The notes under the pieces were generated by a model. It was not told where the DNA came from, did no database searches, and saw nothing but the letters and a program-made list of their open reading frames with translations. 35,451 nucleotides of DNA from assembly GCA_947581835.1 (NCBI GenBank), contig CANPVV010000009.1, positions 1 through 35,451 of the forward strand, in the 5' to 3' direction. The DNA comes from an uncultured Bacilli bacterium (GTDB taxonomy: Bacteria > Bacillota_I > Bacilli_A > RF39 > UBA660). This document shows positions 1-35,451 of this stretch, one piece after another. The number at the start of each line of letters is the position of its first letter. Position 1 is the first letter of the stretch. A program made the translations under genes and the position numbers.

Positions 1-35
1 TTTAACTTTTCTAAATATTCAGTTCTTTCTATCAT
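1..35 (-). CDS. 5' end of a truncated CDS, N-terminus MIERTEYLEKL..., resembling the start of DUF4143-type AAA ATPases
   Basis: ATG (reverse complement of cat at 33-35) preceded by a GAGGTG ribosome-binding site; the ORF runs off the left edge. Family guess rests on 11 residues. Confidence 0.4.
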   Translation of the reverse strand, partial: MIERTEYLEKL

Positions 36-158
36 AATTTTCACCTCAAGTATATTATACATTATATATCAAAAAAATGCAATAAAATGCAAACTTTTTA
101 TATTTTTAGATAAAATTTGCATTTAGTATTTTTTGATTTATATTTAAGTTAATATAAA

Positions 159-180
159 AAACTATCAATTAAGATAGTTT
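159..180 (-). terminator. Intrinsic terminator of the TasA-like gene
   Basis: AAACTATC/GATAGTTT inverted repeat followed by a T run on the minus strand. Confidence 0.7.
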
Positions 181-192
181 ATAACTAGTATA

Positions 193-1032
193 CTAACCTT
201 CATATAAGCTAGCAACAGGGGTACCATCAAGAGATAATTTTACACTAATTTCTTTACCTTGATCGCTGTCTTGTGTATCATTTTTATTTGGATATTTAAC
301 AACTAAATAATAGTATTTTGTGGAATTATCTTTCGTATTAATTGTTCTTTGAGCTAAATCTCCGTTATATCCTTCTTTTTGTAATTCAGGTTCATCAGAA
401 TTTTTATCTACTGTACCTGTTCCACTTTCTGTACTAACATTATTTAATTTACCAGAAGCAATTTTTGTTGCTTCTTCACCAGTTGTTAGAGCCTCAGTTA
501 TAGCTTTGGCAGTACATCCTGCGTTAGTTGGATCTCCATTGCCTTCTGTATAACCTGGAGTGTCAGAATCCGCATACCAATAATATGTATCTGTAGCAGT
601 AGTTTTTGTCTGTAATTTACAAACCGTTGTTTCTTCAAGATTTAAATTTGTAAGTTTATTTTTTTCTTCAACCATATAAAGCTCCCAATCTAAATCTGTA
701 CCGGTTTTATTGGTATACTCAATTTTCAAATTAAATGTTGCCTGATAATCTTTTTCGTCAGTTTTAACGCCTTCCGTTTTTGTAATGGTTGCTTTAGCAC
801 CAAACACACCAATTCCACCAGGATAATCTAATAATTCAAACTTATCTGTTTCGCCATCAAAAGTAATTGTGGCTCCATTTAATTCAGTTGTAGTTAATTC
901 AGCAGAAGTTCCTGTGCCCTTGTCAGTAGTTGTTGTAGTAGCGGTGAAATACGCAAAAGTAGCACCTACAACTGCAACTAATAGTGTCGCCACCGCGATT
1001 ACTGTTAATAAGACTGTGTTTTTCCTTTCCAT
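193..1032 (-). CDS. SipW/TasA-like (camelysin-type) exported protein
   Basis: N-terminus MERKNTVLLTVIAVATLLVAVVGATFAYFTATTTTT matches SipW-cognate signal peptides; RBS upstream (aaaggaggtaaa). Confidence 0.65.
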   Translation of the reverse strand: MERKNTVLLTVIAVATLLVAVVGATFAYFTATTTTTDKGTGTSAELTTTELNGATITFDGETDKFELLDYPGGIGVFGAKATITKTEGVKTDEKDYQATFNLKIEYTNKTGTDLDWELYMVEEKNKLTNLNLEETTVCKLQTKTTATDTYYWYADSDTPGYTEGNGDPTNAGCTAKAITEALTTGEEATKIASGKLNNVSTESGTGTVDKNSDEPELQKEGYNGDLAQRTINTKDNSTKYYYLVVKYPNKNDTQDSDQGKEISVKLSLDGTPVASLYEG

Positions 1033-1122
1033 AAACTATTTTACCTCCTTTACTATAAAAAAGTTTATCAAATATTATGACGAATTGCAATAGTTTTTTT
1101 AATTTTTTTCAATTTTTTTACT

Positions 1123-3267
1123 TTATATTAAAATTTTATCATTTAAAAGTGTCAAAGAAACCTGATTTTTTTCTTTATCAATTTTCAAAATATAACACTT
1201 AATTATATCTCCCACTTTTAATATTTCATTTGGGTGTTTTACAAAACTATCTGCCATTTGTGATACATGAATTAATGCATCATCATGAAGCCCAATATCC
1301 ACAAAAGCCCCAAAATCAATGACATTTCTAACTGTTCCAAATACTTCCATACCCACTTTTAAATCATCAATTGAAAGAATATCACTCTTTAATATTGGTG
1401 CCTCAATCATATCTCTTGGATCTCTTAAAGGTGCAATTAAAGACTTAATTATATCCTCCACTGTATATATATCACTATTTACTTCACTAGATAATTTATT
1501 AATATCAACATTATGTAAAGTACTCTTAATTTTTTCACTTCCCATATCTTCCATCTTCAAATTATATCTTTCTAAAATCTTTTTAGCAACCTCATAACTT
1601 TCTGGATGAATCGCAGTTTTATCAAAGTTATTCGCATCTGGTATTCTTAAAAAACCTATCGCCTGTTCATAAACCTTCGCACTAAAAACTTTAGTTAACT
1701 CTCCTCTTGACAAAATTTTCCCTTTTAATTTTTTATACTCCAAAAGTTTATCAATCATTTTCTTATTTAAACCTGAAACATAATTTAACAATTCTCTTGA
1801 TGCTGTATTTACATTTACCCCCACACTATTAACGGCTGTTTCTACCACAAACCCTAATTCTTGATCTAACTTTTTAGGAGTAACATCATGTTGATACATT
1901 CCAACCCCAATACTTTTAGGCTCAATTTTAACTAACTCACTTAAAGGGTCTATCAATCTTCTTCCAATTGATACTGCACTTCTTTGTTCAACATGCAAAT
2001 CAGGAAACTCCTCTTGTGCTAATTTACTTGCCGAATAAACACTCGCCCCTGCCTCATTAACAATCACATAACTAACTTTTCTTTTTGCTAATTTTATCGT
2101 ACTAGCCACAAATGCTTCACTTTCTCTTGATGCTGTACCATTACCTATCGCAATTATATCTATACTATATTTATCAATTAAATCAAGTATCTTTTCTCTT
2201 GCTTCTTCTAATTTATTTACTGGTTCATGAGGATATATAACATCTATATGCTCCACCTCTCCTGTAGGTTTAATAACTGCAAGTTTACACCCTGTCCTAA
2301 ATGCTGGATCAAATCCTAAAACTACTTTATCTTTAATTGGTGGTTGTAACAATATATTATGTAAATTATTTCCAAAATTTTTAATTGCCACTTCTTCTGC
2401 CTTTAAAGTAAGTTCTGCTCTAACCTCTCTTGTAACACTAGGAATAATCAATCTTTTTAAAGCATCTTTAATCGCATATTCTATTAATAAAGCTGTTTTA
2501 TACTCTCTTTTATGAATTAATTTATTCTTTAAATAATTTTCTATATAATCCATATTTTGTTCTATACTAACATTTAATATTCCTTCATCTTCTCCCCTAT
2601 TTATCGCAAGTATTCTATGAGGTTTTATATATTTAACTTTCTCTTGATAATCATAATACATTTCATAAACTCTATTAGTATCTTCTTTCTTTTTATTTTT
2701 CTTAACTTTAATTATTCCATAATTTTCCATATTATTTCTAATATATTCTCTAAAGTTTGGATTATCACTTATATTTTCAGATACAATATATAAAGCTTGT
2801 TCTAAAGCATCTTCTCTACTTTTTATTTTATCATTTATATATGTTTTAGCTATCTCTAATATATTTTTATTTTCTTTTAATATCTCTTTAGCTAAAGGTT
2901 CTAACCCCATATTTATTGCTTCTGTTGCTTTTGTTTTCTTCTTCTCTTTAAATGGTCTATATAAATCTTCTACTACTACCAACTTTTGAGCTTTCATTAT
3001 TTTATCTTTTAAATCAGGAGTTAACAAACCTTTTTCTTCAATCAACCTCATTACATCTTCTTTTCTCTTTAGTAAATTAACTTGATACATATATACCTCA
3101 TTAATCATACTAATTGTATTTTCATCTAAACTTCCTGTTGCTTCTTTCCTATATCTTGCAATAAAAGGAATAGTTGCTCCTTCACTTAACAATTTAAGAG
3201 TATTGCTTACTTGATAACTCTTTACATTAAGTTCTAAACTTATATTTTTAATAATATCTTCATTCAT
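1123..3267 (-). CDS. tex: Tex family RNA-binding transcription accessory protein, C-terminal S1 domain
   Basis: 714 aa with IPFIARYRKEATGSLDE, GFDPAFRTGCKLAVI, YQHDV and C-terminal S1 motif VFGTVRNVIDFGAFVDIGLHDDALIHVSQM. Confidence 0.95.
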   Translation of the reverse strand: MNEDIIKNISLELNVKSYQVSNTLKLLSEGATIPFIARYRKEATGSLDENTISMINEVYMYQVNLLKRKEDVMRLIEEKGLLTPDLKDKIMKAQKLVVVEDLYRPFKEKKKTKATEAINMGLEPLAKEILKENKNILEIAKTYINDKIKSREDALEQALYIVSENISDNPNFREYIRNNMENYGIIKVKKNKKKEDTNRVYEMYYDYQEKVKYIKPHRILAINRGEDEGILNVSIEQNMDYIENYLKNKLIHKREYKTALLIEYAIKDALKRLIIPSVTREVRAELTLKAEEVAIKNFGNNLHNILLQPPIKDKVVLGFDPAFRTGCKLAVIKPTGEVEHIDVIYPHEPVNKLEEAREKILDLIDKYSIDIIAIGNGTASRESEAFVASTIKLAKRKVSYVIVNEAGASVYSASKLAQEEFPDLHVEQRSAVSIGRRLIDPLSELVKIEPKSIGVGMYQHDVTPKKLDQELGFVVETAVNSVGVNVNTASRELLNYVSGLNKKMIDKLLEYKKLKGKILSRGELTKVFSAKVYEQAIGFLRIPDANNFDKTAIHPESYEVAKKILERYNLKMEDMGSEKIKSTLHNVDINKLSSEVNSDIYTVEDIIKSLIAPLRDPRDMIEAPILKSDILSIDDLKVGMEVFGTVRNVIDFGAFVDIGLHDDALIHVSQMADSFVKHPNEILKVGDIIKCYILKIDKEKNQVSLTLLNDKILI

Positions 3268-3375
3268 ATTCTAATTCTCCTAACATAATATTTATATCAC
3301 AATTAACCAAATTGTCAATTAAACTAATCCTCTATTTTTAAATTTTAACTTTTATGTTATAATAAATATATCATA

Positions 3376-3468
3376 GGGATTAGAAAAAAACCTTCACACT
3401 TATTTAGGGGAAATTTAAACCTCACCCCTCTAATTATTTTCTAAACCATAGAAAACCATTCTAATTCC
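3376..3468 (+). ncRNA. Candidate structured RNA (three-way-junction fold), function unknown
   Basis: GGGATTAGAA(3376-3385)/TTCTAATTCC(3459-3468) closes AGGGG/CCCCT (3406-3410/3425-3429) and TTTTCTA/TAGAAAA (3437-3443/3449-3455); TATAAT lies just upstream (about 3358). Hand fold only; strand inferred from the TATAAT. Confidence 0.35.
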
Positions 3469-3528
3469 GAGAATCATTCTAAACACATGATAATGACGTT
3501 TATTTTCTTTTAAGTATAATAAACTACT

Positions 3529-3556
3529 TGCATTATCTTTTTTTAATGCTATAATA
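3529..3556 (+). promoter_or_regulatory. Sigma-A-like promoter for the 3581 ORF
   Basis: TTGCAT, 16-nt spacer, TATAAT, then an AAGGAG RBS before ATG 3581. Confidence 0.6.
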
Positions 3557-3580
3557 AATCCTACGTTAAGGAGAATAACT

Positions 3581-4855
3581 ATGATTTTACATTCTGATAT
3601 AATGATTTATGAATTACTAGAACTATACTTTAATATAACTAATGAAAGCACTATAAATATTTCTAACTTAAAAGATGCTTTTAATACCCTTCAATCAATT
3701 ATTAATAATTATGAAAACACCCATATCAATCTCAATTTTGAAAAAAGCTTAGAAAACTTCTATTCTAAATACCAAGACTATTTAGATATATTTAACAACA
3801 CTTTAATAATTAATGAAGACTTAGATGATTTATTAGACGCTATTATAGATATCAATATTGAATACTCTGAATTAGATGCCACTATCTTAGAATATAAAGA
3901 AAATATTGCTATATATAAAGCCCTAGATTTAGAAATACCTCATGAAGAAATGCAAAATTTCTTTAAAATAAATAAAGAAATGATAGAAGTATATCAAAAT
4001 ATTGCCGAACTTGAAACCGAAGGAATAACTAACAATCTTGCTATATACTATCTTCGTAAATTAAAAATCTTACTTTATCAAGAATTTAAATCTATTACTC
4101 CTAATACTCTCATAAAATTAAAAATGTGCTGTGCTGATTTAAATAACTGCTTAGACCCTGAAAAAGAAGGCATCGAAAACTCTAATTGGTATTTAGCTCT
4201 TTTTGGTAAATATCAAGAACTAAAAAAACTAAACTATGCTAAAATTGAATATTTATGTAGTGAAATAGAATATTTTTTTGAAATCATCTCCGATTATGAT
4301 GAACCTCCAATAACTATTCAAGAATACTTTACTAAAAATATAAATGATTTAGAAGACAACAATGAATTAAATATTTTCTTAACTAACCTATTTATAAATA
4401 TCCATAACTTTATAAATAACACTCCCCTAAGTACTTCTATCAAAAAAACTTTAACAACGAAAAAATATCAATTACTATCTACCCCACCCCTAAAAAAAAT
4501 AGAAAACACCTATCTATCAACAGGCACTATTCCCCAAACTATTCCAAATATTCCAAAAGAAACCCTAACTAAATCCTCCTTTAATGTCCTATTTAATATT
4601 GTAATAAAAAGTGTCCTATCCCTAGATTATAGCAATGATGAAATAAATGAAAACCCTGAACTTTATTCTCTAATAATCCTCCACTCCCATCTAATTAAAA
4701 CTTATTTAGAACTATCTTTAAATGAAGACTATAAAAAACAAATAACGGATTTAATTACTACCAGTAGATTTTATAACAATAAAGAAGAATTTAGTATTTC
4801 TATCTCTATTATAAATGATATTATCTTTAATCCAACTCAAATTCATCAAAGATAA
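3581..4855 (+). CDS. Hypothetical protein, predicted largely helical and acidic
   Basis: 424-aa ORF with promoter and AAGGAG RBS, upstream of typA; no family recognised. Confidence 0.75.
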   Translation: MILHSDIMIYELLELYFNITNESTINISNLKDAFNTLQSIINNYENTHINLNFEKSLENFYSKYQDYLDIFNNTLIINEDLDDLLDAIIDINIEYSELDATILEYKENIAIYKALDLEIPHEEMQNFFKINKEMIEVYQNIAELETEGITNNLAIYYLRKLKILLYQEFKSITPNTLIKLKMCCADLNNCLDPEKEGIENSNWYLALFGKYQELKKLNYAKIEYLCSEIEYFFEIISDYDEPPITIQEYFTKNINDLEDNNELNIFLTNLFINIHNFINNTPLSTSIKKTLTTKKYQLLSTPPLKKIENTYLSTGTIPQTIPNIPKETLTKSSFNVLFNIVIKSVLSLDYSNDEINENPELYSLIILHSHLIKTYLELSLNEDYKKQITDLITTSRFYNNKEEFSISISIINDIIFNPTQIHQR

Positions 4856-4923
4856 TTTTCCTCTTGTTAAATAGACTTTTTTGTGGTAAACTATATTAGT
4901 TTTAAAAGAAAGAAGTTGAGTTT

Positions 4924-6726
4924 ATGGAAAAAATCATAAATATTGCTGTGGTTGCCCATGTTGATGCTGGTAAAAGTACTCTTGTTGATGCCTTACTAAA
5001 ACAAAATGGAGTTTACAATGAACATGAAAATATTGTTGAAAGAGTAATGGATTCTAATGACCTTGAAAAAGAAAGAGGTATTACTATCTACTCTAAAAAC
5101 TGCGCAATTAGATATAAAGATTATAAAATAAATATTGTTGATACCCCTGGCCATGCTGACTTCTCAAGTGAAGTTGAACGTATCATGAAAACAGTTGACA
5201 CTGTTGTTTTACTTGTTGACTCTGCTGAAGGACCTATGCCTCAAACTCGTTTTGTTTTAAATAAAGCTTTAGAACAAAACTTAAAACCTATTCTCTTTAT
5301 AAATAAAATTGATAAAAAAGATGCTCGTCCTGAAGAAGTAGTAGACATGACTTTTAATTTATTTATGGAATTAAATGCAACAGATGAACAATTAGACTTT
5401 CCCATTATTTATGGTATAGCCAAAAATGGTACTTGTTCTACTGATCTTAATAAAGAAGGAAAAGACATTACTCCCTTATTAGAAACTATCATAAATTTAG
5501 TTGAACCATTTAAAGGAAATGAACAAGACCCTTTACAACTCCAAATATCTAATCTGGCTTATGATGATTATATTGGTCGTTTAGGTATTGGTCGTATTAC
5601 TAAAGGTAAAATAAAAAATAATGAAACAGTTACTTTAGTAAAAAATGATGGTAAAGTTGAATCATTTCGTATAAGTAAACTATTTGTAAATGAAGGATTA
5701 AAAAAGATTGAAAAAGATACTGCCTACTATGGTGATATTGTAACTATCGCTGGTTGTGCTGACATTTCAATTGGTGATACTATCTGTGAACATGGTGTAA
5801 TTGATCCCCTTCCTCCAATCATTATTGAAAGACCTACCCTATCAATGAATTTTTTAGTAAACAATTCTCCATTCGCTGGTCTATCAGGTAAATTTCTAAC
5901 TACCAGACATATCAAAGAACGTTTAGAAAAAGAACTTGAAACCAATGTAGGACTTTTAGTTGAAGAAATACCCAACACTGATGGTTACAAAGTAAGTGGT
6001 CGCGGTGAACTTCATTTATCTATATTACTTGAAAATATGCGAAGAGAAGGCTATGAACTATCTGTTTCTAAACCCGAAGTATTATATGAAGAAATAAACG
6101 GAGTTAAATGTGAACCTTTTGAAAAAGTTATCATAAATGTTCCTAGTGATTATTCTGGTACTATTATAAATGATTTACAAGAACGAAAAGGAACTCTTGA
6201 ACTAATTACTAATAATGATGATAACTATGTTCACTTAGAATTTAGTGCTCCAACCCGAGGTTTAATAGGTTATCGCAGTACTTTTATTACTAATACCAAA
6301 GGTGAAGGTGTAATGGTCCGTTCTTTTGATACCTATAAACCTTTCGTAGGTCCTATATCTCGTCGTAAAAATGGTGTTTTAGTTTCAATGGAAAATGGTA
6401 AAGCCCTAGGTTATTCTCTTTGGAATCTTCAAGAAAGAGGTACACTTATAATTGAACCTGCCACCGATGTTTATATAGGTATGATTATTGGAATTAATAA
6501 TCGTGATAATGATTTAGACGTTAATCCCTGTAAAAATAAAAACCTAACTAACACTCGTGCCAGTGGTTCTGATGAAGCCATTAATCTAACCAAACCTAAA
6601 AAGTTTACTCTTGAAGAAGCTTTAGAATTTATTGAAGATGATGAATATGTTGAGGTTACTCCAACTGACATAAGACTACGTAAAAAAATACTTGACCCTA
6701 AAGATCGTTTTAAAATTAATAGATAA
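4924..6726 (+). CDS. typA: Translational GTPase TypA/BipA
   Basis: AHVDAGKSTLVDALL, ERGITI, DTPGHADFSSEVERIM, NKIDKKDARPEEV, C-terminal RGLIGYRSTFITNTKGEG. Confidence 0.97.
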   Translation: MEKIINIAVVAHVDAGKSTLVDALLKQNGVYNEHENIVERVMDSNDLEKERGITIYSKNCAIRYKDYKINIVDTPGHADFSSEVERIMKTVDTVVLLVDSAEGPMPQTRFVLNKALEQNLKPILFINKIDKKDARPEEVVDMTFNLFMELNATDEQLDFPIIYGIAKNGTCSTDLNKEGKDITPLLETIINLVEPFKGNEQDPLQLQISNLAYDDYIGRLGIGRITKGKIKNNETVTLVKNDGKVESFRISKLFVNEGLKKIEKDTAYYGDIVTIAGCADISIGDTICEHGVIDPLPPIIIERPTLSMNFLVNNSPFAGLSGKFLTTRHIKERLEKELETNVGLLVEEIPNTDGYKVSGRGELHLSILLENMRREGYELSVSKPEVLYEEINGVKCEPFEKVIINVPSDYSGTIINDLQERKGTLELITNNDDNYVHLEFSAPTRGLIGYRSTFITNTKGEGVMVRSFDTYKPFVGPISRRKNGVLVSMENGKALGYSLWNLQERGTLIIEPATDVYIGMIIGINNRDNDLDVNPCKNKNLTNTRASGSDEAINLTKPKKFTLEEALEFIEDDEYVEVTPTDIRLRKKILDPKDRFKINR

Positions 6727-6727
6727 A

Positions 6728-6754
6728 AAAATCTGAGCCCAAAACTCAGATTTT
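6728..6754. terminator. Bidirectional terminator between convergent genes
   Basis: AAAATCTGAG-CCCAAAA-CTCAGATTTT. Confidence 0.8.
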
Positions 6755-8408
6755 ATTTAAATGATACACCATTTTTCTTTATACTATTTGATAAGAACTT
6801 TCTCGAACCATCTGGCTTTATTATATATTCACAACTCATAGTAGTATATCCATCAACTACTGTCCATTTAGCTGTTATTTGATATCCTATTAAACCAGTA
6901 TTCGCATTATTCTTAATAGTTATACTAGAAGCACTATATTTAAAAGCATTTATATCCGACATATTAAAGCCCATTCTTGCAAGTTCATTATAAGCTGCCA
7001 CATAATCTGCTTTACTTACTGCCTCATTATGGGTATAACTAGGATCTGCTGCACAACCATTACTTGTAAAATCAGCCGAAACAATATAATTAGTATTATA
7101 ACTTGTATCTCCAAATCGGCAAGAAGGAGTAACCGTAGTCCTATTCTTAACCACAACTGTAACAGTTGAACTCTTACCACCCGCTGAGGCTGTAATTGTC
7201 GTAGTACCAACCCCAACTCCGGTAATTACTCCATTGTTAACCGTTGCAACACTTGTATTCGCACTACTCCATGAAACTGTCTTATATGTCGCATTCGTTG
7301 GTCTAACTGTTGCACTTACTTTCTTACTCTCACCAATATCTAAATTAATCTTCAAATAATCTAAATAAACACTTGTAACATTTACAGGTCCTGGAGGAGT
7401 AACTGGATCTTGACTTCCTTGATGAATATCCGGATTTTCTGGTTCTTCACTTCCAAGCTCTTGCCATTCTGCTCTTAAAGTTATATCTTCTAAAACTGGC
7501 TGTGAAAAACTATATCTAACATTATCTAAAAACCATCCTAAGAAATAGTATCCTTCTCTTGTTGGTTCTTCTGGAGCTGTCGCATTATTTCCACTTTCAA
7601 CTTTAATACTCTCAATATCATTTCCCCCATTTGAATCAAATGTAACTTCAAATAACTTTGTTTGTGCCTTCTTAATGTTAAGCTCTGCTTCCGCTATTTC
7701 AGCTTCATTCTCAAAACCATCTACAGCTCTTAATCTAATCTTATATGTTCCTTCTTCTTTAAAGCTAGCATAATCAATTTTTTCTCCATTACTATCTAAA
7801 TCATCAAGAACATAACTAACGTCACATATATCATTTATGTCATAGCAGGTTCTAACAAAATCCTCAAGTTCATATTCTTCTCCTTCAAATATTTCTACAT
7901 TATTAGTTAAAAGTGTTGGAGGAGTAGTATCTTCTACTTTCAAATTAACTGTATAATCATGTCCTAATATCTTTAAATTAACTTTATAAACTGTTGGAAT
8001 CTTAAGAATAGGTATAGCACATGTATAAGTCTCCATATTAACATTCTCATCACTATTTATCTTTAAAACGACTTCATCACTACAATTTGTTAAATCATAA
8101 CTAACCTCAAAATCTGAAGAATAAGAAAGAGTAATATCTTTAATATCTATATTTTCTAACTTAGTAAAATAATCTGCTACCTCAGGTAAAGTATTTCCAG
8201 ATTCAACTACAACCTCTTCTTTTAATTCAAAAGCTGGTACTGCATCAGTATCAATAGGTTTCGGCTTTCTACTTTTAGTAACCAAAACTACAATCAGTAC
8301 TATAATAAGTAATATAAGAGCACACCCACCAATAACTAACCATCGCATCTTATCTTTTTTCGCATATCTCTTTATATAATTTTCATCAAATATAAATCTT
8401 TTCTTCAT
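6753..8408 (-). CDS. Membrane-anchored multi-domain surface protein (InlB B-repeat/Flg_new-like plus Big_2 Ig-like domains)
   Basis: N-terminal TM WLVIGGCALILLIIVLIVVLV; FEVTFDSNGGNDIESIKVESGN...GYYFLGWFLDN...LRAEW; INLDIGESKKVSATVRPTNATYKTVSWSSANTSVATV. Confidence 0.8.
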   Translation of the reverse strand: MKKRFIFDENYIKRYAKKDKMRWLVIGGCALILLIIVLIVVLVTKSRKPKPIDTDAVPAFELKEEVVVESGNTLPEVADYFTKLENIDIKDITLSYSSDFEVSYDLTNCSDEVVLKINSDENVNMETYTCAIPILKIPTVYKVNLKILGHDYTVNLKVEDTTPPTLLTNNVEIFEGEEYELEDFVRTCYDINDICDVSYVLDDLDSNGEKIDYASFKEEGTYKIRLRAVDGFENEAEIAEAELNIKKAQTKLFEVTFDSNGGNDIESIKVESGNNATAPEEPTREGYYFLGWFLDNVRYSFSQPVLEDITLRAEWQELGSEEPENPDIHQGSQDPVTPPGPVNVTSVYLDYLKINLDIGESKKVSATVRPTNATYKTVSWSSANTSVATVNNGVITGVGVGTTTITASAGGKSSTVTVVVKNRTTVTPSCRFGDTSYNTNYIVSADFTSNGCAADPSYTHNEAVSKADYVAAYNELARMGFNMSDINAFKYSASSITIKNNANTGLIGYQITAKWTVVDGYTTMSCEYIIKPDGSRKFLSNSIKKNGVSFK

Positions 8409-8592
8409 ACTCTTTCACCTATTATCAACATAACATAATCTTACCACGTTTTTTTAAAATATGCTATAGTAATAATAACTTTTAAAAGAAAATATTAAAA
8501 TTTATTTTTCTGCATTACTTTTAATATAACTTTTTCTAATATTTAAAACCATTCAAAATTCATATAAAATGTATATAGAAAGAGGTAATAAT

Positions 8593-8787
8593 ATGGCTTT
8601 TAATCTAAATATTGAACGTAAAGAATCAGTTAACAAATGCGTTAGATTTCCTGTAAGAATCCTAAATGATATTGAAAAAATAACAACTGAAAATAATGTT
8701 TCATTTTCTAAATTTGTAATTGAAGCTTGTGAATATGCACTAAAAGATATAGAAGAACAAAAGAAAAAACAAAAAGTAAAATCCTAA
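8593..8787 (+). CDS. Small ribbon-helix-helix-like protein
   Basis: MAFNLNIERKESVNKCVRFPVRILNDIEKITTENNVSFSKFVIEACEYAL. Start moved from 8569 to 8593 because the AGAGG RBS lies just before that ATG. Confidence 0.6.
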   Translation: MAFNLNIERKESVNKCVRFPVRILNDIEKITTENNVSFSKFVIEACEYALKDIEEQKKKQKVKS

Positions 8788-8805
8788 AATTTAAGATTTT
8801 ACTTT
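8773..8805. terminator. Intrinsic terminator
   Basis: AAAGTAAAATC/GATTTTACTTT followed by a T run on the plus strand. Confidence 0.7.
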
Positions 8806-8821
8806 TTTTATTCTCCTAATT

Positions 8822-9457
8822 CTAATCTTTAGAATCTCCAATTATTGATAATAAATCAAGAAATATATTTATGAAATCTAAATACAATTGTAAAGCTCCA
8901 TATATTGCTACTGCATCATCACTACTTCCACTCATATACTTAAGTTTCTGTACGTCATAAGCTGTATAAGCCAAGAATATTACAATTGAAATAATTGTTA
9001 TTATTAAATCAAATGTTGAATTTCCTAAAAATAAATTAAGTATCGTGGCTATAATTATTCCAAATAAACCCATTAATAGAAATGTTGAAAGTTTCGATAA
9101 ATCAATATCTGTAAAATATCCAATTAAACCAAAAGCTCCAAATACTATGGCTGCTACTAAAAAGACAAACATAATTGACGTAATCTCAAAATAAATGAAT
9201 ATACTTGAAAATGTAAGGCCACTTACAAAGGAATACAATAAAAACAATACTTTAGCTGTTGTCGCTTTCATTTTATAAACTCTTACTGATAAAAATATCA
9301 CTAATGCTAATTCTATAATTGCAAATATTATATATAAACTACCATTATATATAGCATTAACCATATTAGTATTAAATGATACTCCTAAACCTGTTAAAAA
9401 AGTTACTAATAAGCCTACAAACATCCATAAAAATGATTTTGATAATAACTGATTCAT
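8822..9457 (-). CDS. Bax inhibitor-1/YccA family membrane protein
   Basis: Seven-TM-like hydrophobic pattern with LAYTAYDVQKLK and ALQLYLDFINIFLDLLSIIGD. Confidence 0.9.
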   Translation of the reverse strand: MNQLLSKSFLWMFVGLLVTFLTGLGVSFNTNMVNAIYNGSLYIIFAIIELALVIFLSVRVYKMKATTAKVLFLLYSFVSGLTFSSIFIYFEITSIMFVFLVAAIVFGAFGLIGYFTDIDLSKLSTFLLMGLFGIIIATILNLFLGNSTFDLIITIISIVIFLAYTAYDVQKLKYMSGSSDDAVAIYGALQLYLDFINIFLDLLSIIGDSKD

Positions 9458-9521
9458 ACTACCTCCTTCTTATATTATTATACCACAAAAAAGAAAATAT
9501 GTACACAACCCCTAATATATA

Positions 9522-10622
9522 TTACACATTAAACCTAAAGTAAACAATATCTCCATCTTGCATTAAATAATCTTTACCTTCAAGCCTTAATTTTCCTGCT
9601 TCTTTTACCTTTAATTCTGTACCATATTCTTTTAAATCATCAAAACTCGCAACCTCTGCTTTAATAAAACCTCGCTCAATATCACTATGAATTAAACCTG
9701 CACAAGACTTAGCGTTCATTCCCTTCTTAAAAGTCCAAGCTCGACACTCATCCGGTCCACTTGTAAAAAATGTTGCTAACCCTAGTAAATTATATGTTGC
9801 AAATATTAATTTATCCAAACCGGAATTACTTATTCCAAGTTCATTTAAAAATACTTTTTTATCTTCATCAGATAACTCTGCAAGTTCACTTTCCATTTTT
9901 GCACACATTACAATTACTCCACTGTTCTCGCCTCTAGCATACTCCTTAACCTCTAAAGTATATTTATTATCTCCCACAACTATATCATCTTCTTTAACAT
10001 TCGCTGCATATATTAAAGGTTTAATCGTAATAAAATTAAAGGAACGCATAACATTTAACTCTTCTTCACTAAAATCTACTAATCTTAAAGGTATATTCTC
10101 TTCCAAACTTTTTTTAGCTTTCTTTAAAGCCTCTACTTCTAACATAGCCTCTTTATCTTTAGTAGTCTCTGCTTTTTTTATAATTTTTTCTAATCTATTA
10201 TCAATTATTTCTAAATCCGCCAAAATAAGTTCTACATTAATAACTTCTATATCTCTAATCGGATCAGTTTTCCCAATCACATGAGTAATATTTTCATCAT
10301 CAAAGCATCTTACAACCTCAACTATCGCATCACACTCTCTAATATGACTTAAAAACTTATTTCCTAATCCCTCACCTTTAGAAGCTCCTTTAACTAATCC
10401 AGCAATATCTGTAAATTCAAAACTTGTTGGAACTACACTTTTAGGCATATATAAATTTTCTAAAAAAGTTAATCTCTCATCTGGCACTGTTACTATTCCT
10501 ACATTAGGATCTATTGTCGCAAAAGGATAATTCGCGGCTAAAATATTCTTCTTTGTAATCGCATTAAATAAAGTTGACTTTCCCACATTAGGAAGTCCTA
10601 CTATTCCTGCTTTTAAACTCAT
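9522..10622 (-). CDS. ychF: Redox-regulated ATPase YchF (Obg family)
   Basis: GIVGLPNVGKSTLFNAIT, NYPFATIDPNVGIV, DIAGLVKGASKGEGLGNKFL, TGS domain. Confidence 0.97.
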   Translation of the reverse strand: MSLKAGIVGLPNVGKSTLFNAITKKNILAANYPFATIDPNVGIVTVPDERLTFLENLYMPKSVVPTSFEFTDIAGLVKGASKGEGLGNKFLSHIRECDAIVEVVRCFDDENITHVIGKTDPIRDIEVINVELILADLEIIDNRLEKIIKKAETTKDKEAMLEVEALKKAKKSLEENIPLRLVDFSEEELNVMRSFNFITIKPLIYAANVKEDDIVVGDNKYTLEVKEYARGENSGVIVMCAKMESELAELSDEDKKVFLNELGISNSGLDKLIFATYNLLGLATFFTSGPDECRAWTFKKGMNAKSCAGLIHSDIERGFIKAEVASFDDLKEYGTELKVKEAGKLRLEGKDYLMQDGDIVYFRFNV

Positions 10623-10691
10623 AAAAATCCTTCTTTCTAAAATTATTTTATCAAATATTTCTTAAAATGTCTTTATTTTTCTCATAAAAAA

Positions 10692-10714
10692 GAATGATAA
10701 TTGGGTTATCATTC
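10692..10714 (-). terminator. Intrinsic terminator of the AbgT-family gene
   Basis: GAATGATAA-TTGGG-TTATCATTC followed by TTTTTT on the minus strand. Confidence 0.8.
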
Positions 10715-10718
10715 CTTA

Positions 10719-12269
10719 TTATATACTTACAACTCCATTTATTCCAATTGGTAAACCAATAATATACCAAACAATCAACAATGAAATCAAAATAACTCCC
10801 ACCACAATACTATATGGCAACTGATATTTCAAAGTTTTAAATAAATTTATTGGTTTACTACCCTGATTATATTTCTCTAAATAAGCTAAATATATAACAT
10901 AATAAGCTGCGATAGGAGTTAAAGCCATAAATGCTGATTCTCCAAATCTAAATATTACCTGAGTAAACTCTGGCGCTATTCCTGCATCCATCAAAGTTGG
11001 TACTGCAATACCTGATAATATTAACCATTTAAAGTTTGAATTAGGTAAAAATATTGTCGCAAGCCCACTAATTAAAAATAAAATTATAATTAAAGGAATA
11101 GTCCCTAAACCATCAATTAACAATATATTTGCTAATCCAGCCATTACAACTTCCCCAATATTTGTTTTCTTAAAAATACTTATAAAAGTTGAAGCAAAAA
11201 ATATCAAGACTAAAGTTTTTCCAATTCCATCTAAACTATGACCTAAATCATCACATAAATCTTTATTATTTTTTATTGTTTTAGCTCCAATTCCATAAAA
11301 CAACCCTAAAATAACAAAAAACATTGTTACCACAAATACAAATCCATTACTAAAAAAGGAAGATGCACTAAATAATTTATCTATATAAAATTTTTGGGAT
11401 TGATCAAGTAATGCTCCTGATAAAGGAAGTCCTGGAATAATTGAATAAATAAAGAATAATAAATATAAAAGTCCGGCCATAATTGCTAAAACTAAACCTT
11501 TTAATTCTTTATTAGTTATAACAAATTCTTCTTCTATTTCCATCTGTGGAAAATCATACTTTGGAAGTCTTGGAGCAATATAATTCTCCGTTATAATTGT
11601 AATTGCCATTGCAACTAATATAACCGCAACAAGCATAATAAAGAAAAAAGCAAATGTTCCTAAACTATATCCTGGATTAATCGTATGTGCTCCCATTAAA
11701 GTACTTCTAAGCAATTCTGAATCACTACTCGTAAATAAAATATTTATTCCTGTACCCGCACTTAAAGCTGCATAAGAAGCTATAATTCCAATATAAGGAT
11801 TTCTTCTCCCATACATAAATATTATCGCGCTTAAAGGTATCATTATTACATATGGTAGATATCCCACTATCCCCGAAATAATACAAACAAGAACTAAAAA
11901 GAATGTAACATTCTTTTTCTTTGCCTTCTTAGTTAAAAGAGTTATTGTTGTTTTTAAAAACCCACTCTTTTCCATAACTCCAATTCCAATTAATATAATA
12001 ATTAAACTAGATAAAGGAGTAAATGATACAAAATTAGCTACAGTCGTTGTAAAAATATATTTCAAACCACTTAAACTAAATAATGAATTAACTTGAGCTA
12101 ACCCTTGTGTTGCATCTAAAGTAACGTCATCTAAAATCGTAGTATAATTTACCTGAACTCCTAATAAACCTAAAAAACCACTTATAACAATCGTAACAAC
12201 TATTAAGATAACTAAAGTCATTATAGGATCTAAAGTTATTCGTTCTTTAAGATTTCTCCTCTTCATCAT
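10719..12269 (-). CDS. AbgT-family transporter
   Basis: 516 aa, polytopic; LIIILIGIGVMEKSGFL, SAGTGINILFTSSDSELL and IFLPNSNFKWLILSGIAVPTLMDAGIAPEFTQVIFRFGES match the AbgT family. Confidence 0.85.
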   Translation of the reverse strand: MMKRRNLKERITLDPIMTLVILIVVTIVISGFLGLLGVQVNYTTILDDVTLDATQGLAQVNSLFSLSGLKYIFTTTVANFVSFTPLSSLIIILIGIGVMEKSGFLKTTITLLTKKAKKKNVTFFLVLVCIISGIVGYLPYVIMIPLSAIIFMYGRRNPYIGIIASYAALSAGTGINILFTSSDSELLRSTLMGAHTINPGYSLGTFAFFFIMLVAVILVAMAITIITENYIAPRLPKYDFPQMEIEEEFVITNKELKGLVLAIMAGLLYLLFFIYSIIPGLPLSGALLDQSQKFYIDKLFSASSFFSNGFVFVVTMFFVILGLFYGIGAKTIKNNKDLCDDLGHSLDGIGKTLVLIFFASTFISIFKKTNIGEVVMAGLANILLIDGLGTIPLIIILFLISGLATIFLPNSNFKWLILSGIAVPTLMDAGIAPEFTQVIFRFGESAFMALTPIAAYYVIYLAYLEKYNQGSKPINLFKTLKYQLPYSIVVGVILISLLIVWYIIGLPIGINGVVSI

Positions 12270-12453
12270 AACCTCCTACTACTTTTTTTAATTTTTTTTC
12301 AAATTCTAATCTGTCAATCATAATTTCTCTACCACAATGAATACACTTAAGTTTTATATCCACTCCATTACGTATTATTTCCCATAAATTAGTTCCACAA
12401 GCATGTTGTTTTTTCATAATAACTCTATCATTAAGCTTATATATCTTTTCCAT
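12247..12453 (-). CDS. DUF951 family protein
   Basis: MEKIYKLNDRVIMKKQHACGTNLWEIIRNGVDIKLKCIHCGREIMIDRLEFEKKLK. ATG at 12453 follows a GAGGTG RBS, so the TTG at 12465 is less likely. Confidence 0.85.
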   Translation of the reverse strand: MEKIYKLNDRVIMKKQHACGTNLWEIIRNGVDIKLKCIHCGREIMIDRLEFEKKLKKVVGGYDEEEKS

Positions 12454-13267
12454 GATGCACCTCAATCTGATTATAAGGAATTTTTAAGTTACTAGCCTCA
12501 TAAGCAATTTTTATTCTTCTAAGCATCTCTCTTCTAATTGTATATCTATCATTTTGATTACATTTAATCTTAATTAAATATTGAACAGAATGAGCTCCTA
12601 AATCATTAATTCCTAAATATTCACTCTCACTAAATATTAACTTATCTTTTTTAGCTTCCTCAATTACTTGTTTTAAAACTTCTTCAACTTTTTCTGTTTC
12701 TTCTTCATAACCTGTTGCAATCTCTATTAATAAATTAGCTTTCTTTTGACTAGCATTTATAATAGTATCAATATTTCTATTCGCAACAATTAAAACCTGT
12801 CCATCAAAAGCTTTAATTTTAGTAGTTCTAAGTCCTAATTCTACAACTTCTCCTGTAAAATCTTGATAAGTAACAATATCTCCTACTTGTAAATAATTCT
12901 CTAAAACTAAAAATATTCCACTTATTAAATCTTTAACTGTATCTTGTAAAGCTAAACCTAAAACAACACCCGCTATACCTAAAGAAGTAATTAAACTCTT
13001 TGTATCTATTCCAAAAAAATCTAAAATAATTAATAAAGCAATAATATATACAATATATCTAAATATACTTTGTATTAATCTAATAATAGTTTTTCTTCTC
13101 TTAACCTCAAAATCATCTTTACCAGAAATTAATAATCTTGATATTAACTTATTAAATAATTGAACTATAACCCAAGCTACCCCTAAAGTTATAATCGTAC
13201 CAATTACTTGTCGTCTCATAATAAACTTATATATTACGTTTAAAATATCCATTTTATTCTTCTCCAA
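12437..13267 (-). CDS. MscS-family mechanosensitive channel
   Basis: LITSLGIAGVVLGLALQDTVKDLISGIFLVLENYLQVGDIV. Confidence 0.92.
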   Translation of the reverse strand: MEKNKMDILNVIYKFIMRRQVIGTIITLGVAWVIVQLFNKLISRLLISGKDDFEVKRRKTIIRLIQSIFRYIVYIIALLIILDFFGIDTKSLITSLGIAGVVLGLALQDTVKDLISGIFLVLENYLQVGDIVTYQDFTGEVVELGLRTTKIKAFDGQVLIVANRNIDTIINASQKKANLLIEIATGYEEETEKVEEVLKQVIEEAKKDKLIFSESEYLGINDLGAHSVQYLIKIKCNQNDRYTIRREMLRRIKIAYEASNLKIPYNQIEVHHGKDI

Positions 13268-14153
13268 CTTGAATATTTAAATTCTCTAATATTCTTGTTA
13301 GTTCTTCATCATCACGATAAGGAATTTCAATCTTTTTATTATTTATTTTAACTTTAACTCCTAATCTTTCTCGACATAAATTCTCATAAATACTATATTT
13401 AATATCAAAATTAGAATTACGACTAATATTATGTTTCTTAGGTAAATTCTCTAAACTAATTAATTTCTCTGTATCTCTAACACTTAAACCTTCTCTAACA
13501 ATTCTTAAAGCTAATTCATTTATCTTTGCCTCATCTTCAAGTTTACTTAATGCTCTTGCATGTCCCATCGATAAATCTTTAGATTCTACTAAATTAACTG
13601 TTATTTCTGGTAAATTAAGAAGACCTAACATATTAGTAATATAACTTCTACTTTTAGCAAACTTATGAGCCAATTCTTCCTGTGTAATATTATTAATTTT
13701 TAATATATTTTCATACGCTCTAGCTTCTTCAATTGGATTTAAATTCTCTCTTTCAATATTCTCAATTAAAGCTATTTCCATCATTTCAATATCATTAAAT
13801 TCTTTGATAATCGCCGGAATTGTTGCAAGTCCTGCCATTCTAGCTGCTCTAGTTCTTCTCTCACCTGCAACTAATTCATAACCCTTAATACTTTTCTTAA
13901 CAATAATAGGTTGAATAATTCCATGTTCTTTTATACTTTCGGCAAGTTCTTCTAAAGCATCTTTATCAAATACAACTCTTGGTTGATAGGGATTACTTCT
14001 AATCTCATCTAATGCTATATCCATAATTTCCCCACTATTTACCGCATCATCAACTATTTTCTCTTCAAAATTATCAAAATTAATAACTTCATTTGAAAAT
14101 AATTGTTCTAATCCCTTTCCTAAAGCTTTTTTCCTAGTTTCCGTCACGAGCAA
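13254..14153 (-). CDS. parB: ParB/Spo0J-family chromosome partitioning protein
   Basis: IRSNPYQPRVVFDKDALEELAESIKEHGIIQPIIV, GYELVAGERRTRAARMAG, ALIENIERENLNPIEEARAY. Confidence 0.95.
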   Translation of the reverse strand: MLVTETRKKALGKGLEQLFSNEVINFDNFEEKIVDDAVNSGEIMDIALDEIRSNPYQPRVVFDKDALEELAESIKEHGIIQPIIVKKSIKGYELVAGERRTRAARMAGLATIPAIIKEFNDIEMMEIALIENIERENLNPIEEARAYENILKINNITQEELAHKFAKSRSYITNMLGLLNLPEITVNLVESKDLSMGHARALSKLEDEAKINELALRIVREGLSVRDTEKLISLENLPKKHNISRNSNFDIKYSIYENLCRERLGVKVKINNKKIEIPYRDDEELTRILENLNIQVGEE

Positions 14154-14919
14154 TCACTTCCTTTGCTAAATTATGATACGCTATCGTAGCTTTACTTTTT
14201 GGGTCATATTCATTAATCGGTTTTCCATGACTAGGTGCCTCAACTAATCTTACTAATCTTGGAATAATTGTATTAAAAACTTTATCTTTAAAATATTTTC
14301 TTACTTCTTCAATTACTTCTAAACCAATAATAGTTCTTCCATCTAACATTGTAAGTAATACTCCTTCTATTCTTAAAGCTGGATTCATACTTGATTGTAC
14401 CATTATAATTGAATTTAAAAGTTGGGTAATTCCCTCTAATGCAAAAAATTCACATTGAACAGGTATAATAACTGAATCACTTGCCACCAAAGCATTCATT
14501 GTTGGTAATCCTAAAGCTGGTTGACAATCTATAATAATATAATCATAATTATCTTTAACTGTATCTATTGCAATTCTTAATTGTTCATTTTGATGAAATT
14601 CTGGATTTTCTAACATTTTTTTAACAAACTCTACATCTACTCCCGCTAAATTAATTGTTGATGGTAAAATACTTAAATTCTTAAATTTAGTTTTTTTAAT
14701 CGCCTCTTTCATGGGAGTTATTCCTGCCATAACCTCATACACATCATGGCTATAATCACCATTAGATAATCCAAGTCCTGTAGTCGCATTTCTTTGAGGA
14801 TCAAGGTCAATTAAAAGCGTTTTTTTTCCTAATACACCCAAAGCTGCTGCCAAATTTATACTAGTTGTTGTCTTTCCAACTCCACCCTTTTGATTAACTA
14901 ATGAAATAACTTTTGCCAT
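14134..14919 (-). CDS. parA: ParA/Soj-family ATPase
   Basis: SLVNQKGGVGKTTTSINLAAALG, LLIDLDPQRNATTGLG, DCQPALGLPTMNAL. Confidence 0.95.
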   Translation of the reverse strand: MAKVISLVNQKGGVGKTTTSINLAAALGVLGKKTLLIDLDPQRNATTGLGLSNGDYSHDVYEVMAGITPMKEAIKKTKFKNLSILPSTINLAGVDVEFVKKMLENPEFHQNEQLRIAIDTVKDNYDYIIIDCQPALGLPTMNALVASDSVIIPVQCEFFALEGITQLLNSIIMVQSSMNPALRIEGVLLTMLDGRTIIGLEVIEEVRKYFKDKVFNTIIPRLVRLVEAPSHGKPINEYDPKSKATIAYHNLAKEVIARDGN

Positions 14920-15033
14920 TTATGTACACCTCTTTATATTTTATAGATAACTAAAAATATTTTAACATATAATTCCTAATTTGTCTTTATATTTTTATCT
15001 AATTTAATGAATTTTAAAACAACCCTAAAAAAA

Positions 15034-15055
15034 AATAAAGTAATGAAACTTTATT
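15034..15055 (-). terminator. Intrinsic terminator
   Basis: AATAAAGT/ACTTTATT followed by a T run on the minus strand. Confidence 0.7.
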
Positions 15056-15967
15056 CTAATTTAATTTCCTAACTCTCTTAACTGTATCTCTCGGAATATA
15101 CTCAACAACTGATGCTGCCTCATAAAAAAGTAAATCTAAATTTTTCTTTACTCCATCACTATCTGCTAAACTTTTTATCGCGGGATTAACAATTAAAGCA
15201 TGGTCTTGATAAAAATTAACTTTTCCCCTAAAAGCTTTAATATCTTTATAACTATTTAACATATTAGCCCTAATATCTCTTTCTTTGGGTGATACTAACT
15301 GAGATAAAAATAACTGTCTAAGACTATTATCAACACCCGTAATTGCTAAATTAACATTTTTTAAAAATCCCGCTTTATATAAAGAAACCAAAAAATAAGG
15401 ATCACTACAAAGCAAGGTATTTACTTCTTCTCTATCTAAATATCTTAAAAACTCATAATTAACTAAATCTCTTCTAAATACTTCTTCTTTCCCATAAGAA
15501 TTATCTATCATATAATCTATATTTGGATTAACTATTCCTAAAGTATAACCATCCTTAATTTTTAAAGGCTCATCTTCTATTATATACACATTTTTAAAAT
15601 TACTTAAAAACTTCTTCAAACTATCACTATCATCTATCCATGCTTTATCTAAAAATTTATCTCCATACACTGAATAATAAGCTAAATCATGTTTTCCCAT
15701 CGCAATATATGTTGGTGCTATACTTCCTAAATTTTTAATAAATTCACCTAATTTATAAGTAGCATTTGCTCTAAAATGTAATAAGTTAGTTGCTTCAATT
15801 AAATTACCCACAATATATATCGCATCATATCTATCTTTCTTTAATTCTTCTAATATTTTATCTAACTTAGAATTATCTTTTAAACTAAAATATCGCAAAT
15901 TACTAATAACTAAAGCTTTTAATCCCTCTTGAGCCTTAGATGGTATTTGATATCTAAATAAACGCAT
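15056..15967 (-). CDS. Calcineurin-like metallophosphoesterase-type protein
   Basis: LKALVISNLRYF, YDAIYIVGNLIEA, YIAMGKHDLAYY, LAITGVDNSLRQLF. Start trimmed from 16057 to MRLFRYQIP at 15967, directly preceded by GGAGGG. Confidence 0.65.
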   Translation of the reverse strand: MRLFRYQIPSKAQEGLKALVISNLRYFSLKDNSKLDKILEELKKDRYDAIYIVGNLIEATNLLHFRANATYKLGEFIKNLGSIAPTYIAMGKHDLAYYSVYGDKFLDKAWIDDSDSLKKFLSNFKNVYIIEDEPLKIKDGYTLGIVNPNIDYMIDNSYGKEEVFRRDLVNYEFLRYLDREEVNTLLCSDPYFLVSLYKAGFLKNVNLAITGVDNSLRQLFLSQLVSPKERDIRANMLNSYKDIKAFRGKVNFYQDHALIVNPAIKSLADSDGVKKNLDLLFYEAASVVEYIPRDTVKRVRKLN

Positions 15968-16021
15968 AAAACCCTCCCAAAAACAAAAAATATTATAACA
16001 CAAAATAATTAAAAGTAAAGA

Positions 16022-16048
16022 AAAATTGATAACACAATTATCAATTTT
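16022..16048 (-). terminator. Intrinsic terminator overlapping the ftsH stop
   Basis: AAAATTGATAA/TTATCAATTTT followed by T-rich sequence on the minus strand. Confidence 0.65.
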
Positions 16049-18023
16049 CTTCTTCATCTAAAAGTTCTTTTTCTAATTCTTCTTTAGATAACTTTTTATA
16101 ATTTTTAACTCCTTTTTCTTTAGCTTCTTCTCTAAGTTCTTCTAACTCTTTTTCTTCATCAATCTCTTCAGTTGATAAATATTTACCAGTAGTTACTAAA
16201 GAATCAATCTGTTCTTTTGTTAAAGTTTCATGTTCTACTAAAGCATCAGCAAGTATATTAACTAAATCTTCATTAGCTTTCAATATTTCTTTAGCTTTTT
16301 CATAACACTCTTCCACAATTTTTCTTACTTCTTCATCAATTTCATGAGCAACTTTATCAGAGAAATTCTTAGTTTTTCCATAATCTCTACCTAAAAATAC
16401 TCCTTCCGTTTTTTGTTCATATTGAACAGGTCCTAAATCACTCATTCCATATTCTGTTACCATTGCTCTTGCAATATTAGTAGCTTTCTTAAAGTCATCA
16501 CTAGCACCTGTTGTAATCTCTCCTAAAAACATTTCTTCACTAACACGGCCACCTAGTAACCCAATAATTTGAGCCTCTAGTTCCCTCTTCGTCATAATAG
16601 CAATTTTCTCTTCTCTTGGAAGCATCATGGTATATCCACCCGCAACACCTCTAGGAATAATTGTTATTTTATGAACTTCATTAGCATCTTCTAACTTTAT
16701 ACCAATTACCGCATGGCCAGATTCATGAATTGCCACCAATCTTTTTTCTTTATCTGTAATTTTTCGACTAACTTTTGCTGGTCCCATTAAAACTCTATCG
16801 GTTGCCTCATCAATTTCATCCATTGTAATCGCATTTTTATCTCTTCTAACCGCCAGTAATGCCGCCTCATTTAATAAATTCTCTAAATCTGCTCCACTAA
16901 ATCCTGGAGTTCTAAGACTTAAATTCTTAATATTAACATCTGGTGCCAATATTTTATTTTTTGAATGAACTTTTAAAATAGCTTCTCTTTCATTCGCATC
17001 AGGTAAACTTACTGTAACTTGTCTATCAAATCTTCCTGGACGAAGTAATGCTGGGTCTAACACATCTGGTCTATTAGTCGCAGCCATAATGATTATTCCT
17101 TCATTTTCCCCAAATCCATCCATTTCTGTTAATAATTGATTTAAGGTTTGCTCTCTCTCATCATGTCCTCCACCTAAACCAGTTCCTCTTTGACGACCTA
17201 CGGCATCTATTTCATCAATAAATATTAAACATGGTGCACTTCTTTTAGCATCTTTAAACATTTCTCTAACTCGGCTTGCTCCTACCCCTACAAATAATTC
17301 TACAAAATCAGAACCACTTATATAGAAAAATGGAACATTTGCCTCACCCGCAACAGCTCTTGCAAGTAATGTTTTACCAGTTCCTGGAGGCCCCACAAGT
17401 AACACTCCTTTAGGTATTCTAGCCCCCAATTTTTGAAACTTCTTTGGATTCTTTAAGAAATCAATTAATTCTTTAACTTCTTCTTTTTCTTCTTTTAATC
17501 CAGCCACATCACTAAATTTAGCTTGATGCTTATCATCACTAAGTTTAGCTCTACTCTTTCCAAAATCCATTGAACCCTTATTAGTACTAGCAAGCTTTGA
17601 AAATAAAACATAAGCCATAATAGCTAATAACACTAAAGGTAAAACTTGAACTATAATATATAAAACCGGACTTGAACCAGGATCAGAATTAGTCTCATAT
17701 TCCTCTATATCCATTGCCTCCGCATAATCAGTAATACTTCCAATCTCTGCTTCAATTACTTTTACACTAAAAGACTCATTTTCTTTATAATCTTTTAACT
17801 TACCTTCAACTAAATAAATAGATTCATTACTCTTAGGTGTAATAACTATCTCGGTAACTTCTTCATTTTTTAAAGCTGTAATTAATTCTCCAGTCTTTAA
17901 TTCATGAACTTGATTACCACCCATACCTAAAACTAATAAAGTTGCCCCAATTATAATCAATAAAATTAAATAAGGGAAAAAGTTTCTTAATGTATTATTT
18001 CTTTTAATTTCTTTAGTATTCAT
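16041..18023 (-). CDS. ftsH: ATP-dependent zinc metalloprotease FtsH
   Basis: [21 protein letters not shown] motif [25 protein letters not shown] zinc site. Confidence 0.98.
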
Positions 18024-19351
18024 TATTTTTCCTCCTCATATTGCAGTATTATATCACAAATTCCATTAGATTCCACATCAAATTTAGATTTTTTCACTCC
18101 CGGCAGCCATAAAATATTATTTTCACTATCTGTAACTATTGGAAATATCTCTCTTTTATCCATTGGAACTTTCTCATCAATAAATATATCTTTTATCTTT
18201 TTAGTTCCTCGCATCTTTTTAACTGCCATCTTATCTCCATTTTTTCTCGACCTAACAATAATAGGTAATTTAATATCTTCACTACATAATCTTATTACAT
18301 AATTACTCTTACTAGCACTTTTTTTAATAACTCTAATCTTTCCACTAGGAATTTTTACCTCATCACTATCTAATATATATGAAAAAGTCTGCCATTCTTT
18401 ATTATGTTCTATTTTTAATCTATTATATATTTTTCTTGCTACATACCCATTTGGTAAATTAATCTCACTATTACTTTTATCTCCCTTTATTAATTTAAAT
18501 ATTTGTTCAGTATGTTTATCACTAACAAAAAACAAATTATTTCCATAAACTAAAGATAATTCATATTCAATCACTTTCTTAGCTAAAAAATCTCCTAATT
18601 TAAGTAATTTCTTAATATCAATACCTTTACTATCATCTTTAATCTCTTTTAAAGTATTAACTATATATTTATCTAAAAACAAATTAACCTCATTTAACTC
18701 TTGACTAAACTTTAAAAATTTCAAGTGTACATTTGAGTTCTCTGCCTTTAAAAAAGGTAATACTTCCTTTCTATATCTATTTCTCGTATAATCTAAAGAA
18801 TAATTACTCTCATCAACATAATACTTCAAATGATTATCTTCCATATATTCTAATATTTCATCTTTTGTAACTCTAATTAAAGGTCTAACTATCTTATAAT
18901 TATTCATTAAAGCAATTTCTCTAAATCCCCCATAACCTTTAAGAGAACTTCCTCTAACTAGCCTCATCATAATAGTTTCTACTAAATCATCCCCATGATG
19001 AGCCGTCATTAAATATTTAGCATGATATTTCTTAACAACCTTTTTAAAAAATTCATATCTTTTTTCTCTTGCTTCTCTCTCTAAATTATCATGACTATAT
19101 TCTTTAATTTCCATATATTCAAAAGTTAAACCATGCTCTTTCGCATATTCTTCCACAAAAACTTTTTCTTCTTCACTTTCCACTCTAAGTTTATGATTAA
19201 CATGAGCAACAATTATATTTAAATCTAACTCATCTTTTAATTTCCACAATAAATGAACAAGACACATAGAATCTGGTCCACCCGAAGTTGCTACTACAAT
19301 AATATCATTTTTTTTAAGTATATTTGTTAAGTTATCTATTACTTGCTTCAT
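18023..19351 (-). CDS. tilS: tRNA(Ile)-lysidine synthetase
   Basis: [63 protein letters not shown]. Confidence 0.95.
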
Positions 19352-19408
19352 TATACCTCTCCACGTCTAATAATTGTATCACATAATTAAGCTTATATCA
19401 AATTTTTT

Positions 19409-20170
19409 TTAATCTATTGCCCTTTTATGTTCTAAAATAGCTTTAATATTACTTATAATTGCCTCAATATTAAATATTTTCTCTTCACTATCCTCTAAAC
19501 TTTTTCTTTTCTCTAAATAATCCAGAAAATCTAAAGCACAAGCTTTATCTAATTCCTTATCTTCTTTTAATAACCTAAAATAATCTTCTAACATAATACT
19601 TAATGTTCCATTATAAGTATTTACTGTATTATCATCTCTAACAATCCCAAGTCCATGAATTTTAGCAATAAAAGGATTACAAGGAACTAAAAGATCCTCT
19701 AATATAAAATTACTATTACAATAATTTATAAAAGGCATAACCTCTTTTTTATCATAAAATCTAATAACAATATTTTCATTAGTAGCTTTAACATAAAACT
19801 TAACTGTTGCTTTAACACTATTTCTAATTAAATACAAAAAAATAGTTTTTAAAGCACTAATAAGATACTCATATTTAACTGGAAAATATAATTTTACTGC
19901 ATCTTTATAAAAAGCTTTTTTATCAGCATAAAAACCAATATAATATGTCGCATTTTCTCCAGTCTTTACTCTTTTAGCTTCATACTTAACTAAAGAATTA
20001 CTTAAATTATCTAAAAAATCCTGATAAAAAGTTTCAATATCTTCAACTAAAGATTTATCTTTCTTAACCCCAATATACTTTAATATATAATAATAATCAT
20101 CTCTCGTATAATCTCTATCTTTAGTCTTAATCTCCATCGCAATTTTCTTCATAAACTCATTGATATTCAT
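19409..20170 (-). CDS. Hypothetical protein
   Basis: Start at MNINEFMKK (20170) after AAAGGAGGAAG; no family recognised. Confidence 0.7.
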   Translation of the reverse strand: MNINEFMKKIAMEIKTKDRDYTRDDYYYILKYIGVKKDKSLVEDIETFYQDFLDNLSNSLVKYEAKRVKTGENATYYIGFYADKKAFYKDAVKLYFPVKYEYLISALKTIFLYLIRNSVKATVKFYVKATNENIVIRFYDKKEVMPFINYCNSNFILEDLLVPCNPFIAKIHGLGIVRDDNTVNTYNGTLSIMLEDYFRLLKEDKELDKACALDFLDYLEKRKSLEDSEEKIFNIEAIISNIKAILEHKRAID

Positions 20171-20574
20171 TAAACTTCCTCCTTTAAATACCAAATATCT
20201 CCTTCTTTATTTTTCACTTTATACCCAAATCTCTCATAAAAACTAATAGCTCTCTTATTTTTTCGTCTTACCTTTATAACTTTAACCTTTTTTCTAATTC
20301 TTTTAAATACTTTTCCCCCAATTCCTTTATTCTGATACTTATCATCTATATATAATAAATCTAACTCTCCATTATCTATTATATAAGCTCCTATCTTTCT
20401 AAAATTCTTCCATATTATTCTTGCTTTCTCATAATTATCTTTTACATAATTAGTAACATATTGAATAATTAATAATTTATCTTTACTATTACTTACATAA
20501 GGTAAAATAGTTTTCAATTTAAAATCAACTAATAAAAGTTTATCCCAACTCTTAGTCCTACTTACTATAATCAT
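20170..20574 (-). CDS. GNAT-family N-acetyltransferase
   Basis: LDLLYIDDKYQNKGIGGKVFKRIRKKVKVIKVRRKNKRAISFYERFGYKV. Confidence 0.8.
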   Translation of the reverse strand: MIIVSRTKSWDKLLLVDFKLKTILPYVSNSKDKLLIIQYVTNYVKDNYEKARIIWKNFRKIGAYIIDNGELDLLYIDDKYQNKGIGGKVFKRIRKKVKVIKVRRKNKRAISFYERFGYKVKNKEGDIWYLKEEV

Positions 20575-20627
20575 TTATTCACCATATCTTAATTATATAT
20601 TATTTTCTTTCTTTTGTACAGAGAAAA

Positions 20628-20649
20628 AAACATTCTAAATTGAATGTTT
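20628..20649 (-). terminator. Intrinsic terminator after the M23 gene
   Basis: AAACATTC/GAATGTTT followed by a T run on the minus strand. Confidence 0.75.
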
Positions 20650-21853
20650 ATTTATAAAAATCTTTTCTTGAAGTAAAACGATATCCCACTGCATTTTTAA
20701 ATCCTGGTGCTGGAATAACTCTACTAGTTTGAACACCTGAACCATAAAAACCAGTTTGTACTCCAAAATGCAAGTGAGCTCCTGTTGTACAAGTATCATA
20801 TCCTCCATGGCTTGTCGATGTTGAATAACCTCCAACATAACCAATAACCGTATCTTGAGTAACTACATCTCCAACATTTACATTAAACTTAAGTAAATGA
20901 TAATACCATGTTGTATACTCTTTACCATCTACAATAACATTAATATATAGTTTATTACCACCACAACTAGAACGGCTAACTCTCGCAACAACTGTTCCTG
21001 CTGCTGCTGCATATACCTCTGTACCTTCAGATACTCCAATATCTATTCCATCATGGAAACTATAAACTTTACCAGTAACGGGGTGAGTTCTATATCCTTG
21101 AGGACTAGTTACAACTCCACTTTTTAAAGGTTTAAGCCATGCTCCATTCGCCGGTACTTTTGAACATTCAGTTAGTTTTAAACTATCATCTGCTTTCCCT
21201 AAATTATTCATACAAATTTTACGATTTGCCTCATAATTAGCTTTAGCAACTTCTAACTTTTCACTATAATCTAATGCAAACTCATTGTATTCTTCAGCAT
21301 TTAACTGTAACTGCGCAATTGCACTTTCATAACTATTAATCTTATTAGCTAACTCCTGTTGTTTCTGTTTTAATTCTTCAACTAACTCCTCGTTTTTCTT
21401 AATTTCTGCCTCTAAGTTATCTAATGTATCCTGAATATAACCACTTACCTGATTTACTGCTTCAATTCTTGTAATCATATCCGTCATACTTGATGCCCCA
21501 GTTACATACTCTACATAAACATTCTGACTTTGCACCTGTTGTAAATATAATAAAACTTTTTCCGTTTCTCTTTTAAGTTTATCAATCTTTTCATTTGACT
21601 CTTCTATCTGTAATTCTGTATCTTCTTGATCATGTTCAGCTACAATTAAATCTTCCTGTGCTTTTTTTATCGCCGCCTCTTTCTGTTTTATCTCATTTTT
21701 CGCCTGTTCTGTTTTATTTTGATAATTCTTATACTCGGCCTCAGCATCTTGCCAAATCTTCTTTAAATCCCCCAAAGTTTCATCTTTCGCTTGTACTCTT
21801 AAAGGTATAAACGCTAATAATAAAATAATTACTAAAATCTTCTTATTTCTCAT
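20648..21853 (-). CDS. M23-family murein hydrolase with N-terminal coiled coil (EnvC/PcsB-like)
   Basis: Signal peptide, long coiled coil, HPVTGKVYSFHDGIDIGVSEGTEVYAAAAGTV, TTGAHLHFGVQ. Confidence 0.9.
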   Translation of the reverse strand: MRNKKILVIILLLAFIPLRVQAKDETLGDLKKIWQDAEAEYKNYQNKTEQAKNEIKQKEAAIKKAQEDLIVAEHDQEDTELQIEESNEKIDKLKRETEKVLLYLQQVQSQNVYVEYVTGASSMTDMITRIEAVNQVSGYIQDTLDNLEAEIKKNEELVEELKQKQQELANKINSYESAIAQLQLNAEEYNEFALDYSEKLEVAKANYEANRKICMNNLGKADDSLKLTECSKVPANGAWLKPLKSGVVTSPQGYRTHPVTGKVYSFHDGIDIGVSEGTEVYAAAAGTVVARVSRSSCGGNKLYINVIVDGKEYTTWYYHLLKFNVNVGDVVTQDTVIGYVGGYSTSTSHGGYDTCTTGAHLHFGVQTGFYGSGVQTSRVIPAPGFKNAVGYRFTSRKDFYK

Positions 21854-22743
21854 ATCTTCAAATACTTTCTAACTGCTCGAGCAGAACCTATCATACCCAC
21901 AACTGAACCAATAACTACTAATACAATTGAAGTATATAACACAAAAGGCATTGGATTTACTAACTCAATTACTCCAAATGATACTGTTCCCCCTAATTTT
22001 TCATAAGCAATAATATACCCATAAACAGTTATAATAATTGGAATAAAAGAACCAACTAAACCTAACAAAAATCCTTCAAACACAAAAGGTAACTTAATGG
22101 AAATATTACTACTTCCTACCAGTCTCATAATTTCAATCTCACTTCTTCTGGAAAATATAGTTAATTTAATAGTATTACTAATTAAGAAAGCAGTAACAAC
22201 AACTAAAGCTATAACTATCGCAATAGTAACTGTTTTGATAATATTAAATACTCCTATAATTTCTTCAACCATTCCCTCTCCATAACTAGCACTCTCAATA
22301 TGTTCAATTTCTCTAATTAATCTAGCTGTAGGTGCCAAATCTTCTACATCCTCTACAGTTATAACAAAAGAATCTAATAAAGGATTACTCTCTAAATAAT
22401 CTAAAGTAACTTTTAAAGTAGGTGAATTATTTTTCATTTCAACTCGCCACTCTTCTTTACTTTTATAAACAACTTCTTTAACTCCACTAATATTTTTAAT
22501 TTTAGTCTCTATTTCATTTATTTCATCCGAAGTAGTCTCTTTATTCGCATAAGCAACAATTGTTAACTCTTCCTCCATTGTTTTAGTAACATAATTAACA
22601 TTTACAGTTACAATTATAGCTAAAGCCACTAATATTAAAGTAATAGTTGTACAAATAATACTAGCCATACTTAAACTAAAATTTCTAAGAACACTTTTAA
22701 ATGAATCTCTAATACTTCGATATATAATTCTAAATGGTTTCAC
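21850..22743 (-). CDS. ftsX: Cell division protein FtsX
   Basis: Four-TM permease, SLSMASIICTTITLILVALAIIVTVNVNYVTKTMEEELTIVAYANKE; adjacent to ftsE. Confidence 0.93.
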   Translation of the reverse strand: MKPFRIIYRSIRDSFKSVLRNFSLSMASIICTTITLILVALAIIVTVNVNYVTKTMEEELTIVAYANKETTSDEINEIETKIKNISGVKEVVYKSKEEWRVEMKNNSPTLKVTLDYLESNPLLDSFVITVEDVEDLAPTARLIREIEHIESASYGEGMVEEIIGVFNIIKTVTIAIVIALVVVTAFLISNTIKLTIFSRRSEIEIMRLVGSSNISIKLPFVFEGFLLGLVGSFIPIIITVYGYIIAYEKLGGTVSFGVIELVNPMPFVLYTSIVLVVIGSVVGMIGSARAVRKYLKI

Positions 22744-23431
22744 TTATCTTAAAACTTCCTTTCTCATGGTCTTCAAATAATACTCCACTATCAAGAGTAA
22801 TAACTCTCTTTTTCATTTTATTAACAATATCTTTATCATGAGTTGCCATAATAATAGTTGTTCCTAGATTTTTGTTAATATCATCAAGTACGTTCATTAT
22901 CTCTTGTGAAGTTTTAGGATCTAAGTTACCAGTCGGCTCATCACAAATAAGTAATTTAGGATCATTTACAATTGCTCTTGCAATACATACTCTTTGTTGT
23001 TCTCCACCAGAAAGCTCATTTGGAAAACTCCTTACCTTTTCTTTTAAACCAACATGCTCTAAAGCTTTTAATACTTTTGGTCTAATTTCACTACTTTTCA
23101 TACCTATACACTCTAAAGCAAAAGCCACATTTTCATATACTGTAAGTTTTGGTAATAACTTAAAATCTTGAAAGACAATTCCCAGTTTTCTTCTTAACTT
23201 ATAAACAGTCCTATTTCTTATTTTCCCAACATTAATACCCCCAATTTCGACAATTCCTTTCGTTGGTTTTTCCTCTCTATATAACATTTTAATTAATGTA
23301 GATTTACCTGAACCTGATGCTCCAATAACAAAAACAAACTCGCCTTTATTAATATCTAAGCTTAAATCTGCAATCGCGGTTACTCCATTTTTATAAACTT
23401 TATAACAATTTTTTATTTGAATAAACTTCAC
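22730..23431 (-). CDS. ftsE: Cell division ATP-binding protein FtsE
   Basis: Walker A GASGSGKSTLIKMLYREEKPTKG, LGIVFQDFKLLPKLTVYENVAF, signature LSGGEQQRVCIARAIVN. Confidence 0.95.
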   Translation of the reverse strand: MKFIQIKNCYKVYKNGVTAIADLSLDINKGEFVFVIGASGSGKSTLIKMLYREEKPTKGIVEIGGINVGKIRNRTVYKLRRKLGIVFQDFKLLPKLTVYENVAFALECIGMKSSEIRPKVLKALEHVGLKEKVRSFPNELSGGEQQRVCIARAIVNDPKLLICDEPTGNLDPKTSQEIMNVLDDINKNLGTTIIMATHDKDIVNKMKKRVITLDSGVLFEDHEKGSFKISETI

Positions 23432-23618
23432 TAATAATACCTCCTACCAGCATACTATAACAATTATAGCATAAATATTCCCATAATAAAACACCAAAAA
23501 TTGGGTTTAAAGGCTTTATGTCAATTATCATTTGAAATTTTAATATAATAAAAAACTGCAATAAGTTTAAAAAAAGGAATTTACTCCATTAATATTTATT
23601 TTTTATAAAATTAAAAAA

Positions 23619-23632
23619 GAGTATTTCTACTC
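23619..23632 (-). terminator. Intrinsic terminator
   Basis: GAGTA/TACTC hairpin followed by TTTTTT on the minus strand. Confidence 0.55.
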
Positions 23633-24517
23633 TGCAACTGAAACTGCTCTAAAGGCTACTTTAGCACTCAAGGTTCCTTCTCTTAAATCTATACAACTAT
23701 CACTATAAGTTTCACAAGTATTTGCTTGATTTTTATTTTTGTCATCTTCTAACCAAAAATATAATTTATATTTTTTTGATTCACCAGAAGAAATAGTAAC
23801 ATTATTCAATAAAGAAATATTATTAACATTTACTGCACTTTTACCAGTAACTTGAGCCTCTCCATTAGCTTTAGTAACCTTTGTATTATCACCAAAATCA
23901 CCGTAAGCAACTTGAGTAGAACTACCATTACTTACATCAAATAATACCCATTTTACATATTTATTAAAGAAATTTGCTGTTGCACTAACATCTGTTAAAA
24001 ATAATTCATACCTTGCCTTTGCAACCTCATTACCATTAGCAAATGATATAGTAAATGACGTATAATCATTTTTATCATTTTTAGGTAATTTATCTTCTGA
24101 TATAGTTACTTGTGACTGCTCTTGGTCATCATTATCTATTACATTTATTAAACCCGCATTAGACCACTTAATACTGTTTGAATCAGTATCAAACACCATC
24201 TGCATTTTTAACTTTCCACTATTAATTGTAACTTTTGCATTTTCTCCATTTTCTTTTACAACTTCATTTACAAAATAAGCATAGGACCCACTAATGGCAA
24301 TTACAATAATTGAAACTGTAATAATAATAGCTCCTAAAAAATACATTTTTGTTAAATTACGATTATGCTTCTTATCTACTTCTTCACTTTTAATACTATT
24401 TATACTTAAAGCCTCATTATTAAAATTATTGTTAATATTATTATTGTTATTAACACTCATATTAACTTGATTATTATTTAAATCATTATTAATATTGTTA
24501 TTAATATTATTATTCAT
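23627..24517 (-). CDS. SipW/TasA-like exported protein with Asn-rich N-terminal tract
   Basis: MNNNINNNINNDLNNNQVNMSVNNNNNINNNFNNE, then TM FLGAIIITVSIIVIAISGSYAYFVNE. Confidence 0.6.
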   Translation of the reverse strand: MNNNINNNINNDLNNNQVNMSVNNNNNINNNFNNEALSINSIKSEEVDKKHNRNLTKMYFLGAIIITVSIIVIAISGSYAYFVNEVVKENGENAKVTINSGKLKMQMVFDTDSNSIKWSNAGLINVIDNDDQEQSQVTISEDKLPKNDKNDYTSFTISFANGNEVAKARYELFLTDVSATANFFNKYVKWVLFDVSNGSSTQVAYGDFGDNTKVTKANGEAQVTGKSAVNVNNISLLNNVTISSGESKKYKLYFWLEDDKNKNQANTCETYSDSCIDLREGTLSAKVAFRAVSVAE

Positions 24518-24585
24518 AATATCACCCTATTCTTAACTAATTGTATCAAAAAAATACTATTTAGACAATACCTAATCCATAAAAA

Positions 24586-24608
24586 AAGAGTTTATTTTAA
24601 AAACTCTT
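24586..24608 (-). terminator. Intrinsic terminator
   Basis: AAGAGTTT/AAACTCTT followed by TTTTTTT on the minus strand. Confidence 0.75.
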
Positions 24609-24610
24609 AA

Positions 24611-24976
24611 TTAAAATCTACCAGTTCTCTCAATTTCACTACGACGTAAATCCATTAAATGTTGAAAAGCTAAAGCATGACTACCTAAAATACCTTTAGC
24701 AATTGTCTCTAATGTTACATCAGAACTAATTAATTCTAATAATTCTGCATTACTTTTAACTAAAGTATATGAATTAACTTTTCTCATAAATATACTTTCA
24801 GCTATTTGTCTTGATAATAAATTAACATACATAGGGTTACTCATAAAGTTTTCTTGTTCAATAATAGTATATAATCTATTTTCCACACCCTTATTTTTTT
24901 CATTATCTAAAGCAGCTTTTAAATTAAATGCAACATAATTAGCAAGTACTGATAAAATCATATCTTTATTCATCAA
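24611..24976 (-). CDS. Hypothetical protein (121 aa)
   Basis: ORF with a GGGGGA-type RBS and its own terminator; no family recognised. Confidence 0.7.
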   Translation of the reverse strand: MMNKDMILSVLANYVAFNLKAALDNEKNKGVENRLYTIIEQENFMSNPMYVNLLSRQIAESIFMRKVNSYTLVKSNAELLELISSDVTLETIAKGILGSHALAFQHLMDLRRSEIERTGRF

Positions 24977-25037
24977 TATATCCCCCTTTCAAAAGATGCT
25001 TTATATATTACCACAATTTTACCCAAATGTCAAATTT

Positions 25038-27362
25038 TTATACTAAAATCCCCAAATTATGCTTATCTAAATGTTCCATAAATCTATTTTTAAATGTTTC
25101 TATATCCTTTTGTTCTAATGTTTTAGTATCACTTCCTAAAATATATCTAATAGTATATTTATTCTCATAAACTCCCATTAATCTATATTCTTTAATTAAA
25201 TTACTTCTAAATTCTTCTAAAATATCTTTTAAATCCTGATATTTAATATCATTTAAACTAATTGTATAATCTAAACTAACAGTTGGATATTTACTTACCT
25301 CTTTAGCCAATTTTTCTTCCTTTTCTATCTCAACATAACTATCAAACAAAATATCTGCACAAACAATCATTTTCTTTTTAGCTAATTTTGAAGTAACACT
25401 TTTACTTATAACATTAATCTCTCCTAATCGTTTATTATCAACATTAATAATCTTTCCTAAATTTTTATCAAAATAACTATCTTCATTAACATTATCTGTA
25501 TATTTAACATTTTTATTTTTTAATACTTTAAATAAATATTTAACTACCCCCTTAATCTCATTATACATATTCTCTAAATTCTTTTCTTCTCCAGCATTAA
25601 TTATACTTAAAACTCTAACATTCTGATTATTCTTAATAATTGTTCCAATTTCAAATATTTTAAAATTACTATAACTTTTAAAATTCTCTTCTACTATATT
25701 AAGTAAAGACAAACTCAAATTATCTCTAAGTATATTATTCGCATCTTTTCCTAATAATCTAACATTATCTTTCTCTATTCCTATCCTTTTTAATAATGCA
25801 CTATCATACCAAATATAACTATGTACTTCATGCATATCAAATCTTTTAGCAAGCAATTCTTTAGCATCAATCTCCTGATTAAACACGTCTTCTAATTCAT
25901 TACTAATTAAATCTAATTTTAAAGCTTTAGGCTCTAATCTCTCTAATCCATAAATTCTTGCAATTTCTTCAATTAAATCTTCTTTAATTTTAATATCTTT
26001 AGTAGCTCTAAAAGTAGGTACTACCACATTATATGCATCATCTTTAACTTGAACTTTAAACCCAAGGGCCTCAAGTATACCTGCGACTACCTCATCTTCC
26101 ATTTCTCTACCCATATAAACATTTAATGTTCTCTTATCTAAAACAATATGGCCTTCTTCTAACTTTTTAGGATAAATATCTGTTAAATTAGATGCTATCT
26201 TCATCTCAGGATTTTCTTTTTTTAATAAATAAGCTAAACGTTTAATAGCTAAATCTGTCATATTAGGATCTAAACTTTTCTCATATCTTGCACTAGCCTC
26301 AGTTCTAAGTCCTAACTTAACTGCTCCTCTTCTAATAACTCCGGCATTAAATGTTGCACTTTCTAAAAACACTCCTGTTGTATCTGGTAATATTTCACTT
26401 GTAATACCACCCATTATACCAGCAATACCAAAATATTCATTTCCATTTTTAATCATTAAAATATCATTACTTAAATGTCTTTCTACTCCATCTAACGTTG
26501 TATAAATATCTCCCTCATTTGCTAATCCAACCTCAATATTTTTAACTACTCTTGAATCAAAAGCATGCATTGGTTGTCCTAATTCTAACATTAAATAATT
26601 AGTTAAATCAACTAATAAACTAATTGAACGCATACCTACATAATATAAAAATATTTGCATATCAAGAGGTGTTTTATTATTAGTTATATTATCAATTTTA
26701 AGTCCACAATATCTATAGCATAACTCACTATTTTTAATAACTATATCTAAATCTTCCTTATTATTTTCTATATCTAAAACTTGAAGACTAATTAATTCAT
26801 GATTAGTAATCGCACATATTTCTCTAGCAATTCCAAAGTGTCCCCATAAATCTGGTCTATTAGTTAAACTTTTATTATCAATTTCCACGATTATATCTTC
26901 AATTGGTAATAGTTTCTTTATATCTTCTCCATTATTCCATTCATCTGGAAGTTCTAATATTCCCTCATGATTATCACTTATCGAAAGTTCTCTTCCACTA
27001 CAACACATACCATTAGACATAACCCCTCTAAGAGGTCTAGCACTAATCTCCATTCCATCGATGTGTCCTCCCACCTTTACATAAGCAGTTTTAAGACCTA
27101 CTCTAACATTTGGAGCTCCACATACAACCTGAATTAAATCATCTTCTCCAATATCCACTTTAAGTATATGCATATGATCACTATCTGGGTGTTCCTCGCA
27201 TTCTTTAATCTCTGCCACTACTACTCCATCAAAAGTATTTCCAACTTCTCTTACATCCTCAACTTCTGCTGTTCTAATTGTAAAAGTCTTCCAAATATTT
27301 AACCAATCAATATTATCACTATTTTTAATATAACTTTTTAATTTATTACAAGATATTAACAT
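25038..27362 (-). CDS. pheT: Phenylalanyl-tRNA synthetase beta subunit
   Basis: tRNA-binding domain VVAEIKECEEHPDSDHMHILKVDIGEDDLIQVVCGAPNVR; LTNRPDLWGHFGIARE; FDX-ACB-like C-terminus. Confidence 0.97.
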   Translation of the reverse strand: MLISCNKLKSYIKNSDNIDWLNIWKTFTIRTAEVEDVREVGNTFDGVVVAEIKECEEHPDSDHMHILKVDIGEDDLIQVVCGAPNVRVGLKTAYVKVGGHIDGMEISARPLRGVMSNGMCCSGRELSISDNHEGILELPDEWNNGEDIKKLLPIEDIIVEIDNKSLTNRPDLWGHFGIAREICAITNHELISLQVLDIENNKEDLDIVIKNSELCYRYCGLKIDNITNNKTPLDMQIFLYYVGMRSISLLVDLTNYLMLELGQPMHAFDSRVVKNIEVGLANEGDIYTTLDGVERHLSNDILMIKNGNEYFGIAGIMGGITSEILPDTTGVFLESATFNAGVIRRGAVKLGLRTEASARYEKSLDPNMTDLAIKRLAYLLKKENPEMKIASNLTDIYPKKLEEGHIVLDKRTLNVYMGREMEDEVVAGILEALGFKVQVKDDAYNVVVPTFRATKDIKIKEDLIEEIARIYGLERLEPKALKLDLISNELEDVFNQEIDAKELLAKRFDMHEVHSYIWYDSALLKRIGIEKDNVRLLGKDANNILRDNLSLSLLNIVEENFKSYSNFKIFEIGTIIKNNQNVRVLSIINAGEEKNLENMYNEIKGVVKYLFKVLKNKNVKYTDNVNEDSYFDKNLGKIINVDNKRLGEINVISKSVTSKLAKKKMIVCADILFDSYVEIEKEEKLAKEVSKYPTVSLDYTISLNDIKYQDLKDILEEFRSNLIKEYRLMGVYENKYTIRYILGSDTKTLEQKDIETFKNRFMEHLDKHNLGILV

Positions 27363-27485
27363 TTTATTTCCTCCTTATTACTACCTAAAATTATTTGTTA
27401 AAATAAGCATATTATTAGCCCAATTAACTAGCATCAACACTGTTGACACATAACCCAATACTTATTCTTTATTAAACTCATTATA

Positions 27486-27513
27486 ACCATTTTGCTGACC
27501 TCGGCAAAATGGT
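27486..27513. repeat. 10-bp perfect inverted repeat in the pheS-pheT intergenic region
   Basis: ACCATTTTGC-8 nt-GCAAAATGGT, directly followed by TATAAT on the minus strand. Confidence 0.85.
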
Positions 27514-27518
27514 CAATA

Positions 27519-28526
27519 TTACTTCATATCAAAATTCTTTAAATACCGTATATCCCCACTATTTAAAACTCTTATATCACTAATCTTATATTTCATCATT
27601 GCAAGTCTAGTTAAACCAATACCAAAAGCAAAACCATTATATACTTCTGGATCAATTCCTCCAGCTCTTAAAACATTCGGGTGAACCATACCTCCAGGAA
27701 TTAACTCAATCCAACCACTATTCTTACAAGTTGGACAACCCTTTCCTCCACATATTAAACAACTACAATCAAGTTCATAACTTGGTTCTGTAAATGGGAA
27801 AAAACCAGGTCTAAGTCTTACCTCAACCTCTTTATGAAATACCTCTCTTAAAACACATTTCATAACATACATTAAATTTTCAATTGATATATCTTTATCA
27901 ATAACCATACCCTCTAATTGAAAGAAAGTATTTTCATGACTAGCATCTACGTCTTCATTTCTAAAAGTTCTGCCTGGTGCACATATTCTAAGTGGTGCTC
28001 CATACTTTTCCATCGCATGAATTTGATTATCACTAGTTTGAGTTCTAAGAAGCATTCCATTATCTAAATAATAAGTATCTTGCATATCTCTAGCTGGATG
28101 ATCTTTAGGAATATTAAGTGCCTCAAAATTATAATACTCTGATTCCATTTCTGGTCCACTTACAATAGTAAATCCCATTCTCTTAAGTATATCTGTAACC
28201 TCTTTAGCTACAATTGTAACTGGGTGTAAAGAACCATTATTAATCTCATAATCAAGAGTATCATCAAAGCTAATATTTATATTATTTTCTATTTCTTCTA
28301 ACTTTTTATTAATTAATTCTTCTAATTCTTTCTTAGTATTATTAATTAAACTTCCATATTTTCTCTTATCTTCAACACTCATATCTTTTAAAGAAACAAG
28401 TAAATCTTGAATTTCACTTTTCTTACCTACATATTCACCCTTTAAATTAAGTACAAGAGCCTCTTTATCAACACTACTTAATTTACTAATTAACTCTTCT
28501 TTAATCTTTAATATCTTTTCTTCCAT
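27519..28526 (-). CDS. pheS: Phenylalanyl-tRNA synthetase alpha subunit
   Basis: FEALNIPKDHPARDMQDTYYL, RTQTSDNQIHAM, FTEPSYELDCSC, GFAFGIGLTRLAMMKY. Confidence 0.97.
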   Translation of the reverse strand: MEEKILKIKEELISKLSSVDKEALVLNLKGEYVGKKSEIQDLLVSLKDMSVEDKRKYGSLINNTKKELEELINKKLEEIENNINISFDDTLDYEINNGSLHPVTIVAKEVTDILKRMGFTIVSGPEMESEYYNFEALNIPKDHPARDMQDTYYLDNGMLLRTQTSDNQIHAMEKYGAPLRICAPGRTFRNEDVDASHENTFFQLEGMVIDKDISIENLMYVMKCVLREVFHKEVEVRLRPGFFPFTEPSYELDCSCLICGGKGCPTCKNSGWIELIPGGMVHPNVLRAGGIDPEVYNGFAFGIGLTRLAMMKYKISDIRVLNSGDIRYLKNFDMK

Positions 28527-28528
28527 AA

Positions 28529-29545
28529 CTATTCCTCCAAATTATTTAATCTTTTTTCTATATCTTCTATACTAGGTAATTTATTTTCTAAAAACTCTGG
28601 TATTTCTGATAATATTTTATATTCACTAACTCCAATCGGCTTATTTATATCTTTTAAAGCCAACTCAGCTGTAATTTTCTTTTTATTTTTACACAATAAT
28701 ATTCCAAATGTTGGATTATCATCATCACTTTTAATATATTCATCTACCGCACTTAAATAAAAATTAAGTTTACCAGCATATTCTGGTTTAAAATCTGTAG
28801 TTTTTAACTCTACTACTACATAACATTTAACTTTTAAATTATAAAATAATAAATCTAAATAATAATCTTCATCATCTATCTCTAAATGATACTCTCTTCC
28901 TACAAAAGCAAAACCATTACCAAATTCTAACAATAATTTAGTTATATTATTTATTAATTCTTTTTCTAATTCTACTTCTTTTAAACTTCCTTTATCAGTA
29001 ATAAAATCAAATATATATGGATCTTTTAATAATTCTTTAACTTGCTCTTTATGTGGTGATACTAAAGTCTTATCAAAATTATTAGTTTTATTTTCTAATA
29101 AAGCTTGTCTTTCATATAATTTACTTTCAATTTGGTGTATTATTATTGGTCTCGACCAATCATTGTCAATAGCCTCTTTAATATACCAATTTCTCTGTTC
29201 ACTATTATTCACTCTATCCATAATAGTAGTTATAGAAGTCCATGGTAATTTTGCAACATGATGCTGCAAAAATTCATCATCACTAAATTCTTTAGCAAAT
29301 TTCTGCATATATCTTAAATTTCTAGCAGACATACCTTTTAAAGTTGGAAATTCTACTTTTAAATCTTTAGCTAAATTATCTATAAAAGAAGTACCCCAAT
29401 TATTATTTTCTAATAATATTAAACCAATATTATAATACATTTTAATTAATTCTTTATTAGTACTTAAAATAACTCTATTTCTAGTTGTTATTAAAGTATT
29501 TTTAATATTACTTAATACTTCAAAATATTTATTATTATCTATCAT
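28529..29545 (-). CDS. YhcG/DUF1016-family protein with C-terminal PDDEXK nuclease domain
   Basis: YyNIGLILLENNNWGTSFIDNLAKDLKVEFPTLKGMSARNLRYMQKFAKEF; nuclease core YYLDLLFYNLKVKCYVVVELKTTDFKPEYAGKLNFYLSAVD. Confidence 0.93.
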   Translation of the reverse strand: MIDNNKYFEVLSNIKNTLITTRNRVILSTNKELIKMYYNIGLILLENNNWGTSFIDNLAKDLKVEFPTLKGMSARNLRYMQKFAKEFSDDEFLQHHVAKLPWTSITTIMDRVNNSEQRNWYIKEAIDNDWSRPIIIHQIESKLYERQALLENKTNNFDKTLVSPHKEQVKELLKDPYIFDFITDKGSLKEVELEKELINNITKLLLEFGNGFAFVGREYHLEIDDEDYYLDLLFYNLKVKCYVVVELKTTDFKPEYAGKLNFYLSAVDEYIKSDDDNPTFGILLCKNKKKITAELALKDINKPIGVSEYKILSEIPEFLENKLPSIEDIEKRLNNLEE

Positions 29546-29561
29546 ACTTCCTCCATATAAA

Positions 29562-29728
29562 AAAGTCTATCTATTGGGACGAATAAATCGCGGTACCACC
29601 CAACTTCCAGACTTCTAGCACTCTTTCGTTTATAGCACGACATACTATTAAAACTCCTAAGCTGAATTTTTTAAGTTTATTTATCTTTAAGTACTCCCAG
29701 CCATGATACTTAATCTCTCTTTAAGAAT
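29562..29728 (-). promoter_or_regulatory. T-box riboswitch, Phe specifier (UUC)
   Basis: T-box AGTTGGGTGGTACCGCG; basal Stem I AUUCUUAA/UUAGGAGU with UUC-A on the 3' side of the specifier loop (29666-29664); UGGU matches a tRNA ACCA end; terminator TTGGG...CCCAA...AGACTTTTTT. Confidence 0.93.
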
Positions 29729-29769
29729 ATAAACTAATACTAAAAACTTAATCAACGTTTACAAGATTT

Positions 29770-29798
29770 ATTCTAACAAAAAAAGGAGTAAATTGCAA
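29770..29798 (-). promoter_or_regulatory. Promoter of the T-box/yhcG-like/pheS transcript
   Basis: TTGCAA, 17-nt spacer, TAGAAT on the minus strand, about 40 nt before Stem I. Confidence 0.65.
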
Positions 29799-29826
29799 CC
29801 CCAAACTAATCTTTTACTAATAGCAA

Positions 29827-29870
29827 ACTCAAGCCTTCATAGTTCCTACAACAAACAACTAGGCTTGAGT
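29827..29870. repeat. Long inverted repeat/structured intergenic element
   Basis: ACTCAAGCCT...AGGCTTGAGT (10-bp perfect arms); inner AGTT/AACT extends the stem. Confidence 0.75.
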
Positions 29871-29932
29871 ACCAAAAGTTAGCAAAAAACATTTTCAAAA
29901 ATATACACAACACTCCTTGAAAAAGTGCAACT

Positions 29933-29966
29933 CTTTCGTAGCATCACTGTAGTGAAACTACGAAAG
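29933..29966. repeat. Hairpin overlapping the stop codon of the 29944 ORF
   Basis: CTTTCGTAG-CA-TCAC-TGTA-GTGA-AA-CTACGAAAG. Confidence 0.8.
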
Positions 29967-31377
29967 GATTACCTTTTGAACCATCTGCACTAGTATCGCT
30001 TTTAAATGGTGTACCAGCTTTGAGGTTTATTACTGGGCGCACACCAATGTTAGTGCCAGTCACGCGCCAGCGATTGAGGTAGCCAGTACTATCCACAGAG
30101 AACACCTGAGCATCCGCCGCACAATACGGAGACATCGTCCAGTAATATTGACCAGTATACAAGTAATATGTACTATTACTATAAGATGAACCATAACCAG
30201 ATCCTGCAAACATTACTTCATCTGCTGTAATTAATCCTACAGGCACCGGTAACGAATGATTTCCTTTACTACTATTAGCACTTGTATATAAGTCTTCTGT
30301 CTGTGGACATTTAAAAGACGGCCTTTTATCTGTATATATCCTTACATATCCACCATAATATGTATAGCTTGATCCCCAACCATATTCTTTCTTATTAATA
30401 TTGCCACCAGAACCACTTGCATAAGGGGTTCTATCTCCACAAAAACCAGCATCTTCATCTATGTATTGTTTAACTGTCGTAGGAAATTCTGCACCATTAT
30501 ACCAAGTGACTATTTGCTTCAATATATTACTATTAGTAGAATTAGCGTGAGTAGCTTTATATGCTTCATCGTCTCCCGTACCTTTAGTTTGAGGTTTTCC
30601 ATACATATAACCTACATAAGCATTATCATTATAAGAATCATTAAACGTTATACCGGTTGCTATCATAGTACCAGTTCCGCTAACCGCTGCACTTCCTTTA
30701 CCACTATAGATTAATCTTATTGAGCCATTTCCGTTTATTCTTACTATTCGCCAATAAGTCTTATCTATCAGAACCCAATTTTTTTCTGCTGTACCTCTAA
30801 AATAGTAAGTTTCTCCATCGTCATCATACCCTTTACACAATAATGTTCCTGGCTCTGTACTTGGACTCGTAATACCTGATTTCGCTTGACCTGTAGATTG
30901 GTCGACTTCTGGGCATTTACTTGCATCTTCAGTTACAGTCAAACTACCATCTTTATACAAATCAGCCAATGTATCTTTCGCAGTAGCTTTCCCATCTAAA
31001 TAAACCTTACACCTAGTTCCTCTCTCATCTATTCCTATATATAAACCATTTTCATCATATTTAATCGCATCAGTTATTTTATCATTACTACCCTTTTTAA
31101 GACAATAACTCATACTTTCATTTACTGTATAACTTCCTTCTGGTACTTCTTCTACATATCTATAATCTGTCTCTCCCTTATCTTTAACATATATTCCTAA
31201 AACTGTTAAATCTGGTAATTTATAATCTATAGTATCTTGTACTAATTTAGCATTAGTAGTTACTTTATATTTAGCTTTAGTTATATTAAGTACTATTGCT
31301 AATACTATAACTAAAAATATACTTACAATTAAAAAACCTTTCTTTAAATTATTCTTCTTTAAAGTTTCTAGTTTCAT
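29944..31377 (-). CDS. Membrane-anchored surface protein; C-terminus resembles DGR-type/DUF6273-like target domains
   Basis: N-terminal TM GFLIVSIFLVIVLAIVLNI; C-terminus YWRIVRINGNGSIRLIY...YWTMSPYCAADAQVFSVDSTGYLNRWRVTGTNIGVRPVINLKAG. Confidence 0.75.
   Translation of the reverse strand: MKLETLKKNNLKKGFLIVSIFLVIVLAIVLNITKAKYKVTTNAKLVQDTIDYKLPDLTVLGIYVKDKGETDYRYVEEVPEGSYTVNESMSYCLKKGSNDKITDAIKYDENGLYIGIDERGTRCKVYLDGKATAKDTLADLYKDGSLTVTEDASKCPEVDQSTGQAKSGITSPSTEPGTLLCKGYDDDGETYYFRGTAEKNWVLIDKTYWRIVRINGNGSIRLIYSGKGSAAVSGTGTMIATGITFNDSYNDNAYVGYMYGKPQTKGTGDDEAYKATHANSTNSNILKQIVTWYNGAEFPTTVKQYIDEDAGFCGDRTPYASGSGGNINKKEYGWGSSYTYYGGYVRIYTDKRPSFKCPQTEDLYTSANSSKGNHSLPVPVGLITADEVMFAGSGYGSSYSNSTYYLYTGQYYWTMSPYCAADAQVFSVDSTGYLNRWRVTGTNIGVRPVINLKAGTPFKSDTSADGSKGNPFVVSLQ
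30031..30105 (-). repeat. Putative variable repeat (VR) in the 3' end of the 29944-31377 CDS
   Basis: Aligns with 33013-33090: 60/75 aligned columns identical plus a 3-nt gap. 12/15 substitutions are at adenines of the other copy (minus strand). Confidence 0.65.
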
Positions 31378-31570
31378 TTAAATTACCTCTATTCTTTTTA
31401 TATTATAATTACTTTATAATACTATTTCATTATGTTCGACAAAACATATCAAAATATCTTATATTTTTTTACTTTATATTTCTAATATACAATATTATTA
31501 ATAAAAATTCAAGTAATTTTATATTAGAACTTTACATTTTTAAAATATAATATAAAAAATAAAAGTAGTA

Positions 31571-32773
31571 TTAACTAATCATACTACTTATTGGAATAAC
31601 TTTATATTTACTTGTTAAATCAACTAAATTTACTGAATTACAAATAACTCCTCCACTACCTATATTATTTAATTTATCTAATTTTCTAAAAGAACTAATC
31701 ATACTTATATCTATTTTATTCTTATATTTAATTTCATAAAGATAATATATATTATCATAATCTTTAACTATTAAATCAATTTCATATCCATCTTTATCTC
31801 TATAAAACATAAAACTATTATTTAACCCATAATTATCATTTATTTTAATTAATTCTGATATTATATAGTTTTCATATAAGAAACCTAAATTAGTATAGTT
31901 TTCTAATGCTTTAATTGTATTTAAACCACACAAATAAGTACATATTCCACTATCCATAAATATAATCTTAGGAGAACTTGTAATTCTTTTTAATTCTTCT
32001 TTTCTTAAAGGATAAATTAATTTAATAATACCTGTAGCTTCTAATACACTTATCCATGATTTTATTGTTTTAACGTCTTTACCTGTATCTTTCGCTATAG
32101 AACTATAATTTAATATCATACATGCCCTAGAAGCAATTGAAACTAAAAATACATAAAAAGCATTTAAATCTTCTATCTGTTTTAATTCTCTTATATCTCT
32201 CTCTAAATATAAATTAATATAACTTTTAAAATAATATTCTCTTTTCATATCTTGTAAAACAAAACCTGGCATACCCCCATTTAAAATATTTTTTAAAATA
32301 ACAGTTTTATCAATATATTCTTTAGTAGTTAACAAATCAAAAGAAACAGGTAAATACTTTGATTTTACAATCTCTCTATAAGCAAAAGAATTCATCTCTA
32401 AAACTCCCATCCTACCTGCCAAAGTTTCACTAACCCCCTTCATTAATTCTATTTTTTGAGAACCAGTTATCCAAAAAAGTCCATTTTCTTTTGAATTATC
32501 ACATATAATTTTAATATAACTCATAAGCTTTGGAGCATACTGAATTTCATCAATAATTATAGGAGGTTTATAAATATTAAAAAACTCTTCTGGATTACTT
32601 AAAGCTTTAGCTCTAACGTTTAAATCATCTAAAGTAACATAATTTCTCTTAGCTTCTTTAATACTTAATAAAAAAGTAGTCTTCCCCACCTGTCTTGGTC
32701 CTGTAAGTAATACTGCTTTAAACATATTACTATACTCTAAAAAAGCTTCTTTAATATTCCTACTATAACTCAT
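31571..32773 (-). CDS. DUF4143-type AAA ATPase
   Basis: VLLTGPRQVGKTTFLLSIKEAKRNYVTLDD, PPIIIDEIQYAPKLMSYIK, GSQKIELMKGVSETLAGRMGVLEM, C-terminal EIDLIVKDYDNIYYLYEIKYK. Start moved from 32845 to MSYSRN at 32773 because the track's extension translates repeat DNA. Confidence 0.9.
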   Translation of the reverse strand: MSYSRNIKEAFLEYSNMFKAVLLTGPRQVGKTTFLLSIKEAKRNYVTLDDLNVRAKALSNPEEFFNIYKPPIIIDEIQYAPKLMSYIKIICDNSKENGLFWITGSQKIELMKGVSETLAGRMGVLEMNSFAYREIVKSKYLPVSFDLLTTKEYIDKTVILKNILNGGMPGFVLQDMKREYYFKSYINLYLERDIRELKQIEDLNAFYVFLVSIASRACMILNYSSIAKDTGKDVKTIKSWISVLEATGIIKLIYPLRKEELKRITSSPKIIFMDSGICTYLCGLNTIKALENYTNLGFLYENYIISELIKINDNYGLNNSFMFYRDKDGYEIDLIVKDYDNIYYLYEIKYKNKIDISMISSFRKLDKLNNIGSGGVICNSVNLVDLTSKYKVIPISSMIS

Positions 32774-32815
32774 AAATATCACCAAACTAATATTATCATA
32801 AAATAACTTTTTTGT

Positions 32816-32882
32816 CAAATTTGGAATTAACTCCAAAAAAGTCAAAAAATGGCAAATTTGGAATTAACTCCATATTTGCCAT
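32816..32882. repeat. Two 20-bp direct repeats plus inverted repeat upstream of the DUF4143 ATPase
   Basis: CAAATTTGGAATTAACTCCA at 32816-32835 and 32853-32872; second copy flanked by ATGGCAAAT (32849-32857) and ATTTGCCAT (32874-32882). Confidence 0.9.
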
Positions 32883-33012
32883 ATAACTTTGTTCTAGTCT
32901 TAAATACATGACTTAAAACATCAAAATTAATTATTTAGTCTAATCAAGGATTAATCTTGTATCCTAATTCTTTCATATTAAGCCTTAACCAAATATATAA
33001 GTTTTAAAAGGA

Positions 33013-33090
33013 TATTGGGCGCACACCAATGTTAGTGTTATTCACGTTCGTGTTGTTGAGGTAGCCGTTAGTATTATCCACAATGAACAT
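33013..33090 (-). repeat. Putative template repeat (TR) or TR-derived remnant
   Basis: Noncoding, GC-richer than its surroundings. Minus-strand reading MFIVDNTNGYLNNTNVNNTNIGVRPI is rich in AAC/AAT codons, as in DGR templates; homologous to 30031-30105. Confidence 0.6.
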
Positions 33091-33131
33091 GGCTAACAAA
33101 AACATATTCTTGTAGATTAACCCTAATCTAT

Positions 33132-33836
33132 TTATGGTATAAAACTATAAGGAAAAAGTACTTCATCACTTGCCTCACTTTGAACAAAAACAAATTTTTT
33201 ATTTTTATCTTTACTCTTACTTACTACCAATTCCATTTCTTCATTATTTACTGCTTTTTCTAAATAACTATAACACTCATCATTTACTTCTAACAATAAT
33301 GTATTATCTTTAAATGAAACTAAAGGAACCCCCAAAATATAATCTTTTACTACATTTTTTCCATTTTCATCTTTATATCTTAAATCTATATCTACAAACT
33401 CTCCTTCTGTAATAGTTCCACTTTTGGCATCCACCACTAACTGATATAAATAACTATTTTCTTCTACTTTATCTATATTATCTATTTCTAATTCATTACA
33501 ATCAATTAAATAATTATTATAAAGTAAAGAATTATTAGGAATACTCATCCCTGTTTTTACACATAAATTTCTTGAACTTGTTGCAAAATAATCTAAAGTC
33601 GTAATAATATACCCTCTAACTAATTCTTTAGGTATCTTTCTATATTTAACCATTGTTGAATTAACTTTTTCTTTTTCTTTTAATTCTCTAGTTACATATA
33701 AAACTTCTCTTAACTCTGTTTTCGCTTCTTCTATTTCTTTATCTGTTTCTTTTGAATAACCAAGTAAAAAACCTCCCCCCAAAGCCAGTAATATCACTAT
33801 TACACTTCCAATTATAAATACTTTATTTTTATCCAT
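33132..33836 (-). CDS. SAF-domain (CpaB-like) membrane protein
   Basis: N-terminal TM VFIIGSVIVILLALGGGFLLGYS; VNSTMVKYRKIPKELVRGYIIT; NLCVKTGMSIPNNSLLYNNYL. Confidence 0.6.
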   Translation of the reverse strand: MDKNKVFIIGSVIVILLALGGGFLLGYSKETDKEIEEAKTELREVLYVTRELKEKEKVNSTMVKYRKIPKELVRGYIITTLDYFATSSRNLCVKTGMSIPNNSLLYNNYLIDCNELEIDNIDKVEENSYLYQLVVDAKSGTITEGEFVDIDLRYKDENGKNVVKDYILGVPLVSFKDNTLLLEVNDECYSYLEKAVNNEEMELVVSKSKDKNKKFVFVQSEASDEVLFPYSFIP

Positions 33837-33837
33837 C

Positions 33838-34623
33838 TTACACCCTACTCTTTACTTGATTAAATAAATAATCACTACTTAAAGCTTTAATCTTTTTATT
33901 ATCTTTAATATTAACTAAAACCATATTTATATCAATATCTTTATTCTTTAAAGCTTTACTCATTATATCATAATATTCATTAGGTATTAAAACACTTATA
34001 CTATCCTGAAATATCTCATCTATCTCTAAACCTTCAAAAATTTTACCATAAATAATACTATCAGCATTTCTATCTTTCATTTTTACATATAAATCAACAT
34101 ATAACCCCTTCTTAAAATATTCATAATAAGTATTATCTTCTTCTATCCCAATATTTAAACTTTTAGTAGTTGTATCACTCTTACACTCTTCAATTTGATC
34201 CACATAAAAATAAGAATCTTTCATAACATTCATATCTTTTTTAACACAATATCTCTTATTAAATAAAGAACTCTCATTAAATAAAAAAGATATCTCATCA
34301 ATCATTTCATCACTAACTTTAACATAACTAACCATCCCCTTAGTTATTTCTTCTCCAGCATCAATATCATTTAAAGCATAAGGAATATTAATATAATTAT
34401 TCCCCTTTATTTCTTTATTAGCGCTTTTTATAAACTTACCACCCAAAAAACTTACACCAAATACTCCTACAGTTAAAACACTCACTAAAAATATTTTCGA
34501 ACCAAAACCTTTATTATTATTAGTAACCTGTACTGCTTCTGTTTTATCTAAAAAAGCCCCACAATAAACACAATAATTATTAAAAGAATTATTATTATTA
34601 GTACCACACTTAGGACAAATCAT
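33838..34623 (-). CDS. Zinc-ribbon, TM and SAF-like (CpaB-like) protein
   Basis: MICPKCGTNNNNSFNNYCVYCGAFLD then TM and IPYALNDIDAGEEITKGMVSYVKVSDEM. Start moved from 34800 to 34623 because of an AGAGAGG RBS and to avoid overlap with rubrerythrin. Confidence 0.65.
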   Translation of the reverse strand: MICPKCGTNNNNSFNNYCVYCGAFLDKTEAVQVTNNNKGFGSKIFLVSVLTVGVFGVSFLGGKFIKSANKEIKGNNYINIPYALNDIDAGEEITKGMVSYVKVSDEMIDEISFLFNESSLFNKRYCVKKDMNVMKDSYFYVDQIEECKSDTTTKSLNIGIEEDNTYYEYFKKGLYVDLYVKMKDRNADSIIYGKIFEGLEIDEIFQDSISVLIPNEYYDIMSKALKNKDIDINMVLVNIKDNKKIKALSSDYLFNQVKSRV

Positions 34624-34676
34624 AATATAACCTCTCTTTATTAGAATAGTATACCATATTTTTAAATCAAAAAAAA

Positions 34677-34696
34677 GAGAACTATTAATAATTCTC
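34677..34696 (-). terminator. Terminator of the rubrerythrin gene
   Basis: GAGAA/TTCTC imperfect hairpin followed by a T run on the minus strand. Confidence 0.55.
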
Positions 34697-35239
34697 CACT
34701 TTAAGTTCCATAAAACTTTGAGGATGCGCACAAACTGGACATACTGCTGGAGCTTTATCTCCCACAAAAACATATCCACAATTGCGACAAATCCAAACAA
34801 CTTCTTCGCCTTTTTTAAATACTAAATCATCATTTATATTGCCAATTAATTTCATGTATCTTTCTTCATGATGCTTTTCAATTTTACCAACTTCTAAAAA
34901 TAAATTAGCAATTCTATCAAAGCCTTCTTCTTTAGCTACTTCAGCAAATTCTCTATACATATCTGTATGTTCATAATTTTCACCACCAGCAGCATCTTTT
35001 AAATTAGTAAGTGTATCCGGAACTTTACCTCCATGTAATTCTTTAAACCACATTTTCGCATGTTCCTTTTCGTTATTAGCAGTTTCTTCAAATATTGCTG
35101 CAATTTGTTCATAACCATCTTTTCTCGCTTGTGATGCATAATAAGTATATTTATTTCTTGCTTGTGATTCACCCGCGAAAGCAGCCATTAAATTAGCTTC
35201 AGTTTTAGAACCTTTTAATTCCATATTTACAACCTCCAA
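34685..35239 (-). CDS. rbr: Rubrerythrin
   Basis: [46 protein letters not shown]; rubredoxin-like [29 protein letters not shown]. Confidence 0.97.
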
Positions 35240-35326
35240 TTTAATTATATCTAAATTCTTTAAAAATGTAAATAAATACTCTAAATTTTTGCAATTTTTA
35301 AATTTTTTTTACTTTTTTTAATATCG

Positions 35327-35351
35327 TCGACACGCTTCGACATTTTTCGAC
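35327..35351 (+). promoter_or_regulatory. Three TCGAC motifs at 10-bp spacing in a divergent promoter region
   Basis: TCGAC at 35327, 35337 and 35347. Confidence 0.5.
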
Positions 35352-35412
35352 TTGGACTTATGTTATAGTAAAGTCATTTCTTTTATTTAAAAGAAATTAG
35401 AAAGGAGGACTT

Positions 35413-35451
35413 ATGCCAACAAAAGAAAAAATTTTTATTAGTTTGAGTGAT
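35413..35451 (+). CDS. 5' end of a truncated CDS (MPTKEKIFISLSD...), possibly TetR-like
   Basis: AAAGGAGG RBS then ATG; runs off the right edge. Family guess rests on 13 residues. Confidence 0.45.
   Translation, partial: MPTKEKIFISLSD

What the first reader, a model, noticed from the sequence alone, without database searches (positions are those of the whole stretch)
28529..29728. YhcG-type PDDEXK nuclease placed between a Phe T-box and pheS
The minus-strand T-box has specifier UUC, T-box AGTTGGGTGGTACCGCG and a competing terminator, so it should sense uncharged tRNA-Phe. The first gene after it is a DUF1016/YhcG-like nuclease, not pheS. The pheS RBS (TTTGGAGGAATAG) overlaps the nuclease stop codon, suggesting translational coupling. 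Phenylalanine starvation would then induce a nuclease together with PheRS. The usual T-box arrangement leads directly into the synthetase genes.
Basis: partly seen in the sequence, partly recalled or inferred. Interest (0 to 1): 0.75.

Follow-up and report, generated by a model that had tools for sequence, protein, structure and literature searches.

The report
Nuclease gene inserted into phenylalanine-sensing operon
In one gut bacterium a probable anti-phage nuclease gene has landed precisely between a phenylalanine-sensing RNA switch and the enzyme genes that switch controls, so it is probably expressed with them, but comparison with over 120 relatives suggests a sporadic insertion into a position that often picks up extra genes rather than a purpose-built starvation response.

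Summary
On the minus strand there is a promoter, a Phe T-box (29572-29764, specifier UUC, competing terminator), an intact yhcG (28529-29545; DUF1016_N + YhcG_C, PADLOC candidate defence family PDC-S02), then pheS and pheT. The pheS Shine-Dalgarno (SD) sequence supplies the last codons of yhcG, and no promoter fits between the terminator and yhcG.

The proposed Phe-starvation nuclease regulon is not supported. Among 123 T-box-pheS loci from the genus (Candidatus Onthousia) and its family, yhcG occupies this place only here. The closest relative has an empty site that removing 1016 bp restores exactly, so the gene inserted at the pheS SD.

The position is a recurrent cargo slot. In 17 of 123 loci some gene lies between T-box and pheS: alpha/beta-hydrolase (9), DUF218 (2), metallo-beta-lactamase-fold, others. 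Another species carries an unrelated yhcG between pheS and pheT, and the window's own pheS-pheT spacer holds a relic of that yhcG type.

Best reading: repeated capture and loss of a mobile defence-candidate nuclease by a T-box operon. yhcG inherits tRNA-Phe-dependent transcription by position. A physiological benefit is possible but unshown.

The parts
29770..29798 (-). promoter-like TTGCAA-17-TAGAAT (extended -10 TG) upstream of the T-box leader
   Evidence: consensus scan; equivalent promoter in the leader of the closest relative G018
29572..29764 (-). Phe T-box leader (stem I with specifier UUC, antiterminator motif GGTGGTACCGCG)
   Evidence: RF00230 E 3.2e-15; specifier context conserved in the family; relatives' leaders score alike
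29555..29617 (-). competing intrinsic terminator (AAGTCT...TTGGG/CCCAA...AGACTTTTTT)
   Evidence: RNA fold -22.3 kcal/mol; arms co-vary with relatives
29548..29554 (-). left copy of GGAGGAA (ancestral pheS Shine-Dalgarno position, now serving yhcG)
   Evidence: compared with the empty site in G018
28529..29545 (-). yhcG: DUF1016_N + YhcG PDDEXK nuclease, PADLOC PDC-S02, 338 aa, intact
28532..28538 (-). right copy of GGAGGAA = pheS Shine-Dalgarno, encoding the last residues of yhcG
   Evidence: sequence; empty-site comparison
27519..28526 (-). pheS, phenylalanyl-tRNA synthetase alpha subunit
   Evidence: PF01409 E 1.4e-86
27363..27518 (-). pheS-pheT spacer with a 60-nt relic of a second, different yhcG type (85% identity to L062:6325-6384) and a 28-nt hairpin (27486-27513)
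   Evidence: blastn E 7e-13 against all fetched loci, same place and strand; hairpin unique in the genome
25038..27362 (-). pheT, phenylalanyl-tRNA synthetase beta subunit
   Evidence: PF03483, PF03484, PF01588, PF03147

Best explanation
A single-gene, mobile, defence-candidate nuclease (YhcG/PDC-S02) inserted fairly recently into the T-box-controlled pheST operon, exactly at the pheS Shine-Dalgarno sequence. The insertion duplicated GGAGGAA (or recombined on SD microhomology), so both yhcG and pheS keep a ribosome-binding site and the tail and stop codon of yhcG are host sequence (shown by empty-site comparison; the recombination route is inferred). The gene brought no promoter, so it is transcribed from the T-box promoter: when tRNA-Phe is uncharged the antiterminator forms and yhcG-pheS-pheT are read together (inferred from anatomy and known T-box mechanism). 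The nuclease most likely serves anti-phage or anti-mobile-DNA defence, as proposed for its family (inferred). Phe control is inherited by position, in an operon whose intergenic sites repeatedly gain and lose cargo genes, yhcG among them.
For: Empty site in the closest relative G018: ATTTTTTATATGGAGGAATAGTTATGGAAGAA; the window has the same letters on both sides of a 1016-bp insert. T-box-pheS gap is 43-69 nt in most of 123 loci; yhcG is there only in this genome. Other cargo at the same place in 16 further loci. Independent yhcG (34% identical) between pheS and pheT in G030, and a 60-nt relic of that type in the window's own pheS-pheT spacer. YhcG homologues: 32 of 36 genus genomes, up to 18 per genome, many broken, beside core operons or in tandem, beside a type I-like RM gene and a relaxase in G032 and just after a relaxase in L080, in Wolbachia phage WO and 469 plasmids. 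PDC-S02 E 4e-129. Intact, dN/dS to the two closest intact homologues 0.12-0.17. No gap for a promoter between terminator and start codon.
Against: The repeat of GGAGGAA is what any two SD sequences would show, so it is weak evidence for a particular insertion mechanism. No strain-level genomes of the same species were available, so age and fixation are uncertain; pheS synonymous divergence to G018 is already about 0.5. dS between yhcG homologues is similar to that of pheS, so recent between-species transfer of this copy is not shown. A promoter-like site inside yhcG (29142-29169, 11 of 12 matches) could feed pheS independently. Defence function of PDC-S02 is only a candidate assignment.
Confidence: 0.78

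Rival explanations
1. Evolved Phe-starvation response: uncharged tRNA-Phe switches on the nuclease together with PheRS because the nuclease is useful in starvation (for example growth arrest, DNA scavenging or stress-linked genome change).
For: T-box and terminator look intact, yhcG is first in the transcript, the stop/SD overlap with pheS is tight, and a yhcG has entered the same operon at least twice in the genus.
Against: 1 of 123 T-box-pheS loci; empty in the closest relative; many unrelated genes occupy the same place in relatives; the older yhcG in this operon decayed; the protein has 17 Phe residues by count of the translation, so its own translation would suffer in Phe starvation.
Confidence: 0.07
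2. Infection sensing: phage infection that lowers charged tRNA-Phe (anticodon nucleases, rapid translation) trips the T-box and induces a defence nuclease, so that the T-box acts as a phage sensor.
For: PDC-S02 defence-candidate family; T-box control by position; two different yhcG genes in one T-box operon of the genus.
Against: No data on defence activity or tRNA depletion; same sporadic distribution; most cargo in this place is not defence-like.
Confidence: 0.07
3. Neutral or slightly harmful selfish insertion: yhcG is a homing-like selfish nuclease gene that spreads into SD sites of operons and gives no benefit.
For: Up to 18 copies per genome, many broken, at many different loci; ORF-precise insertion; relic of an older copy.
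Against: Purifying selection between homologues; no shared target sequence beyond an SD was found; some homologues sit in RM/relaxase clusters like defence cargo.
Confidence: 0.08

Closest known systems
T-box leader (RF00230) controlling pheST
   Same: UUC specifier, GGTGGTACCGCG antiterminator motif, competing terminator, pheS and pheT downstream
   Different: a nuclease gene lies between leader and pheS; Rfam score is under the gathering line, as for the other Onthousia leaders tested
YhcG / DUF1016 (PF06250, COG4804) = PADLOC PDC-S02
   Same: full-length two-domain protein with conserved D231 and E246-L-K248; single gene, phage- and plasmid-borne homologues
   Different: placed inside a T-box aminoacyl-tRNA synthetase operon; no such T-box context seen near its 80 closest homologues by motif search
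T-box / alpha-beta-hydrolase / pheS arrangement in related genera (9 of 91 T-box-bearing loci outside the genus)
   Same: cargo gene between Phe T-box and pheS, cargo 3' end over the pheS SD
   Different: cargo is a hydrolase found in several genera; the yhcG case is a single-species insertion
G030 pheS-yhcG-pheT
   Same: YhcG gene inside the same T-box operon, C-terminus encoded by the downstream SD
   Different: different YhcG subfamily (34% identity) and between pheS and pheT

Membership tests
T-box riboswitch (RF00230) | specifier codon in stem I matching the downstream synthetase | tested here: met
   UUC in the GAA-UUC-A/G context conserved across the family
T-box riboswitch (RF00230) | T-box antiterminator bulge UGGN able to pair with the tRNA 3' end | tested here: met
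   GGGUGGUACCGCG present; aligned to the model
T-box riboswitch (RF00230) | mutually exclusive terminator | tested here: met
   -22.3 kcal/mol hairpin with U run; co-varying arms
T-box riboswitch (RF00230) | Rfam gathering score 93 | tested here: inconclusive
   70.1 bits, E 3.2e-15, so below the line; genus leaders 60-83, outgroup leaders 94-113
T-box riboswitch (RF00230) | tRNA-Phe-dependent antitermination | not testable with these tools
   needs in vitro transcription or a reporter
YhcG / PDC-S02 | DUF1016_N plus YhcG_C domains | tested here: met
   PDC-S02 E 4e-129 over residues 4-335
YhcG / PDC-S02 | PD-(D/E)XK catalytic residues | tested here: met
   D231 and E246-L-K248 invariant in the alignment; motif E-D-ExK described for YhcG in PMC1189080
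YhcG / PDC-S02 | nuclease activity or phage protection | not testable with these tools
   none here
Conserved Phe-starvation regulon member | arrangement conserved in related genomes | tested here: not met
   1 of 123 T-box-pheS loci

The most novel reading that the evidence does not exclude
The Phe T-box has been co-opted as a sensor for a defence nuclease: a drop in charged tRNA-Phe, in starvation or during phage attack, switches on YhcG together with PheRS, and the repeated entry of YhcG genes into this operon reflects selection for that control.
Probability: 0.1. Interest if true: 0.78.

Novelty: new variant of a known kind. Interest (0 to 1): 0.42.

Why it matters
It shows a riboswitch-controlled housekeeping operon acting as a landing site for accessory genes. 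Insertion at a Shine-Dalgarno sequence gives the newcomer ready-made regulation while the essential genes keep their ribosome-binding site, and the same operon records one intact and one decayed nuclease insertion. If the T-box control of the nuclease proved functional, it would link tRNA charging to defence.

Tried and rejected
(1) Chance or misannotation of the T-box: rejected. (2) Decayed T-box after the insertion: rejected, it scores like leaders without an insert. (3) Specifier AUU (Ile) by frame shift in the loop: rejected by conservation of GAA-UUC-A/G in the family. (4) Own promoter of yhcG between terminator and start: no room. (5) T-box motif near the 80 closest YhcG homologues in named genomes: none found by a motif search (a loose pattern, not a covariance model). 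(6) Hairpin in the pheS-pheT spacer as a dispersed repeat: only one copy in the genome. (7) Relics of YhcG in the G017, G026 and G023 spacers: only weak matches, not claimed. (8) dN/dS with L078: discarded, because that copy appears to have an in-frame stop that breaks the codon alignment. (10) NCBIfam gave no model match; PDB by sequence gave nothing convincing.

Full report
What is there. On the minus strand, from 29.8 kb down, the window holds a promoter (TTGCAA-17-TAGAAT), a T-box leader (29572-29764, E 3.2e-15), a terminator ending in six T, an intact 338-aa YhcG, pheS and pheT. The T-box scores 70 bits, under Rfam's gathering line of 93, but leaders of genus relatives score 60-83, and leaders at the same place in more distant genera score 94-113. 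So the leader is a divergent lineage of a true T-box and has not decayed since the insertion. The specifier UUC is supported by the family-wide GAA-UUC-A/G context, and the terminator arms change together between species (window GTCT/AGAC, G018 TCCT/AGGA). The fold of the 3' part gives the terminator at -22.3 kcal/mol.

The nuclease. YhcG carries both Pfam domains and conserved D231 and E246-L-K248. It falls in PADLOC's candidate defence family PDC-S02 with E 4e-129. Homologues are in 32 of 36 genomes of the genus, up to 18 copies each, many interrupted, often beside core operons or as tandem overlapping genes. Homologues are also in Wolbachia phage WO and in 469 plasmids. In G032 the 78% homologue is followed by a type I-like restriction-modification protein and a relaxase gene, and in L080 a homologue directly follows a relaxase gene. 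The genus is Candidatus Onthousia, Bacilli; it is named from the 78% homologue L078 and is therefore an inference for the window itself.

The insertion. The closest relative, G018 (pheS 92% identical over the part held), has T-box, then TTTTTTATATGGAGGAATAGTTATGGAAGAA, with no gene between. The window has TTTTTTATATGGAGGAA, then GT-yhcG, then GGAGGAATAGTTATGGAAGAA. Removing 1016 bp gives back the empty site letter for letter on both sides, although pheS itself differs by 11% in nucleotides. The pheS Shine-Dalgarno sequence is thus present twice, once for each gene, and the end of YhcG (..LEE, stop TAG) is host leader sequence. Homologues end differently (..LEDDSE..LEMDY). Whether this is a target duplication or recombination on SD microhomology cannot be told, because any two SD sequences look alike.

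How usual it is. pheS loci were read in 34 genomes of the genus and in 100 genomes of other genera of the family. A T-box was found before pheS in 32 and 91 of them. The T-box-pheS distance is mostly 43-69 nt. In 17 of these 123 loci a gene lies between: YhcG (this genome), DUF218 (2 Onthousia species), alpha/beta-hydrolase (9), a metallo-beta-lactamase-fold protein, a dUTPase-like protein (by eye), a short unknown protein (2), and an unknown set in L197. As here, the hydrolase C-terminus often runs over the pheS SD. Between pheS and pheT, species of Onthousia carry MazG (G003), a membrane protein (G007, G033) or another YhcG (G030). The window's own 156-nt pheS-pheT spacer contains 60 nt at 85% identity to the middle of the G030 yhcG, in the same place and strand (E 7e-13 against all fetched loci). 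So this operon has held a YhcG twice in this lineage: one lost, one present.

Mechanism. There is no room for a promoter between the terminator U run (ending near 29555) and the yhcG start, so yhcG should be made only when the T-box reads through, that is when tRNA-Phe is uncharged. This step is inferred from anatomy and from established T-box biochemistry; no expression data were available. The yhcG stop and the pheS start are 2 nt apart, which makes translational coupling likely (inference). A promoter-like site inside yhcG (29142-29169) matches 11 of 12 positions, but the region as a whole has no more such sites than shuffled sequence (11 against 10.2).

Judgement. The anatomy is real and the nuclease is very probably co-regulated with PheRS. 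The distribution says that this is one episode in a history of gene capture by the pheST operon. dN/dS between homologues of 0.12-0.17 says that the protein family is maintained, but it does not show that the T-box control is. In the paper library, searches for T-box surveys and for YhcG/PDC-S02 gave no report of a nuclease behind a T-box; this is a limited search of open-access text.

Noticed in passing
window 27363-27518: The pheS-pheT spacer holds a relic of a second yhcG type and a unique 28-nt hairpin; the 229-nt spacer of G026 (L004) holds a similar hairpin.
   Followed up: partly
L062:6018-7067 (G030:C38): An intact YhcG lies between pheS and pheT in another species; its last codons are the pheT SD and start region.
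   Followed up: yes
L200, L208, L209, L225, L232, L233, L236, L240, L260: An alpha/beta-hydrolase gene sits between the Phe T-box and pheS in several genera of the family; its role there is unknown.
   Followed up: partly
L022 (G003), pheS-pheT spacer: A MazG nucleotide pyrophosphohydrolase gene is inserted between pheS and pheT.
   Followed up: no
L158:3710-6477 (G006:C26); L162 (G014:C3): Two or three tandem YhcG genes overlap end to end by 4-8 bp beside core genes.
   Followed up: no
L159:5716-6627 (G000:C15); L164:3489-4511 (G016:C5): YhcG genes (intact in this genome, broken in G016) lie directly upstream of the rpsJ (S10) ribosomal protein operon.
   Followed up: no
window 29944-31377: A variable DUF6273-like putative surface protein lies upstream of the T-box; paralogues occupy similar places in many relatives, often near YhcG genes.
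   Followed up: no
window 31571-32845: AAA_14/DUF4143 ATPase gene next to the pheST region, a family often found as mobile cargo (from general knowledge).
   Followed up: no

Follow-up and report, generated by a model that had tools for sequence, protein, structure and literature searches.

The window analysed here, a stretch of 35,451 nt from an uncultured Bacilli bacterium, carries a noncoding repeat with an imperfect copy in a nearby gene, which raises the question of whether the two are the template repeat (TR) and variable repeat (VR) of a diversity-generating retroelement (DGR) in the absence of any reverse transcriptase (RT) in the window. The window represents contig C9 of a 1.29-Mb genome of 59 contigs that is 99 % complete; the genus is most likely Candidatus Caccenecus, a naming that is inferred. 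Both copies were found on the minus strand at the sites given by an earlier note on this DNA, and their exact 22-nt identity (CACTAACATTGGTGTGCGCCCA) was confirmed, with the qualification that the coding interval given there, 30031–30105, is just the 3′ part of the variable copy at 30034–30132. The features concerned are as follows.

29944..31377, minus strand: target gene for a 477-aa protein with an N-terminal membrane helix at residues 3–32 and a C-terminal DUF6273-like domain
30034..30132, minus strand: VR, residues SPYCAADAQVFSVDSTGYLNRWRVTGTNIGVRP
30011..30045, minus strand: constant block that covers the VR end and continues past it, GGTGTGCGCCCAGTAATAAA..., resembling an initiation-of-mutagenic-homing (IMH) site and common to targets
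33016..33090, minus strand: TR core of the window template-RNA gene, AAY-rich, reading MFIVDNTNGYLNNTNVNNTNIGVRP

In a codon alignment of the window template with the variable copy, which contains one 3-nt gap besides the substitutions, 11 of 23 adenines were changed against 3 of 49 other bases; the counts reported previously (12/25 and 3/50) differ by gap placement only. Over its 3′-terminal 48 nt, the template matched the target gene without gaps at 37 positions. Since 300 shuffles gave at most 27/48, and since the genome has 10 additional noncoding copies of the intergenic sequence, the match is not due to chance. The reading of the pair as a DGR TR and VR was borne out by the adenine-directed differences together with a DGR-type RT module in the genome.

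That module also agrees with the proposal that RT and Avd would be encoded elsewhere in the genome, as genes for a MutS-like protein, an Avd-like protein and an RT lie side by side on contig C38. The RT is the only RVT_1 gene in the genome, has an intact open frame and contains the motifs GLPIGNMTSQ and YMDD. The adjacent Avd-like gene matched bAvd (PF22296) at 5e-10, just over the cut-off, and PHROG 3206 ('Avd protein of DGR') at 1.4e-15, with a match to NF033474 below cut-off; a MutS_I-domain protein is encoded upstream in the same module. This three-gene order is kept in many genomes of the genus, and all three frames are intact in the source genome and in many sister species, while some sister species have broken RT genes. 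The C38 enzyme was assigned as a DGR RT because its relatives at ~40–58 % identity mostly lie in ordinary VR–TR–RT loci whose mismatches are nearly all at adenines. Directly before the MutS-like gene (locus L023 on C38, just upstream of 8160, minus strand) is a tiny predicted membrane peptide, MITKSIFLSFIFILVMMGSIILTTKRGRD, whose end, MMGSIILTT, recurs in the sister loci L083 and L084. The same genus also contains a second DGR-like RT lineage, 45–64 % identical and with its own Avd, in genomes G012, G014, G015, G003, G020 and G029 (e.g. loci L106 and L108).

A genome-wide search for further copies of the noncoding repeat recovered 11 template copies, all noncoding. The initial description of a cryptic pair was thus right as to the pair and understated the system, which comprises 11 stand-alone templates and ~39 targets. 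Five of the templates are arrayed in ~310-bp units on C25, downstream of uvrA; two are on C10, and C9, C15, C23 and C36 carry one each. The assemblies are metagenome-assembled genomes, and further templates may be missing from that of the source genome. All 11 have a common 3′ scaffold, and a typical template gene has a TATAAT box, a helix closing the TR, a pair of conserved hairpins and a stem resembling a terminator. The TR of the window copy is 5′-truncated relative to most others in the genome. Its remaining parts were placed as follows.

33115..33122, minus strand: closing helix P1, 5′ strand, GGTTAATC, where the RNA probably begins
32949..32956, minus strand: 3′ strand of P1, GATTAATC, pairing with the 5′ strand
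32880..33027, minus strand: conserved 3′ scaffold, matched by model R1 at 144.7 bits and supported by covariation
32885..32928, minus strand: terminator-like stem AATTTTG/CAAAGTT, with a weak T-run (TTATAT) in the window copy

The scaffold runs from the TR end GGTGTGCGCCC through P2 (ATATCCT/AGGATA) with an inner hairpin to a small hairpin and the terminator-like stem. Across 65 distinct templates, 97.1 % of cells were paired and 33 of 39 base pairs showed double changes, with 317 compensatory cells compared to 85±12 in shuffles and 26–48 with slid partners. P1, which joins sequence 5′ of the TR to sequence after P2, was present in 58/58 units scored, with compensatory changes in sister units (GGTTAGTT/AACTAATC and GGTTTATC/GATAAATC). 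No Rfam family matched the template RNA. A generic promoter and terminator scan of the C25 array gave nothing above background, and a position-specific P1/TATAAT test was used in its place: TATAAT occurred within 25 nt upstream of P1 in 41/58 units compared to 4.6 % of random positions, at identical spacing in 25 units, the commonest distance being that of a −10 element. The presence of P1 in every unit scored and the −10 spacing are most simply explained by independent RNA genes with transcripts beginning at P1.

At the genus level, the scaffold covariance model gave 221 matches in 32 of 36 genomes, with up to 25 in one genome, and template count correlated with target count across genomes (rho 0.72). 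Template sites are syntenic between species, for example downstream of uvrA, and sites common to several species indicate stable loci. By contrast, the window template is missing from the syntenic locus in G018, where the target gene is kept. Three near-complete genomes without the RT also lacked the RNA family. An RT ortholog was not found in G031, G024, G025 and G033, where templates are present, so that either the coupling is not strict or the assemblies have gaps; one template among these RT-less genomes (in G025) is frameshifted with a damaged 3′ anchor.

The source genome has ~39 paralogous membrane-anchored DUF6273-like genes bearing a VR in the pattern ...YWTMSP[variable]GVRPVINL..., and up to 89 target matches per genome were found across the genus, counts that include some template cores. 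The N-terminal helix of the window target is in keeping with the membrane anchoring inferred earlier. Its VR ends ~30 codons upstream of the stop, at the 3′ end of the gene; after CCCA, targets read GTAATAAA and templates AATATCC, giving an IMH distinct from the IMH* of the TR. PF19789 (DUF6273) scored 19.8 bits in the C-terminal part only, below its cut-off of 23.5. The C-terminal domain was modelled confidently (pLDDT 86), and several viral fold matches of the model carry the name DUF6273. The sole significant PDB match was weak, to the Thomasclavelia IgA peptidase 9qa6 (E 4e-5, TM 0.34), and lectin matches were obtained only at E above 1, leaving a suggested C-type-lectin fold unconfirmed.

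Upstream of the target gene, 31386–31526 (minus strand) is up to ~90 % conserved in loci of other species and is also common to four other targets in the genome; a search for an upstream element common to the targets found one in a minority of them only. The target gene is flanked by a DUF1016/YhcG nuclease gene (28529–29545, minus strand) and an AAA_14/DUF4143 ATPase gene (31571–32845, minus strand), matching the PADLOC candidate-defence models PDC-S02 and PDC-S01, respectively. The genes for the DUF1016/YhcG-type nuclease and pheS are preceded by a T-box leader (RF00230; 29572–29764, minus strand), which scored 70 bits and so fell short of the gathering score of 93.

To determine the relationship of the VRs to the templates, each VR was fitted with a scoring that treats all bases alike and was evaluated by Fisher tests that assume independent sites. 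The earlier interpretation would have been refuted by many paralogous copies without adenine bias; the copies are many and the bias is present. Overall, 229 adenines were lost and 95 gained in VRs relative to templates, and for 95 of the 229 template adenines that were changed, the new base is not seen at that position in any template. Where the first base of an AAY codon was changed, the third was kept in 104 cases and not in 35. No excess of adenine change was detected in the constant 3′ flank, and the 5′ flank had a mild excess. Individually, 13 of 39 VRs reached p<0.01 for adenine bias and several have very few non-adenine changes; those without significant bias are either diverged too far or not diversified.

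The window VR was better fitted by T25b, a template of the C25 array, than by the neighbouring template, which bears out the idea of a second template. Over 99 nt without a gap, 14/28 adenines and 4/71 other bases differed from T25b (p=1.6e-6). The 3′ part of the VR is better fitted by the window template, and a composite of T25b followed by the window template left 14 changes at adenines and one elsewhere. The window VR therefore looks, from these alignments, like a mosaic of the two, and two successive partial conversions, or a template absent from the assembly, are inferred to be likely. Other VRs prefer T10b, T36, T25a or T25e.

Taken together, we consider it very probable that the window belongs to a DGR in which the template became detached from the RT locus and was multiplied into a repertoire of dispersed copies acting in trans on ~39 targets, with activity being inferred. 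The RNA-gene family and its covariation, the machinery genes, the adenine bias, the lack of a TR near the RT and the homology to cis systems are established by comparison of sequences alone. Transcription, action in trans, retrohoming and a ligand-binding role of the targets remain inferences in the absence of expression or population data. Under this model, the window would hold one template-RNA gene and one target gene, with the protein machinery supplied by the single MutS-like–Avd–RT module on C38. The eleven stand-alone RNA genes, arrayed and single, would give structured template RNAs, each folding with P1 closing the TR, P2 with its inner hairpin, the small hairpin and the terminator-like stem. 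The RT would copy the TR and misread adenines, and the cDNA would replace the matching 3′ segment in any of the ~39 targets with the 3′ anchor GGTGTGCGCCCA. Different templates may feed different targets, and partial overwriting by a second template would generate mosaics such as the window VR.

Many noncoding partial copies in arrays, a common 3′ anchor and a mosaic VR would also be expected of silent cassettes, in which intergenic copies donate fixed sequence by gene conversion, as in pilS and vls, without mutagenic reverse transcription. This is very improbable given the adenine-directed asymmetry, the many changed adenines with bases in no template, the dedicated RNA structure and promoter, and the presence of a DGR-type RT–Avd–MutS-like module. 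The dispersed and arrayed copies, and the resemblance of the P1 strands to short terminal inverted repeats, could likewise point to a MITE-like mobile RNA family that captured a piece of a target gene and spread, with the RT unrelated; however, relatives with cis cassettes have a homologous scaffold adjoining the RT gene, template sites are kept in synteny across species and the family is absent from the three near-complete RT-less genomes, so that this explanation is hardly tenable.

It is also conceivable that the templates and VRs are fossils of a DGR whose diversification is over. The window template has no TATAAT at the −10 position upstream of P1 and no good T-run, and this copy therefore looks weakened; its fold on its own is only modestly stable (z −1.7). 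Many VRs are far from every template, and broken RT genes in some sister species and templates in RT-less genomes point the same way. For the system as a whole the earlier suggestion of a remnant is unsupported and we regard it as improbable, given the intact RT, Avd and MutS-like frames in the source genome and many sister species, the RNA helices kept by compensatory change and the VRs with very few non-adenine changes.

A TR inside the RT cassette is the usual DGR layout and is not essential to the mechanism; to our knowledge, the template adjoins the enzyme gene in known DGRs. The system resembles the BPP-1 DGR in having an RT, Avd, adenine-directed TR/VR substitutions, a constant 3′ anchor and a structured RNA region that follows the TR. 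The BPP-1 TR-RNA lies between avd and a spacer that precedes the RT gene (PMC12875486), whereas the source genome has no template near the RT or Avd and instead carries at least 11 templates, each a separate RNA gene. Distant paralogous targets of one DGR are shared with Trichodesmium, where 18 loci have TR/VR homology (PMC8867640), other cyanobacteria, Treponema denticola and Thiohalocapsa PB-PSB1, in which the TR/RT of one locus was inferred to act in trans on other loci (PMC10907252). In those remote-target DGRs the acting TR stays with the RT cassette, unlike the dispersed templates and ~39 targets per single RT seen here. The literature, in a survey limited to open-licence papers and hence weak evidence, describes remote VRs and occasional multiple TRs and no dispersed stand-alone template genes. 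DGR searches expect a template beside the RT, and therefore a dispersed layout would be overlooked or counted as defective.

The nearest comparison is with cis DGRs of related uncultured Bacilli (L162–L192, including Candidatus Faecimonas), which have a homologous RT, the same target domain type and a homologous template-RNA scaffold with GGGTTAATCTA ... AAACAAGATTAATCC, and differ from the source genome in that the template lies next to the RT, singly or in a short tandem row. No TR was detected near the C38 RT by blastn or the RNA model, or within up to 10 kb of 21 related RT loci by the RNA model and self-comparison for adenine-biased repeats. RT loci at least 74 % identical had no TR, while relatives at ~40–58 % mostly had cis TR/VR pairs, with 7–23 adenine and 0–2 other mismatches in most; in many of these loci the scaffold model identified homologous RNA following the TR next to the RT. 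In a tree of 45 RTs the TR-less loci formed one clade (97/95), with L168 as an unrelated exception. As judged from these comparisons, the RT locus is one that has lost its own template. G138, which belongs to a different genus, combines a single cis template with eight dispersed templates; cis-only, mixed and trans-only arrangements would together provide a graded series for studying the rewiring of such a system. Template-RNA copies in tandem rows beside the RT were observed in the cis loci L163, L165 and L167.

If this reading is right, the template RNA acts fully in trans and is made from a gene of its own, with a separate promoter and a folded scaffold, and this scaffold, supported by covariation, defines in testable terms what is recognized by the RT–Avd complex. 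A gut bacterium with a reduced genome would then be maintaining a large family of membrane-anchored proteins that a single mutator can tune.

The templates themselves differ in an adenine-biased manner. Relative to the genus consensus, 508/1647 adenines and 280/2745 other bases of the template cores differed (odds ratio 3.9), and for the source-genome templates the counts were 48/294 and 41/638 (p=3e-6), with p-values that ignore relatedness. This suggests that mutagenic cDNA may overwrite templates or that VRs may be captured as templates, with selection on the encoded residues as an alternative. That the machinery itself has shaped the template repertoire in either way, with targets overwritten stepwise from different templates, is a tentative proposal that we hold to be possible and somewhat short of even odds; if true, one RT would run a combinatorial template–target library that renews itself, not unlike an antibody gene-segment pool. 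Two near-identical template pairs were informative, one being identical and the other having 9 mismatches, 6 of them involving adenine, which is not decisive. Among the 61 template units of the genus, adenine-biased divergence was strongest in G030:C20 (L254).
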